A stretch of 64,000 bases of DNA from positions 2,504,196 to 2,568,195 of the forward strand of contig NZ_KE386572.1 of NCBI RefSeq assembly GCF_000427665.1, given 5' to 3'. The notes under the pieces were generated by a model. That model saw nothing but the letters and a program-made list of their open reading frames with translations. It had not been told where the DNA came from and made no database searches. Positions 1 to 64,000 of the stretch are shown here, piece by piece (position 1 is the first letter of the stretch; every line of letters starts with the position of its first letter). Source of the stretch: Geminicoccus roseus DSM 18922 (GTDB lineage: Bacteria > Pseudomonadota > Alphaproteobacteria > Geminicoccales > Geminicoccaceae). The position numbers and the translations under genes are program-made.

Positions 1-593
1 GTGCAGCTGGGCAGGGAGCCGGGCTGCGGATCGTCCGGATAGATGCAGCGATAGCTCGGGTGCGGCGACCCCAGATAGGGCCGGAGCGCGATGAACTGGC
101 CATCGAAGCCCTGGACCGACGCCGACACCAGCGGGATTCCGGCCCGGGCGCACTCGTCGGCCACCAGGACCCGGGTCTCGAACTGGTCGGTCCCGTCCAG
201 CACCATGTCCACGCCGGCCAGCGCCTCCCCGACATTGCCGGCATCGACCCGGTGCGGGAACGGCTCGACCCGCAGCCCGGGCGAGGCCGCCTGCAGGGCA
301 TCGATCGCCGCCTCCACCTTGCCGCGCCCGACATCGTCCTGGCCGAACAGCACCTGGCGATGCAGGTTCGACAGCTCGACGCGGTCATGGTCGATCAGCC
401 GGAGCGTCCCGATGCCGGCCGCCGCCAGGAACATGGCGGCAGGCGCGCCGATGCCGCCGACTCCGACCAGCGCCACCCTGGCGGACAGCAGGCGGTCCTG
501 CCCGCTCCCGCCGATCTCGCGCAGCACGATCTGCCGCGAGAACCGCGCCAGCTCATCCTCGGTCCAGTCCCGCAACGCCGCTGCTCCCCGCAT
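1..593 (-). CDS. moeB: MoeB/ThiF-family adenylyltransferase, 3' end cut by window
   Basis: E1-like enzyme that adenylates the C-terminal glycine of a small sulfur-carrier protein (MoaD or ThiS) in molybdopterin or thiamine synthesis. The first 197 residues are visible. The nucleotide-binding loop GVGGIG lies at residues 44-49, the family signature NLHRQ at 76-80, and DGTDQFETR at 133-141. The ATG at 593 is the natural start: the conserved MoeB N-terminal helix follows immediately. The first Cys of the usual zinc CxxC pair (CYRC) reads SYRC here (Ser180, Cys183), so half of that zinc pair is missing unless this is a family variant. It is divergent from the flagellar genes. MoeB versus ThiF cannot be settled from the visible part. 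Confidence 0.85.
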   Translation of the reverse strand, partial: MRGAAALRDWTEDELARFSRQIVLREIGGSGQDRLLSARVALVGVGGIGAPAAMFLAAAGIGTLRLIDHDRVELSNLHRQVLFGQDDVGRGKVEAAIDALQAASPGLRVEPFPHRVDAGNVGEALAGVDMVLDGTDQFETRVLVADECARAGIPLVSASVQGFDGQFIALRPYLGSPHPSYRCIYPDDPQPGSLPSC

Positions 594-764
594 GGCTTTT
601 CAGAAAATCGAGAATCGCACTCCCAAGATGGGGATCGGCGGCCGGGCTGCGACCCCCTTCCCGGTCCGCCGGACATGGCGAAACGAAATCTTAACCCTTT
701 TCCGTCAAGGTGAGCCCCGGGCTCGATCCGAGGAGCCCTGGACGGATCTTGGGAGGGGCATGGC

Positions 765-1100
765 ATGGACGCTGCGGACTTGGCCAGGACGGAGGAGATC
801 CCGCCGGATCCGGGCGTTCTCGCGATCGAGGAGATCACCGCCCGGATCGCCGTGCTGCGCGGGCTGGTCGAGGCCGACCCGGTTCGACTGAACGATCTGC
901 TGGGCGCCGAGGGAACCGAGTTCAACCCGGAAGCCGGTTTCCCGCCGCCCTTGCCGGCAACCCTCGCCCTCATGGACGAACTGGAGACGCTGACCGCCCT
1001 TCTGGCCATGCGGCGCGACCTGCTCGCCTCGGAACTGCGCCACGACCGCCAGCGACGCCACGCCCTGCATGCCTACCAGCCCCGCCGGGCGGAAGCATGA
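765..1100 (+). CDS. hypothetical protein, first gene of fliO-fliP operon
   Basis: 111-residue soluble protein of unknown function. It has no signal peptide or membrane segment; the sequence is acidic in the first half and ends in a Leu/Arg-rich helix. Its stop codon overlaps the fliO start in an ATGA junction (1097-1100), so the two are translationally coupled and it is probably a flagellar accessory factor. The helical, leucine-rich C-terminal half would suit a small chaperone or rod-associated protein, but this is inference from context only. A 171-base gap separates it from the divergent moeB and should hold the operon promoter. Confidence 0.7.
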   Translation: MDAADLARTEEIPPDPGVLAIEEITARIAVLRGLVEADPVRLNDLLGAEGTEFNPEAGFPPPLPATLALMDELETLTALLAMRRDLLASELRHDRQRRHALHAYQPRRAEA

Positions 1101-1426
1101 TCGAGGCCGGGCTGGAGCCAGGACGGATCCTGCTGGCGATCCTGGCCGTGGCGGTCCTGCTGGGTCTGGTGCCCCTGGTGGTGCGCCGTTTCCGGCCCCG
1201 GGCCGTGCTGGGCCCGCAGGCGCCGCTGGAGGTGGTGGCGCAACGCGCGCTCGACCTGCGCCACCGCGTGCTGGTGATCCGCTATCGTGGCCGCGACCAT
1301 CTGCTGGTGCTGGGCGGCACGCTGCCGGTCGTCCTGGACGGCGGCGACCCGGCCAGTGCCCTGGCGCCGGGGCCCGACCGCAGAACCAGGGACGAACTGC
1401 TCCCCAGGCAAGGACAGCTCCCATGA
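1097..1426 (+). CDS. fliO: flagellar biosynthesis protein FliO
   Basis: 109-residue bitopic membrane protein that helps assemble the FliP ring of the flagellar type III export gate. One membrane segment lies near the N-terminus (about residues 9-27), followed by a basic cytoplasmic stretch and a small domain with the pattern LGPQAPLEVV...VLVIRYRGRDHLLVLGG (interrupted) typical of FliO. The start is set by the ATGA overlap with the upstream gene, and its own stop overlaps the fliP start in the same way (1423-1426). FliO is weakly conserved; assignment rests on topology, this motif region and direct linkage to fliP. Confidence 0.85.
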   Translation: MIEAGLEPGRILLAILAVAVLLGLVPLVVRRFRPRAVLGPQAPLEVVAQRALDLRHRVLVIRYRGRDHLLVLGGTLPVVLDGGDPASALAPGPDRRTRDELLPRQGQLP

Positions 1427-2160
1427 GGCCGGCGCGCATGACGCTGCTCGTCCTGGCGGTGGCCGGGATGCTGGCGCTTCCCCAGCCGGTCCAGGCCGAG
1501 GGCGGCATCTCCCTCGACCTTGGCGGTGGCTCCTACACCAGCCAGCTCGTCCAGATCGTGGCGCTGGTGACGGTGCTCAGCCTGGCGCCGGGCATCCTGG
1601 TGATGGTGACGTCGTTCACCCGGATCGTGATCGTGCTCTCGTTCCTGCGCAGCGCCTTGGGCCTGCAGCAGACGCCGCCGAACCCGGTCCTGATCGGCCT
1701 GGCCCTGTTCCTGACCGCGTTCGTGATGGGCCCGACCCTGCAGCGCGCCTACGAGGCGGGGATCGCGCCCTACATGGCCGAGCAGATGGACGAGGCGACC
1801 GCGTTCGAGCGGGCCAGCGGCCCGGTGCGCGAGTTCATGCTGGCCCATACCCGCGCCAAGGACCTCGACCTGTTCCTGGACCTGGCCGGGCTGCAGCCGG
1901 AAGCCGCCATGGACACGCCGCTGCGCACCCTGGTGCCTGCCTTCATGATCAGCGAGCTGCGGCGGGCGTTCGAGATCGGGTTCCTGATCTTCATCCCGTT
2001 CCTGGTGATCGACCTGCTGATCGCGTCGATCCTGATGTCGATGGGCATGATGATGCTGCCCCCGGTGATGATCTCCTTGCCGATCAAGCTGATCTTCTTC
2101 GTGCTGGTCGATGGCTGGTACCTGGTCGCCGGCAGCCTGGTGCAGAGCTTCCAGCCATGA
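1423..2160 (+). CDS. fliP: flagellar type III export gate protein FliP
   Basis: 245-residue inner-membrane protein of the FliPQR export-gate core. An N-terminal cleavable signal (ends near PVQAEG, about residue 25) is followed by four membrane segments. The signature MVTSFTRIVIVLSFLRSALG is present, as is QTPPNPVLIGLALFLT, and the C-terminal MMLPPVMISLPIKLIFFVLV block is intact. Length matches the family (about 245). It overlaps fliO by four bases. fliQ and fliR do not follow; the next gene is convergent, so the operon ends here within this window. Confidence 0.96.
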   Translation: MRPARMTLLVLAVAGMLALPQPVQAEGGISLDLGGGSYTSQLVQIVALVTVLSLAPGILVMVTSFTRIVIVLSFLRSALGLQQTPPNPVLIGLALFLTAFVMGPTLQRAYEAGIAPYMAEQMDEATAFERASGPVREFMLAHTRAKDLDLFLDLAGLQPEAAMDTPLRTLVPAFMISELRRAFEIGFLIFIPFLVIDLLIASILMSMGMMMLPPVMISLPIKLIFFVLVDGWYLVAGSLVQSFQP

Positions 2161-2186
2161 GCCTGCGACCTTCGCCGCCCGGAGGG

Positions 2187-2615
2187 TCAGCCGGTCTTCG
2201 GCCGGGCCAGCAGGACCCAGGCGACCAGGATCCAGCCGACGATCAGGCCGGTGCCGCCCACGGGCGTGATAGCGCCAAGCCAGCCCGGCCCGCCCAACGC
2301 CAGCAGCACCAGGGTGCCGGAGAACAGGACGCTGGCGGCGAGCAGCAGGAGCAGCGGCCGGTGCAGGCCGTCATGCTGCCGCCGCAGCGCCAGGACCGCC
2401 AGAGCGTGCCACATCAGGTACTGGCCGGCGGTCTCCATCAGGCCGGCGCCGCGCAGGTCGCCGGCGTCGCGGAACGCATGGGCGCCCATGGCCCCGATCA
2501 TCACGGCGAGGGCGGCGCCGATCGCGGCGCCCGCCTGCAGGAGCGGCCCGGCCCGGCCGGTCGTGCCGGGGCCGGACGGCCTGGCCGGGCGAGGGGGCTT
2601 CTGGGACCTGCGCAT
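2187..2615 (-). CDS. DUF423 family membrane protein
   Basis: 142-residue integral membrane protein of the DUF423/YgdD family. Four hydrophobic segments are visible (about 28-45, 66-80, 87-106 and 112-135). Family features present are GAMGAHAF, the YLMWHALAVL block and the late TPVGGTGLIVGWILVAW stretch. Function is unknown; homologues are small four-helix inner-membrane proteins. It is convergent with fliP and downstream of, but 174 bases from, the zinc-ribbon operon on the same strand, so may be transcribed alone. Confidence 0.9.
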   Translation of the reverse strand: MRRSQKPPRPARPSGPGTTGRAGPLLQAGAAIGAALAVMIGAMGAHAFRDAGDLRGAGLMETAGQYLMWHALAVLALRRQHDGLHRPLLLLLAASVLFSGTLVLLALGGPGWLGAITPVGGTGLIVGWILVAWVLLARPKTG

Positions 2616-2789
2616 CGGTTCGCTCCTCCGGGAGGCTGCTCCTCCGGGGCCGGCCGCCGCCAGGGCGGGCCCAGGCCCGGCCTCGCCGATACCCTCCGCA
2701 GGCGGCAGCGGCCATGGCGGACAGCCGGGGGCGCGACGTTTTGGCGGCAGGGCAGGCCGGCGCCAGGGGAGGGTCTGCCGGATCCCGGC

Positions 2790-4046
2790 TCAGCGCAGGC
2801 CGCGCAGCACCTGGTCGACCAGCCCGCCATCGCCGAGCAGCGCCATCACCAGGGCCAGGACCAGCACGCCGGCCAGCACGGCGGCCGACACCTTGACCCA
2901 CGACCAGGGCCGCTCGCCCTGGACCTGGCCGGTGCGGGCATTGACCATGAACCGGTAGGGTCTGGCCCGGTAGCGGTAGGCGGCCAGCCAGACCGGCAGC
3001 AGGACATGCTTGAAGGTGACGTCGTCGTGGCGGGTCTGGACCAGGTCGATCCGCTGGAGGTCGCCGCCGATCGCGCGGGCGACATCCTGGCGGATCACCA
3101 TGTCCATCTTCACCCTGGCCCGATCGAAGCCGGCGGCCAGGTCCAGCCCGTAGGCCTCGGCCCGGAACCCGGCCAGGTATTCGGGACGATAGAACCGCAG
3201 GTCCTGGAGGTCCCAGGGCTCCAGCCGGTCGACCATCGGGCCCGGCAGGCTCTCGGCGGCCGGCACCAGCACGTCGTCGAAGGCCCTTGCCACCTGACCC
3301 GCAGCCGGACTCCAGCGGATCCGGGTCACCGGCTGCTGCACCCGGCTGGTGCGGCCCTTCTGGTCGGTGACGGTGACCCATTCCATGGTGGTGTAGCGGT
3401 CGCCGCGCTGGCCGCGATAGCTCGAGCGGGTGGCGCTGTCATAGGTCCAGTAGGGCAGGTAGATGCCGGTCAGGCGCTGGCGCTTCTCGGTCCGGCGCTT
3501 CAGGTCGGAGGGCGCGAACCACAGGCCCCGCAGCCAGCGGTCGAACGCCGCCTCGGCGTCGCGCCGGTCGATGCCGAACGGCAGCAGGCCCGAGGGCCGG
3601 ATGTGCCGGTTGGTGCCGGTGTCGGTGACGGTGGCGGAGCCGCAGAACGGGCAGGATCCGCTAAAAACGCTGCCCTCGAAGCTGAACTCGGCGGCGCAGG
3701 CGTCGCACTTGACCGTGCGCGTCTCCTCGACGTCGCGCTGGTCCGCCAGCCGGCCGAGCCATTCATGGTAGTCCAGCTCGCGGAGCGTCCCCGGCGTCTC
3801 GACCTGCTCGATCCGGTTCTCGTGCCCGCAGAACCCGCAGACCAGCACCTGGGTGCCCGGCCGGAACGTCAGGAAGGCGCCGCACTGGGTGCAGGGAAAC
3901 CGGCGGTCGCCGGTGTCAGCGCCCGGCCGGTCCGGCGGCGCCGCTGCCGGGGATGGCACCGGTTCCCGCCATGGCGACGGCGCCGCGCCCGGCGCGCGCG
4001 GCCCGTCGGCGTCCGCGTCCGGACGCTCGCCCCAAGGTCCGGCCAT
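2790..4046 (-). CDS. zinc-ribbon membrane protein of the SPFH/TelA operon
   Basis: 418-residue protein. After a Pro/Ala-rich leader come two zinc ribbons, with Cys52/55/70/73 and Cys114/117/132/135. A large central domain follows with the conserved stretch LTGIYLPYWTYD, and one C-terminal membrane segment (about 384-404). Homologues are often mislabelled as PriA-like helicase or TFIIB zinc-finger proteins; no helicase motif is present. It is the last gene of a tight operon: only three bases separate it from the SPFH gene. It is likely membrane-anchored with ribbons in the cytoplasm, perhaps binding the SPFH partner. Function is unknown. Confidence 0.85.
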   Translation of the reverse strand: MAGPWGERPDADADGPRAPGAAPSPWREPVPSPAAAPPDRPGADTGDRRFPCTQCGAFLTFRPGTQVLVCGFCGHENRIEQVETPGTLRELDYHEWLGRLADQRDVEETRTVKCDACAAEFSFEGSVFSGSCPFCGSATVTDTGTNRHIRPSGLLPFGIDRRDAEAAFDRWLRGLWFAPSDLKRRTEKRQRLTGIYLPYWTYDSATRSSYRGQRGDRYTTMEWVTVTDQKGRTSRVQQPVTRIRWSPAAGQVARAFDDVLVPAAESLPGPMVDRLEPWDLQDLRFYRPEYLAGFRAEAYGLDLAAGFDRARVKMDMVIRQDVARAIGGDLQRIDLVQTRHDDVTFKHVLLPVWLAAYRYRARPYRFMVNARTGQVQGERPWSWVKVSAAVLAGVLVLALVMALLGDGGLVDQVLRGLR

Positions 4047-4049
4047 GCC

Positions 4050-5204
4050 TCAGTGGCCGGGCAGCGGCGGCGGCCGGTCGGCGAACAGTGGCGCCAGGTC
4101 CGGCTGGTCCCCGGCCCTGCCCCAGTCGGCCATGCCCGATTTCCAGACCATGCTGGCCCGGGTCAGCCGTCCGTCCCCCGCCAGGCCGTGCAGCCCGTCC
4201 AGATCGAACGGGCCCTGGGCCGTTCCGTCCATCGCCACATGGTAGCGCAGCGCCGCGGGCAAGGGCGGGGGCGTCCCGGCTGGGCCCGGGGCCGCCCCGG
4301 CGCCTGCGTCCCCGGCGTCCACGTTTCTGGCGCCCTGGCCGGGTCCGCCGGCCGAGCCGAAGGCGGAGGCCACCTGCTGGGCCATGGCCATGCCGGCGCC
4401 AAGGCCGATCCCGGCGCCCACCGCCCCGTCGCCGCCGCTTTGGCCAAGCGCCTCGGCAGCCTGGAAGCGGGTATAGCGGTCAAGATCGCCAATCACGCCC
4501 ATGGAGGTGCGCCGGTCGAGGGCCTGCTCGACCGCGGGAGGCAGCGAGACGTTCTCCACCAGGAGTTGGAGGAGGTCGATGCCGTAGGCCTCGCGCACCA
4601 TCGGCGCCGCCCGTTCGGTGACGAAGGTGCTAAGCTTGCGGTAGTTGGCGGCCAGGTCCAGGACCGGCACGCCACTGGTCGCCAGCGCCTCGCTCATCTT
4701 GGCGACGATCAGGTTGCGCAGCTGGTTGCTGATCTCGTCGGTGGTGAAGTGGCCGTCGGTGCCGACCACCTCGCGCAGGAACAAGGGCGCATCGGCGACC
4801 TTGATCGTGTAGGTGCCGAACGCGCGCAGCCGCACCGGGCCGAACTCCGGGTCCCGCAGCATGATCGGGTTCTTGGTGCCCCATTTCAGGTCGGTGAACC
4901 GGCGGGTCGAGACGAAGTAGATTTCGGCCTTGAACGGCGAGTTGAAGGCATGGTCCCAGTGCCGGATCGTGGTCAGCACCGGCAGGTTGCGGGTTTCCAG
5001 CTGGTAGAGGCCGGGCGGGAACACGTCGGCGATCTGGCCCTCGCTGACGAACACCGCCACCTGGCCCTCGCGCACCGTCAGCTTGGCACCCTGCTTGATC
5101 GCGTCCTGCCAGCGCTCGAACCGCCAGACCAGGGTGTCGGAGCTGTCGTCCTTCCACTCGACGACATCGACGAACTCGCCGGTGAGCCGTTCCCAGAGCG
5201 ACAT
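4050..5204 (-). CDS. SPFH-domain protein with C-terminal GYF_2 domain
   Basis: 384-residue virion-core/YdjI-type SPFH (band-7) protein. The SPFH domain covers about residues 30-235, with a short helical tail; then comes a Gly/Ala/Pro linker (about 255-320) and a GYF_2 domain (about 325-375; YHVAMDGTAQGPFDL, MVWKSGMADW). There is no membrane segment, so it is probably a peripheral scaffold that oligomerises on the inner membrane. GYF_2 domains bind proline-rich peptides, and both operon partners TelA and the zinc-ribbon protein carry Pro-rich N-termini. It sits three bases from both neighbours. In Bacillus, YdjI-type SPFH proteins act in membrane stress; the role here is inferred. Confidence 0.88.
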   Translation of the reverse strand: MSLWERLTGEFVDVVEWKDDSSDTLVWRFERWQDAIKQGAKLTVREGQVAVFVSEGQIADVFPPGLYQLETRNLPVLTTIRHWDHAFNSPFKAEIYFVSTRRFTDLKWGTKNPIMLRDPEFGPVRLRAFGTYTIKVADAPLFLREVVGTDGHFTTDEISNQLRNLIVAKMSEALATSGVPVLDLAANYRKLSTFVTERAAPMVREAYGIDLLQLLVENVSLPPAVEQALDRRTSMGVIGDLDRYTRFQAAEALGQSGGDGAVGAGIGLGAGMAMAQQVASAFGSAGGPGQGARNVDAGDAGAGAAPGPAGTPPPLPAALRYHVAMDGTAQGPFDLDGLHGLAGDGRLTRASMVWKSGMADWGRAGDQPDLAPLFADRPPPLPGH

Positions 5205-5207
5205 CGG

Positions 5208-6497
5208 TCAGACCCTGCCGCCGGGCCGCCCCGGCGCCGGGGCGCCGCGCGCCGCCGAGGCCGCACGCAGCACCTGCTTCAGCTCGGTCTCGCAGGTGAC
5301 CAGGCGCTTCTCGGCGTCGGCCCGCTTGACCTTGCCCTCGTCGGCGATGCGCAGGCTGTCCTGGATCGTGTCGATCAGCGCCCGGTTGGCCCGCTCCACC
5401 ACCGAGATGTCGAACACGCCCCGCTCGATCTGCTCGCGCACCATCGCGTTGGCGTCCTTCAGGTTCTTGGCGTTCGCCTCCAGGAGCTGGTTGGTCAGGT
5501 CGGTCGCCTCCTTGAGGGTCTTGGCCGCCTCGCTGGAGCGGTAGATCGTGATCGCCTGGGCGAGCTGGGTCTTCCAGAGCGGGATGGTGTTGGCCAGCGT
5601 GCTGGTGATCTTGTTGATCAGCCCCTTGTCGTTCTCCTGCACCAGGCGGATCGAGGGCAGGGCCTGCATGGTGACCTGCCGGGTGAGCTTCAGGTCGTGG
5701 ACGCGCCGCTCCAGATCGTCCCGGGCGGCGCGCAGGTCGCGCAGGCGCTGGGCGGTCAGCACCTCGCCGGTCTCCTCCGCGGCCCTGGCCAGGGCCGGGA
5801 TCTGCTCGTGGTCGAGCTTGCGCAGCATCTCCTCGCCGGCGGCGATGTAGAGCGCCAGCTGGTGGAAATAGGAGAGGGTCGCCTCGTAGAGCCGGTCCAG
5901 CTTCTCCACGTCGATCATCAACGTGTTCTTGTGCTTGTTCAGGCTGTCGCCGATCGTCTCGATCTGGCCGCGGACCTCCTGGTACTTCTGCACGAATTTG
6001 TGGATCGGCTCGGTGGCGCCGAACAGCCGGCTGAGCCAGGACGGCTTCCTGCCTTCCTTCAGGTCGCCGGTGTCAAAGCCCTTCAAAGTCAGCAGCATGC
6101 GCGACAGGGCGTCGCCGGCCGGGCCGGCATCCTTGTTGCGCACCCCTTCCAGCATCTGCTCGCTGATGTTGGTGAGTTCGCCCTGGGCCCGCGCGCCGAA
6201 CAGCACCACCGAGTTGCTGTCGCCCAGGTCGATCTCGGCCAGAAGCTGCTCGACCTCAGCCAGTTGCTCCGGCGCCAGTTCCGAGGACTGGGCGATCTCG
6301 GCGCTGGTGGCGGTCAGGCCGGCCGATGTGCTGGCCGTCTGCCGGACCGGCGGCGGCGCCGCCCCGATCGGCTGCGGCACCGCCTCGAGCGGCTGCGGCT
6401 TTGCGTCGACCGGCTGCGCCTCGCGGGCGGGCGTTGGCGCGGCCGGCTGGTTCCAGGGCTGCAGCGAAGGCGAGGAGGTCCTGGTCTGCTCGTTCAT
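5208..6497 (-). CDS. TelA/KlaA toxic-anion resistance family protein
   Basis: 429-residue cytoplasmic, mostly helical protein of the TelA family (named for tellurite resistance; YaaN in Bacillus). The first 55 residues are Pro/Ala-rich; the rest is long amphipathic helix containing the family stretches SWLSRLFGATEPIHKFVQKY, TLMIDVEKLDRLYEATLSYF and LVQENDKGLINKITSTL. Family length is typically 350-430. It lies three bases upstream of the SPFH gene and 184 bases downstream of xpaC. The biochemical function of TelA proteins is unresolved; they recur beside XpaC and SPFH proteins in stress-response clusters. Confidence 0.92.
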   Translation of the reverse strand: MNEQTRTSSPSLQPWNQPAAPTPAREAQPVDAKPQPLEAVPQPIGAAPPPVRQTASTSAGLTATSAEIAQSSELAPEQLAEVEQLLAEIDLGDSNSVVLFGARAQGELTNISEQMLEGVRNKDAGPAGDALSRMLLTLKGFDTGDLKEGRKPSWLSRLFGATEPIHKFVQKYQEVRGQIETIGDSLNKHKNTLMIDVEKLDRLYEATLSYFHQLALYIAAGEEMLRKLDHEQIPALARAAEETGEVLTAQRLRDLRAARDDLERRVHDLKLTRQVTMQALPSIRLVQENDKGLINKITSTLANTIPLWKTQLAQAITIYRSSEAAKTLKEATDLTNQLLEANAKNLKDANAMVREQIERGVFDISVVERANRALIDTIQDSLRIADEGKVKRADAEKRLVTCETELKQVLRAASAARGAPAPGRPGGRV

Positions 6498-6681
6498 CGG
6501 GCGCTTGTTCCTCGGCGAAAATCTCGGATGGTCTGGGCGTCGGCGACGGCCGGCCGACGGGGGCAGGGACGGGCCGGTCCTGCCGTTCCGGGGAGCGCGG
6601 CGCCGGCGGCCTGCCGGCTCGTCCTGCCCGCTCCGGGCCGCCCTGGTCCGGATTGCCCGGGGCCGGGTCTGGCCTCGATGA

Positions 6682-7584
6682 TCAATGCAGGCCCTCGCTC
6701 TTCAGCCGGCGGGTCAGCACCTCCAGCTGGACGTCCAGGTCCAGCGCATCGGCGGCAAGCAGCTTTTGCTGCTGTTCCGCCATGACGGTCTCCATGGCGT
6801 CCAGCGCTTCGGTGAACTTGCGCTCGATGGCCGGATCGGCGCCGCCATCCAGGCCGGATCCGGCGAACTTGCGGGCGATCGTCAGCGTCTCGTCGAGATA
6901 CAGGTTCAGCATCTTGCGCGCGCGGTTGAAGGTGTCGGGCTGCCGCTCGATGGTCTCGACCAGTCCCTGCGCGCGGCCGACCACCAGGCCCAGGCGCTGG
7001 GCCAGCGCCCGCGAGGCGATCCGCCGCCGGATCTGGTCCAGTTCGGCGATCCGCGCCGCCGCGGCGTCGAGCGCGGTGCGGAACATGTCGGTGTCGATGC
7101 CGGTATGGTCGGCCGCCCGCTTCTCGCCGCGCGGATCCAGCCCGTACATGAGCAGGCCGCCGACCGTGGCGCCGATGCCGAACGCCAGGCCCGACATGAA
7201 GCTGTGGCCGGCCCCGGCGAAGGCCAGCAGGAAGGCGGCGGCACCCAGGCAGGCTGCCCCGATCGCCTTACGCGGCAGGCCGGGCGCCCGGGCGACGCTG
7301 CGCGCGCGGAACGCCCGCTCGGCGCGCCGGCCGGCTCGGATCGAGGCGGAGGCGCCGATCACCAGGGCGGCGGCGACCACGTCCAGCAGGACCGCCTCGG
7401 TGCGGCCGCGCCCAAGGGCGATGAAGGCAGCGAGGATCGGCACCAGCGCGAACAGGTTGAGGATCAGGCCCTCGAACCGCCCCTCCAGGCGCGAGCGCAT
7501 CTCCGGCACCCAGCGCTGCGGCGGCGGCCGCCCGCCCAGGATCGCCTGGTCCGGACGAGTCCCGGCCGTACGGTCAGAATGCAT
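6682..7584 (-). CDS. XpaC-like 5-bromo-4-chloroindolyl phosphate hydrolysis family protein
   Basis: 300-residue membrane protein. Four hydrophobic segments lie at about 40-58, 64-82, 107-125 and 129-149, followed by a helical cytoplasmic domain (155-300) matching the XpaC family by its alpha-helical pattern and the end motif region LEVLTRRLKSEG. Despite the family name, no phosphatase motif is visible. The gene leads the telA-SPFH-zinc ribbon series on the same strand. The pairing XpaC+TelA is the same as yaaN/xpaC in Bacillus. The start at 7584 overlaps a possible 31-codon membrane ORF. Confidence 0.82.
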   Translation of the reverse strand: MHSDRTAGTRPDQAILGGRPPPQRWVPEMRSRLEGRFEGLILNLFALVPILAAFIALGRGRTEAVLLDVVAAALVIGASASIRAGRRAERAFRARSVARAPGLPRKAIGAACLGAAAFLLAFAGAGHSFMSGLAFGIGATVGGLLMYGLDPRGEKRAADHTGIDTDMFRTALDAAAARIAELDQIRRRIASRALAQRLGLVVGRAQGLVETIERQPDTFNRARKMLNLYLDETLTIARKFAGSGLDGGADPAIERKFTEALDAMETVMAEQQQKLLAADALDLDVQLEVLTRRLKSEGLH

Positions 7585-7669
7585 GGACGAACAATGCCTG
7601 ACAGCTGGCCACCCCCAACGTGGCGACCAGCAGCATGAAGCCGCCGACCTTGCGCAAGACCATGTTCAT
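7574..7669 (-). CDS. possible 31-residue membrane peptide upstream of xpaC
   Basis: Short ORF starting at ATG 7669 with a GGAGGG-like sequence about 13 bases upstream, and overlapping the xpaC start by 11 bases. The peptide has a single hydrophobic segment (GGFMLLVATLGVA) with basic residues before it and a Cys after it. The overlap suggests translational coupling, and small membrane peptides are often missed, but composition alone could produce this. It is listed as a candidate only. Confidence 0.3.
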   Translation of the reverse strand: MNMVLRKVGGFMLLVATLGVASCQALFVHAF

Positions 7670-8116
7670 GGGCGGACGAGTCCCTCCGTCGATCCAGATG
7701 GCATCGACCAGAATGTAGAGATCGCGGACCGGATTTACGAGTGGGCGATCACCGACTGGCTGCATCGCCGGCCGGGCCATGCCGAACGCCGGCGGGACCG
7801 CTCCCGCGGCAGATGGAGCGCAGGGGCGTCTCGCGCTCAGCCCGTTCCAGGCGATCCGGAAAGGGAACGGGCGCAGCCAGCCGGATCGCCATGCGGCGAC
7901 GATTCCTGGCTGGCAGCAGGGCGTGCTTTTCCAAGGGGGCAGCGCCGGCAGGCCAGCCGCGGAGGGTGTCCTCCGGACAGGCGTGAACGGAGTTCATCCA
8001 GCTTGGCGGTGGTCCGGGGCGTCTCTTCGGGAGCCGAGCCGGGTCACGGCCTTTCTATGGAGGTTCGAGCAGCGGCCATGCCCGGCGCATGCGTGCTCGC
8101 CATCCAGGAGAGGCGG
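7670..8116. other. gene-free stretch between XpaC operon and cytochrome b561
   Basis: About 450 bases with no recognisable gene on either strand. It must hold the divergent promoters for the minus-strand XpaC/TelA operon and for the plus-strand cytochrome b561 gene. Short open frames here are Arg/Pro/Gly-rich, as expected from GC-rich non-coding DNA. I see no clear promoter boxes or hairpin. Confidence 0.5.
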
Positions 8117-8611
8117 ATGCCTGAGAACTATGATCGCATATCCAAGCTGCTGCACTGGACGGTCGCGGCGCTGGTGCTGACCCAGCTGGTCAGCGGTCCG
8201 CTGTGGAACCAGTTCGGCGGGGAGAGCACGGCGCGCTATGTCCTGTTCCGGATCCACATGTTCTCAGGGATCGCGATCCTGATCCTGATGATCGTCCGGC
8301 TCGCCTGGCGACGGACCAATCCGTGGCGGCCGCTGCCGAACGACGTTCCCTCGCCCATCCGGATGGCGGCGCGCGCCAACCATGCGCTGTTCTATGGGCT
8401 GCTGATCCTCCAACCGCTTCTGGGCCTGCTGATCGTTTCGCCGGTGGGCGGCGGGACGACCGGCAGCTGGGCGAACGGCGTGCATGTCATCCTGGGCTGG
8501 ACCATCGTCGTCCTGGTGGTGCTGCATGTCGCCGGCGCGCTCTGGCACGGCTTCGTCCGCAAGGACCAGGTACTGCAGCGCATGCTGCCATCCGCTGCCG
8601 TCCGCCGCTGA
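8117..8611 (+). CDS. cytochrome b561 family protein
   Basis: 164-residue four-helix di-heme cytochrome b561 (CybB type), an inner-membrane electron carrier that passes quinol electrons, often to periplasmic acceptors or superoxide. Heme-ligand histidines are visible in LLHWTVA, RIHMFSG, ANHALFY and VLHVAGALWHG. The ATG at 8117 follows a strong AGGAGAGG ribosome-binding site. It appears monocistronic. Length is slightly short of E. coli CybB (176), and all four helices are present. Confidence 0.92.
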   Translation: MPENYDRISKLLHWTVAALVLTQLVSGPLWNQFGGESTARYVLFRIHMFSGIAILILMIVRLAWRRTNPWRPLPNDVPSPIRMAARANHALFYGLLILQPLLGLLIVSPVGGGTTGSWANGVHVILGWTIVVLVVLHVAGALWHGFVRKDQVLQRMLPSAAVRR

Positions 8612-8898
8612 CGGGGGAGCCGGGTCGCCGGATCTTCGTTTCGGCGCAATGGCCAAGGCCTTGCGCCGGAGGTGGCGGGCGATGTCCCCGGATCCGCGGC
8701 AGCCGGCCGCACTGCCGGCAGGCGCGGGTGTCTCGTGCCCGAGCCTGCCGGGCAGCTTTCCCGCTGCGCCATGCAGGCATGGACAAGCGCCACCGAGGCA
8801 TGGCCGGCCGGCGGAACGGATCTGGTCCTGGGGGGGGGATCGTGCCGGAGCAGGCAGGGACGAAGCGGCCCTGCCGACGGCGAAACAGGAAATCGGGA

Positions 8899-8973
8899 TG
8901 GTGGGCGCTGCAGGGTTCGAACCTGCGACCCCTACCGTGTGAAGGTAGTGCTCTACCGCTGAGCTAAGCGCCC
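8899..8973 (-). tRNA. tRNA-Val (anticodon CAC)
   Basis: Full cloverleaf on the minus strand: acceptor GGGCGCT pairs with AGCGCCC, the D arm contains AGCTCAGCGGTAGAGC, the anticodon arm is CTACC-TTCACAC-GGTAG giving anticodon CAC, and the T arm contains GGTTCGAACC. The discriminator base is A and the CCA end is encoded (8899-8901). It reads GUG valine codons. Confidence 0.97.
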
Positions 8974-9100
8974 GACGACGCGGGTGGTGCACCGTCGCTC
9001 GAAGGCTGTCAAGGGTGGGTTGCGCATCGGGCCCTGCGGGAGCGGCCGCCGTGGCGTCGCGGCGACCCCCGGACGCCGCCCGCCTTTCGCCATCCGGGGC

Positions 9101-9787
9101 TCAGCCCGCCGCCCAAACCCGCTCGATCGCGGCCGGCAGGTCGGCGAAATGGTCGATGACCAGGTCGGCGCCCAGCTCGCGGGGCGGAATGTTGGTGTAG
9201 CCGAAGCTCACCACGATCACCTTCATGCCGGCGGCCCGCGCCGTGACCACGTCGTTGGTGCTGTCGCCGACGAAGATCGCCTGCTCGGCCGGCACGTCCA
9301 GCAGGCGGAGCGTGGCGAGGGCGTGCTCGGGGTCGGGCTTGCGGACCGGCAGGCTGTCGCCGCCCACCACCGCCTGGAAGAAGCGCGACAGCGCCAGGGC
9401 CTCCAGCAGGCCCAGGGTCGGCGCATGCGGCTTGTTGGTGCACACGCCCAGGGCCAGGTCCCGCGCCGACAGGGCCTCCAGGACCGGCACCACCCCGTCA
9501 TAGGCATAGCTGTGCCGACAGGGATGGGCGGTGTAGCGGTCCAGGAACGTGGCGAACAGGCGCTCCAGCAGTTCCGGGTCGTTCGGATGCCCGGCGGCGT
9601 CCAGGGCGCGGCGGATCAGCACGCGGGCGCCGTCGCCGATCATCGTGCGCAGCTCGGCCAGGCTCGGGGCGGTGACGCCCAGCTCGGCCATCACCTCGAC
9701 CAGGGTGGCGTGCAGGTCGGGCGCCGATTCGACCAGGGTCCCGTCCAGGTCGAACAGGACGGCGCGCAGGCGTGGGGACGAAGGCAA
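9101..9787 (-). CDS. gph: phosphoglycolate phosphatase (HAD family)
   Basis: 228-residue HAD hydrolase that dephosphorylates 2-phosphoglycolate, a product of DNA 3'-end repair and photorespiration-like reactions. Motif I DLDGTL has nucleophile Asp13 and Asp15; motif II is VCTNK, motif III Lys lies in RKPDPE, and motif IV is FVGDSTND. The C1 cap lies between about 20 and 90. Length fits Gph. It is divergent from glmU, an arrangement often seen in alphaproteobacteria. Confidence 0.9.
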   Translation of the reverse strand: MPSSPRLRAVLFDLDGTLVESAPDLHATLVEVMAELGVTAPSLAELRTMIGDGARVLIRRALDAAGHPNDPELLERLFATFLDRYTAHPCRHSYAYDGVVPVLEALSARDLALGVCTNKPHAPTLGLLEALALSRFFQAVVGGDSLPVRKPDPEHALATLRLLDVPAEQAIFVGDSTNDVVTARAAGMKVIVVSFGYTNIPPRELGADLVIDHFADLPAAIERVWAAG

Positions 9788-10030
9788 CGGGGGTGGCTCC
9801 AGGATCGGTGGGCCCGGCCCGCGGGCGGCGGCGAGCGAGGGATCGCCGCAGGAAGGGGAGCATGCATTGTCCGGTCAAGCGGACTCGCTAAACTGCGGCC
9901 AGCCGCGTCTACGGGCGCATCCGAATTCTGCAACGATTTGTTAACGGGTTTGGCCCCATGCTGGGCGGCAGCGGTGCTCCAGCCGGCCGCACCGCCTCAA
10001 CGGCCGATCGATGACGAGAAACGGAGACCG

Positions 10031-11383
10031 ATGACGACACCGCTGCACGTTCTGGTCCTGGCCGCCGGCAAGGGGACCCGGATGAAGAACGGGCGACCGA
10101 AGGTGCTCCATCCGCTGGCCGGGCGCAGCCTGCTCGACCATGTCCTGGCCGTCGCCGCCGAGCTCGAGCCGTCGCGGGTGGTCCTGGTGCTGGCGCCGGG
10201 CATGGAGGAGGTCGCGGCGTCGGCGCGGGCGAGCGGGCTGCCGCTGTCGGTGGCGGTGCAGGATCCGCCGCTCGGCACCGGGCATGCGGTGCAGGTGGCG
10301 ACCGCCGGCCTGCCCGCCGAGGGCGAGGTGCTGGTCCTCTACGGCGACACGCCGCTGATCGGCGCCGCCACGCTGCGCGGCCTGCTGCAGGCGCGCCGCC
10401 GGGCCGATGCCGCGGTCGCGGTGCTGGGGATGAGCCCGCCGGACCGGACCGGCTATGGCCGGTTCCTGCAGGAAGGCGGCCGGCTGGCCGCGATCGTCGA
10501 GGAGCGGCACGCCGATCCGGAGCTGAAGCGGACCGGGCTGTGCAATGCCGGGGTCATGGCCATGGACGCCGCGCGCCTGCCGGAACTGCTGGCGGGCATC
10601 CCGCACCGGCCCGACAAGAACGAGTACTACCTGACCGACATCGTCGAGCTGGCGCGGCAGCGGGACTGGGCCTGCGTCGCGATGGAAGGCCCCTGGCAGG
10701 ACGGCATCGGCGTCAACAGCCAGGTGCAGCTGGCCGAGGCCTACCGTCTGTTCCAGGAGCGGCTGCGCCAGGTGGCCCTGGAGGCGGGCGTGATCATGAC
10801 CGCGCCGGAGACCGTGCATCTTTCGGCGGACACGGAGATCGAGCCGGGCGCCATTCTCGAGCCCTATGTGGTGATCGGCCCCAAGGTCCGGATCGGGGCG
10901 CGCGCCCATGTCCAGGCCTTCAGCCACCTGGCCGACTGCTCCATCGACCACGGCGCCGAGATCGGGCCGTTTGCCCGGGTGCGGCCGGGCAGCCGGATCG
11001 GCAGCGGCGCCAAGATCGGCAATTTCGTCGAGACCAAGAACGCTCTCGTCGAGCCGGGCGCCAAGGTCAACCATTTGAGCTATGTCGGCGACGCGAGCGT
11101 CGGGGCCAGAGCCAATCTCGGCGCCGGCACGATCACCTGCAACTATGACGGGTTCAGCAAGCACCGCACCGAGATCGGTGCTGGCGCGTTCATCGGGTCG
11201 AACTCGGCCCTGGTCGCGCCGGTGCGGATCGGGACCGGCGCGCTGGTGGGCGCTGGCAGCGTGATCACCATGGATGTGCCGGACGACGCGCTGGCGGTGA
11301 CCCGGCCGCAGCAGATCGTCCGCGCCGGGCATGCCGCGACGCTGCGGGCGCGGCTCGCGGCACGCAAGGCCGGCAAGCCGTGA
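10031..11383 (+). CDS. glmU: bifunctional UDP-GlcNAc pyrophosphorylase / GlcN-1-P acetyltransferase
   Basis: 450-residue cytoplasmic enzyme making UDP-N-acetylglucosamine for peptidoglycan and LPS. The N-terminal uridylyltransferase domain (1-about 230) has the signature LAAGKGTRMK; LYGDTPL is the substrate loop. The C-terminal half (about 250-450) is a left-handed beta-helix of hexapeptide repeats carrying the acetyltransferase, including NFVETKNA and NLGAGTITCNYDG. ATG at 10031 gives the standard N-terminus. A TTGTTAAC sequence upstream (about 9938) may be part of the promoter. The usual partner glmS is not adjacent. Confidence 0.96.
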   Translation: MTTPLHVLVLAAGKGTRMKNGRPKVLHPLAGRSLLDHVLAVAAELEPSRVVLVLAPGMEEVAASARASGLPLSVAVQDPPLGTGHAVQVATAGLPAEGEVLVLYGDTPLIGAATLRGLLQARRRADAAVAVLGMSPPDRTGYGRFLQEGGRLAAIVEERHADPELKRTGLCNAGVMAMDAARLPELLAGIPHRPDKNEYYLTDIVELARQRDWACVAMEGPWQDGIGVNSQVQLAEAYRLFQERLRQVALEAGVIMTAPETVHLSADTEIEPGAILEPYVVIGPKVRIGARAHVQAFSHLADCSIDHGAEIGPFARVRPGSRIGSGAKIGNFVETKNALVEPGAKVNHLSYVGDASVGARANLGAGTITCNYDGFSKHRTEIGAGAFIGSNSALVAPVRIGTGALVGAGSVITMDVPDDALAVTRPQQIVRAGHAATLRARLAARKAGKP

Positions 11384-11442
11384 CCGGCGGCGAGACGACG
11401 GGGCCAGAGCGGCCGATGGATCGACGAGGAGGGGAGGGCCGC

Positions 11443-12792
11443 ATGCGGTACTGGTTCGCGGCGGTGGCCGTGGCGGGGATGATCGCTGTCCAAGGGGGCG
11501 CTGCCAGTGCCCAGCAAATGCCGGACGACCTGCGCGGCGGCTACGAGGCCTACAAGGCCGGGCGGTTCCAGGAGGCGGCGGAGGCGTTCGGGCGGGCCAT
11601 CGAGTTCGGCGGGCTCGACCGGGACGCGCTGGCGGTGACGCTCAACAACCGCGGCGTCGCCTACTCGCAGCTCGGCGACTATGACGCGGCGATCGCGGAC
11701 TACCTGGCGGCGGAGAAGCTGAAGGCCGACGATCCGACCACGATCCGCAACCTGCGGTTCGCCTATCTGACCCGCGGCCTGGCGAGCGCCAACCAGGGCG
11801 AGCGCATGGCGGCCCTGGCGGACTATGACCGGGCGCTGGCGATCGACCCGAACTATCTGGAAGCCCTGCAGTACCGGGGCGCCCTGCGGGTCGAGATGGG
11901 CCTCAATGCCGAGGCGACCGCGGATTTCCGCCGGGTGCTGGCCCTGGAGCCCGAGAACGCCGCGGCGACCGCGGCTCTGGCCGCGCTGGAAGGCCGGCCG
12001 GCCACCAGCGCGCCGGCCCCGCTGGCAAGCGGCCCGGCCGAGACGGCGGTGCCGCGGGCGGCCGAGGGGGCCGCGCCGGATTCGGTGCAGGCGGCGGTGG
12101 CGCGCAGCCAGGCTGCCCAGGAGCGTGCCCAGGCGAGCCTGGACGAGGCGCTCCAGGCCGCGCGGCAGAGCGAGCCGGCCGCAGCGCCCGAGGGCGAGGA
12201 GGCCGCCGCCGCGCCGGACGAGGTTCTCCCGGAGGCCCCGGCGCCCAAGCCCGCCGCCGAGCCCTCCTCCGCCGAAATGGGGGGCGCGGCATCCGCTACG
12301 CCCCCGGACGGGGCGGACGCCCCCCTTGCAACAGACGGCGCGCCCGGCGCCGAGGCGGCAGACGCGCAGCCTTCGGTGGCCGAGGTGCTGGAACCGGCAG
12401 CCGCTGAGCCGGAGACGGCCGAACCGGCAACGCCCATGGCAGAGACGTCCGAACCGACGACGGCCGAGCCTGCAACGTCCGAGCCGGAAGCGTCTGCGCC
12501 TGTGACGCCCGAGCCCACGACGCCTGAGCCGGAAATCTCCGAGCCGGAACCGGCAGCCCAGGCCACGGAGACGGCAAGCGCCGAGGCGGCCCAGGGCGAC
12601 CGGGAAACGTTCCGGGTCAATACCCATGTCAACATGCGGGCCGGGCCGGCCAACTCCTTCCCGGTGGTCGGCGTGCTGGCGCCGGACCAGATCGTCGCCT
12701 CCGACGACGAGGAACTGGGCTGGTACCGGATCTCCCGGGAGGATGGCCCAACTGGCTGGGTGTATCGTCGGTTCCTCGATCCGGTGCAATAA
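11443..12792 (+). CDS. secreted TPR protein with C-terminal SH3b domain
   Basis: 449-residue exported protein. A signal peptide ends at about residue 23 (AASA/QQ). TPR repeats follow to about 185 (for example ALAVTLNNRGVAYSQLGDYD and MAALADYDRALAIDPNYLEA), then a 200-residue low-complexity Ala/Pro/Glu linker with runs of T/S-x-EP repeats. A bacterial SH3 domain ends the protein (about 388-449; HVNMRAGPANSFPVVG...GWVYRRFL). SH3b domains often bind cell-wall peptides, so an envelope scaffold role is plausible. ATG 11443 was chosen over 11380 because it is followed by the signal peptide and preceded by GAGGAGGGGAGG. Confidence 0.8.
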   Translation: MRYWFAAVAVAGMIAVQGGAASAQQMPDDLRGGYEAYKAGRFQEAAEAFGRAIEFGGLDRDALAVTLNNRGVAYSQLGDYDAAIADYLAAEKLKADDPTTIRNLRFAYLTRGLASANQGERMAALADYDRALAIDPNYLEALQYRGALRVEMGLNAEATADFRRVLALEPENAAATAALAALEGRPATSAPAPLASGPAETAVPRAAEGAAPDSVQAAVARSQAAQERAQASLDEALQAARQSEPAAAPEGEEAAAAPDEVLPEAPAPKPAAEPSSAEMGGAASATPPDGADAPLATDGAPGAEAADAQPSVAEVLEPAAAEPETAEPATPMAETSEPTTAEPATSEPEASAPVTPEPTTPEPEISEPEPAAQATETASAEAAQGDRETFRVNTHVNMRAGPANSFPVVGVLAPDQIVASDDEELGWYRISREDGPTGWVYRRFLDPVQ

Positions 12793-12959
12793 AGTGTGCC
12801 GGACGAGATAGAGGCATTGATTTCTACTCCTGGTCGCGGTTAGTCCTGCTTCAGGTAGCGTGTGATGTGCGCGTCCCAAGCGGCGGGGACGGCAGGGTTA
12901 GGTTCTTCGGGCCATGGCTTCTGCCGAACCGGGCGGGCGCGTTCGCGGTGGACGGCGGC

Positions 12960-14264
12960 ATGGCTTTCTCAACCGATTGGAAGCGTCTCCTGGCGGCGCT
13001 GGCGATCCTGTCGCTCGGGCAGGTCCTGCTCGGCGAGGCCTGGGCGGGCAGCAACCTGGTGCCGCGCTACGCGGCGGTGGTGGTGGATCACGCCAGCGGC
13101 GAGGTGCTGGTCGCCGACGATGCCGACGGCCTGCGCCACCCGGCCTCGCTGACCAAGATGATGACCGTCTACCTGACGTTCGAGGCGGTACGCGCCGGCA
13201 AGGTCGCGCTCGGGACCAAGCTGCCGGTGTCGGCGCGGGCGGCGCGTCGCCCGCCTTCGAAACTGGGCTTGCGCTCGGGCTCCTCCATCTCGGTGGAGAA
13301 CGCGGTCATGGCGCTGCTGACCAAGTCGGCCAACGACGTGGCCAGCGTGGTCGCCGAGGGCCTGGCCGGCAGCGAGGAGGCGTTCGCCCGGCAGATGACC
13401 AAGAAGGCGCGGGCGCTCGGCATGCCGAAGACCGAGTTCCGCAACGCTTCCGGCCTGCCCGATCCGCAGCAGGTGACCACCGCCCAGGAAATGGCGACGC
13501 TGGCCCGCCGGCTCATCGACGATTTTCCCGAGTACTATCCCTATTTCTCCCAGGCCGAGTTCACCTATGGCGGCCGCCGGATCCGCAACCACAACTGGCT
13601 GCTGGACCGCTATCCCGGCACGGACGGGCTGAAGACCGGCTACATCAACGCCTCCGGCTACAACCTGGTGGCCTCCTCGGTCCGCGGCGGCCGCCGGCTG
13701 GTCGCGGTGGTGCTGGGGGGCAAGACCGCCCGCGCCCGCGACCGGCAGACCATGCGCCTGCTCGACGACGGCTTCGCCACGGTGCAGATCGCCCGGGCGA
13801 TGCCCTCGCTCGGCACCGCGGCGGACAATGTCGCCCTGGCCAGCGCCGGCCCGCTGCGGGTGGCGACCGTGCCGCCCCCGGCGGCCCTGGCGGCGCCGGT
13901 GGTGGAGCCCGCCGGCATCGAGCAGGGCGACACGGAGGTCGTGCTGGTCGCCGCGCCCACGCCCAAGCCGGTGATCGTCGCGCAGGTCGCGGTCGCGAAG
14001 CCGGTGGCCAAGCCGAAGGCGATGGGACGCTACTCGGTCCAGGTGGGGGCGTTCTCCTCGGAGAGCGCGGCGCGCCGGCAGGTGCAGAAGGTCGCCGGCG
14101 ACGTCGCCACGAAGCAGCGCGGCAACCCGACCGTGATCGCCTCCTCCCGCAAGGGAAAGAAGATATTCCTGGCGCGGCTGGTGGGCTACGATCAGGCCAA
14201 GGCCAAGAACGCGTGCAAGGCCATCAAGCGCCAGGGCCATGACTGCCTGGTAGTGCGCTCCTAG
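12960..14264 (+). CDS. dacA: D-alanyl-D-alanine carboxypeptidase (PBP5/6 type) with SPOR domain
   Basis: 434-residue periplasmic serine peptidase that trims the terminal D-Ala of peptidoglycan pentapeptides. A signal peptide ends near residue 29. Active-site motifs are SLTK (Ser63, Lys66), SAN (123-125) and KTG (225-227). A Pro/Val-rich linker leads to a SPOR domain (about 355-434), which binds denuded glycan at division sites; this replaces the amphipathic membrane anchor of enteric PBP5. ATG 12960 begins a clean signal peptide; upstream in-frame starts (12867) would bury it. Confidence 0.93.
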   Translation: MAFSTDWKRLLAALAILSLGQVLLGEAWAGSNLVPRYAAVVVDHASGEVLVADDADGLRHPASLTKMMTVYLTFEAVRAGKVALGTKLPVSARAARRPPSKLGLRSGSSISVENAVMALLTKSANDVASVVAEGLAGSEEAFARQMTKKARALGMPKTEFRNASGLPDPQQVTTAQEMATLARRLIDDFPEYYPYFSQAEFTYGGRRIRNHNWLLDRYPGTDGLKTGYINASGYNLVASSVRGGRRLVAVVLGGKTARARDRQTMRLLDDGFATVQIARAMPSLGTAADNVALASAGPLRVATVPPPAALAAPVVEPAGIEQGDTEVVLVAAPTPKPVIVAQVAVAKPVAKPKAMGRYSVQVGAFSSESAARRQVQKVAGDVATKQRGNPTVIASSRKGKKIFLARLVGYDQAKAKNACKAIKRQGHDCLVVRS

Positions 14265-14747
14265 GGCATTCTTCGGTCAGCCTGCATCGGGATCGCAGCC
14301 TGCCGTGGCGAAGTAGTCGGCTCATTCCGGCGGGCCGAAGGCGCCGGTGGCATGGCCGATGGCCTCCCGCAGTTCGTCAACGCGGCGCCCGACGACCTCG
14401 CGCAGGATGCGTCGGGAGCCTGGCGACGGGGTTGTCGATGGGATCGATGACTGTCCAGCGGCAAGCAGGCAGCCCGGTCGTGGCAGCCTTGAGGGCGGCC
14501 AGCCGCTGGTGGCGTCCCGGACGAACCAAGATGACGTGGGCGCCAGGCCCTCTGGTCGGCCCAGGCATGGGACGGTGGCCGGTGGAGCGGACCGCCCAGG
14601 ACCATTGGAGCCATCCTGCCGAAGGGGACGCCAGCCGACAACGACAGGCGGTGGTCCTTCCGTGGCCGGGGGAATGGCGGCACGCCATCGCTGGCCAGGC
14701 AGTGCCCGGCCATGGCTGCGAGTCGTCCGGCCGGAGACCGCGTCAGT
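14265..14747. other. gene-free stretch before the IS3-family element
   Basis: About 480 bases between dacA and the left end of the IS3-family element. No protein family is recognisable on either strand; open frames are Arg/Pro/Ser-rich. It begins the decayed mobile zone that runs to about 20.8 kb and may itself be IS remnant, but I cannot name one. Confidence 0.4.
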
Positions 14748-14798
14748 CAGAGGTGGTCCCCGAATTTTGGGCAGGTGAACAAGCTTGGTTCGATCTGC

Positions 14799-15105
14799 AT
14801 GAGGGACGGACCAGAAGACGGGGAAGCGGGCACGATACTTGGCCGAGTTCAAGGCGAAGGTAGCCTTGGAGGCGCTGCGTGGGGAGCTGACGACAGCACA
14901 GCTGGCGGCCAAGCACGGCATCCACCAGACCATGATGAGTGAATGGAAGCGGCAGGCCGTGGAGGGGCTGGCGTCGGTGTTCGCCGGCAAGGCGGCGGCC
15001 CAGGAGAGCGCGAAGACCACTGAGGCCGAGGTGGAGAAGCTGCACGCGAAGATCGGGCAGCTGCTGGTGGAGCGGGATTTTTTGGCGAAAGTGTCCGGTC
15101 GATGA
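14799..15105 (+). pseudogene. IS3-family transposase orfA, probable frameshift near start
   Basis: Helix-turn-helix subunit of an IS3-type transposase. The body reads EFKAKVALEALRGELTTAQL, a typical orfA HTH, then a leucine-zipper-like helix ending LLVERDFLAKVSGR. The expected start is ATG 14799 (MRDGP...), but that frame does not continue into the HTH. One extra base near 14812-14816 would explain it: removing it restores a family-like basic N-terminus before AEFKAK. As it stands, the only in-frame start is TTG 14839. The stop overlaps orfB by four bases. Confidence 0.7.
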
Positions 15106-15956
15106 GCCTGGACCGTAGACGCCAGATGATCGAGCCGGACCATCCGCAGCTGTCGATCGTGCGTCAGTGTGCGTTGGTATCGATCAGCCGGTCCGGGTTC
15201 TACCGCCGGCCAGCCAGCGAGAGCCTGCTGAACCTGGAATTGATGCGCCTGATCAATGTGCAGTTCCTGGAGACGCCTTGGTATGGATCGCGGCAGATGG
15301 CACGACACTTCCGGGGTCAAGGCTATACCGTCGACCGCAAGCGCATCCGGCGGCTGATGGCGAAGATGGGCCTGGTGCCGATCTACCAGCGGCCGAGAAC
15401 GTCGGTGCCGCACCCGGAGCACCGGGTCTGGCCGTACCTGCTGCGGGACCTGACGATCGACCGGCCGAACCAGGCTTGGTGTGCCGATCTCACCTACATC
15501 CCGATGCGCGGGGGCTTTCTCTACTTAGTTGCCATCATGGACTGGGCCAGCCGCAAGGTGCTGGCTTGGCGGGTGTCGAACACAATGGACGAGGAGTTCT
15601 GCCTGGAAGCCCTGGAGAAGGCCCTGGCTCGCCCTGGTCGACCGGAGATCTTCAATACCGGCCAGGGCAGCCAGTTCACCTCGCCCAGGTTCACCAGCGT
15701 GCTGAAGGAAGCCGGCATCCGGGTGTCGATGGACGGCCGAGAACACTGGCTCGACAACGTGTTCATCGAACGGCTCTGGCGCAGCCTGAAATACGAGTGC
15801 GTCTACCTGCACGCGTTCGAGACCGGCTCGGAACTGCGGGAGGGCCTCAGCCGCTGGATTGGCTACTACAATGCCCAGCGCCCTCACTCATCTCTGGCCG
15901 GGCCAACCCCCGATGAGGCATACGGGGCAAGTGGCATCGAGAGATTGGCGGCCTGA
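15102..15956 (+). pseudogene. IS3-family transposase orfB with lost catalytic aspartate
   Basis: 284-residue integrase-core (rve) transposase, full length. The first DDE residue is present in WCADLTYIP and the final Glu in VFIERLWRSLKYE. The second motif, normally NTDQGSQFTS, reads NTGQGSQFTS: Gly187 is encoded by GGC at 15660-15662, one base from GAC. This Asp binds catalytic magnesium, so the enzyme is predicted inactive although the frame is intact. Typical N-terminal HTH_21 and C-terminal YNAQRPHSSLAG-type ending are both there. Confidence 0.85.
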
Positions 15957-16018
15957 GGACAACCGGAACCAAGCTTATCCCAGCCGCTAAACTGTCCGAT
16001 GGGACGGGACCACCTCTG

Positions 16019-16933
16019 TCCCCGCTGGTGCTCGACCACCGATGTCGACCCAGCGTTCCGGCTCGAGGTGGCGCTGGACCTCGAACCATGCCCGGCGCCG
16101 CTTCAGGACATCGGGCCGGTCCCGAGCCCGCCAAGCTCGATGCCGAGCGTGCGGCTCTTCAACTGCAGGATCAGCTTGGCATGCCTCCCGATCTGCAAGG
16201 AGCGTCGGTCGCTGCCTGCCGCTTCGGGCAGGATCGAGCCTGTCGCGCGCAGCTGCGCCCATCAGCGCATGGCATTCGATGCGCTTTCCCAGGAGCGGGC
16301 GGCGGACAGTCAACACGACGTTCCTGCCAAAACCGCCTGAACCACCCACGCGCGAGCATCGACCGATGGCGCTCTGGCCATCCCTGTGCCCGTCCACGCT
16401 GCCGTCCCAGCAGGTTGGGTCGCATCCAAGGGCTCTGGGCCTCCCAGGCGGTTCAGGCAGTTTGTGGACCGCTCCAGCGGAGCGGGCTGGAAGCTTGCTG
16501 GCGGAAGCGGGCGATGCTGCCGAGGGCTTTTGGCGGCACTCCTGTCCGGGCGATCAGTTTTGGGACGGGTTTTCGCTGGCAACAGGAGAGGGCCGGATTG
16601 CCTTCTCCAACCACTGTGCGCCGGCGAATACGCCACGCTTGAGCCAGCGCCGCGTCAGCACGCTGGAGCCATCCTCGCAGCGCGGTGGACACTCCTCGCC
16701 AGCAGGTTCCGGGCCTCGGAGCGGCAGCCAGAGGGCAGCCGAGGGAGGTGCCGGTCGGGTTGAAGGGCAGGTGGAAGCGATCGCTCTGCCGGTCCGCCCT
16801 GATGACCCGCTTGGACGGGTGGCGGCACTGTCCGCATGGCATGGACGCCGACATCTACCGGCAGGCATGCCTCGGCCGTGCCGGGAAAGAAGCGGGACCC
16901 GATGCGCCGCTGCCGGGCCTGGCGGCCGAGCGT
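16019..16933. other. gene-free stretch between IS3 element and PaiB-like gene
   Basis: About 915 bases in which I recognise no protein on either strand. Several overlapping frames stay open for 100-140 codons, but all are rich in Arg, Ser, Pro and Cys and none has a recognisable motif or a good ribosome-binding site. Position and composition suggest old, scrambled mobile DNA. Confidence 0.4.
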
Positions 16934-17554
16934 CTATCGCGGAATGAGGTCGGCAGCCGCCCGCTCGCCGGCACGGTCGCTCGCCGCGAGACCCGCCGCG
17001 ACGCCGGCCCGATCCTCGGTGCTGCGGTTCTGGCTCATCTTGCGCTTGCCCTCGATCCGGGTGATCGGCAGCCGGAGACCGACAATGCCGCGCAGCTGGG
17101 CCTGGATGAAGGATGCAGGCGCATCGCCGACCGACCAGGGCTCGGCACGCGGCTGTTCATGCAGGTCGGTGAGCCTGGTCACGACATCGAGCAGCCGATC
17201 CGCATCCTCGAAGAACTCGGCCGGGCCATGGGCGTGCACCGCGACATAGTTCCAGGTGGGCACGACCTTCTGGTGCTGCTTGCTCGCGTACCAGCTGGGG
17301 GTGACATACGCGTCCGGCCCCATGAAGACGGCCATGGCATCGCCGCGCGGCGGCAGCGTCCACTGGGAGTTCGCCCGTGCCAGGTGGCCGAAGAGGGTGC
17401 CATAGGGGCCTTCCTCGGGCACCAGGAAGAGCGGCAGCGGCGTGGCGATCAGGCCTTCCTCCGTGGCGGTGACGAAGCTGGCGAGGCGAGCCTCCCGCAT
17501 CGTCTGGTGCAGAGCAGCCAGGTCATTCATGCGGAAGGCGGGCGGAACATACAT
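16934..17554 (-). CDS. FMN-binding split-barrel regulator, PaiB family
   Basis: 206-residue PaiB/Pai2-type protein. These have a split-barrel flavin-binding fold and are usually annotated as FMN-binding negative transcriptional regulators. Diagnostic stretches are MYVPPAFRMND at the start, the TPLPLFLVPEEGPYGTLFGH block, PSWYASKQHQKVVPTWNYVA, and GIVGLRLPITRIEGKRKMSQ. The ATG at 17554 is preceded by AGGAGGCC and gives the canonical MY-P start. It is the only intact non-transposon gene in the decayed zone at 14.3-20.8 kb; it may be an original resident or imported. Confidence 0.93.
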   Translation of the reverse strand: MYVPPAFRMNDLAALHQTMREARLASFVTATEEGLIATPLPLFLVPEEGPYGTLFGHLARANSQWTLPPRGDAMAVFMGPDAYVTPSWYASKQHQKVVPTWNYVAVHAHGPAEFFEDADRLLDVVTRLTDLHEQPRAEPWSVGDAPASFIQAQLRGIVGLRLPITRIEGKRKMSQNRSTEDRAGVAAGLAASDRAGERAAADLIPR

Positions 17555-18342
17555 CGGGCGGCCTCCTGGGTCGGCACGGAGCCTTGCCGCAGAAATGGTT
17601 TCAAGGAAATGTCCGGTTCCCGCCGAAGAATCTGGACCAATGGCACGGCGCCGCCGGCATCGGCGTCCAGGCCGACCGCCCGGATGATCCAGAAGATCCA
17701 TCAGCGGCCGGGCCAGGACGAGCCTGCCGGATGCTGGCGCGCACCTGCCCTTTCGCCCGTTCCCTGGTGGCGGCGCGGGTCGTCTTGCGCGGGACGATCA
17801 CGGTAGCTCGCGAGCAGCCGGCCGCCCGAGGGAGGCAGCTGGATGGACAGCCGGCGAAGGGCGCGAGCCCTGCCGGCTGTGCTCGATGACGGCAAGCTTC
17901 AGCCATGGCGACCTGGCGGCCGGCATACCGGTGTGCGGCTTGGCGCAAGGTCGTCGGCGCCGCTCGGCCGTGCTGCCGGGTACGCCTTCGGTGGAGCGAT
18001 CCCCCTGGCCTGCGTTGGGACACGGAGCAGATCTTCGTGGGCGGGGGCTCGCAGCAGGACCACGATCTTTGCGCGCGGCTGCTGCCGGACCCGGGCGACC
18101 GGGCGGTGAGGGCGGAACCGTGCGGTCAGCGTGCGCGTCGGGCTGGACCGGGACGGCCTGCAGGCTTCGAAGGATAGCAGGAGGGTCGGGGACCTGCGAC
18201 GTGCGCCCGGGACCGGGAGTCCCTGGCCGGGCCGATGGTGAGAGGCGCTTGGGAGCGGCTTGCCCGACAAGCGCTTTGGGCGATGCTGTGGTACGGCCGG
18301 TGCCGGTGCGGGACTGCGTGTCGTCATCCGGCTGAACCGCGT
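17555..18342. other. gene-free stretch upstream of PaiB-like gene
   Basis: About 790 bases between the PaiB-like gene and the first IS5-family remnant. No recognisable coding region, RNA or clear promoter is visible beyond the short leader of the PaiB-like gene. Frames on both strands are Arg/Gly/Pro-rich. Confidence 0.4.
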
Positions 18343-18419
18343 GCTCACTGACGGTCGGCAAAGTCGCCGAGGTGAGCAGTTCGTAGGTTGATCAGGCATG
18401 TCGTGGCTGGAGAGTGCCA

Positions 18420-19312
18420 TGCCTGATCGACCCTATCCTTCTGATCTGAGTGACGCAGAATGGACGGCGCTGGAGCCGCTTCTTCCGCCACCTTGTCGGC
18501 TCGGACGCCCGCCGAAGTGGCCGCGCCGGGTCATGGCCGAGGCCATCTTTCATCTGGTCCGCTCCGGCTGTGCGTGGCGCATGCGGCCGCGTCACTTTCC
18601 GCCGTAACCGACCGTCCGCTCGCAGCTTGCCCGCTGGCGTAAGGACGGTACGCTGCGGCGAATGCACGACCGGTTGCGTGAGCATGCTCGCGAGAAGGAT
18701 GGCTGAGATCGGGAGCCTTCCGCTGCCGTGATCAACTCGCAGACGACACGGACAACGGGTACAGGCGGCCCTGATCGAGGTTGCGATGCAGCCAAGAAGA
18801 CGTTTGGGCGCGAGCGCCATATCCTGGTGGACGTGTCGGGCCTGATCCTCCTGGCGCACATCCATGCCGCCAGCCTGCACGGCACGGTGGGCGCACGGCC
18901 GATGGTCGAGCTGGCGCCCATGGCGGCCTTGCCCCGGTTGGAGTTGGCCTGGGCGGAGGGCGCCTATACCGGCCCGTTCGCAACCTGGCTGGAGGGGGAA
19001 CGCAGCGCATGGAGGTCCCGTTCCACCGCCAGCGTCAGGCGTGGCGCTACGGACTGGAGGAACGGCCGGCAGGCTTCCACGTCCTGCCGCGCCGCCTCCA
19101 CGTCCTGCCGCGCCGCCTCCGCGGCCTGCTGGCCGCGGTCCCTTCGGGAAGCGGATCATCCGCCTGCTGGCGGATGATGGATCGTGGAGCGGACTTTCGC
19201 TTGGCTTTCCCGCTCACGTCGCCCTGCCCGGGACGATGAGCGGCTGCCCGAAACCGGCGTGGCGATGATCCATGCTGCCATGAGCCGGATCATGCTGCGG
19301 CGCATTGCGTGA
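18420..19312 (+). pseudogene. IS5-family transposase pseudogene, copy 1
   Basis: The reading frame begins at ATG 18420 with MPDRPYPSDLSDAEW and LEPLLPPPCRLGRPPKWP, the N-terminal domain of IS427-group transposases. A TAA at 18605-18607 replaces a Trp codon; a second stop follows after AREKDG; the frame then runs through GPDRGCDAAKKTFGRERHI and is shifted near 19005. The first DDE aspartate region reads VINSQT (AAC at 18734-18736) where VIDSQT is expected. The end, [14 protein letters not shown]-like and SRIMLRRIA, is recognisable in other frames. Confidence 0.85.
19114..19180. repeat. palindromic repeat element, copy inside IS5 remnant 1
   Basis: About 65 bases with two hairpins. The first is CCGCGGCC-TGCT-GGCCGCGG; the second, ATCATCCGCC-TGCT-GGCGGATGAT, is a perfect 10-bp stem with a 4-base loop. 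It interrupts the transposase frame between the FHVLPRR and VVERTF coding parts. A clear homologue lies at 27016-27083. Confidence 0.7.
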
Positions 19313-19439
19313 CCGGCCAGCGACTTTGCCGACAGTCAGTGAGCCTGACGTCTCGGACGGACCCTTGCTGGATGTCGGCAAAATCGTTGAGGTGGCCAGT
19401 TCGCAGGCTGATCAGGCATGCCCTCGTTGGGGAGCGCCA

Positions 19440-20175
19440 TGCCTGATCGATCATGCCCCTCCGATCCGGGTGACGCAGAATGGACGGCGCTGGAGCCGCT
19501 TCTCCTACCACCTGGTCGCCTGGGGCGCCCACCGAAGGCCGCGCCGGGTCATGGCTGAAGCCATCTTCTATCTGGTCCGCTCCGGCTGTGCGTGGCGCAT
19601 GCTGCCGCGTCACGTCCCACCGTGGCCAACGGTGCACTCGCAACTGACTGGCTGGCGCAAAGGACGGCACGCTACGGCGCGGCCGGACCTGGCCGGGCCT
19701 TCGATGCAGCCATGAAGACGTTCGGGCGCAAGCGGCACATCCTGGTGGATGCGTCGGGTCTGATCCTCCTGGCATGCATCCGCACTGCCAGCCTGCACGA
19801 CACGGTGGGCGCACGGCAGATGATCGAGGCTGTGCCCATGGCGGTCTTGCCGCGGTTGGAACTGGTCTGGGCGGAGGGCGCCTGTACCGGGCCATTTGCA
19901 ATCTGGCTGGAGAAGGAACGCAGCTGGCGTACGGAAGTCTCGTTCCACCGCCAGCGTCAGGCGTGGCGCTATGGACTGGAGAAGCGGCCGGCAGGCTTCC
20001 ACGTCCTGCCGCGCCGCCTCCGCGGCCTGCTGGCGGATGATGAATCGTCGACCGGACTCTCGCTTGGCTCTCCCGCTCACGTCGCCTTGCCCGGGACTAT
20101 GAGCGGCTGCCAGAAGCCGGCGTGGCGATGATCCACACCGCCACGAGCCGGATCATGCTGCGGCGCATTGCGTGA
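19440..20175 (+). pseudogene. IS5-family transposase pseudogene, copy 2
   Basis: The start ATG 19440 gives MPDRSCPSDPGDAEWTALEP, then a 2-base deletion (AAGTGGCCG in copy 1 reads AAGGCCG) shifts the frame into a stop. The segment carrying the first catalytic Asp is deleted. Later blocks are recognisable in other frames: AAMKTFGRKRHILVDASGLI, GARQMIEAVPMAVLPRLE and the 3' end SRIMLRRIA. It is non-functional. Confidence 0.8.
20015..20043. repeat. palindromic repeat element, truncated copy in IS5 remnant 2
   Basis: It retains the first arm (CGCCTCCGCGGCCTGCTGG) and the last arm (CGGATGATG) of the element in copy 1 but lacks the 38 bases between. The breakpoints fall in the repeated CCTGCTGG, consistent with slippage or recombination. 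Confidence 0.6.
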
Positions 20176-20208
20176 CCAGTCAGCGACTTTGCCGACAGTC
20201 AGTCAGGG

Positions 20209-20811
20209 CGCAGGAGGATAGGCTGATCGCGCGAGCAGGGGCGGCGGGTCGCAGTCCTGATCCGGTCACTGCCCGGAAAGCTTGAGCGCGGGGCGCAGCA
20301 GGGCCGGTGGGGCCAGGGCCGGCGAGGGCACAGGCCAGCCTGGGGGAGCGGGTTATCGTGCAAAGCGTGCCAGGGCTGGCGGACAAGGGCTGGCGGCGGC
20401 CCTGGAAGCCTTCGGGCTGGCTGGAGATCGCTATAGACGCGGATGGCGGAAGCCACCGACGGATGCCGGATCATCGCAGGGTGGGTTCCCGTGGCGCGTA
20501 AAGCGGTGCAGCGGGCCCGGCTGAGCCGCCCGATGACGGACCCGTCCGGCAATCGGGCGGCTCAGGAACTGGGGCAGCCAGGACGCGACGGATGCGGTCC
20601 GGGATCATCGCGGCAGAGATGCCGGTGCAATCCATCCGGCACGGGCCGGGGCAGAGCGCCTGGCGGCCGCATCCTGCATGGCAGGGGGTGGCCATGGCCG
20701 GGCGGGTGCGGGGCGCATCCCCGGCCCGGGGGAGACCGGTCGCGACCGGATGCCGGCGTCCGGCCGGCGGCCGCCCGAGCGAAGGGCGGCGCCGGCGGGT
20801 GGCCGCCGGGG
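20209..20811. other. gene-free stretch downstream of XRE regulator
   Basis: About 600 bases with no recognisable gene. It joins the IS5 remnants to the end of the XRE regulator gene. Frames are Arg/Gly/Pro-rich on both strands. It forms the right-hand end of the decayed zone. Confidence 0.4.
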
Positions 20812-21246
20812 TCAGGCGGCGCGCGGCTCGGCTGCGGGCAGCGGGCGCTGCAGGGAATGGCCCAGGATCCGCAGGATCGCTTCGGCCTGGTCCCAGGGCA
20901 GCGCCTGCTCCACCTGCAGCCAGACCCGGTTGCCGTCGTCGGCCAGGTGGCGCAGCGTGAAGCCGTGGCTCCTGCGCCCGGGCGGCAGGTCGGTGAGCGG
21001 CATCGGGATCAGTTCCTCCGGCCCGACCGACAGGGCCGCCGCCAGGCGGTTCAGGATCGCGGGGCCCGGCAGGTTCTTGCCGCGGATGTAGCCGCTGACA
21101 TTGTCGCGCCCGATCCGGGCGCGCCGCGCCAGTTCCGACTGGGTCCAGCCGCGCTCGCGCATCACGCCCTGCAGCCGCTGCGCGAATGCCGCCTTCATCG
21201 CCTCGTCGGCGCGGCCACTGTCGCGCCGGTCCTCTTCATTGCCCAT
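20812..21246 (-). CDS. XRE-family helix-turn-helix transcriptional regulator
   Basis: 144-residue DNA-binding protein. The HTH_3 domain spans about residues 22-75 (VMRERGWTQSELARRARIGR, VSGYIRGKNLPGPAILNRLA, ALSVGPEELIP). The C-terminal part (about 90-130, GNRVWLQVEQALPWDQAEAI) resembles a small dimerisation or ligand region of unknown type. ATG 21246 is preferred over 21315 because the bases between are unusually AT-rich and look like promoter sequence (TTGAATTAAACC). It is divergent from apaG. The target is unknown. Confidence 0.85.
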   Translation of the reverse strand: MGNEEDRRDSGRADEAMKAAFAQRLQGVMRERGWTQSELARRARIGRDNVSGYIRGKNLPGPAILNRLAAALSVGPEELIPMPLTDLPPGRRSHGFTLRHLADDGNRVWLQVEQALPWDQAEAILRILGHSLQRPLPAAEPRAA

Positions 21247-21459
21247 TTCGCCACCGTTCCATAGTCGGACACCGGCAACGTAATTCCACCTGAGGTTTAA
21301 TTCAACCTTTCTCATTCACGCTGGATGGTCATCCGGCGAACAAGATTGTCGAAATACGTCGCGACGGCGTGGTTGGTGCCGTGGTCGACCTGGACAGGGG
21401 GGGTGGACGACCCCAAGCTCTTGCGCGTCGCCTCATCGGATGAACAGGTGGCAACTGCC

Positions 21460-21852
21460 ATGTACAATGCCCTGACCCGCTCGATCGCCGTTTCCGTCGA
21501 ACCCTTCTTCGTCGAGGACCAGTCCCGGCCGGACGAACAGCGCTGGGTGTTCGGCTACCGGGTGAGGATCGCCAACCATGGCTCGGAGCCGGTGCAGCTG
21601 CTGGGCCGGCACTGGCGGATCACCGATGCCCGCGGCCGGATGATCGAGGTGCGCGGCGAGGGCGTGGTCGGCGAGCAGCCGCGGCTGGAGCCGGGCGAGA
21701 CGTTCGAGTACACCTCCGGCACGCCGCTCGCGACCTCCACCGGCATGATGCTGGGCAGCTACCAGATGGTGACCGACCAGGGCGAGGCGTTCGAGGTGTC
21801 GATCCCGGCCTTTTCGCTGGATGCGCCGGGCGCGCTGGCGACCCTGCACTGA
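21460..21852 (+). CDS. apaG: ApaG (CorD) protein
   Basis: 130-residue protein with a fibronectin type III-like fold. ApaG is linked to cobalt and magnesium homeostasis and Ap4A metabolism in enterics, but its molecular role is unsettled. Family motifs are present: VEPFFVEDQSRPDEQRWVFG, YRVRIANHG, LLGRHWRITDA, EVRGEGVVGEQP, and the end pattern GMMLGSYQMVTDQGE. ATG 21460 gives the usual length (about 125-130) and has AGGTGG upstream; in-frame starts at 21325 would add a non-family extension. Confidence 0.95.
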   Translation: MYNALTRSIAVSVEPFFVEDQSRPDEQRWVFGYRVRIANHGSEPVQLLGRHWRITDARGRMIEVRGEGVVGEQPRLEPGETFEYTSGTPLATSTGMMLGSYQMVTDQGEAFEVSIPAFSLDAPGALATLH

Positions 21853-21924
21853 TCCCATCCCGCTCGATGGGCGCGCCGGCCGGCGATGCCTGAGCACTGC
21901 CGGCCCCCTCGTCCTGGAGCGGCC

Positions 21925-23298
21925 TCAGCGGGCTAGGGTGACCTCGACCAGGGTCCCGCCGCCTTCCCGGTCGCGTAAGGACACCTCGCCGCCATGCGCC
22001 CGGACGATCCCGCGGGCGAGCGCCAGCCCCAGCCCGGTGCCGCCGGTGCTGCGGGAGCGGGAGGTCTCCAGCCGGAAGAACGGCTCGAACACCCGCTCGC
22101 GCATCTCCAGGGGAATGCCGGGGCCCCGGTCGGCGATGGTCATGCGGACCTGGCGCGGGTCGGCTGCCAGCGTCACCTCGGCGCAGGTCCCGTAGGTCAC
22201 CGCGTTGGCCAGGAGATTGTCGACCGCGCGGCGCAGGGCGGTCGGGCGGCCGCGCAGCACCAGCCGGTCCGGGCCCTCGTACTGGGCCTCGCGGCCGGCA
22301 TCGGACAAGTCGTCCACCGCGGTGCGCACCAGCGCCGCGAAGTCCAGGTCGGTCGCCTGCTCCACCCCGGCCACGTCCTTGGCATAGGCCAGGGTCTCGC
22401 GCAGCATCGTCTCCATCGCCTGCACGTCGTTCTTGGCGCGGCTGCGCGCCTGGTCGTCGGGGAGATCCTCCAGGCGCAGGTGCAGCCGGGTGAGCGGCGT
22501 GCGCAGATCGTGGGCGATCGCCGCCAGCATCGAGTTGCGCTCGGCGAGCAGCTCGCCGATCCGCTGGCGCATCCGGTTGAACGCGGCGGTGGCCCGCCGG
22601 ATCTCCGGCGGCCCGCTTTCCCGCAGGGGCTCGGCGGGCAGGCCGGCGGCGAAGCGGTCCGAGGCCACCGCCAGCGCGGTGACCGGGCGGGTGATCCGCC
22701 GGAACAGCAGCCAGGCGATCAGCGCGGCGCCGCCCACCACCGCCAGCACGATCAGGATCGCCCGGCCCAGCCAGAAGCGCGACAGCGTGTCGGCCGGCAC
22801 GGTGAAGATCAGCCAGGTGCCGTCGTTCTGGCGGATGCCGACCTCGTAGCGGGCGAAGGACGGCAGCAGGTCCGGCGGGCCCTCGCCGCCGTCCCGCGGA
22901 CCTTCGCGATCGACCTGGCGCAGCACCATCTCGCGGCCGAGGAACACGCCGGAGGGGTGGCGCGCCATCAGCCTGGCCAGATGGCGGTCCAGCCGGGGAT
23001 CGTCGGTCGGCCGGCCGCGCGGCTCGTCGAGAAGGCGCACGAGCAGGAGCGGCCCGGAGATCGCGCGCAGCGCGATGCCCAGTTCCGACGGCGGCAGCCG
23101 GTCGACCAGGAGCTGGGTGGCGGCCATCCGATCGATGGTCGCCAGGCGGACGAAACGGCGCGCGGTGTCGGCGCGCTCCCAGAAGGTCCAAGCCGCCGCC
23201 AGCGCGATCACCAGGGCAACCACGCTCACCGCCAGCAGGACCAGCCGCGTGGTCAGGTTGGCCGGGGCCAGCCAGTGCTTCAGGCTTTCCGGCAGCAT
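21925..23298 (-). CDS. two-component sensor histidine kinase (EnvZ/CpxA type)
   Basis: 457-residue inner-membrane kinase. Two membrane segments (about 19-39 and 178-199) flank a periplasmic sensor region of about 140 residues. Then follow HAMP (about 200-255), HisKA with phospho-acceptor His263 in AAIAHDLRTPLTRL, and an ATPase domain with the N box VDNLLANAV, G1 DRGPGIP and G2 GGTGLGLAL. ATG 23298 has GGGAGGCC upstream. It lies 37 bases after the response regulator gene. A Spy/CpxP-like gene diverges from the pair, so the signal may be envelope stress; this is inference. Confidence 0.93.
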   Translation of the reverse strand: MLPESLKHWLAPANLTTRLVLLAVSVVALVIALAAAWTFWERADTARRFVRLATIDRMAATQLLVDRLPPSELGIALRAISGPLLLVRLLDEPRGRPTDDPRLDRHLARLMARHPSGVFLGREMVLRQVDREGPRDGGEGPPDLLPSFARYEVGIRQNDGTWLIFTVPADTLSRFWLGRAILIVLAVVGGAALIAWLLFRRITRPVTALAVASDRFAAGLPAEPLRESGPPEIRRATAAFNRMRQRIGELLAERNSMLAAIAHDLRTPLTRLHLRLEDLPDDQARSRAKNDVQAMETMLRETLAYAKDVAGVEQATDLDFAALVRTAVDDLSDAGREAQYEGPDRLVLRGRPTALRRAVDNLLANAVTYGTCAEVTLAADPRQVRMTIADRGPGIPLEMRERVFEPFFRLETSRSRSTGGTGLGLALARGIVRAHGGEVSLRDREGGGTLVEVTLAR

Positions 23299-23335
23299 TG
23301 CCGGCCTCCCTGGCCGGGTCCCCGTCCCGCCAGGC

Positions 23336-24067
23336 TCATGCCTGGGTGACCGGGACCGACAGGACATAGCCGCCGCCCCGCACCGTCTTGATCAGCTGCG
23401 GCTCCTTGGGATCGTCGCCGAGCTTCTTGCGCAGCCGCGAGAGCAGGACGTCGATGGAGCGGTCGAACGGATGGGCCTGGCGCCCCTTGGTCCGGTCGAG
23501 CAACTGGTCACGGGTCAGCACCCGGCCGGCCGCCCCCGCCAGCACCAGCAGAAGGTCGAACTCGCCGCCGGTCAGCGGCACCAGCACCCCGGTGGGATCG
23601 CGCAGCTCGCGCCTTGCCGGATAGATCAGCCAGCCGGAGAAGCGCAGGGTCGGCTCGGTGACCGCCCCGTCCTCCGCCCCGCCGGCATCGTCCTGCCGGG
23701 TCCGGCGCAGCACCGCCCGGATCCGGGCCAGCAGCTCGCGCGGCTCGAACGGCTTGGCGAGATAGTCGTCGGCGCCGATCTCCAGCCCGACGATGCGGTC
23801 CATCGGGTCGGCCAGGGCGGTCAGCAGGATGATCGGCAGGGAGGGCTGCTCGGCGCGCAGCCGGCGGCAGGCGGCCAGCCCGTCCTCGCCCGGCATCATC
23901 ACGTCCAGCACCACGAGGTCGACCGGCTCGGCCGCCAGCAACTCGTCCATGGCGCGCGCGTCCTCGGCGGTGCGGACCGCGAGGCCGTGGCGCGACAGGA
24001 AGGCGGCGACCAGGTCGCGGATTTCCTGGTCGTCGTCGACCACCAGCACGATGGGATTGGTGTCCAT
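23336..24067 (-). CDS. two-component response regulator, OmpR family
   Basis: 243-residue regulator. The receiver domain (1-120) has the acidic pocket DDD at 11-13, phospho-acceptor Asp55 (LVVLDVMMPGEDG) and Lys105 (LAKPFEPRELLARIR). The winged-helix DNA-binding domain (about 140-240) ends in the family pattern RSIDVLLSRLRKKLGDDP and IKTVRGGGYVLSV. It is first in the operon with the histidine kinase. The 174-base divergent region to the Spy-like gene is its likely target and autoregulatory site. Confidence 0.95.
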   Translation of the reverse strand: MDTNPIVLVVDDDQEIRDLVAAFLSRHGLAVRTAEDARAMDELLAAEPVDLVVLDVMMPGEDGLAACRRLRAEQPSLPIILLTALADPMDRIVGLEIGADDYLAKPFEPRELLARIRAVLRRTRQDDAGGAEDGAVTEPTLRFSGWLIYPARRELRDPTGVLVPLTGGEFDLLLVLAGAAGRVLTRDQLLDRTKGRQAHPFDRSIDVLLSRLRKKLGDDPKEPQLIKTVRGGGYVLSVPVTQA

Positions 24068-24241
24068 GGCGCGGATCCTAGCGGGCCCGGAACGGTTGCG
24101 GCAGGGGGCGTTGCACTTCGTCACAATCCTGCGATCGGCCGCAACGAAGGGCGGCGGATCAGCCTGCAGCGTTACATGCGGCGACATTGGCGGTTCACGG
24201 CAGGCTGCCAGTCTTGGCGCACACCAACCGAGGAGATGACC
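24068..24241. promoter_or_regulatory. divergent control region of two-component system and Spy-like gene
   Basis: 174 bases between back-to-back starts. In divergent kinase/regulator and CpxP/Spy pairs the regulator normally binds here. I see a GC-rich region with partly repeated TTGC/GGCGA elements (around 24100-24110 and 24180-24195) but no unambiguous direct repeat or promoter boxes. The GAGGAGATGACC site at 24231-24241 is the ribosome-binding site of the Spy-like gene. Confidence 0.4.
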
Positions 24242-24742
24242 ATGCGCAACTGGACCGCTGCCGGCCTTGGCGCCATCGCCACCGTCGCCCTGATCGGCGG
24301 CGCCAGCGTCGTCGCGGCGCCGCCGGACGGCAACCGGGGCGACCGGCCGATGCACGAGGTGCGGATGAAGCACGGGCGCGGCGGGATGCTGGGCGCCTTC
24401 TGCGGCCCTGCCGCCGGCGAGCGGCTGAGCGAGCGCCTGACCGCCTTCGAGAGCTTCGCCAAGTTCGAGGGCGAGCAGCAGACCAGCTGGGTGGCGCTCC
24501 GCGACACGCTCACCGGAGCGCAGCCGCGGGTGCAGGCGATCTGCGCCGAGCTTCGCGACCTGCGCAGCGGCAATTCGGTGGAGAAGCTGACCACGGTCGA
24601 GGAGGTGCTGGGCGAGGCCGCGGCGATCGCGGCGGACGTGCGGCCGGCCTATGCCACGTTCTACGAGACCCTGGACGAGGCGCAGCGCGACACCCTGGAC
24701 AAGATGTTCGAGCGCCCCGGCCGCTTCATGCACCGCCGCTGA
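24242..24742 (+). CDS. Spy/CpxP-like periplasmic protein (LTxxQ family)
   Basis: 166-residue exported, helical protein. The signal peptide ends near residue 26 (VVAAPP). The mature part carries a late LDEAQRDTLDKMF segment, the LTxxQ-type signature of Spy/CpxP ATP-independent periplasmic chaperones, and conserved Cys pair positions (FCGPAA, AICAEL). It is divergent from a two-component system, as cpxP is from cpxRA, so it is a probable regulon member that buffers misfolded envelope proteins or damps the kinase. Confidence 0.8.
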   Translation: MRNWTAAGLGAIATVALIGGASVVAAPPDGNRGDRPMHEVRMKHGRGGMLGAFCGPAAGERLSERLTAFESFAKFEGEQQTSWVALRDTLTGAQPRVQAICAELRDLRSGNSVEKLTTVEEVLGEAAAIAADVRPAYATFYETLDEAQRDTLDKMFERPGRFMHRR

Positions 24743-24753
24743 CCGGCTCCCTT

Positions 24754-24795
24754 CCGGCCGGCCGCGCTTCCCCGAAGTGCCGGCCGGCCGGCTTT
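24754..24795 (+). terminator. hairpin after Spy-like gene
   Basis: Twelve bases after the stop. Outer arms CCGGCCGG (24754-24761 and 24780-24787) enclose a smaller CTTC-CCC-GAAG hairpin, followed by GGCTTT. It is a plausible intrinsic terminator with a short T run. Confidence 0.5.
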
Positions 24796-25037
24796 GGCGC
24801 ACGATGCTGTTACTTCAGAACGAACTCCGGCAGGCCCGGCCGGATTCGACTCCCTGCCAAGCCGGATTCCCGCCTATACTGACGGGATTGCTGAGCTGCG
24901 AGCCGGTGCGGTCGTCTTTGGCCGGCACCGGCGGGATGCCCGCCGGTTGTGTCCCGGCCGCCGCGTCCGCAGCGCGGTCATCCAACCGGCTGCGGACCTT
25001 AACGTTCTTGTAACAGATCGCTGGTAAGACCATATTC

Positions 25038-25289
25038 ATGAGCATGAATCGTAAACCATCCGTTTTGCATGACCTCCTCCGCGAGTGGCCCTATGCCGCC
25101 GACAAGACTTCGCTGGTCCGGGCCCAACTCGACCGGCGCGATCCGATCGACCGGATCGAGGAGGAGGAAGTCGGTCGACTTCTCTTTGAGCTGACCAACC
25201 AGGGGCCCGAGCTGCGCCCGGCGATCGCCGCGGCCCTGACCGGACATCGCTGGCGCCACGCCGCCGATTCGATCGCCAGGTCGGGCTGA
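25038..25289 (+). CDS. small hypothetical protein
   Basis: 83-residue soluble, charged, probably helical protein with no recognised domain. Composition is protein-like (balanced Asp/Glu/Leu/Ile; RIEEEEVGRLLFELTNQGPE), unlike the Arg/Pro-rich shadow frames around it. Upstream sequence at 24990-25035 is relatively AT-rich (TTAACGTTCTTGTAAC) and suits a promoter, but no strong ribosome-binding site precedes the ATG; a second ATG two codons later is possible. No operon partner. Confidence 0.6.
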   Translation: MSMNRKPSVLHDLLREWPYAADKTSLVRAQLDRRDPIDRIEEEEVGRLLFELTNQGPELRPAIAAALTGHRWRHAADSIARSG

Positions 25290-25952
25290 CGGTTCGCCAG
25301 GTGCTCTGGCGAACCGGCCAGGCCTTGCCGGTGCCGGCCCGATGCCGGAAGCGGGCTCTGGCTGCGGGGTCACCCGGCCACGCCGCAGTCTGCAGGGAGC
25401 GTGGCTGAAGGGGCGGGACAAGGTTCCGGCCGGTCCGCCCAGGCCCCGCCGCCATGCCCGCAGCCCTGACGGAGGATGGCGGCCAAGCGGTGGGCAGCCC
25501 GTGAGCCGGTCGTGGGAGCGGACTTCGCGCCGGCCGACCCTGGAACCCGATGGCCGAGCATCGTCGCGCTCCAGGTGCGATCTCGGACGGGGTCGGTGCC
25601 AGGAGCGGCGGCGGCCTGCCTTGGCCGGCCTCCTTTGGGCTCGTTCTCGCCGTGCAAGCCGGTTCCCGACAGGGCCGGTGCCAGGAAGGGCATTGGCCGA
25701 CCGTGTCGGGGTTTATCGGCCACCCGGCTCCGGAATGATGAGGTCGGCATCGTCCGGCCTTTGGAGCCAGGAGCACGTATCCACCCAGGCTCAGAACTGT
25801 TTCTGGCGAGATCCTGGCGTCCGGAACCATGCCGGCCGGCGCTGGCAGGCCGCTGAACGCGAGATCCTCGCTGGTGACGGTGACGCCTGCGTCTGTCTTC
25901 TCATAAACCGGAGAGGCGGGCAGGGCTTTGCGCGAGTTTCCGGTTCCGGATG

Positions 25953-26620
25953 GCACTGGCGCCAGAAATGACGCCAGCCGGCGCTGCCACTTTGGCTCGA
26001 CCTGCTGGCCGGGTCAGGAATGGCGACACCTACATCTGCCGGTTCCTGGCCCAGCCTGCGCTCCGGCCGGAGCACATGTCCGTTTTGTGGCCCTGACTTC
26101 TGCCAGAAAATGACGCCAGCCGGCGCTGCCGCTTCTGCTCGGGCTGCCAGCCGGCTCAGGAAGGGCGACCGCCGGCACCTGCCGGTTCTTGGCACAGGGG
26201 AGGTGCACCGGCCGCAGCACATGCCCCGTCCCGGATCCGGCCGGCGCCAGAGATGACGCCAGCTGGCGCTGCCGGGTCCGCTTGGCCTGCCGTCCGCTTC
26301 AGGAAGGGGGAGACCGGCATCCGCTCGCCGCTGGTCGAGGGAGGCGCCCCGACCACTGGGCATGCCCTTGGACAGAACCGGCCTCAGAAACGACGCCAGC
26401 CGGCGCTGCCGCGCTTGCTCGGCCCGCTGTCCGGCTCATGGCCGGCGACCTTGGCATTTGGCGGTTTCTGGCCCAGGGGAGGCGCATCGGCGGAAGCGTC
26501 GGATTGAGCGCGGGCAGGAACCGGCGCCAGGAATGGTGCCAAGCTGGGGTTCCAGATCCGATCGGCCTGCCGGTCGGCGTGGCAATGATGATGCCCCTAC
26601 CTGCGGAGTTCGGGCCCGGC
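25953..26620. repeat. degenerate tandem array of about 140-base units (five copies)
   Basis: Unit cores AAATGACGCCAGCCGGCGCT or close variants start near 25966, 26108, 26252, 26391 and 26531 (spacings 142, 144, 139 and 140). Further shared blocks inside units include GGCTCAGGAAGGGCGAC, TGCCGGTTCTTGGC, CAGGGGAGG and GAGCACATG. The fifth unit is the most diverged and incomplete. The same core occurs once more at 27637-27660, where on the minus strand it encodes the last residues and stop of thiL. Confidence 0.75.
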
Positions 26621-26936
26621 GGCGGGTAGCGCGCGCAGAGCTGGCCCGGGTCCGGCTGGCGTCAGTGAGGGGCCTTGCCAGGAAGCTCCACCACCTTCCG
26701 CAGCCTCATGGCTTCTGGTCGACCATTCACGGATGCGGATGGGGAAGGGGCTGGCGGACAGCACATCGGTGCCGGCTGCGTCGGACATGGCCCGGGCAAA
26801 GATCGGACCGCATCCGCCCCGTGACTGGCCGGGTCGGCCCTGAGCCCGACGACCGGCGGGTGAGCCGCGGGATCCGGCACGTGCTGAAAACCGGCTGCCG
26901 TCGTCAGGCGCTCCTGGCCTCGGTCCCTTGGGATTC

Positions 26937-26962
26937 GACCATCCGCTTTCTGCGGATCATGG
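26937..26962. repeat. partial palindromic repeat element
   Basis: GACCATCCGC-TTTCT-GCGGATCATGG is a single hairpin closely resembling the second hairpin of the element at 19114-19180. It lies 54 bases before the fuller copy at 27016-27083. Confidence 0.5.
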
Positions 26963-27015
26963 CAGGATGGGCCGTCAGCCCGCGGCCCGTGACTGCCACC
27001 GACAGCGGCTGCCAT

Positions 27016-27083
27016 CGCCTCCGCGGCCGCCTGGCCGCGGCTTCCTCTGGAGATCGGATCATCCGTCGTCTGAAGGACGATCA
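27016..27083. repeat. palindromic repeat element, copy at 27.0 kb
   Basis: It aligns along its length with the element in IS5 remnant 1: CGCCTCCGCGGCC, then CTGGCCGCGG, then GGATCATCCG. The second stem is imperfect here (8 of 10 pairs). No transposase remnant surrounds this copy, so the element is not simply part of the IS. Confidence 0.65.
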
Positions 27084-27631
27084 GCATGGGCTAGGACAGC
27101 ATGTGTTCCAGCAGGTCGCCGGCCTGGTGCCAGAGCGGCGCCCAATCACAGCAGCCAGTTGGAGGCCCGACGCCCCGCTTCTGATGGAAAGGCAGCGGAT
27201 GGTGCCAGACGACCGGCCGCCTGTGGGGCGGCCGGATCTCGATGGTTCATGGCTCGACCGGCCGACGGCACGCCACCGCCCGGCTGCGCGCTGACGCCGG
27301 CAGCCCGGCCATCCCGCTGCGCCCGGCAGTCCCGCCGCCTCGGCGGGTCACCGCGGGCAGGGCCGGCGATGCTGGCCGTCCGCGTGCATGGATCCGGGCC
27401 CAGCACTTCCAGGCCATGATCCGTTCCACGGCCAGTCGCACCTGATCCGCTCGACCGTAAGCATGCGCCCGGGGCCAGCTGATCGAGCGGCCGTTCGGCC
27501 GATCCAGGAACTGGCCGTGCATCGCCACCCGTTGCGGGCCGCTTCGCTGCCCGGGCCAGGGACGCCTCGCCCTGCCGGCCCCCAAAGGGGCATCGATTCC
27601 GGTGCCGGCCCGCATTGGGAAGGAGCCAGAA

Positions 27632-28597
27632 TCAGAAATGACGCCAGCCGGCGCTGCCGGGCTCGATCGGGGTTCCGTCCGGGCCGGTGACGGTGATGCC
27701 GGCGTCGCGGGTGATCTCGCCGATGACGGTCACCGGGAACGGCAGGGTCGCCAGCACCGGGCGGCGCTCTGGCGGCAGGGTGAACAGGAGTTCGTAGTCG
27801 TCGCCGCCGGTGAGTGCCGCGGCGACGGCGCCGGGCATGGCGGCGGCCGCGTCGGAGAGCGGCAGGCGGGTGGCGTCGATGCTGGCGCCCAGCGGCTCGC
27901 CCAGGGCCGCCCCGGAGGTGTCCAGGATGTGCTGCAGGTCGGCAAGGGTGCCGTCGGACACGTCCAGGCAGGCGCTGGCCTGGCCGCGCAGCGCGGTGCC
28001 GAGCGACAGCCTGGGTGAGGGCACGCGGTAGCGGGCGGCGAGCCAGGCGGCGGCTTCCCGCGGTGCCGCCTCTCCCTGCAGGACGCGCAGGCCCAGCGCG
28101 CCGTCGCCGAGCGTGCCGGACACGCAGACTAGGTCGCCCGGCCGCGCACCGGCGCGGGTGAGGGCCTGGCCGCGGGGCACCGTGCCCAGGATGGTCAGCG
28201 AGAAGAACAAAGGCCCGGTGGTCGAGACCGTGTCGCCGCCGATCAGGTGCAGGCCGAACTCGGCCTGGTCCTGGGCCAGGCCTGCCGCGAACTCCGCCAG
28301 CCATGCCTCGGGCAGGTCCTTGCGGCGGCCGAACACGGTGAGATAGGCCAGCGGGTCCGCGCCCATGGCGGCGAGGTCGGACAGGTTCTGGCGCAGCAGC
28401 TTGCGCGCGACGCTCGCGGGCGGATCGCCGGTCAGGAAATGGACGTTCTCGACGATCGCGTCCTTGGCGATCACCAGCTGCCGGCCGGCCGGCAGGTCGA
28501 GCAGCGCCGCGTCGTCGGTCAGGCCGAGCGCGCCCTCGAAGCCTTCGGCCAATGGCTTGAGCAGGCGGTCGATCATCTGGAACTCGCCCAGGGCCAT
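27632..28597 (-). CDS. thiL: thiamine-monophosphate kinase
   Basis: 321-residue cytoplasmic enzyme phosphorylating thiamine monophosphate to the cofactor thiamine diphosphate. ThiL features: GEFQMIDRLLKPL start, DDAALL acidic loop, VHFLTGDPP, LSDLAAMGA, GGDTV, LDVSDGTLADL and the C-terminal GWRHF. Length is normal (about 320). ATG 28597 gives the canonical start. It ends a minus-strand operon, 17 bases after nusB. The codons for the final GSAGWRHF and stop are the same sequence as the core of the tandem array at 25.95-26.6 kb. Confidence 0.95.
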   Translation of the reverse strand: MALGEFQMIDRLLKPLAEGFEGALGLTDDAALLDLPAGRQLVIAKDAIVENVHFLTGDPPASVARKLLRQNLSDLAAMGADPLAYLTVFGRRKDLPEAWLAEFAAGLAQDQAEFGLHLIGGDTVSTTGPLFFSLTILGTVPRGQALTRAGARPGDLVCVSGTLGDGALGLRVLQGEAAPREAAAWLAARYRVPSPRLSLGTALRGQASACLDVSDGTLADLQHILDTSGAALGEPLGASIDATRLPLSDAAAAMPGAVAAALTGGDDYELLFTLPPERRPVLATLPFPVTVIGEITRDAGITVTGPDGTPIEPGSAGWRHF

Positions 28598-28614
28598 CGG
28601 CTTGGTCTCCCGGG

Positions 28615-29103
28615 TCAGACGGTGGGCGCGTCCTTGCGCAGGTCCCGGGAAAGTCGGTCCAGGATCGCGTTCACGAAGCCCGGCTCGCCGCCCTCGAAGA
28701 AGCCGAAGGCCAGCTCGACATACTCGTCGACCACCACGCTGGCCGGCACGTCGAAGCGGTGCGCCAGCTCGTAGGCGGCGCAGCGCAGAAGCGCCCGCAT
28801 CGGCGCGGACAGCCGCTCCATGGTCCAGCCCGAGCTCAGCAGCGGCGCGATCTGCGCGTCGAGCTGCTTGGTGTGCTCGGCGGCCCCCAGCACCACCAGC
28901 TTGAACCATTCCCGGTCGACGTCCGGCGGCGGCTCGTCGGGCAGGAACGGCTCGAACAGCTCGGACAGGCGATGGTCGTCGAACTCCACCACGACCGGAC
29001 CCGGCCGGGCGCCCATCACCTCGATCTGATAGAGGGCCTGGATGGCCGCGAACCGGGCCGCCCGGCGCTTGGTGATCGGCTTGCTGCTCTTCTTGCGGGT
29101 CAT
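28615..29103 (-). CDS. nusB: transcription antitermination factor NusB
   Basis: 162-residue all-helical RNA-binding protein that, with NusE (S10), binds boxA for rRNA antitermination. Family pattern: RRAARFAAIQALYQIEV near the N-terminus, then MRALLRCAAYELAHR, VVVDEYVELAFGFF, and GFVNAILDRLSRDLR. Its ATG overlaps the ribH stop (29100-29103). The ribH-nusB-thiL order is widespread in proteobacteria. Confidence 0.96.
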   Translation of the reverse strand: MTRKKSSKPITKRRAARFAAIQALYQIEVMGARPGPVVVEFDDHRLSELFEPFLPDEPPPDVDREWFKLVVLGAAEHTKQLDAQIAPLLSSGWTMERLSAPMRALLRCAAYELAHRFDVPASVVVDEYVELAFGFFEGGEPGFVNAILDRLSRDLRKDAPTV

Positions 29104-29564
29104 CCGCGAAACCTGTCCCTCAATGCGATCAGGTGGAGCGCCGCCAGCGCCGCCCCACCGCCCTTGTCCATCTGCGCCGGATCGGCGCGCACGATCGCCT
29201 GCTGCTCGTTCTCCACCGTCAGGATGCCGTTGCCGACCAGGCGGTGGTCGCGCACGGCAAGCTCGGTGATCCCGCGCGAGCTCTCGTAGGCGACCGTGTC
29301 ATAATGGGTCGTCTCCCCGCGGATGATCACCCCCAGCGCCACGAAGCCGTCATAGCTCTTGGGCGCGATGGCGATCGCCGGCGGGATCTCCAGCGCTCCC
29401 GGCACGACCACATGGTCGATCCGGTTGACCCGGGCGCGCTCCAGCATCCGCCGGGTGCCGGCCAGCAGCATGTCGTTGATCGAGGCATGGTAGCGCGCCT
29501 CGACGATCAGGATGCGTGCACGCGCCAGCACGGGTATGGCTAGAGGATCGCCGCTGCCGGCCAT
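29100..29564 (-). CDS. ribH: 6,7-dimethyl-8-ribityllumazine synthase
   Basis: 154-residue enzyme that condenses the ribityl-aminouracil with dihydroxybutanone phosphate, the penultimate riboflavin step. Motifs: VPGALEIPPAIAIA (substrate loop), GVIIRGETTHYD with catalytic His, GNGILTVENEQQA. The protein should form pentamers or icosahedra. It lies 12 bases after ribBA and overlaps nusB by four bases. Confidence 0.96.
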   Translation of the reverse strand: MAGSGDPLAIPVLARARILIVEARYHASINDMLLAGTRRMLERARVNRIDHVVVPGALEIPPAIAIAPKSYDGFVALGVIIRGETTHYDTVAYESSRGITELAVRDHRLVGNGILTVENEQQAIVRADPAQMDKGGGAALAALHLIALRDRFRG

Positions 29565-29576
29565 GGGTGAAATTCC

Positions 29577-30701
29577 TCAATCGATGGCGCGGGTCTCGAC
29601 CACCCGCAGGCCCCAGCCGTCGAGCGCGATGATCGACCGGCCGGTGTTCGACAGCAGGATCATGTCCTGCACCCCCAGGTCCACCAGGATCTGGGCGCCC
29701 ACGCCATAGACCCGCAGATCGCCGGGCGGGGGCTCTTTCTGGCCGATGCTGACCAGCACCCGCTCCGAAATCGCATTGGGGGTCGGCTCGCGCAGCAGCA
29801 CGACCACGCCGCGGCCGCCCCGGCCGATCTGCTCCATGGCCCGATGCAGCTGGTCGCCGCGCCCGGTCTCGCCAGCACCCAGCAGGTCCTCCAGCATGTG
29901 CACCGAATGCATCCGCACCAGCACCGGCTCCGGCGTGGCGAGGTCGCCCTTCACCAGGGCCACGTGCTCGACCTTGTCCACCGCCGACTTGTAGACCTGC
30001 AGCCGCCATTGGCCGCCATAGCGGCTCTCGAAGCTGGTCGCCACGTCGCGCTCGACCAGGCGGTCGTGGCGCAGCCGGTGGCTGACCAGGTCGGCGATCT
30101 TGCCGATCTTGAGCCCGTGCAGCTGGGCGAAGCCGACCAGGTCCGGCAGCCGCGCCATGGTCCCGTCGTCGTTCATGATCTCGCAGATCACCCCGGCCGG
30201 GTAGAGCCCGGCCAGCCGCGCGATGTCGATGGCCGCCTCGGTATGGCCGGTGCGGACCAGCACGCCGCCCTCGCGCGCCATCAGCGGGAAGATGTGCCCG
30301 GGCGCCACCAGGTCGCGGCGGCCGGCGGCGGGGTCGATGCAGACCGCGATGGTCCGCGCCCGGTCGGCGGCGGAGATCCCGGTGGTCACCCCCTCGCGGG
30401 CCTCGACGCTCACCGTGAACGCGGTGCTGATCCGCGCCTCGTTGCCCTGCGCCATCAAGGGCAGGCCCAGTTCCTCGCAGCGCTGGCGCTGCAGCGCCAG
30501 GCAGATCAGGCCGCGGCCGTGCCGGGCCATGAAGTTCACAGCCTCGGCGTCGCAGTGCTGCGCCGGGATGACCAGGTCACCCTCGTTCTCGCGGTCCTCG
30601 TCGTCGACCAGGATGAACATCCGGCCGTTGCGCGCGTCCTCCAGGATGTCGTCGATCGACGACAGATAGTCGGCGTAGCTGGAGATGCCCTCGGTGCCCA
30701 T
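29577..30701 (-). CDS. ribBA: DHBP synthase fused to degenerate GTP cyclohydrolase II domain
   Basis: 374-residue fusion. The N-terminal 3,4-dihydroxy-2-butanone-4-phosphate synthase domain (about 1-205) is intact: DDEDRENEGDLVIPA, RHGRGLICLAL, VRTGHTEAAIDIARLAG. The C-terminal domain (about 210-370) keeps the GTP cyclohydrolase II fold (VRMHSVHMLEDLLG, YGVGAQILVDLGV) but lacks the three zinc-binding cysteines of the CxxDxFGSxRCDC region, which reads GAGETGRGDQLH. It is therefore predicted to make only the butanone phosphate; another RibA must exist elsewhere. It overlaps ribE by one base. Confidence 0.93.
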   Translation of the reverse strand: MGTEGISSYADYLSSIDDILEDARNGRMFILVDDEDRENEGDLVIPAQHCDAEAVNFMARHGRGLICLALQRQRCEELGLPLMAQGNEARISTAFTVSVEAREGVTTGISAADRARTIAVCIDPAAGRRDLVAPGHIFPLMAREGGVLVRTGHTEAAIDIARLAGLYPAGVICEIMNDDGTMARLPDLVGFAQLHGLKIGKIADLVSHRLRHDRLVERDVATSFESRYGGQWRLQVYKSAVDKVEHVALVKGDLATPEPVLVRMHSVHMLEDLLGAGETGRGDQLHRAMEQIGRGGRGVVVLLREPTPNAISERVLVSIGQKEPPPGDLRVYGVGAQILVDLGVQDMILLSNTGRSIIALDGWGLRVVETRAID

Positions 30702-31288
30702 CAGCGCTGCCCCAGCTGGCGCGCCACGTAGCGCGCCAGCATGTCCACTTCGAGATGAACCGAATCGCCCGGCCTGCGGTCGCGAAGGGTGGTGTTGTCC
30801 CAGGTGTGCGGGATGATGGTGACCTGGAAGCTGTCCGGGCCGACGGCGTTCACGGTGAGCGAGATGCCGTCCACGGTGATCGAGCCCTTGACCGCCAGCA
30901 TGGGCGAAAGCTCGCCCGGAAGGTCGAAGGTGAGCCGGTAGCCCTCGCCCTCGCGCTCGATCGAGCGGACCCGGCCAAGGCCATCCACATGGCCGAACAC
31001 CAGGTGGCCGCCCAGCTCGTCGCCCAGGCGCAGGGAGCGCTCCAGGTTGATCCGGGCGCCGACCTGCCAGTCGCCCAGCGTGGTGAGGCGCAGCGTCTCC
31101 GGCGAGGCATGGACCTTCCAGCCGTCGGCGGTGCGCTCGGTCACGGTCAGGCAGACGCCGGAATGGGCGATCGAGGCGCCGAGGGCGATGCCGTCCGGGT
31201 CAAAGGAACTGCGGACGGTGAGGTTCAGCCCATCGCCCGGGACCCGCTCCACGATCGTGCCGATGTCGGTGACAATGCCGGTGAACAT
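30701..31288 (-). CDS. ribE: riboflavin synthase, alpha subunit
   Basis: 195-residue enzyme dismutating two lumazines to riboflavin. Two lumazine-binding repeats are visible: MFTGIVTDIGTI...IAHSGVCLTV (1-about 90) and LVFGHVDGLGRV...VDGISLTVN (about 95-185). The ATG 31288 gives the invariant MFTGIV start. It overlaps ribBA at a TGATG junction. Confidence 0.96.
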   Translation of the reverse strand: MFTGIVTDIGTIVERVPGDGLNLTVRSSFDPDGIALGASIAHSGVCLTVTERTADGWKVHASPETLRLTTLGDWQVGARINLERSLRLGDELGGHLVFGHVDGLGRVRSIEREGEGYRLTFDLPGELSPMLAVKGSITVDGISLTVNAVGPDSFQVTIIPHTWDNTTLRDRRPGDSVHLEVDMLARYVARQLGQR

Positions 31289-31298
31289 CGACAGGTCC

Positions 31299-32420
31299 TC
31301 AGTGGTGGCCCAGAGCATCAAGTTCGACCAGGCGGTCGTTGTCGAGCACCCGCTCGGCCACGAACCGCCAGCGGCGGGCATCGTCCAGGCGGCGCACCCC
31401 GAAGGGCGCCAGCCCCGCGACGCCGTCGCCGCCGATCAGCAAGGGCGCGCGCAGCAGATGCAGGCGATCCACCAGATGCTCACGCATCAGGCTGGCTGCA
31501 AGCACCGCGCCGCCTTCGACCAGGAGGCGGGTGATACCCCGCTCCGCCAGCCGCGCCAAGACAGGGACCAGCGCCACGCCGCCGGTGGCTGCCGCCGGGA
31601 CCTGCTCGATCCGCACGCCCTGGTCGATCAGCACCCGCGCGGCCGTCCGGTCGTAGCCTGGGGCGGTGAACAGCCAGGTCGGCGTGCGCCAGGCGGTGGT
31701 GGCGAGGGTCGAGTCCGGGCGCAGGCGCAGGCGGGCATCCAGCACCACCCGGACCGGCGAGCGGCCTTCCAGGCCGGGCAGCCGGCAGGTCAGCGCCGGG
31801 TCGTCGGCAAGCCCGGTGCCGCTGCCGACCATGATCGCGTCATGGGTGGCCCGCAGATGGTGGCCATAGGCGCGGGCCTGCGGGCCGGTGATCCACTGGC
31901 TCTCGCCGGTGGCGGTGGCGATGCGGCCGTCCAGCGAGGTGGCGAGCTTCAGCCCGACCATCGGCCGGCCCCGGCGCACCCGGGCGAAGAACCCGGCATG
32001 GTCGCGCTCGGCTTCCTGGCGCAGCACGCCTTCGGTGACCTCGATGCCGGCCAGGCGCAGCCGGCGCACGCCGCGGCCGGACACGCGCGGGTCCGGGTCG
32101 CCGCAGGCGATCACCACCCGCGCCACGCCGGCCTTCACCAGCGCGTCGGCGCACGGAGGGGTCCGCCCGACATGGGCGCAGGGTTCCAGGCTGACATAGG
32201 CGGTGCAGCCCGCCGCCGCCGTTCCGGCCAGGCGCAGCGCCTCGGTCTCCGCATGGGGCCGGCCGCCCCTGCCGGTCACGCCCCGGGCGATCACCCGTCC
32301 GTCCCGGACCAGGATGCAGCCGACCGACGGGTTCGGCCAGGTGGCGCCCAGCCCGTGGGCGGCAAGGTCGATCGCCGTGCGCATCCAGCGCTGGTCGGTT
32401 TCCAGGGATGAGGGCGGCAA
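31299..32420 (-). CDS. ribD: bifunctional riboflavin deaminase/reductase
   Basis: 373-residue enzyme for steps two and three of riboflavin synthesis. The deaminase domain (about 1-145) has NPSVGCILVRDG, zinc motif HAETEAL and PCAHVGRTPPC. The reductase domain (about 150-370) has LKLATSLDGRIATATGESQW, ITGPQARAYGHHLR, IMVGSGT and LLVEGGAVLAASL. It lies four bases after nrdR and ten before ribE. Confidence 0.96.
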   Translation of the reverse strand: MPPSSLETDQRWMRTAIDLAAHGLGATWPNPSVGCILVRDGRVIARGVTGRGGRPHAETEALRLAGTAAAGCTAYVSLEPCAHVGRTPPCADALVKAGVARVVIACGDPDPRVSGRGVRRLRLAGIEVTEGVLRQEAERDHAGFFARVRRGRPMVGLKLATSLDGRIATATGESQWITGPQARAYGHHLRATHDAIMVGSGTGLADDPALTCRLPGLEGRSPVRVVLDARLRLRPDSTLATTAWRTPTWLFTAPGYDRTAARVLIDQGVRIEQVPAAATGGVALVPVLARLAERGITRLLVEGGAVLAASLMREHLVDRLHLLRAPLLIGGDGVAGLAPFGVRRLDDARRWRFVAERVLDNDRLVELDALGHH

Positions 32421-32424
32421 GGGA

Positions 32425-32883
32425 TCAGTCCGAAGAGCGGCTCAGCTGGCCGATGAAGGTCTGGAAATCCTCCGGCCCGGAGAAGTCGCGGTAGACGGAG
32501 GCGAAGCGGACATAAGCCACCGGATCGAGATCGGCGAGGCTCTCCATGGTCAGCTCACCGATCCGGGTCGAGGGAATCTCCGCCTCGCCCGAGGCTTCCA
32601 GCCGGCGGATGATCCCGGCCACGATCCGGTCGATCTGCTCCTGCTCGATGCCGCGCTTGCGGGTGGCGATGCGGATCGAGCGCGCGAGCTTCTCCCGGTC
32701 GAAGCCGACCCGGCGACCATCCTTCTTCACCACCACCAGCTCGCGGATCTGCACCCGCTCGATGGTCGAGAACCGGCCGCCGCAGCCCGGGCAGGAGCGC
32801 CGGCGCCGGATGGCGGCGCCGTCCTCGATCGGCCGGCTGTCTTTGACGGAGGTGTCCTCGAAGCCGCAGAATGGGCAGCGCAT
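32425..32883 (-). CDS. nrdR: transcriptional repressor NrdR
   Basis: 152-residue regulator of ribonucleotide reductase genes. An N-terminal zinc ribbon (Cys3, Cys6, Cys31, Cys34) is followed by the ATP-cone (about 49-139) with [20 protein letters not shown] and [11 protein letters not shown]. Length is typical (about 150). It sits between glyA and ribD, a normal alphaproteobacterial position. A hairpin and 160 bases separate it from glyA, so a promoter for the rib operon probably lies just upstream. Confidence 0.96.
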
Positions 32884-33046
32884 GATCGATCAACGTCCCC
32901 GGATCAGGCGCTCGCATTCCAGAAGAGGGGAACCGCCCGATGCCCAATGATGCCGCGGCCCGCGCGGGCCCAATCGGGCGGCAAGCTGCCATGATGATGC
33001 GTGAAGCGGAAGGGGCAGCGCCCATCCGCGCCGCCCCTGGCCTCGC
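32884..33046 (-). promoter_or_regulatory. glyA-nrdR intergenic region, probable rib operon promoter
   Basis: 163 bases on the minus strand that must contain any separate promoter for nrdR-ribD and following genes. I looked for an FMN riboswitch and found no conserved RFN core. No NrdR box is obvious. It begins with the glyA terminator-like hairpin. Confidence 0.35.
33011..33038 (-). terminator. strong hairpin after glyA
   Basis: On the minus strand, AGGGGCGGCGC (33038-33028) pairs with GCGCTGCCCCT (33021-33011) over 11 positions (one G-U) around a 6-base loop, eight bases after the glyA stop. No long T run follows, so it may be a weak terminator or an mRNA 3'-end stabiliser. Confidence 0.55.
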
Positions 33047-34351
33047 TCAGCGCTGATAGATCGGGAACCGGGCGCACAGTTCCTGGACCTTGCGGCGGGT
33101 CGCCTGCTCGACCTGCGCGTCGCCCTCGGGATTGCGGGCCAGGCCGTCCAGCACGTCGGAGATCATGTGGCCGATCGCCTGGAACTCGGCGACGCCGAAG
33201 CCGCGGGTGGTCCCGGCCGGGGTGCCCAGGCGGATGCCCGAGGTGACCGCCGGCTTTTCGGGATCGAACGGGATGCCGTTCTTGTTGCAGGTGATCCCGG
33301 CCCGCTCCAGGGCCTTCTCGGCGGTGTTGCCCTTCACGCCCTTGGGCCGCATGTCGACCAGCATCAGGTGGGTGTCGGTGCCGCCGGAGACCACCGCGCA
33401 GCCCCGCTCGATCATCACCTCAGCCAGCGCCTTCGCGTTGTCGACGATCTGCCTTGTGTAGGCCTTGAAGTCCGGAGAGAGCGCCTCGCCGAAGGCCACC
33501 GCCTTGGCGGCGACCACATGCATCAGCGGGCCGCCCTGGGAGCCGGGGAACACCGCGCTGTTGAACTTCTTGGCCAGCGCCTCGTCGTTGGTGAGGATCA
33601 CGCCGCCGCGCGGCCCGCGCAGGGTCTTGTGGGTGGTCGAGGTGACCACATGGGCGTGCGGGAACGGCGAGGGATGGACGCCGCCGGCGACCAGGCCCGC
33701 GAAATGGGCCATGTCGACCATCAGATGCGCGCCGACGCTGTCGGCGATCTGGCGGAACCGGGCGAAGTCGATCACCCGCGGATAGGCCGAGCCGCCGGCG
33801 ATGATCAGCTTGGGCCGGCTTTCCTGCGCCAGCGCCTGCACGGCGTCGTAGTCGATCAGGTGGTCGTCCTCGCGCACCCCGTAGGACACCGCCTTGAACC
33901 ACTTGCCGGACACCGCCGCCGTGGCGCCGTGGGTCAGGTGCCCGCCGGCCGACAGGGACAGTCCCATGATGGTGTCGCCCGGCTGGAGCAGGGCCAGCAT
34001 CACCGCGAAGTTCGCCTGGGCGCCGCTATGCGGCTGGACGTTGGCGAAGCCGCAGCCGAACAGCTGCCTGACCCGGTCGATCGCGAGCTGCTCGGCCACG
34101 TCGGCGAACTCGCAGCCGCCATAGTAGCGCTTGCCCGGGTAGCCCTCGGCGTACTTGTTGGTGAACACCGAGCCCTGCGCGTCCAGCACCGCCTGGCTGA
34201 CGATGTTCTCGGACGCGATCAGCTCGATCTGGTCCTGCTGGCGGTGCAACTCGTCCTTGATCGCGGCGAACAGGTCGGGATCGGCGTCTTGCAGGCCGGT
34301 GGTGAAGAAGCCGTCGTGGCGAGCCTTGGACAGGTCGAGAGCAGCAGCCAT
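33047..34351 (-). CDS. glyA: serine hydroxymethyltransferase
   Basis: 434-residue PLP enzyme converting serine and tetrahydrofolate to glycine and methylene-tetrahydrofolate. Clear motifs: [38 protein letters not shown], the PLP-lysine segment [15 protein letters not shown], and [18 protein letters not shown] 34351 gives the usual family length. It is downstream of rpiB (53-base gap) on the same strand. Confidence 0.97.
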
Positions 34352-34404
34352 GGGTGGTGTCTCCGAGGCAGTCGACAAAGTTGGGTGCAGGAGAGGTTGG
34401 TCGG

Positions 34405-34839
34405 TCAAGAGAGCTTGGCCAGGCGTCCGGCGTGCCGGCCGCCCTCGAAGCCGGTGTCGAGCCAGGCGTGCAGGCAGTCCAGGGCGACCTGCGGCCCGAC
34501 GATGCGGGCGCCCAGCGCCAGCACGTTGGCGTCGTTGTGCTGGCGGGTGAGCCTGGCGGTGGTGACGTCGTGGACCAGGGCGCAGCGGATGTGGCGGAAG
34601 CGGTTGGCGGCGATCGAGATGCCGATCCCGGTGCCGCAGACCAGGACGCCCCGGCTGGCCCGCCCCTCGGCGATCGCCTGGCACACCGCCTGGGCGAAGT
34701 CGGGATAATCCACCGAATCCGGGCCGTTCGTGCCGAAATCGATCGTGGCATGGCCGTGCGCCGCGGCGGCCTCGATCAGCAGGTCCTTCAGCCCGAAACC
34801 GCCATGGTCCGCGCCGAACGCGATCGTCTCAGACGCCAC
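34405..34839 (-). CDS. rpiB: ribose-5-phosphate isomerase B
   Basis: 144-residue isomerase of ribose-5-P and ribulose-5-P. Motifs: [15 protein letters not shown], the catalytic Cys68 in [17 protein letters not shown], and His101 in [17 protein letters not shown]. The GTG at 34839 is preferred because GAGGGG lies eight bases upstream; an ATG eight codons earlier lacks a ribosome-binding site. It heads the rpiB-glyA gene pair and is divergent from the luciferase-like gene. Confidence 0.94.
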
Positions 34840-34965
34840 TGTCCCTTGCCCCTCGTGCTGCATTGCGGCCGCGCAGATAGCATGCCCGGCCCGAGCGCGC
34901 ATCATCGCTGCCGGGGCGGGGGGCCGCAGCGGCGCTCGGTTGGCAGCGGCGTCCGCGAGCCACAT

Positions 34966-35997
34966 ATGACGATACCTTATGCCGGGAGTGCCCGATCGGT
35001 GCCTGCCTTCTCTGTCCTGGACCTCGCCCACATCGTCGAAGGGGCGACCGCCGCCGACGCATTCCGCAACACGCTGGACCTCGCGCGCCTCGCGGAAGAG
35101 CTCGGCTACCAACGCTACTGGCTGGCCGAGCATCACAACATGATCGGCATCGCCAGTGCCGCGACCTCGCTGGTGATCGGCCATGTGGCCGCCGGCACCA
35201 GCCGGATCCGGGTGGGCGCCGGCGGGGTCATGCTGCCGAACCACTCGCCGCTGGTGATCGCCGAGCAGTTCGGCACGCTCGCTACCCTCTACCCCGGCCG
35301 GATCGACCTGGGCCTGGGCCGGGCACCCGGCTCGGACATGCGCACCGCGCAGGCCCTGCGGCGCGGGCCGGAGAGCGCCGAGCGCTTCCCGCAGGACGTG
35401 CTGGAACTCCAGGCCCTGCTGGGACCGGAGCGGCCGGGCCAGGCCGTCCGGGCGGTGCCGGGCATGGGCACCGAGGTGCCGTTGTGGATCCTGGGCTCCA
35501 GCCTGTTCGGCGCGCAACTCGCTGCCGCCCTGGGCCTGCCCTTCGCGTTCGCCTCCCATTTCGCGCCCGACGCGCTGATGCAGGCCCTGGAGATCTACCG
35601 GTCGCGCTTCGAGCCCTCGGCCCAGCTGGACCGGCCTCATGCCATGGTCGGCGCCAACGTGATCGTGGCGGCGACCGACCGGGAGGCGCAGCGCCTGTTC
35701 ACCACCATCCAGCAGCAGTTCGCCCATCTTCAGCGCGGCGATCCCGGCCGGCTGCGCCCGCCGGTCGACGACATCGACAGCTACTGGACCCCGCACGAGC
35801 GGATCCGGGCGCAGCACATGCTCGCCTGCTCCTTCGTGGGCGCCGAGGACACGGTCCAGGAAGGGCTCGCCCGCTTCCTCCAGCGCACCGGCGCCGACGA
35901 GGTCATGGTGGCCGCTCCCCTGCATGACCACGAGGCCCGCCGGAACTCCTTCCGCCTGCTCGCCGGGATCGCCGGCCGGCTCAACGGAGCAGCATGA
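34966..35997 (+). CDS. LLM-class flavin-dependent oxidoreductase
   Basis: 343-residue TIM-barrel bacterial-luciferase-like monooxygenase (YhbW/MsnO8 type). Family blocks: [89 protein letters not shown]. The substrate is unknown. Its stop overlaps the next gene's start (ATGATGA at 35994-36000), so it is coupled to a molybdopterin oxidoreductase. Divergent from rpiB. Confidence 0.92.
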
Positions 35998-36701
35998 TGA
36001 GCGATCCGCAGGACGACGCCCCGGCGCCGAAGGTCCGCGGCCGGCTGGCCGAGATCAAGCAGGGCTGGGCCGAGAGCGGCCGGTTCCTGACCGGGCAGGC
36101 AGCATCGGGCGAGCAGCGCCTGCCGCCCGGGCAGCACCTGGTCACCAACTGGCCGATCCTGGACCTGGGCACGCGGCCGAGGATCCCGCCCGAGCGCTGG
36201 CAGCTGCGGGTGTTCGGCGCGGTCGAGGAAGCGGTGACCTGGGACTGGGACGCGCTCCTGGCGCAGCCGCAGGTCCGGCCGGTCTCGGACATCCACTGCG
36301 TCACCACCTGGTCGCGCTACGACAATCACTGGGAAGGCGTGGCGACCGCTCAGGTGCTGGCGGCGGTCCGGCCCAAGCCGGAGGCGCGCTTCGTCGTCCT
36401 GCACAGCTATGACGACTACACCACCAACCTGCCCCTGGACGATTTCGCCGCTCCCGGCGCCCTGCTCGCCCATCGCTGGGAAGGGGAGGCCCTGCCGGTC
36501 GAGCATGGCGGCCCGGTCCGGCTGGTGGTGCCGCATCTCTATTTCTGGAAGAGCGCCAAGTGGCTGCGCCGGATCGAGTTCGTGACCGAGGACCGCCGGG
36601 GCTTCTGGGAGGAGCGCGGCTACCACGACCGGGGCGATCCCTGGTCGGAGCAGCGTTATTCCGAGGAAATGGGTATCGAGGAGGCCCGCAGCGCGATCTG
36701 A
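35994..36701 (+). CDS. sulfite-oxidase-like molybdopterin oxidoreductase (YuiH type)
   Basis: 235-residue protein with a sulfite-oxidase molybdopterin fold. The molybdenum-ligand Cys lies in [17 protein letters not shown]; other family blocks are [29 protein letters not shown] and [15 protein letters not shown]. It has no Tat or Sec signal, so is cytoplasmic, unlike MsrP. Two start codons in tandem (ATGATG) overlap the upstream stop. The substrate is unknown; pairing with an LLM flavoenzyme suggests a joint oxidation, which is inference. Confidence 0.92.
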
Positions 36702-36951
36702 GGCGGGTGCGGTGCGGCAGGGACGCCAGGGATCCTTGCCGGGTCTGAACCGTTTCCTAGCTACCTTCCCTCCCTGATCGCAGCCCCATGTCCCTCGTCG
36801 TTTCCAGCAGCACCGGCAGGCCATCCTGGTTCCAGGCGCGATCGGGGTTGCCCTGCACGCGCCAACGCGTTTCCCTGCCGGCAGGCCGTGGAATGGGCGG
36901 GCCGGTGATCTCTGTCGTCGTCCTGTCCTCGAGCCACGGTCTTGTCCGACC

Positions 36952-37710
36952 ATGTGCGAACGTTCCGGGACGATGGCCTTGACCCCTACCCTTGAGGATC
37001 TGTCCAGGATCCCCCTCGACCAGACCGCCCTGTTCCTCGATGTCGACGGGACCCTGATCGACATTGCGCCGACGCCTGGCGAGGTCGTCGTGAGCGACGA
37101 GCTCAAGGCCCTGCTGCCGCGCCTGCACCAGCGGACCGGCGGGGCACTGGCCCTGGTGAGCGGCCGCGCGATCGCCGACCTCGACGCCCTGTTCGCCCCG
37201 GTGAAGCTGCCGATGGCCGGGCAGCACGGCGCCGAGTGGCGGCTCGCCGCGGACGGCACCCACGAGAGCGTGGCCGGGCTGCCGGAGCCGCTGCGCACCA
37301 GCGCCGTGGCGCTGGCCCTGCGTCATCCGGGCATGCTGGTCGAGGACAAGGGCGGGGCCATCGCGCTGCATGTCCGCGCGCGTCCGGAACTGACCGACGA
37401 GATCGCCGCGGCGCTCGCCCAGATGGTGCAGGCCCATCCGGATTACGAGGTGCTGCACGGCAAGGCGGTGTTCGAGATCCGCCGCCGCGGCGTCCACAAG
37501 GGGGCGGCGGTGGCGATGCTGCTCGAGAAGGCGCCGTTCGCCGGGCGGACCCCGGTGTTCGTGGGCGACGACACCACCGACCTGGACGCGATCGCCCTGG
37601 TGCGCGAGCGGGGCGGGCTCGGCCTGTTCGTCGGCCCGGACGGTCCTTTGCGCCAGCCGCACGACGTGCGCGCCTGGCTGGCCCGGCTGGCCGAGCAGGA
37701 CGGCGGCTGA
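36952..37710 (+). CDS. otsB: trehalose-6-phosphate phosphatase
   Basis: 252-residue HAD phosphatase, last step of trehalose synthesis. Motif I is FLDVDGTLIDIAPTP; ALVSGRAIADLD is motif II; Lys lies in HKGAAVAML; motif IV is VFVGDDTTDLDAI. Starts at 36952 and 36973 (seven codons later) are equally possible; neither has a clear ribosome-binding site. It is first in the otsB-GH15-otsA operon, its stop overlapping the next start by one base. Confidence 0.94.
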   Translation: MCERSGTMALTPTLEDLSRIPLDQTALFLDVDGTLIDIAPTPGEVVVSDELKALLPRLHQRTGGALALVSGRAIADLDALFAPVKLPMAGQHGAEWRLAADGTHESVAGLPEPLRTSAVALALRHPGMLVEDKGGAIALHVRARPELTDEIAAALAQMVQAHPDYEVLHGKAVFEIRRRGVHKGAAVAMLLEKAPFAGRTPVFVGDDTTDLDAIALVRERGGLGLFVGPDGPLRQPHDVRAWLARLAEQDGG

Positions 37711-39506
37711 TGGGCGGCGTCGGCAACGATCTCGACGTGGCGGTGATCGGCAACGGCACGATCGCCTCGCTGATCGACCGTGATGGCCGCCATGTCTGGA
37801 CCTGCTGGCCGCGGCTGGACGGCGACCCGATCTTCCATGCCCTGGTGGGCGGGGAGGGCGGCTACTGGTCGATCGAGCCGCACCACAAAGCCGTCATCCG
37901 GCGCCGCTATATCGGCAACACCGCCATCCTCGAGACCGAGGTCGAGGACGAGACCGGTGCCATGATCCGGATCACCGACTTCGCCCCGCGCTGCCGGCGC
38001 TTTGGCCGGCTCTACCGGCCGGCCACGCTGATGCGGCGGATCGAGCCGGTCCATGGCCGGTTCCGCGGCACCATCCGGGTCCGGCTGAACGGCCGCTACG
38101 GCGCCGAGCGGATGCGCAAGGTGCCGATGAGCAACAGCATCCGCTTCGTGGGCGAGGAGCAGACGATCCGGCTGACCACCGACACCTCGGTGGCCTGCAT
38201 TGCCGAGGAACTGCCGATCGTCGTGCACGCGCCGATCCACATGATCCTGGGGCCGGACGAATCGGTGCCGGAAGCGCCCGGCCACCTGTTCCGGGAGATC
38301 TTCGACGAGACCCTGCTCTACTGGCAGGAATGGTCGCGCTACCTGTCGATCCCGTTCGAGTACCAGGACGTGGTGCTGCGCGCGGCGATCACGCTGAAGC
38401 TGTGCGCCTTCGAGGAAACCGGCGGCGTGGTGGCGGCGCTGACCACCTCGATCCCCGAGGCGGCGCATTCGGAGCGCAACTGGGACTACCGGTTCTGCTG
38501 GCTGCGCGACACCTACTTCACCGTGCACGCCCTCAACCGCCTGGGCGCCACCCGGACCATGGAGGACTATCTCCGCTACATCACGACCGTGGTTGCGCTG
38601 TCCGAAGACGGCACGCTCCTGCCGCTCTACCCGATCCTGCCGGGGCGCGACCCGGACGAGAAGGTGGCGCCCGCCCTGACCGGCTACCGCAACATGGGGC
38701 CGGTCCGGGTCGGCAACGCCGCCTGGTTCCAGCGCCAGCACGACGTCTATGGCAGCGTCGTGATGGCTGCCGCCCAGATGTTCTACGACCACCGCCTGCC
38801 CAGGCGGGGCGACCTGGAGCTGTTCCAGCTCCTGGAGCGGCTGGGCGAGCAGGCCGCCCGGCTGGCGCTGGAGCCCGACGCCGGCATCTGGGAATACCGG
38901 GGGCGCGAGCGGGTGCACACCCATTCGGCGCTGATGTGCTGGGTGGCCTGCGCGCGGCTGGCCAAGATCGCCGGGGTCCTGGAGATGCCCGAGCGCGGCG
39001 AGTACTGGCGCGGTCACGCCGCCCGGATCCGCCGGGCGATCCTGGAGGAAGCCTGGGACCCGGCGCGGCAGACCTTTGTCGAAAGTTTTGGCGGCAAGGA
39101 CCTGGATGCGGCGCTCCTGCTCATGCACGAGGTGGGCTTCCTGGCTGCCGACGATCCGCGCTTCGTCGGCACGGTCGAGGCCATCGAAAAGGAGCTGCGC
39201 CGCGGCAACCACCTGTTCCGCTACGCGGCGGCCGACGATTTCGGCGAGCCGGAGAACGCCTTCACCGTCTGCACGTTCTGGTTCGTCGACGCCCTGGCCG
39301 CCATCGGACGCAAGGACGAAGCGCGCCAGATCTATGAGGAACTGATATCCTGTCGCAATTCGATGGGGATCCTGTCCGAGGACGTCAATCCGCTCACCAA
39401 GGAACTGTGGGGCAATATTCCGCAGACCTATTCCATGGTAGGGCTGATCATCTCGGGGATGCGCCTGTCGAAAACTTGGGAGGAAGCATTTTGGCGCGAC
39501 TCGTAA
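37710..39506 (+). CDS. GH15-family glucosidase (glucoamylase/trehalase type)
   Basis: 598-residue glycoside hydrolase family 15 enzyme. The N-terminal beta domain (about 1-240) begins with IGNGTIASLIDRDGRHVWTC. The (alpha/alpha)6 barrel carries RNWDYRFCWLRDTYFTVHAL, general acid region GIWEYRGRERVHTHS, and base region LSEDVNPLTKELWGNIPQ. The substrate could be trehalose, maltose or glucan. Its placement between otsB and otsA suggests a trehalose or related glucoside. There is no signal peptide, so it is cytoplasmic. It overlaps otsA by 16 bases. Confidence 0.92.
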   Translation: MGGVGNDLDVAVIGNGTIASLIDRDGRHVWTCWPRLDGDPIFHALVGGEGGYWSIEPHHKAVIRRRYIGNTAILETEVEDETGAMIRITDFAPRCRRFGRLYRPATLMRRIEPVHGRFRGTIRVRLNGRYGAERMRKVPMSNSIRFVGEEQTIRLTTDTSVACIAEELPIVVHAPIHMILGPDESVPEAPGHLFREIFDETLLYWQEWSRYLSIPFEYQDVVLRAAITLKLCAFEETGGVVAALTTSIPEAAHSERNWDYRFCWLRDTYFTVHALNRLGATRTMEDYLRYITTVVALSEDGTLLPLYPILPGRDPDEKVAPALTGYRNMGPVRVGNAAWFQRQHDVYGSVVMAAAQMFYDHRLPRRGDLELFQLLERLGEQAARLALEPDAGIWEYRGRERVHTHSALMCWVACARLAKIAGVLEMPERGEYWRGHAARIRRAILEEAWDPARQTFVESFGGKDLDAALLLMHEVGFLAADDPRFVGTVEAIEKELRRGNHLFRYAAADDFGEPENAFTVCTFWFVDALAAIGRKDEARQIYEELISCRNSMGILSEDVNPLTKELWGNIPQTYSMVGLIISGMRLSKTWEEAFWRDS

Positions 39507-40891
39507 TCGTCTCCAACCGCGTGAGCGTGCCCACCGGGCGGCGCGTCGAGGCGGGTGGGCTGACCGTCGTCCTGCGGGATGGCCTGCGGAAGGCGGACGG
39601 GCTCTGGTTCGGCTGGTCCGGGGATTTTGCGGAGCAGCCGGGGCCAGCGAAGGTGACCACGCGCGGGAAGATGAGCTATGCCCTGCTCGACCTGAACCAG
39701 GACGACTACAAGGGCTTCTACTACGGGTTCGCCAACGGCTCGCTCTGGCCCTTGTTCCACTACCGGCTGGGCCTGGTGGACTGGAAGGCGGAAAGCTACC
39801 GGGCCTACCGCAAGGTCAATCTCCAGTTCGCGTCCGAACTGATCAAGCTTTTGAAGCCGGACGACCAGGTCTGGGTCCACGACTACCAGCTGATCCCGCT
39901 CGGCGAGGAACTGCGCAAGCTGGGCTTCACCGGCACGATCGGCTTCTACCTCCACGTGCCGTTTCCTTCCGGCGACATCGTCGAGGTGCTGCCGGCCCAT
40001 GTCGAGCTGGGCCAGGCGATGCTCAACTACGACCTGATCGGGGTGCAGACCGACCGGGCCCATCACGACATGCTGGACTTCCTGGAGCGCTGGATCGGGG
40101 CCGAGCGGGAAGGCGAGGACCTGCTCTATGCCGGCCGCCGGGTCCGCACCGGCGTCTACCGCGCCGCGATCGACACGCTGGGGTTCGGCAAGGAGGCCGC
40201 CGTCGCGGTCGAGAACGAGGAGGTGCGCAGCCTGGAAGAGTCCCTGGGCGGCCGGACGCTGATGCTGGGCGTCGAGCGGCTGGACTACACCAAGGGGCTG
40301 CCCCTGCGCTTTGCCGCCTACGAGCATTTGCTGGCCACCCATGAGGACTGGCTGCGCAAGGTGATCATGCTGCAGATAGCACCGGTCAGCCGGGGCGAAC
40401 TCGCCCAGTACCGGGCCCTGCGCTCCGACCTGGAGCGCGCCACCGGCCGAATCGCCGGCCGCTTCGCCTCCCCCGACTGGAACCCGATCCGCTACGTGAA
40501 CCAGCCGGTGCCACGCAAGATCCTGTCCGGCTACCTGCGAGTCGCCCAGGTCGGGCTGGTGACGCCCCTGCGCGACGGCATGAACCTGGTCGCCAAGGAG
40601 TATGTCGCGGCGCAGGACCCGCAGAATCCCGGGGTGCTGGTGCTCTCGCGCTTCGCGGGCGCCGTGGAAGAACTGGGCGAGGGGGCCCTCCTGGTGAACC
40701 CGCTCGACATCGAGCGCACCGCCGAGGCGATGCGCGATGCGCTGGCGATGCCGATAGACGAGCGCATCGACCGCTGGCAGCGCTGCATGGAGCCGCTGCG
40801 GGTGTGGACTGCGCGGACCTGGTACGACGCGTTCGTGCACAAGCTCCACGAGATCGCCGACGCCAACAGCAAGCTGGCCCACGCCGCCTGA
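39491..40891 (+). CDS. otsA: alpha,alpha-trehalose-phosphate synthase (UDP-forming)
   Basis: 466-residue GT20 glycosyltransferase joining UDP-glucose and glucose-6-P. Motifs: LVIVSNRVSVPTG, GLTVVLRDGLR, VWVHDYQLIPLGEELRKL, GFYLHVPFPS, ERLDYTKGLPLRF, GMNLVAKEYVAAQ. The family start MxRLVIVSNR is matched only by TTG 39491, with GGGAGGAA upstream. The start lies inside the GH15 gene, so translation is probably coupled. Confidence 0.94.
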   Translation: MARLVIVSNRVSVPTGRRVEAGGLTVVLRDGLRKADGLWFGWSGDFAEQPGPAKVTTRGKMSYALLDLNQDDYKGFYYGFANGSLWPLFHYRLGLVDWKAESYRAYRKVNLQFASELIKLLKPDDQVWVHDYQLIPLGEELRKLGFTGTIGFYLHVPFPSGDIVEVLPAHVELGQAMLNYDLIGVQTDRAHHDMLDFLERWIGAEREGEDLLYAGRRVRTGVYRAAIDTLGFGKEAAVAVENEEVRSLEESLGGRTLMLGVERLDYTKGLPLRFAAYEHLLATHEDWLRKVIMLQIAPVSRGELAQYRALRSDLERATGRIAGRFASPDWNPIRYVNQPVPRKILSGYLRVAQVGLVTPLRDGMNLVAKEYVAAQDPQNPGVLVLSRFAGAVEELGEGALLVNPLDIERTAEAMRDALAMPIDERIDRWQRCMEPLRVWTARTWYDAFVHKLHEIADANSKLAHAA

Positions 40892-41416
40892 GCCCGCCTC
40901 CGCTCCCGAACCACCGGGGGCGGGCCCGGGGGCTTTGGCCGGTAGCGGCTGGTCGCGCGCCAGCGCAGGAAAGCGCCGAAAGGCACCCCCTGCGCATTGC
41001 CGCGTCACCGACCCGTGCCCTGCTACGGGCCAGCCGGTGATCCGGGCGTTGAAGAAGCGATAGGCACAATAGGGCAGGTCCGGCAGAGGCGCCTGCGACC
41101 CGCCGGAGCCCGGCCCCCGCCGCATCCAGGTCAAGGACGGCCGGGGGAAGCGAGCGCCGCTCCCGGTCTCGCTCCCGTCGGCAGGCGTTCCGGACCGCGC
41201 TGGGGCCGCCCGGATACGGCGTTTCCTGCCGCGGGTGGCAAAGGAAGGTGGCGGGCTACCGGAAGAAGCCGGACGCCAACACGCGTCCTTGCAGCCCGGG
41301 CGATCGTTTCGGCGTTTCAGCGCCCTGCGCCGGCCGGTCTCGATGGATCAGGCTCGGGCAGCAGGCCATGAGGGTGCGCTGCGCCCCCGGCCAAGGGCCG
41401 ATGCCATTGCCCGGCC
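40892..41416. other. gene-free stretch after otsA
   Basis: About 525 bases with no recognisable gene. A minus-strand frame near 41.0-41.1 kb reads PYCAYRFFNARITGWPV, which looks more protein-like than its surroundings, but has no plausible start, motif or continuation. Otherwise nothing is seen. Confidence 0.4.
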
Positions 41417-41653
41417 TCAGTCCCAGACCGGATCGCCCAGGTCGACGTCGTCTTCGTCGGTCAGCACGCCGGCCGCGCCGCCAGCCGCCCCGCCGATCGC
41501 TGCACCGCCCAGGACGCTGCCGCCGGTGACCGCCCCGGCTGCCGCGCCGACCCCGGCGCCCAGGGCGGCACCGCTCACGCCGCGTTCGGTCGTGCTGCTG
41601 CCGCAAGCTGAAAGGAGCAAGAGAAATGCCAATGCCGAGACCATCTTGGTCAT
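41417..41653 (-). CDS. small glycine-zipper lipoprotein
   Basis: 78-residue lipoprotein. The lipobox LLSAC places acylated Cys at residue 17. The mature part is a run of Gly/Ala small-residue repeats (GAALGAGVGAAAGAVTGG and similar) forming a glycine-zipper membrane helix, with an acidic tail. Such proteins insert in the outer membrane or line it; function is unknown. ATG 41653 follows GGAGGCGG and begins the signal peptide directly. Confidence 0.8.
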   Translation of the reverse strand: MTKMVSALAFLLLLSACGSSTTERGVSGAALGAGVGAAAGAVTGGSVLGGAAIGGAAGGAAGVLTDEDDVDLGDPVWD

Positions 41654-41727
41654 CGTACCGCCTCCATGGGTCAACGATTTCCCAGTAGCGGAACAAACGC
41701 TCAAGAAGTCAGCAGGTTCCGTCGACT

Positions 41728-42084
41728 TCAGACTTCGCTACCGCTGCTCAGGAGAAACTCCACGAGACTCGCCTGTTCTTCCGCCGTGCAGTCGAACAAC
41801 AGATGGGTCTGATGGCGGCTGACGCTGACGACCCGGGCACGCAGCGTCTTGCTGGGCGTCAGCCCGTCGATGCCGATCTCGGCCGCGGCCCCGATCGTGG
41901 CCGGGAGGGCCGGAGCCAGACCGGCGCCGCCCAGCGAAAGGTTGAGGATGGTGACCGGCCGCACGGCGCCGTCAATTTCCAGGCGCGCCGGCAGGCCTGC
42001 GGCGTAGCGGCGGTGATAGCGGCGCTCGCCCAGAGGTGGCAGCAGGTCGGCGAGCGCCTGCCCGTCGGTCTCGGCGTGATCCAT
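41728..42084 (-). CDS. PilZ-domain protein
   Basis: 118-residue single-domain protein. The cyclic-di-GMP-binding pattern is present: RRYHRRY (Arg21-Arg26) and NLSLGG (Asn48-Gly53), with the barrel strand SVSRHQTHLLF later. The NxSxxG form with Asn for Asp is common. It probably changes a partner on c-di-GMP binding (motility or exopolysaccharide). ATG 42084 has GAGGTG upstream; a GTG three codons earlier is possible. Confidence 0.85.
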   Translation of the reverse strand: MDHAETDGQALADLLPPLGERRYHRRYAAGLPARLEIDGAVRPVTILNLSLGGAGLAPALPATIGAAAEIGIDGLTPSKTLRARVVSVSRHQTHLLFDCTAEEQASLVEFLLSSGSEV

Positions 42085-42303
42085 GGGAGGCACCTCATGC
42101 GGATGGCGATGCCCTGGACCTTATCTTCCACTTCTTAAGGAAGCCTTACCTCGCGCCGGATCCCGCGCCACAGGGTAGGTCGGTGCATCAGGCCCCCATT
42201 GTCGCGCCCGACCCGCCTGCCGGCGTCGCTTCCCGGTTCCGCCGACAGGGCTCTTGGTCTAGACCCTGCGGGCATCCACCAGATACGTGACGTAACAAAG
42301 ACG

Positions 42304-43053
42304 ATGGCCGGCCATTCCCACGCCAAGAATGTCATGCACCGCAAGGGTCGCGCGAATGCGGCCAAGTCGGCGCTGTTCACCCGCCTGATGAAGGAGATCC
42401 AGGTCGCGGCGAAGACGGGCGTGCCCGACCCCGCGATGAACCCGCGGCTGCGCATGGCGGTCCAGGCGGCGCGCCAGGCCAACGTGCCCAAGGACAATAT
42501 CGAGCGGGCCATCAAGCGCGGCCAGGGCGGCGACAGCGAGAACTACGAGGAGGTCCGCTACGAGGGTTACGGCCCGGGCGGGGTGGCCATCATCGTCGAG
42601 GCGCTCACCGACAACCGCAACCGCACCGCCGCCGACGTGCGCTCCGCCTTCACCAAGCATGGCGGGGCGCTCGGCGAGAGCAACAGCGTGAGCTTCCAGT
42701 TCGAGCGGATCGGCAAGATCCGCTTCGACGCCTCGGCGGGCGACGCCGACACGGTGATGGAGGCGGCGATCGAGGCCGGCGCCCAGGACGTCGAGAGCGG
42801 CGAGGAGAACCACGAGATCTTCTGTGCCGCCGACGAGCTGAACACGGTCCTGCAGGCGCTCGAGGAAAAGCTCGGCTCGGCCAGCGAGGCGGTCCTGACC
42901 TGGCGGCCGCAGAACAACGTGCCGGTCGACGACGACAAGGCCGAGACGCTGTTCGACCTGCTCGAGGTGCTGGACGAGAACGACGACGTGCAGCGCGTCG
43001 TTGCCAACTTCGAGGTGTCGGACGAGACGCTGGCCCGCCTGAGCGCCGGCTGA
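42304..43053 (+). CDS. yebC: YebC/PmpR family protein
   Basis: 249-residue member of the YebC/TACO1 family; members act in transcription control near ruv genes or as translation factors that relieve ribosome stalling at polyproline. Family blocks: [68 protein letters not shown]. The polyproline link is notable because tolA in this cluster encodes long proline runs. Its stop overlaps the ruvC start (TGATG). Confidence 0.96.
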
Positions 43054-43571
43054 TGCTGGTCCTGGGCCTCGATCCCGGTCTGCGGCACACCGGCTGGGGC
43101 GTGGTCGAGGTGCAGGGCAACCGGCTGCGCTTCGTGGCGGCCGGCGTGGTCGACACCGACGCCGGCGACGAGCTGGCGCGCCGGCTGGTGACGCTGCATG
43201 ACGGGCTGGCCGAGGTGGTCCGCCGCTATGCGCCGACCGTCGCGGCGGTGGAGGAGACGGTGGTGAACAAGAACGCCGCCTCCTCCCTCAAGCTCGGCCA
43301 CGCCCGCGGGGTGATCATGTTCACCGCGGCCGCGGCCGGCCTGCCGGTCACCGAGTACCCGTCCAAGACGGTCAAGCGCGCGGTGGTCGGCACCGGTGCT
43401 GCCGAGAAGGAGCAGGTGGCCGCGATGATCCGCATCCTCCTGCCGGGCGCCGGCGTCTACCGCTCGGATGCGACCGACGCGCTGGCGGTGGCGGTGTGCC
43501 ACGCCAACCGAACCTCCACGGTCGCCGCCATCGGCCGCAGCGTCCGCTCGGTGGTGGGAGGCGTCGCTTGA
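43053..43571 (+). CDS. ruvC: Holliday junction resolvase RuvC
   Basis: 172-residue endonuclease that resolves four-way junctions in recombination repair. Acidic active-site residues: Asp7 (GLDPGLRHTGWG), Glu in AAVEETVVNKN, and the late Asp pair in SDATDALAVAVCH. Length is standard. The stop overlaps the ruvA start in a TTGA junction. Confidence 0.97.
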   Translation: MLVLGLDPGLRHTGWGVVEVQGNRLRFVAAGVVDTDAGDELARRLVTLHDGLAEVVRRYAPTVAAVEETVVNKNAASSLKLGHARGVIMFTAAAAGLPVTEYPSKTVKRAVVGTGAAEKEQVAAMIRILLPGAGVYRSDATDALAVAVCHANRTSTVAAIGRSVRSVVGGVA

Positions 43572-44182
43572 TCGCGCGGCTGCGCGGGCGGGTGCTGGAG
43601 CAGCTGGAGGACGGGGTGGTCCTGGACGTGAATGGCGTCGGCTACCTGGTGTACTGCCCCGCCCGGGTCCTGGCGCTGCTCGGGCGGACCGGCGAGGCCG
43701 CCGACCTTCATGTCGAGACCCAGGTGCGCGAGGACGCGATCACCCTGTTCGGCTTTGCCGAGGCGGCCGAGCGCAACTGGTTCAAGGCGCTGCAGGCGGT
43801 GCAGGGCGTGGGCGCCCGCTCGGCCCTGGCGATCCTGGGCGTGCACGACCCGGACCGGCTGGCGACCGTGATCGCGGCGCAGGACAAGGCCGCCCTGGCG
43901 CGAGCACCCGGCGTCGGGCCGAAGCTGGCGGCGCGGATCTGCGCGGAACTGAAGGACAAGGCGGCGCTGCTCGGCACCGGCCGCGGCAGCGCGCCGGCCG
44001 CGGGCGCGGCCGCGGCGCCGGAAACTTCCGGGCCCATGGAGGATGCGCTCTCGGCCCTGACCAATCTGGGATATGGTCGCGCGGAGGCCTTCGCGGCCCT
44101 GCAGATCGTGCGGACCGGCGAGCATGAGCAGGCCGGCCTGCAGCAATTGCTCACCCTGGCGCTGAAGGAGCTCGCACGATGA
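43568..44182 (+). CDS. ruvA: Holliday junction branch-migration protein RuvA
   Basis: 204-residue junction-binding subunit. Domain I begins [20 protein letters not shown]; two helix-hairpin-helix motifs include [16 protein letters not shown] and [17 protein letters not shown]; an Ala-rich linker leads to domain III ([19 protein letters not shown]). The family N-terminus is met by TTG 43568, which overlaps the ruvC stop. The stop overlaps ruvB by four bases. Confidence 0.96.
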
Positions 44183-45210
44183 GCGAGCGGCTGATCGACG
44201 CCCTCGAACAGACCGACGACCTGGACCGCTCGCTGCGGCCGCAACGGCTGGCGGAGTTCGTCGGCCAGGCCCGCCAGCGCGCCAATCTCGAGGTGTTCAT
44301 CGAGGCGGCCAAGGCGCGCCACGACCCGCTGGACCATGTGCTGTTCGCCGGGCCGCCGGGCCTGGGCAAGACCACGCTCGCCCAGATCCTGGCGGCCGAG
44401 CTGGGTGTCGGCTTCCGCATGACCAGCGGGCCGATCATCGCCCGGGCCGGCGACCTGGCGGCGCTGCTCACCAACCTGCAGCCGCGCGACGTCCTGTTCA
44501 TCGACGAGATCCACCGGCTGTCGCCAGCGATCGAGGAAGTCCTCTATCCGGCGATGGAGGACTTCCAGCTCGACCTGATGATCGGGGAGGGGCCCTCGGC
44601 GCGCTCGGTGCGGATCGACGTGCAGCCGTTCACCCTGGTCGGCGCCACCACCCGCTCCGGCCTGCTGACCACGCCGCTGCGCGACCGGTTCGGGATCCAT
44701 GCCCGGCTGGAGTTCTACACGATCGAGGAGCTGGTCTCGATCCTGCGTCGGGGCGCCAGGTTGCTGGGCTTCGAGCTGGCCGAGGACGGCGCGGTCGAGA
44801 TCGCCAGGCGCGCCCGGGGCACGCCGCGGGTGGCGACCCGGCTCCTGCGCCGGGTGCGTGACTTCGCCACGGTGGAGCGGGCCCGCGCGGTCGACCGGGA
44901 GCTGGCCGACCGGGCGCTGCTGCGGCTGGACGTGGACCGGCTGGGCCTGGACACGCTGGACCGGCGCTACCTGAAGATGATCGCCGGCGCCTATGGCGGC
45001 GGGCCGGTGGGGATCGAGACCCTGTCGGCGGCCCTGGCGGAGGAGCGCGACACCATCGAGGAGACGGTCGAGCCGTTCCTGATCCAGCAGGGCCTGGTGC
45101 AGCGCACCCCGCGCGGGCGGATGCTGACCCGCCCGGCCTGGCTGCATCTGGGCGAGCAGCCGCCGGCCTCGTTCGAGCAGGGCTCGATGTTCGAGGAACT
45201 GCCGGAATGA
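44179..45210 (+). CDS. ruvB: Holliday junction branch-migration ATPase RuvB
   Basis: 343-residue AAA+ motor. [13 protein letters not shown] precedes Walker [10 protein letters not shown]; Walker B is FIDEIHRL; sensor 1 is [10 protein letters not shown]; the arginine finger region is [14 protein letters not shown]; and a winged-helix end follows ([17 protein letters not shown]). It overlaps ruvA and ybgC by four bases each. Confidence 0.97.
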
Positions 45211-45617
45211 CCGGCGTCCATGCCATGCCGCTGCGGGTCTATTACGAGGACACCGACGCCGGCGGGATCGTCTACCACGCCAACTACCTGCGCTTCGCCG
45301 AGCGGGCCCGCACCGAGTGGCTGCGGACCCTGGGCTTCGACCATCCGGGCCTGCTCGAGACCTTCGGGGTGATGTTCACGGTCCGGCGCTGCGACGCGGT
45401 GTTCCTGGTGCCGGCGCGGCTGGACGACGAGTTGCGGGTGGAGACCCGGGTGGCGCGGATCGAGGGGGTGCGGATCCACCTGGACCAGGTCGTGCTGCTG
45501 GGCGAACGCCGCCTCGTCACGGTCGCGGTGGAACTGGTCCTGGTCGACCGCCGGGTACGCCCGGTGCGGCCGCCGGCAGCCCTGCGCAGCCTGCTCGAGC
45601 CGATGGCGGAACCGTGA
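45207..45617 (+). CDS. ybgC: Tol-Pal-associated acyl-CoA thioesterase YbgC
   Basis: 136-residue hot-dog thioesterase. The signature [19 protein letters not shown] contains the catalytic Asp; EWLRTLGF follows. Acts on short- or medium-chain acyl-CoA and is usually encoded with tolQRA. ATG overlaps the ruvB stop. A 187-base gap, the largest in this stretch, separates it from tolQ. Confidence 0.95.
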
Positions 45618-45659
45618 TCCGCGCCGGACGCAAGGCCTATTTGCCGCCCAAGGGTTCCG

Positions 45660-45700
45660 CTTGACACAACATCATGCCTATGGTGCAGGTGCACAGCGGG
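45660..45700 (+). promoter_or_regulatory. possible tolQ promoter
   Basis: A consensus -35 hexamer TTGACA lies at 45661-45666, in the 187-base gap before tolQ. A TATGGT lies only 12 bases further, too close for a standard sigma-70 spacing, and no better -10 is clear. Position fits a promoter for the tol-pal genes; sequence support is partial. Confidence 0.3.
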
Positions 45701-45804
45701 AAAGCCAGCCGAGTCCATCGTCTTAGCTGAAGTTCCTGATCTTATTAGTCTTTTCGGCGACGCGCCGACTTCGCCGCCGTCTCCGACCCGGACCGCCGAG
45801 AACC

Positions 45805-46527
45805 ATGGATCCCAACCTCGTCACCGCCGCTCCTATCGCGACGCCGGAAGCCGCGCTGTCCATCTGGGCCCTGGTCATGCAGGCCGACCTGGTGGTCAAG
45901 TCGGTGATGGTCATCCTGGCCCTGGCCTCCCTGTGGTGCTGGGCCGTGATCTTCGAGAAGATCTGGCGCCTGGCCTCGCTCAAGCGCCGCACCAGCGGAT
46001 TTGAACGCCTGTTCTGGTCGGGCGCGCCGCTGGAGGACCTGTACCGCCGCCTCGCCAAGCGTCCCGACCATCCGATGGCGATGATGTTCGCCACTGCCAT
46101 GGAGGAATGGCGGGAAGCGCCGCGCAGCGCCGTGCGCGACGGCGGCGACCACCTGCTGGAGCGGATCGGCCGGGTGATGCGCCTGGCCATGGACCGCGAG
46201 CTGGTGGTCCTGGAGCGCAGCGTGCCCTCGCTCGCCACGATCGGCTCGGTGGCCCCGTTCCTCGGCCTGTTCGGCACGGTCTGGGGGATCATGAACAGCT
46301 TCACCGCGATCGCGGTCTCGAAGAACACCACGCTCACCGTGGTGGCGCCCGGGATCGCCGAAGCCCTGTTCGCGACCGCGGTGGGCTTGGCCGCGGCCAT
46401 CCCGGCGGTGGTCGCCTACAACAAGCTGTCCGGCGAGATCGACCGCTATGCCGACCGGCTGGAAAGCTTCGGCGAGGAGTTCCAGGTGGTGCTCGCCCGG
46501 GAGATCGAGGCGAGCAGGGCGGCCTGA
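45805..46527 (+). CDS. tolQ: Tol-Pal system proton-channel protein TolQ
   Basis: 240-residue inner-membrane protein, ExbB/MotA family, part of the TolQRA proton-driven motor for outer-membrane constriction. Three membrane segments: about 32-55 (with LVVKSVMVILALASLWCWAV), 140-165 (VAPFLGLFGTVWGIMNSF) and 180-205 (ATAVGLAAAIPAVVAYN). All family motifs are intact. Confidence 0.96.
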   Translation: MDPNLVTAAPIATPEAALSIWALVMQADLVVKSVMVILALASLWCWAVIFEKIWRLASLKRRTSGFERLFWSGAPLEDLYRRLAKRPDHPMAMMFATAMEEWREAPRSAVRDGGDHLLERIGRVMRLAMDRELVVLERSVPSLATIGSVAPFLGLFGTVWGIMNSFTAIAVSKNTTLTVVAPGIAEALFATAVGLAAAIPAVVAYNKLSGEIDRYADRLESFGEEFQVVLAREIEASRAA

Positions 46528-46529
46528 CC

Positions 46530-47006
46530 ATGGCGGGAAGCTCCATCCCCACCCACGGCACCACGCGCCGCGGCCGGCGCCGGCGCCGGCCGATGTCCGA
46601 GCCGAACGTCACGCCGATGGTCGACGTGATGCTGGTGCTGCTGATCGTGTTCATGGTGGCCGCGCCGCTCCTGACCGCCGGGGTCTCGGTCGACCTGCCG
46701 CAGGCCCAGAGCTCGCTCCTGCCAGGCCAGGACGAGCCGCTCTCGGTGACGGTCGGCCGCGACGGCAAGGTCTACCTGCAGGAGAGCGAGATCGCCGTGG
46801 ACCAGCTGGGCCCGCGCCTGCAGGCGGTCACCCAGCGCAACCAGGAGGCGCGGATCTTCGTGCGGGGCGACCAGGCGGTGAACTACGGCCAGGTGATGGC
46901 GGTGATGGGGGCGATCCACTCCGCCGGCTTCACCAAGGTGGCGCTGCTGACCCAGGTTCCCGAGGGCGCGGCCGCGGCACCGTCCCCGGGCGGCAGCGGC
47001 ACATGA
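46530..47006 (+). CDS. tolR: Tol-Pal system protein TolR
   Basis: 158-residue ExbD-family protein. The membrane segment carries the proton-path Asp in SEPNVTPMVDVMLVLLIVFM; the periplasmic domain follows (VSVDLPQAQ...IFVRGDQAVNYGQVMAVMGA). An Arg-rich cytoplasmic N-terminus precedes it. ATG 46530 is two bases after the tolQ stop. Confidence 0.96.
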   Translation: MAGSSIPTHGTTRRGRRRRRPMSEPNVTPMVDVMLVLLIVFMVAAPLLTAGVSVDLPQAQSSLLPGQDEPLSVTVGRDGKVYLQESEIAVDQLGPRLQAVTQRNQEARIFVRGDQAVNYGQVMAVMGAIHSAGFTKVALLTQVPEGAAAAPSPGGSGT

Positions 47007-47035
47007 GCGCCAGGCGCGTCGGCGGGTGATCGGAC

Positions 47036-48076
47036 GTGCGTAAGTCCCTGCTCGCTTCGGCCGGCTTCCACGCGCTCGTGGCCGGCATCCTGTGGTTCGG
47101 CCTGCCCGAGTTCGGCCAGCCGCTGCCCGAGGATGGCGGTCTCACCATCGACCTGGTGACCGAGATTCCCGTCGAGCAGCCACGCCCGCAGCCCGCGGCG
47201 CAGGCACCGCTCCCGGAGCGCCAGGCCGCCTCGCGCCAGGAGGAGCCCACGCCGGAGAAGCCCAAGGAGCTTCCGAAAGCGCCGCCACCTCCGCCGCCGC
47301 CACCTCCGCCACCTCCGCCGCCACCGGCACCGCCGCCACCTCCGCCGCCACCGGCACCGCCGCCACCTCCGCCGCCGCCGGCACCGCCGCCTCCGCCGCC
47401 GCCGGCACCACCGCCGCCACCTCCTCCGCCGCCGCCTGTGCCGGCGCCGGAGCCCAAACCCGCACCGGAGCCGCCGCCACCACCCCCGCCACCACCGCCG
47501 CCCCCTCCGGCTCCGCCACCGCCGCCGGCGCCACCGCCGCCGCCGGTTCCGGCACCGCCAAAGAGCAAGCCCAAGCCGCCGCAGGCCAAGCCCGCGCCGG
47601 CGAAGGAGACGCCCAGGCCGGCCGAGCCCGAAGACGATTTCAACGCGCTGCTGAAGAGCGTGGAGAACCTCGACAAGCGGGTGCGGGCCGACGAGCAGCG
47701 CGACGGCAATGGCCAGGTTGCGGCGAACGACCTGCCGAGCGCCGGGCAGCGCGGGCCGCGGACGCCGCGCCTGGGCGCGGCCGGCCTGGGCGCGATGGTG
47801 CGCGAGCAGATCGAGCCCTGCTGGAACGTTCCCGCGGGCGCCCGGGGTCTTGCCGGGATGAGCGTCGGCATCAATCTCCGGCTGCTGCCCGATGGCCGGG
47901 TGCAGAGCGCGGAGCCGGTCGAGGCTGCGCGGATGCGCGCCGACCCGGTGTTCCGGGCCGTGGCGGAAAGCGCCCAGCGGGCGGCCCTGCAGTGCTCGCC
48001 GCTCCGGCTGCCGCGCGAGGACTACGACATGTGGAAAGACATCATCATGAATTTCCGCCCCGACCAGATGGGTTGA
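47036..48076 (+). CDS. tolA: Tol-Pal system protein TolA, polyproline type
   Basis: 346-residue protein spanning the periplasm between TolQR and Pal/TolB. GTG start; one membrane segment (about 8-26). The middle domain (about 82-190) is almost entirely proline with single Ala, Val or Glu spacers, in place of the Ala/Lys/Glu alpha-helix of E. coli TolA. The C-terminal domain (about 235-346) fits TolA/TonB-C: VREQIEPCWNVPAGA, VGINLRLLPDGRV, ALQCSPLRLP. The proline DNA (47281-47560) is a repetitive CCGCCACCT/CCGGCACCG tract. Identified by position as much as by sequence. Confidence 0.9.
   Translation: MRKSLLASAGFHALVAGILWFGLPEFGQPLPEDGGLTIDLVTEIPVEQPRPQPAAQAPLPERQAASRQEEPTPEKPKELPKAPPPPPPPPPPPPPPPAPPPPPPPPAPPPPPPPPAPPPPPPPAPPPPPPPPPPVPAPEPKPAPEPPPPPPPPPPPPPAPPPPPAPPPPPVPAPPKSKPKPPQAKPAPAKETPRPAEPEDDFNALLKSVENLDKRVRADEQRDGNGQVAANDLPSAGQRGPRTPRLGAAGLGAMVREQIEPCWNVPAGARGLAGMSVGINLRLLPDGRVQSAEPVEAARMRADPVFRAVAESAQRAALQCSPLRLPREDYDMWKDIIMNFRPDQMG
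47281..47560 (+). repeat. proline-codon repeat tract in tolA
   Basis: About 280 bases of near-perfect trinucleotide and larger repeats (CCN with units such as CCGCCACCTCCGCCGCCACC) encoding polyproline. Such DNA is prone to length change by slippage in 3-base steps, which would alter the length of the TolA rod without breaking the frame. Confidence 0.8.
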
Positions 48077-48102
48077 GCACGGTCGGCAGGGAGGCCAGCC
48101 TC

Positions 48103-49464
48103 GTGAGACATTTCATCGACCCAACCCGGCCCGATCTCCTGGTCCGGCCGCTGCTCGGCCGGCGCGTCTTCCTGGCGGGATCGGCGGCGGTGCTCGCGGC
48201 CGGCGCGGCCGGACCCGTGCAGGGCCAGCTCGCGGTCGACATCACCCGCGGGGTGGTGGCGCCGATCCCGATCGCGATCAGCCCGTTCGCGGCCGATGGC
48301 GGGCAGGCGGCGTCCCTGGCCACCCAGATCGCCGACGTGATCTCGGCCGACCTGGACGGGTCGCGGCTGTTCGAGACGATCGACCGGCGCGCCTACATCC
48401 AGAGCCCGCAGGAACTGCGGGAGATCCCCCGGTTCGGCGACTGGCGGCAGATCAACGCCCAGGCCCTAGTGAGCGGCACCATCGCCGAGACGGGGACCGG
48501 GCTGGCCGTCGAGTTCCGCCTCTGGGACGTGCTGGCCGGCTCGCAGATGGCGGGGCTGCGGATCGACGCGCCGGCCGCGTCCTGGCGGCGGATCGCGCAC
48601 AAGATCGCCGACGCGATCTACGAGCGGATCACCGGCGAGAAGGGCTATTTCGACACCCGGATCGTCTATGTCAGCGAGACCGGGCCCAAGGCGAAGCGGA
48701 TCACCCGGGTGGCGCTGATGGACCAGGACGGCGCCAACCACCGCTTCCTGACCGACGGCCAGGAGCTGGTCTTCGGGCCGCGCTTCTCGCCGGACACGCG
48801 GCGGGTCGCCTACCTGCTCTACCGGGGGATGCGGCCGCGGGTGTATATCCGCGACATCGACGGCGGCCGGGAGCAGGTGCTGCTCGACACCGACGGCATG
48901 AACTTCGCGCCGCGCTTCTCGCCCGACGGAAACACCGCGCTGATCACGGTCAACCAGGGCGGGAACTTCAACATCGTCGCGGTCAATTTGGGAACGCGCG
49001 CGCAACGCGACATCACCACCGGCAACGGCATCTCGACCTCGCCGTCCTTCTCGCCGGACGGCAGCCGGATCGTGTTCAACAGCGACCGTTCCGGCCGGCC
49101 GCATCTGTTCGTCACCGGCACCGGCGGCGGCCCGGTGCAGCGGATCTCCTATGGCGAGGGCCAGTACGGCAGCCCGGCCTGGTCACCGCGCGGCGACATG
49201 ATCGCCTTCGTCAACATCAAGCAGCGCAGCTTCCATATCGGCGTCATGCGGCCTGATGGCAGTGACGAGCGGCTGATCACGCGTAGTTGGCAGGATGAAG
49301 CGCCGACCTGGTCGCCCAATGGTCGTGTCGTTCTTTTTCAACGAACCGAGCCGGGCGGAACAACCAAGCGGCTTTATCAAATTGATGTGTCCGGACACAA
49401 TGAACGTCTGGTGCCGACACCACTGGATGCTTCGGATCCGGATTGGTCGCGCTTGATTCCGTAA
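48103..49464 (+). CDS. tolB: Tol-Pal system beta-propeller protein TolB
   Basis: 453-residue periplasmic protein. The N-terminal domain (about 42-175) has LAVDITRGVVAPIPIAI and VSGTIAETGTGLAVEFRLWD; the six-bladed propeller follows with repeats such as FGPRFSPDTRRVAYL, FAPRFSPDGNTALI and GSPAWSPRGDMIAFV. GTG 48103 is preceded by GGGAGG. The signal peptide carries a twin-arginine motif (GRRVFLAG, Arg20-Arg21) rather than a plain Sec signal, so it may use Tat. Confidence 0.96.
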   Translation: MRHFIDPTRPDLLVRPLLGRRVFLAGSAAVLAAGAAGPVQGQLAVDITRGVVAPIPIAISPFAADGGQAASLATQIADVISADLDGSRLFETIDRRAYIQSPQELREIPRFGDWRQINAQALVSGTIAETGTGLAVEFRLWDVLAGSQMAGLRIDAPAASWRRIAHKIADAIYERITGEKGYFDTRIVYVSETGPKAKRITRVALMDQDGANHRFLTDGQELVFGPRFSPDTRRVAYLLYRGMRPRVYIRDIDGGREQVLLDTDGMNFAPRFSPDGNTALITVNQGGNFNIVAVNLGTRAQRDITTGNGISTSPSFSPDGSRIVFNSDRSGRPHLFVTGTGGGPVQRISYGEGQYGSPAWSPRGDMIAFVNIKQRSFHIGVMRPDGSDERLITRSWQDEAPTWSPNGRVVLFQRTEPGGTTKRLYQIDVSGHNERLVPTPLDASDPDWSRLIP

Positions 49465-49566
49465 CCGGTGCTTCTATAAGGGGCACGTGACAGAAATCGT
49501 GTCCAGGTTGATAGTGTCCTTTCCTGCCACATCTTCGCGGCAAGAAGTCGCCGCTGGGAATTGCCG

Positions 49567-50073
49567 ATGAAACTCGCTCTCCTTCCCGTTGCCGCGGCTA
49601 CCCTCCTGCTGGCGGCCTGCAGTTCGACCCCGAGCGATTCGACCGCGAATGCCGGCGGCGGCATCACCACGACCGACACGTCCGGTCTGGCAGGCGGCGC
49701 GGCGGCGGCGGGCAGCCAGGCCGACCTGGAACAGAATGTCGGCGACCGCGTCTATTTCGGCTACGACAGCACCGCGCTGGACGAGGAGGCCCGCGCCACC
49801 CTGCAGCGCCAGGCGACCTGGCTGCAGCAATACCCCTCGGTCTCGGCCACCGTGGAGGGCCATACCGACGAGCGCGGCACCCGCGAGTACAACCTGGCGT
49901 TGGGCGAGCGCCGCGCCTCGGCGGCAGCCCGCTACCTGTCCAGCCTGGGCATCGGCGAGAGCCGGCTGGTGACGATCTCCTACGGCAAGGACCGGCCCGC
50001 CGATCCGGGCAGCGACGAAGCCGCCTGGGCGAAGAACCGCCGCGCGGTTACGGTGATCAACGCCACCAACTGA
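49567..50073 (+). CDS. pal: peptidoglycan-associated lipoprotein Pal
   Basis: 168-residue outer-membrane lipoprotein. Lipobox LLLAAC puts the acylated Cys near residue 18. After a Gly/Ala/Thr linker the OmpA-C domain (about 60-168) shows VYFGYDSTALDEEA, EGHTDERGTREYNLALGERR and YGKDRPADPGSDEAAWAKNR, including the Asp and Arg that bind diaminopimelate. ATG 49567 is preferred to the TTG two codons earlier. Confidence 0.97.
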   Translation: MKLALLPVAAATLLLAACSSTPSDSTANAGGGITTTDTSGLAGGAAAAGSQADLEQNVGDRVYFGYDSTALDEEARATLQRQATWLQQYPSVSATVEGHTDERGTREYNLALGERRASAAARYLSSLGIGESRLVTISYGKDRPADPGSDEAAWAKNRRAVTVINATN

Positions 50074-50075
50074 GC

Positions 50076-50107
50076 ATCGCGGGAACGGTCCCGGCCGTTC
50101 CCGCGAT
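50076..50107 (+). terminator. perfect 13-bp hairpin between pal and cpoB
   Basis: ATCGCGGGAACGG (50076-50088), loop TCCCGG, and the exact complement at 50095-50107. It starts two bases after the pal stop. There is no T run, so it is more likely a 3'-end stabiliser or partial attenuator that keeps pal message abundant relative to cpoB. Confidence 0.55.
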
Positions 50108-50143
50108 CGAGGCGATGTCGTCACGTCCGGGTCGTGAGGTAGG

Positions 50144-50980
50144 ATGCGCGTGCACTTGTCGAGACTAGCCCTGCTGCTGGCGTTCATGCTGTCGATGGCC
50201 GGCCAGCCGGCCTCGGCGCAGACCGCGGACGCGCGCAAGGTCGCCGACCTGGAGGCGCGGATCCTGTCCTTGGAAGAAGAGATCCGCCAGCTGCGCGGGC
50301 GGGTCGAAGAAGCCGAGTACCAGGCCCGGGAAGCGAACCAGCGGATGGAGCGGCTGCTGGCCGATGTGGATGCCCGCCTCCAGGGCGTCGAACCGTCGCC
50401 GGCGCCGGGCGGTCCGAATGGCGGCGCGGCGGCGCCGGTCGCCGGGGCCTCTGCCGCCGGCGCCGCCGTGGCGACGGCGCCCAGCAGCGCCGAGCCCGGC
50501 GTGATCGGGACCCTGCCGCGCGACGCCCTACTGGGCCTGCCGGAGCCGCCGCCGGAGCCCGCGGTGCCGGCGGGCAGCGCCCTGGTCAGCGGCTCGGCGC
50601 GCGACCGCTTCGATGCGGGCATGGCCCGGGTCAAGGCGGGGGACTGGGCCGGGGCCGAGGCGGCGTTCGCCTCGGTGGTGGCGTCGTCGCCGGACGACCC
50701 GCTGGCCCCCAACGCCGCCTACTGGCAGGCGGAAACCTACTACGCGCGCAAGGACTGGCCCCAGGCAGCGGCCGGGTTTGCCCGCAACGTCCGCACCTAT
50801 GGCGAGGACGCCATCCGCTCGCCGGACAATCTCCTCAAGCTCGGCATGTCCCTGGTGCGCCTGGGCGACACCCAGAAGGCCTGCGCGGCGTTTGCCGAGT
50901 TCGACCGCCGCTACCCTGGCGCTCCCGCTGCCCTCAAGCAGATGGCGGGCCGGGAGAAGGCCAGCGCCGGCTGCAGCTGA
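50144..50980 (+). CDS. cpoB: Tol-Pal system protein CpoB (YbgF)
   Basis: 278-residue periplasmic protein that coordinates peptidoglycan synthesis with outer-membrane constriction. Signal peptide ends at about residue 25 (ASAQT). A trimeric coiled coil follows (about 30-75; LEEEIRQLRGRVEEAEYQAR), then an Ala/Pro linker and a TPR domain (about 150-278) with FDAGMARVKAGDWAGAEAAF and NAAYWQAETYYARKDWPQAA. Length and order match the family. Confidence 0.95.
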   Translation: MRVHLSRLALLLAFMLSMAGQPASAQTADARKVADLEARILSLEEEIRQLRGRVEEAEYQAREANQRMERLLADVDARLQGVEPSPAPGGPNGGAAAPVAGASAAGAAVATAPSSAEPGVIGTLPRDALLGLPEPPPEPAVPAGSALVSGSARDRFDAGMARVKAGDWAGAEAAFASVVASSPDDPLAPNAAYWQAETYYARKDWPQAAAGFARNVRTYGEDAIRSPDNLLKLGMSLVRLGDTQKACAAFAEFDRRYPGAPAALKQMAGREKASAGCS

Positions 50981-51059
50981 CCTGATCCCGCCCCTGGACG
51001 GGGCCTCCATCCCGTCCTCCGAAGGGAGGTCTCCGCTCGATGCAGCCTTTGCCCGGGCG

Positions 51060-52073
51060 ATGGCCGGGTTCGGCCCGTTCGAGCCCCGGCCAAAGGTCGC
51101 GGTGGCGGTCTCCGGCGGGGCCGACAGCGTCTGCCTGGCCATATTGGCCGACGCCTGGACTGCGGAGAGGCAAGGCGAGATCCGGGCCTTCGTGGTCGAC
51201 CATGGCCTGCGCGAGGGCTCGGCGGCGGAAGCCCGGCTGGTGCTCGGACGCCTGGAGGCGCTGGGCATTGCCGGCCAGGTCCTGTGCTGGCGGCACGACC
51301 CCGTCGCCAGCCGGATCCAGCAGCGGGCCAGGGAAGCCCGCTATGCGCTGCTGGAAGAGGCCGTCGCCGCTTGGGGCGCCCTGCACCTGCTGCTCGGGCA
51401 CCATGCCGACGACCAGGCCGAAACCGTGGCGATGCGCCGGGCGCGTGGCAGCGGGCCGCTCGGGCTGAGCGGCATGCCCGCGGTGTCCGAGCGCGCAAGG
51501 ATCCGGATCCTCCGGCCGCTCCTGCATCTGCCCAAGGCGCAGCTGGTCGCCGAGCTGCAGGCCAGGGGGATCCCCTGGGTGGAGGACCCGAGCAACCGGG
51601 ACCAGCGCTTCGCCCGCGCCCGGCTGCGCCGCCAGGGAGGCCTGCCGGAACGTGCCGCCGCCGAGGCGCGCTGTCGCCTGGACGAGGGGGTGGCCCGATT
51701 CCTGGCCGCGCATGGCTGGATCGCGCCGGACCGGCGGGTATGGTTCGAGCGGGCCCCCTTCAGGGCGCTGGCTCCCGACATGGCGCGGCATCTGCTGGGC
51801 CGGGTCATTGCAGCCATGACCGATCGACCCTACCTGCCGTCCGGGACGGGACTTGCCCGGCTCGCCCAGGAGGTGCAGGTGGGCGCCCCCGGCGCCGCCA
51901 CCCTGGGAGGCTGCCTCGTTCGCCATGGCGAGCGCTGGGTGCGGATCCGGCCCGAGCGGGTGCACGGCCTGCCCTGGCGTCCTCCCATACCGCTCGCGCC
52001 GGTTCCTTTTGGCGCAGGTGCGGACGCAGCGACGATCTTGCTTCACTCGCCAGGGAACTTATGTTCCACGTAA
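51060..52073 (+). CDS. tilS: tRNA(Ile)-lysidine synthetase
   Basis: At least 337 residues. Converts C34 of tRNA-Ile2 (CAU) to lysidine using ATP. The PP-loop [12 protein letters not shown] is near residue 13; [17 protein letters not shown] and a [14 protein letters not shown] block follow. The start is uncertain: family alignment suggests the protein begins earlier ([16 protein letters not shown]), and a good GAAGGGAGG lies at 51021-51029, but no ATG, GTG or TTG is in frame there. ATG 51060 is the first standard in-frame codon. Confidence 0.9.
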
Positions 52074-52137
52074 TAGCGGTATTCTGCCTAGCGTTCGGGT
52101 CTGGCAGGATCGCCCGCACCGGACGAGGCACGGCTAC

Positions 52138-54084
<1,947 letters not shown>

Positions 54085-54130
54085 TCGATCGTTACCGGCG
54101 GCTCTTCCGGGCCGCCCAGCCAGAGAAGGG

Positions 54131-54160
54131 AAGGGGAGCCGGCGACGGCTCCCCTTTCGC
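54131..54160 (+). terminator. intrinsic terminator-like hairpin between ftsH and folP
   Basis: AAGGGGAGCC (54131-54140), loop GGCGAC, GGCTCCCCTT (54147-54156) then T and CGC. A 10-bp stem with a short T tail 46 bases after the ftsH stop. It would end ftsH transcription or be read through into folP, whose start is only 10 bases beyond the stem. Confidence 0.6.
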
Positions 54161-54165
54161 ATGAG

Positions 54166-55203
54166 ATGAGCGCACGGACCTATCTGGAACCGCTGGGCCT
54201 CCTGCACGGCCCGACCGCCGCCGCGGCGATCGCGGCCGGCTGCGCCCTGCCGCTTGGCGAGGAGGCGGCCTTCACCGCCGGCCGGGTGCTGCGGCGGGAC
54301 GGGGAGGCGGTGGAGGAGCGGATCCTGCCGGCCGCCGCTCTCCTGGAATCGGCGGACCCGGCGATGGCCGGGCGCCTGGCCCGGCTGGCGCGGCCGGCGG
54401 GGCCGGTGCGGATCATGGGCGTGGTCAACGTGACCCCGGACAGCTTTTCCGACGGCGGCCGCTGGTTCGGCCGGGATGCCGCGATTGCCCATGGGCTGGC
54501 CCTGGCGGCGGCAGGAGCTGCCATCCTGGACGTGGGCGGGGAAAGCACCCGGCCGGGCGCCGAGCCAGTTCCTCCCGCCGAGGAGATCGAGCGGATCGTC
54601 GAGGTGGTGCGGGCCCTTTCAGGCCATGGCTGCACCGTCTCGGTCGACACGCGCAACGCCTCGACCATGGCGGCCGCGCTCGACGCAGGAGCCACCATCG
54701 TCAACGACGTGACCGCCCTGCGCCACGACCCGGCCGCCATGGCGGTGGTGGCGGAGGGCGGCTGTCCGGTCGTGCTGATGCACAGCCAGGGCGAGCCGCG
54801 CACCATGCAGGCCGATCCGCGCTACCAGCGGGCCTGCCTGGACGTGTTCGACCATCTGGAGGAGCGGATCGCCGCCTGCGCCGCCCATGGGATCGGCACC
54901 GAGCGGATCATCCTCGATCCGGGGATCGGCTTCGGCAAGCGCGCCGGACACAGCCTGGACGTCCTGCAGCACCTGGCGATGCTGCGCACGCTCGGCTGCG
55001 ACCTGCTGGTGGGCGTGTCGCGCAAGAGCCTGATCGCCCATGTCGCCGGCGACCGGAACCTGGCTCCGACCGAGCGGGTGCCGGGCTCGCTGGCGGCGGC
55101 CCTGGCGGGTGTCGGGCGAGGAGCCAGCATCATCCGGGTGCACGACGTGGCGGAAACACGTCAGGCCCTGGCGCTGGCCCGCGCGGTGGACGTCGCCGCC
55201 TAG
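54166..55203 (+). CDS. folP: dihydropteroate synthase
   Basis: 345-residue TIM-barrel enzyme of folate synthesis, the sulfonamide target. Core motifs: MGVVNVTPDSFSDGG, DVGGESTRPGAEPV, SVDTRNASTM, LMHSQGEPRTMQ, DPGIGFGKRAGHSLDVL, GVSRKSLI. The N-terminal 80 residues are an extension beyond the common 270-280-residue form. No ribosome-binding site is evident before ATG 54166, partly because the hairpin lies there. The usual neighbour glmM does not follow. Confidence 0.95.
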   Translation: MSARTYLEPLGLLHGPTAAAAIAAGCALPLGEEAAFTAGRVLRRDGEAVEERILPAAALLESADPAMAGRLARLARPAGPVRIMGVVNVTPDSFSDGGRWFGRDAAIAHGLALAAAGAAILDVGGESTRPGAEPVPPAEEIERIVEVVRALSGHGCTVSVDTRNASTMAAALDAGATIVNDVTALRHDPAAMAVVAEGGCPVVLMHSQGEPRTMQADPRYQRACLDVFDHLEERIAACAAHGIGTERIILDPGIGFGKRAGHSLDVLQHLAMLRTLGCDLLVGVSRKSLIAHVAGDRNLAPTERVPGSLAAALAGVGRGASIIRVHDVAETRQALALARAVDVAA

Positions 55204-55270
55204 GGCCCGCAGGAGACCCGGCTGCCCAGGGCCGGGCAACCCGGCGGGGGGTGCGGATCGAAGCTGCGGG

Positions 55271-56335
55271 TCATCGCCCGCCCGCGCGAGGGCGCCGCAG
55301 GCGGGCCCAGAGCTGCCAGGCCGGCGGGACCGCCACCACGATGATGGCGATCCGCAGGATGTGGTGGGTGGCGACGAAGGCCGGGTCGATGGCGAGGACG
55401 ATCGCGATCAGGCTGGTCTCGGCGACACCGCCCGGGATGAACGCCAGGAGCAGGGCAGGGAAGGGCAGGCCGGTCAGGAGGTGCAGCGTCCAGGCGGCGA
55501 GGCCCGCCAGGAGCAGCATCAGCGTGGTCGACAGGACGCTGTCGCCCAGGGTGCGCAGGACCATGCGCGGGTCGGTGCCGGTGAAGCGGCAGCCGGCGGC
55601 GGCCCCGATCACCAGCTGAGCCAGGGCGACGCTCCAGAACGGCGGGGCGCCATGGACGAGGCCGGCCATGTGCGCGGCGCCGCTCACCACCATGCCGCCC
55701 AGCAGCGGCCCGGCCGGCAGGCGCAGCACGGCGCCAAGCGTGCCGCCGACCACCCCGCACAGCACCAGCAGCACCAGGTCGTACGGCCCGGCCACCGGCA
55801 TGGACAGGGAGGCGGAGCCGGCGCCCTCGGCCTCCATGATCCAGGCAAAGCCCGGCAGCAGGCTGACCGCCACCAGCACGCGGATCGCATGGATCAGGGC
55901 GATCCGGCGCAGGTCGCCGCCGGCGCGCTCTCCCGCCAGCACCATTTCGGAAAAGCCGCCCGGGGCAGCGCAGAAGAAGGCGGTGATCGGGTCGTAGCGG
56001 ACGGCCTTCACGAACCAGAGGGCGGTCACCACGGTGGTGATGGCGATATAGGGGACGAGCGCCAGCAGGCTCGGCCACCAGCGCCCGACATGGCCGGCCA
56101 TGTCCGGGGTGAACCAGGAGCCGACCAGCACGCCCAGCACCACCACCAGGGGAGCCCGCAGCGTGTTGGGCACGTCCAGGCGGAAGCCGGCCAGGGCGGC
56201 CAGAGTGGTGGCGAACAGGGCCCCCAGCATCCAGGCAAGCGGGATGTGCAGCAGGGCAAACACCGCACCGCCGATGCCGCCGACCAGGAGGGCCGGCAGC
56301 ACCCGCAGGCGCCAGTGGTCGATCCCCGGGATCAT
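55271..56335 (-). CDS. AbrB-family (PF05145) membrane protein
   Basis: 354-residue polytopic membrane protein with two related halves of about five helices. Characteristic blocks: IPLAWMLGALFATTLAAL, FFCAAPGGFSEMVLAGERAG, GPLLGGMVVSGAAHMAGL and FIPGGVAETSLIAIVLAIDP. The repeated PGG[FV][SA]E motifs are typical. The family is annotated as AbrB or as ammonia-monooxygenase-related, both misleading; transport is likely but unproved. It is last in a run EVE, AbrB on the minus strand. Confidence 0.9.
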   Translation of the reverse strand: MIPGIDHWRLRVLPALLVGGIGGAVFALLHIPLAWMLGALFATTLAALAGFRLDVPNTLRAPLVVVLGVLVGSWFTPDMAGHVGRWWPSLLALVPYIAITTVVTALWFVKAVRYDPITAFFCAAPGGFSEMVLAGERAGGDLRRIALIHAIRVLVAVSLLPGFAWIMEAEGAGSASLSMPVAGPYDLVLLVLCGVVGGTLGAVLRLPAGPLLGGMVVSGAAHMAGLVHGAPPFWSVALAQLVIGAAAGCRFTGTDPRMVLRTLGDSVLSTTLMLLLAGLAAWTLHLLTGLPFPALLLAFIPGGVAETSLIAIVLAIDPAFVATHHILRIAIIVVAVPPAWQLWARLRRPRAGGR

Positions 56336-56366
56336 CCCGGTGCTGGCCTGGACGAGGGAGGGCGGC

Positions 56367-56768
56367 TCACATCCCGCCCAGGTGCAGGATCTTCTGCCAG
56401 TGGACGTCGGTGACCGGCATGACCGAGAGCCGGGACTGGCGGATCAGGGCGATGCCGGCGAGATCCGGCTCGGCCTTGATCGCCGAGAGCGGGACCTCGC
56501 GCGGCAGCCTGGCCTTGGGCTTCAGCCGGACCAGGCACCAGGGCTGGTTGTGCTCGTCCGGATACCAGCCTTTCGAGACCGTCATGATCCCGATCACCGC
56601 CGGCTGCACGACCGAGCGGTAGAAGAAGACCTCCTCGCCTTCCTCCATCGTGCGCATGTTGCGCGCGGCCTGGTGGTTGCGCACACCGCCCCATTCGGTC
56701 TCGCCATCCGCCACCAGCCGGTCCCAGGAATAATCCTCGGGCTCGGTCTTCATCAGCCAATGGGCCAT
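56367..56768 (-). CDS. EVE-domain protein
   Basis: 133-residue single EVE (PUA-like) domain. Family pattern: WLMKTEPEDYSWDRLV, WGGVRNHQAARNMRTMEEGE, VFFYRSVVQPAVIGIMTV, WCLVRLKPKARLPREVPL. EVE domains can bind modified bases in DNA or RNA, and stand-alone bacterial copies are common. ATG 56768 is right for the MAHWLMKTEP start. It lies seven bases after the YciI gene. Confidence 0.95.
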   Translation of the reverse strand: MAHWLMKTEPEDYSWDRLVADGETEWGGVRNHQAARNMRTMEEGEEVFFYRSVVQPAVIGIMTVSKGWYPDEHNQPWCLVRLKPKARLPREVPLSAIKAEPDLAGIALIRQSRLSVMPVTDVHWQKILHLGGM

Positions 56769-56775
56769 CGGCCAG

Positions 56776-57063
56776 TCAGCCCAGCCATTCGCCGAGGGCG
56801 GCGCGGTAGGGAGTGACGGTGAAGGAGGCAAACACGCCCTCGGTGGAGAAGGGGTCGCCCTTGGCGAACGCCTCGGCGGCCGCCTTGTCGGCGACGTCGA
56901 CGATCAGCACGCTGCCCATCGGGTCGCCCTTGTCGTCGAGGATGGCGCCGCCGACCTTGATCACGTCCTTTTTCGACTGGAGATATTCCAGGTGCACCGG
57001 GCGCACTTCCAGGCGGCGCGCCAAGGCGCCGGGCTTGTCCTCGGCGCGGATGATGAAGAGCAT
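56776..57063 (-). CDS. YciI-family protein
   Basis: 95-residue ferredoxin-like-fold protein of the YCII family. Motifs: MLFIIRAEDKPGALARRLEV, HLEYLQSKKDVIKVGGAILD, conserved GDPFSTEGVF with the His/Asp-type catalytic centre region. Some relatives are chlorohydrolases; here function is unknown. ATG 57063 is chosen by family start. Coupled with the EVE gene. Confidence 0.93.
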   Translation of the reverse strand: MLFIIRAEDKPGALARRLEVRPVHLEYLQSKKDVIKVGGAILDDKGDPMGSVLIVDVADKAAAEAFAKGDPFSTEGVFASFTVTPYRAALGEWLG

Positions 57064-57168
57064 GTCGAACTCCGAGTGTGATCGATCCGTCCGGACCATA
57101 GGCATGGCCATGCTGGCCCGTCACCCCGGCAGCGCGTGCCGCCCGCAGGCGGCCGGCGAGCCTGCGGG

Positions 57169-57771
57169 TCAGACGGCGGGCCTGGTCGCGACGAAGGAGG
57201 GGTGGCGCTCCATCTGCTCATGCCAAGCGGCGAGCCTGGGGGCAGGGCCGCGCCAGTCGATGCCGGGATGGCGCAGGCCCAGATAGGTCAGCGCCACCGC
57301 GATCGCGATGGAGTCCAGGCGGAGCGTGTTGGCGAAGGCCGGAAGGTCGGCCTCGGCGGCGGCCACCGCGCGCAGGATCGCGTCCCTCTGCTTGTCCATG
57401 AAGGCCTGCGAACGCTCGCCGTCCGGGCGGATGCTCTCCTGGCGGGAGGCGACCGCCGCGTCCATGATCCCGTCGGCCAGGGCCGTGCGGACCAGCACCG
57501 GCCAGCGCTCCCCACCGTCCGGCAGCAGCTTCGGGCCGCTGCCCTGCGAATCCAGGTACTCGCAGATCACCGGGCTGTCATAGATCGGGGTGCCGTCGCC
57601 CAGCAAAAGGGTCGGGATCTTGGCCAGCGGGTTCTTCGCGACGACCAGCGGGTCCTGAAACAGCGCCGTCGGCGCGGTCGGCGCGACGATCTCGATGTCC
57701 AGCCCCTTCTCCAGGGCCACGATCTGCGCCTTGCGGCCGAACGGGCTGAGCGGCAACGTGATCAACTGCAT
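57169..57771 (-). CDS. glutathione S-transferase family protein
   Basis: 200-residue two-domain GST. The thioredoxin-like domain (1-75) reads MQLITLPLSPFGRKAQIVAL, with Ser9/Pro10 near the usual catalytic position, and cis-Pro in KIPTLLLGDGTPIYDSPVI; the helical domain follows (about 90-200). It probably conjugates or reduces electrophiles; substrate unknown. It is upstream of the YciI gene on the same strand with a 105-base gap. Confidence 0.93.
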   Translation of the reverse strand: MQLITLPLSPFGRKAQIVALEKGLDIEIVAPTAPTALFQDPLVVAKNPLAKIPTLLLGDGTPIYDSPVICEYLDSQGSGPKLLPDGGERWPVLVRTALADGIMDAAVASRQESIRPDGERSQAFMDKQRDAILRAVAAAEADLPAFANTLRLDSIAIAVALTYLGLRHPGIDWRGPAPRLAAWHEQMERHPSFVATRPAV

Positions 57772-57848
57772 GCGACGAACCTCCAGGAACCTGCCGCCCT
57801 GATGCCACGCAGGGCGCCCCGGTAGAAGGGCCGCCGCACTGGAAGCCT

Positions 57849-58301
57849 TCACTGGAAGAACGTGTCGACGCCCAAAAGGTCGCCGCCGCCCAGCACCGCG
57901 GCATAGCGCAGGCCCTTGCCGATCCCGACCAGGACCAGGAACGGGACCAGGTGGACGCGCAGCGTGCCGGCCGCGATCGACAGGGCGTCGCCGACGCCGG
58001 GCAGCCAGGTCAGGAGCAGGGCGGGCTTGCCCCAGCGGCCGAACCACCCCTGCGCCTGGGCCAGCTGGTCCGGGCTCACCGGGAACCATTTGCGGTCCTG
58101 GAAGCGCAGGATCGCGGTGCCCATCCACCAGGACAGGACCGAGCCGACGAGATTGCCGGCGGTGGCGACGAGCCAGAGCGGCACCACGCCGATGCCCTGG
58201 GTCATCAGGCCCAGCATCACCACCTCGGAGCTGCCAGGCAGGATGGTGGCCGAGCTGAAGGCGCTGACGAACAGGCCGGCCAGCAAGACAAGGTCGTGCA
58301 C
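57849..58301 (-). CDS. YqaA-family (SNARE-associated/DedA-like) membrane protein
   Basis: 150-residue integral membrane protein. Pattern FVSAFSSATILPGSSEVVMLG and WKWFP-like RKWFPVSPDQLAQAQGWFGR, LLLTWLPGVGDALSIAAG place it in the YqaA branch of the VTT/DedA superfamily, likely lipid scramblases or transporters. Three to four helices are visible; length matches YqaA (about 140-150). Confidence 0.92.
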   Translation of the reverse strand: MHDLVLLAGLFVSAFSSATILPGSSEVVMLGLMTQGIGVVPLWLVATAGNLVGSVLSWWMGTAILRFQDRKWFPVSPDQLAQAQGWFGRWGKPALLLTWLPGVGDALSIAAGTLRVHLVPFLVLVGIGKGLRYAAVLGGGDLLGVDTFFQ

Positions 58302-58331
58302 GAAGGATCTCCAGCCTGCCGCGGTTCCGGC

Positions 58332-58958
58332 TCAGTCCAGGTCGGGGTAGCCGAACAGCTGCGGATCGCGCCAGACGAACAGCTCCTGGTCGATGTCCTG
58401 GTTGGTCCGGACATCGGACAGGGTCACCACCGTCTTGGTCCCGCCCGGATCGAACACGGTCCAGCGCCGCAGCTCGACCGGCTTTTCCGCGAACACCAGC
58501 TGGACCGAGCCCTGGTCCTCGTTGCCCTTGCTGAAGGCGGTGATCCGGATCTCGCCGCCGGTCACCTCGACATCGCGGATCAGCACCTCGTCGCCGAAAT
58601 CCGGGTTCCTGGCCAAAAGGAAGCCCAGAGGCGTCTGGGCGACCGGGATGTAGTTCACCTGCTTGGTGGTGCCGTCATAGAACACCAGCCGCCAGTCGGT
58701 GGTCACCAGCAGGATGTTGGCCGGCGGATCGTATTGCATCCGCATCTCGCCCGGCCGCTGGATCCACAACCGCCCGGTGGTCAAGGCGCCGCTGGGGGCG
58801 ATCTGGACAAAGGTCGCGGAGAGCGTCTTCAGCCCCTTCATCCAGTCGGTGACCCGGTCGACCGCGGCCTGCTGCGCCCCGGAGAGCGCCGCCCGGGCCA
58901 GGGCAGGCACGGTCAGGCCGGCCAGGATGGTCGAAAGAAACAGACGGCGTGAGGTCAA
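58332..58958 (-). CDS. lolA: outer-membrane lipoprotein carrier protein LolA
   Basis: 208-residue periplasmic chaperone carrying lipoproteins from LolCDE to the outer membrane. After the signal (cleavage near ARAA, about residue 23) the mature half-barrel shows MKGLKTLSATFVQIAPSG, GRLWIQRPGEMRMQYDPP, LLVTTDWRLVFYD and VTLSDVRTNQDIDQELF. The signal has SRRLFLST (Arg4-Arg5), a twin-arginine pattern. It lies 24 bases after ftsK, a conserved alphaproteobacterial pair. Confidence 0.93.
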   Translation of the reverse strand: MTSRRLFLSTILAGLTVPALARAALSGAQQAAVDRVTDWMKGLKTLSATFVQIAPSGALTTGRLWIQRPGEMRMQYDPPANILLVTTDWRLVFYDGTTKQVNYIPVAQTPLGFLLARNPDFGDEVLIRDVEVTGGEIRITAFSKGNEDQGSVQLVFAEKPVELRRWTVFDPGGTKTVVTLSDVRTNQDIDQELFVWRDPQLFGYPDLD

Positions 58959-58982
58959 CGTTCACCCTTCCCGGAGCGGGCC

Positions 58983-61643
58983 TCAGAATTCGATCGGCTC
59001 GTCGCCGTCCACGCCGCCGCGGCCCATCAGGACCTGGCGGCGTCCGACATGGTCGGCCGCCGTGATCAGGCGGTCCTGCTCCATCCGCTCGATCAGCTTG
59101 GCAGCGGTGTTGTAGCCGATGTTGAGCTTGCGCTGCAGGTAGGATGTGGAGGCCTTGCCGTCCCGGGCAACCACCTTCACGGCTTCCTGATACATCGAAT
59201 CGCCGCCGCCATCGCCGCCGCCGAACATGGCGCCCTGGGCCGACCCGTCACCGCCCCCGCCGCCTTCGTCGCCGCCGGCCTCGTCGGTGACCGCGTCGAC
59301 ATAGTCCGGCTCGCCCTGCGCCTTGAGGTGGGTGACCACCCGGGCCACGTCGTCGTCGGTGACCAGCGGCCCGTGGATGCGCAGGATCCGGTCGCCCGGC
59401 ATCATGAACAGCATGTCGCCCTGGCCGAGCAGCTGCTCGGCACCCGGCTCGCTCAGGATGGTGCGGCTGTCGATCTTGGACGACACCCGGAAGCTGATCC
59501 GCGACGGCAGGTTGGCCTTGATCACGCCGGTCAGCACGTCCACCGAAGGCCGCTGGGTCGCGACGATCAGGTGAATGCCGGCGGCGCGGGCCTTCTGTGA
59601 AAGGCGCTGGATGGCGTTCTCGATCTCCTTGCCGGCGGTGAGCATCAGGTCGGCCACCTCGTCGACGATCACGACGATCAGCGGCAGCGACTTCATCTCG
59701 ATCGGCTGGTCCTCGAAGATCGGCGCGCCGGTGTTCGGCTCGAACCCGGTGCGCACCCGCCGGCTCAGGCTCTCGCCCTGGGCCTTGGCCGCCTCGATCC
59801 GGCGGTTGAAGGCGAAGATGTCGCGCACGCCCAAGTGCGACATCAGCCGGTAGCGCTCGTCCATCTGCCGGACGACCCATTTCAGCGCCACCACCGCCTT
59901 GCCCGGCTCGGTCACCACCGGGGCCAGGAGGTGCGGGATGTGATCGTAGACCGAAAGCTCGATGACCTTCGGGTCGATCATGATGATCCGGCACTGCTTG
60001 GGCGTCAGCCGGTAGACCAGCGACAGGATCATCGCGTTGATCGCAACCGACTTGCCGGCCCCGGTGGTGCCGGCGATCAGCAGATGCGGCATCCGGGCCA
60101 GATCGACCATGATCGGCTTGCCGGAGATGTCCTTGCCCAGCGCCAGCGCCAGCCGCGCCGAGGTGTCGGTGTATTGCGGGCTGTCCAGGAGCTCCTTGAG
60201 GAACACCGTCTCACGGACGTCGTTGGGCAGCTCCACGCCGATCACGTTGCGGCCGGGCACGGTCGCGACGCGCACCGACAGGGCGCACAGGGAGCGGGCG
60301 ATGTCGTCGGCCAGGCTGATCACCCGGGCGGCACGGGTGCCGGGAGCGGGCTCCAGCTCGTAAAGCGTGACCACCGGGCCGGGCTTGGCGTCGGTGATCT
60401 CGCCGCGCACGCCGAAATCGTCCAGCACCGTTTCCAGCTGACGGCTGACCTCGTGCAGCTTCTCCTTGGTGATCGCAGCGCCGGGCTTGTGCTTGGGCGG
60501 GGTCAGGAACTCCAGGTCCGGCAGCTCGAACTCGTCGTCGAACGGCTGGACGTTGCGCTTGGGCTGGGGCGGGCGGGTGTCGCGCACGGGCGGCGGCGGC
60601 TCGCGCACCGGGGCCGGAGCGGCGGGCCTGCCCGCCGGGCGGGCCGGATCGGCGCTGCGCGGGTAGACTGGCGCCTCGTAGGGCTCGTCGTCCCGCTCGT
60701 CGTCGTCCGCCTCGTCCGCGTCCGGCCTAAAATCGTCCACCGGCGCCGGAGGCTGGGGACGCCGCTGCGGCTGTGCCTGGGCGCGGGTCCGGCTGCGGGC
60801 AGGCCTGGCCGGTGCCGGCTCGGGTTCGTTTGTGTAATCCTCGTCGTCGAACACATCGGAAAACGGCTCGGGCTCGGGCCGGCGGACGCCCGGACGGCGC
60901 GGGCGGACCGGCGCCTCGGGTTCGTTTCGTCGAAACAGGGCAGTTGTCCGCGCGGCCATGGCCTTCGCGCCGGTCGCCACCCGCTGCACCAGTCCGGGCC
61001 CCCGCGGGCGCTGGACCTCGTCCGCCAGCTCGGCGCGTGCGGCGACCCGGGCCTTGCGGCGGGGCCGAAGCAGGCCGAGGACGCTCCAGTTCCCCTCGAC
61101 CAGCTGCACCCCGAACGCCACGACCCCGGCCAGCAGGGTCACCACCACTGCGGCCCAGCCATAGGCGGCGCCGCCCAGCATGGGGTGGAGGGTTTCGTAG
61201 AGGAACCGGCCGACGAATCCGCCCAGGCCCACCCGGAGCGGCCAGCTCGCCGCATCAGGCTGGGGCTGGGTCGCCAGGAAGGCGCAGAATCCCAGCAGCG
61301 CCAGCGGCAGGGCGGTCGAGGCGATCCAGACATGGTGGAACGGCTTGTCGGCGATCAGCCGGATCCCCCAGGCGGCAAACACCCCGATCGGCAGCCAGAT
61401 GCCGACGCCGAACAACTGCAGGGCGAGGTCGGCGGTGTAGGCGCCGAACAGGTCGAGCGGGTTGACCGGGGTGGCGCTGGTCGCGGTGTTGAAGGACGGA
61501 TCCGCCGGGTTGAAACCCCAGACGGCTACCGCCAGCAGGATCGCCGCCGCCAGCCAGAACAGGCCCATCACCAGCCGGCGGGCGGTGGCGATCAGGCCGG
61601 CGAGCGGGCGGTCCTGGTCGAGGCGTTCGAGCATCGCGGCCAT
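58983..61643 (-). CDS. ftsK: DNA translocase FtsK
   Basis: 886-residue septal DNA pump. The N-terminus holds about four membrane segments (residues 20-190). An acidic/Pro/Arg linker (about 225-400) leads to the motor: LEPAPGTRAARVISLADDIA, Walker A GTTGAGKS, IMIDPKVIELSVYDHIPHLL, Walker B IVVIVDEVADLM, then the gamma winged helix (about 820-880; YQEAVKVVARDGKASTSYLQ) for KOPS recognition. ATG 61643 is one base from the upstream aminotransferase stop. Alphaproteobacterial FtsK commonly has this size. Confidence 0.96.
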   Translation of the reverse strand: MAAMLERLDQDRPLAGLIATARRLVMGLFWLAAAILLAVAVWGFNPADPSFNTATSATPVNPLDLFGAYTADLALQLFGVGIWLPIGVFAAWGIRLIADKPFHHVWIASTALPLALLGFCAFLATQPQPDAASWPLRVGLGGFVGRFLYETLHPMLGGAAYGWAAVVVTLLAGVVAFGVQLVEGNWSVLGLLRPRRKARVAARAELADEVQRPRGPGLVQRVATGAKAMAARTTALFRRNEPEAPVRPRRPGVRRPEPEPFSDVFDDEDYTNEPEPAPARPARSRTRAQAQPQRRPQPPAPVDDFRPDADEADDDERDDEPYEAPVYPRSADPARPAGRPAAPAPVREPPPPVRDTRPPQPKRNVQPFDDEFELPDLEFLTPPKHKPGAAITKEKLHEVSRQLETVLDDFGVRGEITDAKPGPVVTLYELEPAPGTRAARVISLADDIARSLCALSVRVATVPGRNVIGVELPNDVRETVFLKELLDSPQYTDTSARLALALGKDISGKPIMVDLARMPHLLIAGTTGAGKSVAINAMILSLVYRLTPKQCRIIMIDPKVIELSVYDHIPHLLAPVVTEPGKAVVALKWVVRQMDERYRLMSHLGVRDIFAFNRRIEAAKAQGESLSRRVRTGFEPNTGAPIFEDQPIEMKSLPLIVVIVDEVADLMLTAGKEIENAIQRLSQKARAAGIHLIVATQRPSVDVLTGVIKANLPSRISFRVSSKIDSRTILSEPGAEQLLGQGDMLFMMPGDRILRIHGPLVTDDDVARVVTHLKAQGEPDYVDAVTDEAGGDEGGGGGDGSAQGAMFGGGDGGGDSMYQEAVKVVARDGKASTSYLQRKLNIGYNTAAKLIERMEQDRLITAADHVGRRQVLMGRGGVDGDEPIEF

Positions 61644-61644
61644 G

Positions 61645-62850
61645 TCAGGATCTTCCGGCCGGACGGTCGTCCGGGGCGAGGGTGGCGACGAAGCGGTCGA
61701 GCGCATCGGCGATCGTCCCGAGGTCGTGGACCAGGGCCAGTCGGACATAAGGGGCGGAGATCGGCGCCGGCCCGTCCAGATAGGCGCCGGGCAGCACCTT
61801 CAGCCCGGCCTCGGTCCAGAGCCTGGCGGTGGCGGCGACGCCGTCGCCGACGTCCAGCCAGAGAAAGAACCCGGCGGCCGGCCGGAAGAATCCGAACCGG
61901 CCGGACAGGCGCTGCTCGGCCACGTCGAACTTCTGGCGGTAGAGCCGCCGGTTCTCCTCGACATGGGCCTCGTCGTTCCACAAGGCCTCGGCCGCCTCCA
62001 TGAGCGGGATCGGCTGGGTGGCGGCGGCGTAGGCGCGCAGCTTGGCGAAGGCCTGGACCAGGGCGGGATCGCCGGCGACGAAGCCCGAGCGCAGCCCCGC
62101 GGCGTTCGAGCGCTTGCTCAGCGACTGGAACACCAGGACCTGGTCGAGGCTGCCGGTGTCGTGGTGGGCGACATCCAGGCCGCCGGGCGGCGGCTCCTTG
62201 TCCCAGAGCTCAGAATAGCACTCGTCCAGGAACAGCGCGAAGCCGTGGCGGCGGGCCAGGCCGATCGCCTTCGCAAGATAAGCGCGGTCGGCCACGGCGC
62301 CCTGGGGGTTGGCCGGGCTGCACAGGTAGAAGGCGGCGGTCCGCGCCAGGACCTCCGGCCCGATCGCGTCCAGGTCGGGCAGGAAGCCGCTCGCCGCGCT
62401 GGCCGGCAGCAGCACCGGCTCGGCCCCGGCCATGGATGCGGCGCCATAGTAGACCGCGTAGAACGGGGTGGGCATCAGCACCGCGGGGCGGCTGCGGCCG
62501 GCCCGGTCGACGGCCAGCTGGGCCGCCAGATAAAGGGCCTCCTTGGTGCCGGCCACCGGCAGGACATGGCGGTCCGGGTCGAGCACGGTCTCGGACAGCG
62601 CGTTGCGCCGTGCCAGCCAGCGGGCCACCGTGCGGCGGAACGAGGGCGTCCCGGTCGGCGGCGGGTAGCGGTTCCAGCTGGCGGCGTGGCGGGCGACGTT
62701 CTCGGCCAGGATCGGCGGCACGGCATGCTGCGGCTCGCCGATGCCCAGATCGAGGACCGGCCCGGCCGGCGACGGGACCTTGTCCGCGAGCAGCCCGGCC
62801 AAGCGGCGGAACGGAAATTCGCCAAGACTGTCCAGGCGGGAACGACTCAT
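61645..62850 (-). CDS. class I/II PLP aminotransferase (DapC-like)
   Basis: 401-residue fold-type I aminotransferase. Motifs: DLGIGEPQHAVPP near residue 34, NRYPPPTGTPSFR, CSPANPQGAV, FLDECYSELW, PLP-lysine segment VFQSLSKRSNAAGLRSGF. Position before ftsK and sequence fit the alphaproteobacterial succinyl-diaminopimelate aminotransferase group, but substrate cannot be proved. ATG 62850 matches the short family N-terminus. Upstream is the MFS gene, 119 bases away. Confidence 0.88.
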   Translation of the reverse strand: MSRSRLDSLGEFPFRRLAGLLADKVPSPAGPVLDLGIGEPQHAVPPILAENVARHAASWNRYPPPTGTPSFRRTVARWLARRNALSETVLDPDRHVLPVAGTKEALYLAAQLAVDRAGRSRPAVLMPTPFYAVYYGAASMAGAEPVLLPASAASGFLPDLDAIGPEVLARTAAFYLCSPANPQGAVADRAYLAKAIGLARRHGFALFLDECYSELWDKEPPPGGLDVAHHDTGSLDQVLVFQSLSKRSNAAGLRSGFVAGDPALVQAFAKLRAYAAATQPIPLMEAAEALWNDEAHVEENRRLYRQKFDVAEQRLSGRFGFFRPAAGFFLWLDVGDGVAATARLWTEAGLKVLPGAYLDGPAPISAPYVRLALVHDLGTIADALDRFVATLAPDDRPAGRS

Positions 62851-62969
62851 CGGGATGGAGGCTTCTTGCTCGCTGCGTTCATGGATGCAAAGCAAGAGTT
62901 AACATCCAGGCGCAAGCCATCGCAACGCCGCAAGAAAACGGGTTGTAGCCCTTGAGCGGGATTGTGGCG

Positions 62970-64000
62970 TCATTCCCGCAACAAGGGAGTGTGCGGGGGG
63001 TCTGGACACGCTGCGGTTTTGTGCGCCGACTTGGCGACCGTGCCCCGGCGCTCGTCCGGCAGCAGGATCGCCAGGATCAGCACCGCCAGCACCACCACCG
63101 CGATCGCCCCGTAGAGCGGCAGGAAGCTGCCGGTCGAGGCGCGCAGCAGCCCGCCTGCCAGGTTGCCGGTCATGTTGCCGACCGCGAGCGCCATGTTGAC
63201 GATGCCGAACATGCGGGTGGCGCCGGCACCGACCACCGTGCGGGCGAGATAGGCCGGCACCAGGCCGAACATCGCCATGAACGCGATCCCGAACCCGGCG
63301 ATCGCCGGGTAGACCAGCAGCTTCTCCGCCGGCCGGGTCAGGCCCAGCACCGCCAGCAGCAGGACCGTGGCCGCCAGCACCAGGGCCAGGCGGACCGACA
63401 GGCGGTCGGCCAGCCAGCCGAAGGCCACCCCGCCGATCATGCCGGCAACCCCCAGGACCGACCAGACCTGGGTAGCCGCCTGGGCGTCCCAGCCGCCGTC
63501 CTCGCGCAGGAGCCCGCCCAGATAGGTCTGCAGCGGCGCGCAGGCGAGGCCGGTGGCGAACATGATCGCCACCAGCACGACCACCGGGCCATGCCGCACG
63601 GCCGCCGGCTCCCACCGCTCCTCCGGCCTCGCCGGGGACGCCGGTTGGACGGAACGCAGCTGCAGGACGAAGGCGGCCAGGAGCAGGGCGGTGAGCAGCG
63701 CCATCATCAGCCATGCGCCGCGCCAGCCGGCGATGGCCAGGACCGGCGGAACCAGGGCGCCGTTCAGGAACACGCCGTAGCTGGTGCCGCTGGAGACCAG
63801 CCCCAGCACGAGGCCGCGGTGGCGGGCCGGGATGGTCGCCTGGACGATCTCCGCCACCGGCGTCCAGCCGAGCGCCGCAGCGCCGGCCAGGACGAACAGG
63901 AGGGCCATGACGGTGAAGATGTGGCTGGCGGCGGCCATCGCCGTCAGGGCCAGGACGCTCGCCAGCAGGGCCAGCGCCATGGTGGGCACCGCGCCGAACC
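62970..64000 (-). CDS. MFS transporter, N-terminal part beyond window
   Basis: 343 residues of a major-facilitator permease are visible; the frame is open to the window edge (FGAVPTMALALL...), so the first three or so helices are missing. About nine hydrophobic helices can be counted. The stretch VSSGTSYGVFLNGALVPPVL in the visible part and the central loop (RPEERWEP) divide two halves. It resembles YbfB/cyanate-type permeases. Substrate unknown. Confidence 0.85.
   Translation of the reverse strand, partial: FGAVPTMALALLASVLALTAMAAASHIFTVMALLFVLAGAAALGWTPVAEIVQATIPARHRGLVLGLVSSGTSYGVFLNGALVPPVLAIAGWRGAWLMMALLTALLLAAFVLQLRSVQPASPARPEERWEPAAVRHGPVVVLVAIMFATGLACAPLQTYLGGLLREDGGWDAQAATQVWSVLGVAGMIGGVAFGWLADRLSVRLALVLAATVLLLAVLGLTRPAEKLLVYPAIAGFGIAFMAMFGLVPAYLARTVVGAGATRMFGIVNMALAVGNMTGNLAGGLLRASTGSFLPLYGAIAVVVLAVLILAILLPDERRGTVAKSAHKTAACPDPPHTPLLRE

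Follow-up and report, generated by a model that had tools for sequence, protein, structure and literature searches.

A conserved micropeptide-XpaC-TelA-SPFH-GYF-zinc-ribbon operon of Proteobacteria as a candidate envelope-stress module

A micropeptide gene and the genes for XpaC, TelA, an SPFH-GYF protein and a zinc-ribbon membrane protein (ZnR) stand in fixed order across Alphaproteobacteria and some Gammaproteobacteria, as they do in the window analysed here, a 64,000-nucleotide stretch of the Geminicoccus roseus DSM 18922 genome. We put at about even the chance that this operon specifies an envelope-stress scaffold that works at the inner membrane without PspA.

Gene organization and domain content of the operon

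The xpaC, telA, SPFH-GYF and ZnR genes lie on the minus strand of the window as one operon (Table 1). Their coordinates, strand and single orientation, as given in a preliminary description of this DNA, were reproduced, along with the gaps of three bases (telA-SPFH, 3 bp; SPFH-ZnR, 3 bp), and 184 bp separate xpaC from telA. The neighbouring genes read in the window encode a DUF423 protein and a HAD hydrolase.

Table 1. Features of the operon in the window
Feature	Coordinates	Strand	Product
micropeptide gene	7574..7669	-	31 aa with a single hydrophobic segment; 11-nt overlap with the xpaC start
xpaC	6682..7584	-	300 aa; N-terminal hydrophobic segments; PF10112 at residues 113-290
telA	5208..6497	-	429 aa; PF05816 at residues 82-410
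SPFH-GYF (Band_7_1 + C-terminal GYF_2)	4050..5204	-	384 aa; PPPLPG tail
ZnR (two zinc ribbons, C-terminal TM, YdjG-like)	2790..4046	-	418 aa; GPWG motif at N-terminus

Pfam searches assigned XpaC to PF10112 (E 2.4e-22), the TelA protein to PF05816 (E 1e-105) and the SPFH protein to Band_7_1 (PF13421, E 6.1e-98) with a GYF_2 domain (PF14237, E 2.2e-14) at residues 321-370, and returned no family above cut-off for ZnR. The four membrane segments described for XpaC held up in part: hydrophobic segments are present, and a simple hydropathy scan calls three (39-57, 64-82 and 107-125), to which a fourth could still be added because the scan fuses adjacent segments. A search of PDB sequences with XpaC gave nothing at E <= 0.1. 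A PDB profile search with TelA gave cytochrome b562 as its best match (E 0.038), which we took as chance.

In ZnR we saw the eight cysteines and the single C-terminal hydrophobic segment described before, the former as four CxxC pairs and the latter at residues 386-404. The predicted model of ZnR (pLDDT 79.3) has strands of 30-35 residues and found nothing in the PDB at E <= 0.001 with Foldseek, the pore-toxin matches having TM scores of about 0.1; VIA-align gave a weak best match (Z 2.7 over 74 residues, rmsd 4.0), and a PDB sequence search returned weak zinc-ribbon matches only (best E 0.0069).

Conservation of the gene order

The four-gene set occurs in the same order in 17 of the 19 other TelA-bearing genomes of the window's order, two of these 17 having XpaC partial at a contig edge and the remaining two of the 19 being cut by contig ends. 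The four-gene order also occurs in Rhodobacteraceae and some Gammaproteobacteria. Co-occurrence beyond close relatives, on which the preliminary description had staked its proposal, is borne out: the gene order turns up in both Alpha- and Gammaproteobacteria, which refutes a restriction of the set to close relatives.

In a sample of 240 genomes of the class, 10 carry a strong ZnR; a strong Band_7_1 match lies close to ZnR in all 10, and TelA and XpaC lie upstream in eight, while in two (G177 and G260) neither TelA nor XpaC is found by the SPFH-ZnR pair. Among 80 wider loci selected for likeness to the window's ZnR, those with at least 6.5 kb upstream have all three partners in 47/55 cases and neither TelA nor XpaC by the SPFH-ZnR pair in 7/55. 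On the basis of these two class genomes and seven wider loci, the SPFH-ZnR and XpaC-TelA halves can probably work apart. SPFH-ZnR is the core pair of the module; it is found without XpaC-TelA in other phyla, and Enterococcus has an SPFH-ZnR-TPM trio (ZnR tblastn E 1e-17).

Literature searches returned no paper joining TelA, XpaC and SPFH, or toxic anion resistance and SPFH, and nothing on PspA, SPFH, Toastrack and GYF together or on GltJ with GYF; in the accessible parts of the literature on three of SPFH, GYF, zinc ribbon and TelA, nothing was found on an operon like the window's.

A conserved micropeptide gene ahead of xpaC

The preliminary description had noted a possible 31-residue peptide at the xpaC start, and this open reading frame proved to be conserved. 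Under fixed filters, a peptide with one transmembrane segment precedes xpaC in 62/67 loci, compared to 0.6 in shuffles, and precedes telA in 0/70; the filters were chosen after a first look at the data and were applied unchanged to shuffled sequences and to telA, SPFH-GYF and ZnR. Four further xpaC loci have a peptide slightly under the filter limits and one has none. The peptides are 22-52 aa long (median 28), and a profile from which sequences of the window's order were left out ranked the window's reading frame first of 3169 (E 5e-6), while none of five micropeptides tried against Pfam and NCBIfam matched a model. Its evolution is that of a protein-coding gene: pN/pS is about 0.26 (pS 0.52, pN 0.136) in greedily picked pairs whose members had the same length and were 60% or more identical in nucleotides, indicating selection on the amino acids. 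It is very probably a real gene and not a chance reading frame, and would be an operon component overlooked by annotation.

Length, charge and cysteine content were recorded for 68 micropeptides (the 62 filtered ones and those of the window, L021, L052, L058, L076 and L151). Lysine or arginine lies on the N side of the hydrophobic segment in 58/68 and on the C side in four, with six ties. The window's peptide carries V-A-S-C and matches LPAM_1 under the cut-off (E 0.021); the lipoprotein reading was dropped as a general one because cysteine is present in only 17/68. Small hydrophobic reading frames also occur ahead of ZnR in 8/94 cases (six in a recount with nearly identical filters); their sequences are heterogeneous, some resembling ends of other genes.

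Alternatively, the short reading frame could be a regulatory leader whose translation governs xpaC through coupling or ribosome stalling, the peptide itself having no membrane job. Its place immediately ahead of xpaC fits such a role, as do the overlap of 11 nt in the window and the overlap of its stop with the xpaC start in an ATGA arrangement in 27/62 loci, and the amino acids of leader peptides can be conserved too. On the other hand, the selection on amino acids and the retention of a hydrophobic segment with lysine or arginine on its N side, as in a membrane helix, speak against a mere leader, and a peptide of the median 28 aa would hardly emerge from the ribosome tunnel. We regard the leader as rather unlikely. 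A job at the membrane could take the form of a dedicated small XpaC subunit acting as membrane-stress sensor or gate; the peptides might then form an unmodelled regulatory micropeptide family that switches an SPFH-GYF cage between a closed state (GYF on the PPP tail) and an open one without PspA, a doubtful proposal that we put forward tentatively.

The SPFH-GYF protein and its proline-rich ligands

The hydropathy scan calls no transmembrane or hydrophobic segment in the window's SPFH protein. Its predicted model, of mediocre quality (pLDDT 68.5), resembles stomatin, HflK/C, flotillin and prohibitin, with Foldseek E values down to 4.7e-9 for the SPFH part; a PDB sequence search matched in the GYF part only (AgmX/GltJ, 1.8e-10).

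The preliminary description had suggested that GYF docks the proline-rich N-terminal tails of ZnR and TelA, and GPWG or PP motifs could in this way direct complex assembly. Proline-rich tails of both proteins are indeed present in the window genome, and GPWG at the ZnR N-terminus recurs in most sequences of the window's order, where a docking limited to the lineage may operate. However, start codons being approximate, PP is found in only 32/84 ZnR and 16/64 TelA N-tails, and 30/84 ZnR N-tails have at most 15 aa; GPWG is present in 15/84, and GYF is retained regardless. By contrast, all 97 of 97 GYF-bearing SPFH proteins have a C-terminal PPP tail of their own. Since tail composition supports docking in part of the sample at most, we rejected it as a conserved mechanism and consider assembly through partner tails improbable. 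A clasp of GYF on its own tail offers a concrete hypothesis for control of SPFH assembly.

Proposed function

In the envelope-stress scaffold that we envisage, soluble SPFH-GYF would form a ring or cage like its solved SPFH relatives, tethered by membrane-anchored ZnR as YdjG and YdjH hold YdjI, and the GYF domain of each subunit would clasp a PPP tail, its own or a neighbour's. XpaC and the micropeptide, the latter as a small, translationally coupled subunit in the membrane, would provide a second membrane platform, and XpaC might recruit TelA, a guess from gene adjacency. When cationic peptides, alkaline conditions or cell-wall damage put the cell under stress, the assembly could shield or remodel the membrane or guide the synthesis of the wall.

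Resistance to tellurite or other toxic anions, or to phage, would be another function for the operon. It is suggested by the TelA name and by the family's inclusion of KlaB of tellurium-resistance plasmids; one SPFH-ZnR pair of Vibrio has TIR and TRAFs-binding genes in its vicinity, and a flotillin-XpaC-TelA set is carried by a phage. In kla-type tellurite resistance, KlaA and KlaC accompany the TelA-family KlaB. None of the four operon proteins matched a family of PADLOC-DB 2.0.0 at E <= 0.01, and neither neighbour read in the window is a defence gene, arguing against such a system. For a mutant of Listeria lmo1967, a 2-fold rise in tellurite sensitivity has been reported, but this effect is exceeded by a 4-fold rise in nisin sensitivity (PMC12791056). 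On balance, we judge a resistance or anti-phage system very improbable.

Comparison with known envelope-stress systems

YdjH of B. subtilis is presumably a TPM membrane protein, and the Enterococcus SPFH-ZnR-TPM trio, to which the window's SPFH and ZnR proteins are related as judged from their sequences, would correspond to YdjI-YdjG-YdjH. In the available parts of two reports (PMC8581546, PMC9239133), the PspA-YdjGHI system of B. subtilis comprises a soluble band-7 SPFH protein (YdjI) and a zinc-ribbon membrane protein (YdjG), and the former describes membrane foci of YdjI and PspA that require YdjG and YdjH. The window's operon likewise pairs a soluble SPFH protein of the Band_7_1 type with a zinc-ribbon membrane protein, whose putative homology to YdjG runs via the Enterococcus ZnR. 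The link to YdjI-type SPFH systems drawn in the preliminary description is supported for a conserved membrane module. The operon differs from the B. subtilis system in that its SPFH protein ends in GYF and a PPP tail rather than a zinc finger, and in adding XpaC, TelA and the micropeptide. Pfam found no TPM match in the four operon proteins or the DUF423 protein, and no PspA/IM30 (PF04012) match in the window's genome (G000, 99% complete). PspA is above cut-off in 2/20 TelA genomes of the window's order, and in 2/10 strong-ZnR class genomes versus 35/240 in the whole class sample; eight of the ten have no such match, and the joined operon offers a testable system in harmless marine alphaproteobacteria.

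The window's protein resembles the SPFH cages (stomatin, HflK/C, flotillin and prohibitin) in the SPFH part of its predicted model. Unlike them it has no called transmembrane segment, and where flotillins have long C-terminal parts it has GYF and the PPP tail.

The PF10112 gene adjoins the PF05816 gene in the window as xpaC adjoins telA in the Firmicute pairs llmg_1115-1116 of L. lactis and lmo1966-1967 of L. monocytogenes, which are linked to envelope stress in the portions of the reports available (PMC3139573, PMC12791056); a table in the former gives ratios of 10.3 and 3.44 for the response of the L. lactis pair. For a pair of this kind, induction through a LiaSR- or CesSR-type regulator of envelope stress would be expected. 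The Firmicute XpaC proteins are shorter than the window's (220 and 226 aa), and the fragments carrying them (L168 and L169) have neither SPFH-ZnR nor a peptide directly ahead of xpaC. Two envelope-stress modules that have been studied separately in Firmicutes are joined in one operon in many Proteobacteria.

Organization of the operon in the window

The gene set of the preliminary description, its single direction and its 3-bp spacings were confirmed by the coordinates of the genes, all on the minus strand: 3 bp separate telA from the gene for SPFH-GYF (a Band_7_1 protein ending in GYF_2 and a PPP tail) and the latter from the gene for the two-zinc-ribbon protein ZnR, and xpaC lies 184 bp from telA. 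A sequence scan also upheld the eight cysteines of ZnR, all within its CxxC pairs, and its one hydrophobic segment, and no family passed the cut-off for ZnR in a family-model search of the window proteins. In XpaC a simple hydropathy scan, which may merge neighbouring segments, gave three hydrophobic segments rather than the four membrane segments claimed. The DUF423 gene was not counted as part of the operon because, among the fetched loci of the order (Geminicoccales), a relative adjoins the operon only in the same-genus genome. A 1832-aa open frame (1287-6785, plus strand) antisense to telA, SPFH and ZnR was rejected as a gene and judged by eye to be a high-GC artefact.

Operon genes and the adjoining gene in the window
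Feature	Coordinates	Strand	Family or character
Micropeptide ORF	7574-7669	minus	31 aa
xpaC	7584-6682	minus	PF10112
telA	6497-5208	minus	PF05816
SPFH-GYF	5204-4050	minus	PF13421 + PF14237
ZnR	4046-2790	minus	four CxxC pairs, C-terminal hydrophobic segment
DUF423 gene	2615-2187		next after ZnR

Recurrence beyond close relatives

The operon is genuine and broader than the window alone could show, recurring in fixed order in loci of Alpha- and Gammaproteobacteria. TelA occurs in 20 of the 31 order genomes, the window's among them, and 17 of the 19 others (loci L021-L039) have all four genes in identical order (XpaC being partial at a contig edge in L024 and L028); contig ends cut the remaining two loci, L037 and L039. 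No operon partners were found for a second, weaker TelA of genome G018 (L040). In L035, telA and SPFH are 1.4 kb apart, and the insert (between 5667 and 7097) appears by eye to encode an OmpA-type outer membrane protein.

A ZnR profile scan returned at least 592 relatives, and the best 80 by similarity, which were retained, come for the most part from Rhodobacteraceae, the other hosts being Granulosicoccus, Methylococcales, Competibacteraceae, Kangiellaceae, Bacteroidetes, Planctomycetes and one Geobacter bin. Partners were counted at the 55 of these loci with at least 6.5 kb upstream (the other 25 have less): SPFH, TelA and XpaC accompany ZnR at 47, SPFH and TelA at 1, SPFH alone at 5 and none of the three at 2. 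The plain four-gene order is found in gammaproteobacterial loci L052, L076, L082, L091 and L116, and at 40 of the 52 named-genome loci with both TelA and SPFH a DUF2927 gene, likely encoding an extra operon component, lies between them (for example L041, 7420-8349). A second, weaker XpaC-profile match sits just 5' of the operon xpaC in L046 (3928-4768), L086 (3071-4175) and L104 (4525-5587), and a caspase-like peptidase gene (PF00656) directly 5' of the ZnR relative in the Geobacter bin (L050, 2436-4422).

In a sample of 240 genomes of the class, presumably Alphaproteobacteria, 13 had a ZnR match at E <= 0.001. Ten of these matches are strong; the other 3 (E 5e-4 to 8e-4) are weak as well as short. 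All 10 strong-ZnR genomes carry a strong Band_7_1 match on the ZnR contig within about 1.3 kb, and 8 have TelA and XpaC upstream of ZnR, the two without them being G177 and G260. Since TelA was detected in 22 of the 240 (20 over cut-off) and XpaC in 15, both also occur outside the ZnR operon. One class genome has a second XpaC-TelA locus (G094:C289:1411-2385) with a TAG within telA.

A conserved micropeptide before xpaC

At nearly all loci xpaC is preceded by a small ORF that encodes a single hydrophobic segment: fixed filters recovered it at 62 of 67 loci versus 0.6 from dinucleotide shuffles, and the same filters gave 0/70 before telA, 0/80 before SPFH and 8/94 before ZnR. Four of the five misses (L021, L052, L058, L076) have such an ORF just beyond the filters; none was found before xpaC in L030. 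At 27 of the 62 loci its stop codon and the start codon of xpaC share an ATGA, and differences by codon position amount to 113/48/237 (pS 0.52, pN 0.136; 20 independent pairs).

With a profile trained solely on named-genome micropeptides, the ORF of the window came top among 3169 ORFs (E 5.2e-6); the profile's lower matches in L031 and L022 are xpaC-upstream ORFs, those in L035 and L023 are not, and the majority of the order's own micropeptides are too divergent for it to find. The Granulosicoccus micropeptide alone as query also had the window ORF as top match (E 4.5e-6). Because of these results, homology shown at the sequence level is limited to the window, L022, L031 and the gammaproteobacterial and Rhodobacteraceae set; relatedness in the remaining order loci rests on position and character. 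No match over cut-off was obtained in Pfam or NCBIfam for the five micropeptides tried. K/R residues lie mostly on the N side of the hydrophobic segment (58 of 68 micropeptides; in 4 the C side has more, and 6 are tied), which suggests an N-in orientation.

Specificity was assessed on 17 stretches whose XpaC genes were chosen irrespective of ZnR, leaving out L152 (cut) and L166 and L167 (below score). Where XpaC stands in an XpaC-TelA or full-operon context with upstream room, a micropeptide was present in 5 of 7 (L151, L153, L154, L158, L164) and not found in L156 and L160; of the XpaC genes scanned outside such contexts, 0 of 7 had one. The unverified records L168 and L169, given as Listeria and Enterococcus phage, have XpaC-TelA unannotated and look like bacterial chromosome fragments; no micropeptide directly precedes xpaC in them. 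A 42-aa hydrophobic ORF of L168, ending about 140 nt upstream of xpaC, was not accepted as a relative.

A candidate ligand of the GYF domain

The preliminary description suggested that GYF docks on proline-rich N-tails of TelA and ZnR. Such docking did not prove to be conserved: with start codons approximate, PP occurs in 16 of 64 TelA N-tails and 32 of 84 ZnR N-tails; 30 of the 84 ZnR N-tails are at most 15 aa long, and 15 of the 84 contain GPWG. GYF is present in 97 of 99 scored SPFH proteins, and all 97 have PPP within the 16 C-terminal residues; the Comamonas and Enterococcus proteins, the two that lack GYF, have no PPP among the last 12. P378, P379, P380 and P382 of SPFH are invariant in the order alignment. 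Given this PPP tail in 97/97 against patchy partner tails, the C-tail of SPFH itself is the candidate for the conserved ligand, which GYF may clasp; a structure model of SPFH-GYF (pLDDT 68.5) left the clasp unsettled.

Comparison with known systems

XpaC-TelA pairs are documented elsewhere. Work on CesSR and the overproduction of membrane proteins in Lactococcus lactis gives expression ratios of 10.3 for llmg_1115 (XpaC-like) and 3.44 for telA1 (PMC3139573). A report on Listeria describes lmo1966-1967 (XpaC/TelA genes) as a putative operon; in a mutant of lmo1967, susceptibility is reported to be 4-fold higher for nisin and 2-fold higher for tellurite (PMC12791056). Sinorhizobium phage Phosso (L170, 469 kb) encodes flotillin (PF15975, Band_7), XpaC (PF10112) and TelA consecutively at 355207-362166. 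This is an independent SPFH-XpaC-TelA linkage; a tblastn search with this XpaC matched L170 alone among 50,697 phage records at E 1e-5.

SPFH followed by ZnR also occurs in plasmid records of Vibrio, Comamonas, Tsukamurella and Enterococcus, with neither TelA nor XpaC found within those stretches. In Vibrio coralliilyticus (L123, 1605-9041), genes for proteins with TIR and TRAFs-binding domains lie a few genes away from the pair, which may thus stand in a conflict context. The SPFH end is variable, being zinc-finger-like by eye in Enterococcus, annotated as helix-turn-helix in the Comamonas protein that adjoins ZnR (L124, 6591-7691; without GYF) and GYF in the other scored proteins. A TPM gene follows the Enterococcus pair; YdjH of Bacillus subtilis is presumably a TPM protein.

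In the Bacillus subtilis pspA-ydjGHI operon, YdjG is described as a membrane zinc-ribbon protein and YdjI as a band 7 protein (PMC9239133); YdjI, soluble by prediction, forms membrane foci that depend on YdjG and YdjH (PMC8581546). PspA had no match in the window's genome and was over cut-off in 2 of the 20 order TelA genomes (G002, G018) and in 2 of the 10 strong-ZnR class genomes (G183, G260), versus 35 of the whole 240. YdjI has a zinc-finger motif close to its C-terminus (PMC8581546), whereas the SPFH of the window has GYF there instead. Any function of the operon is one that we infer; in its composition, it is a conserved micropeptide without a family model added to two known envelope-stress modules joined together.
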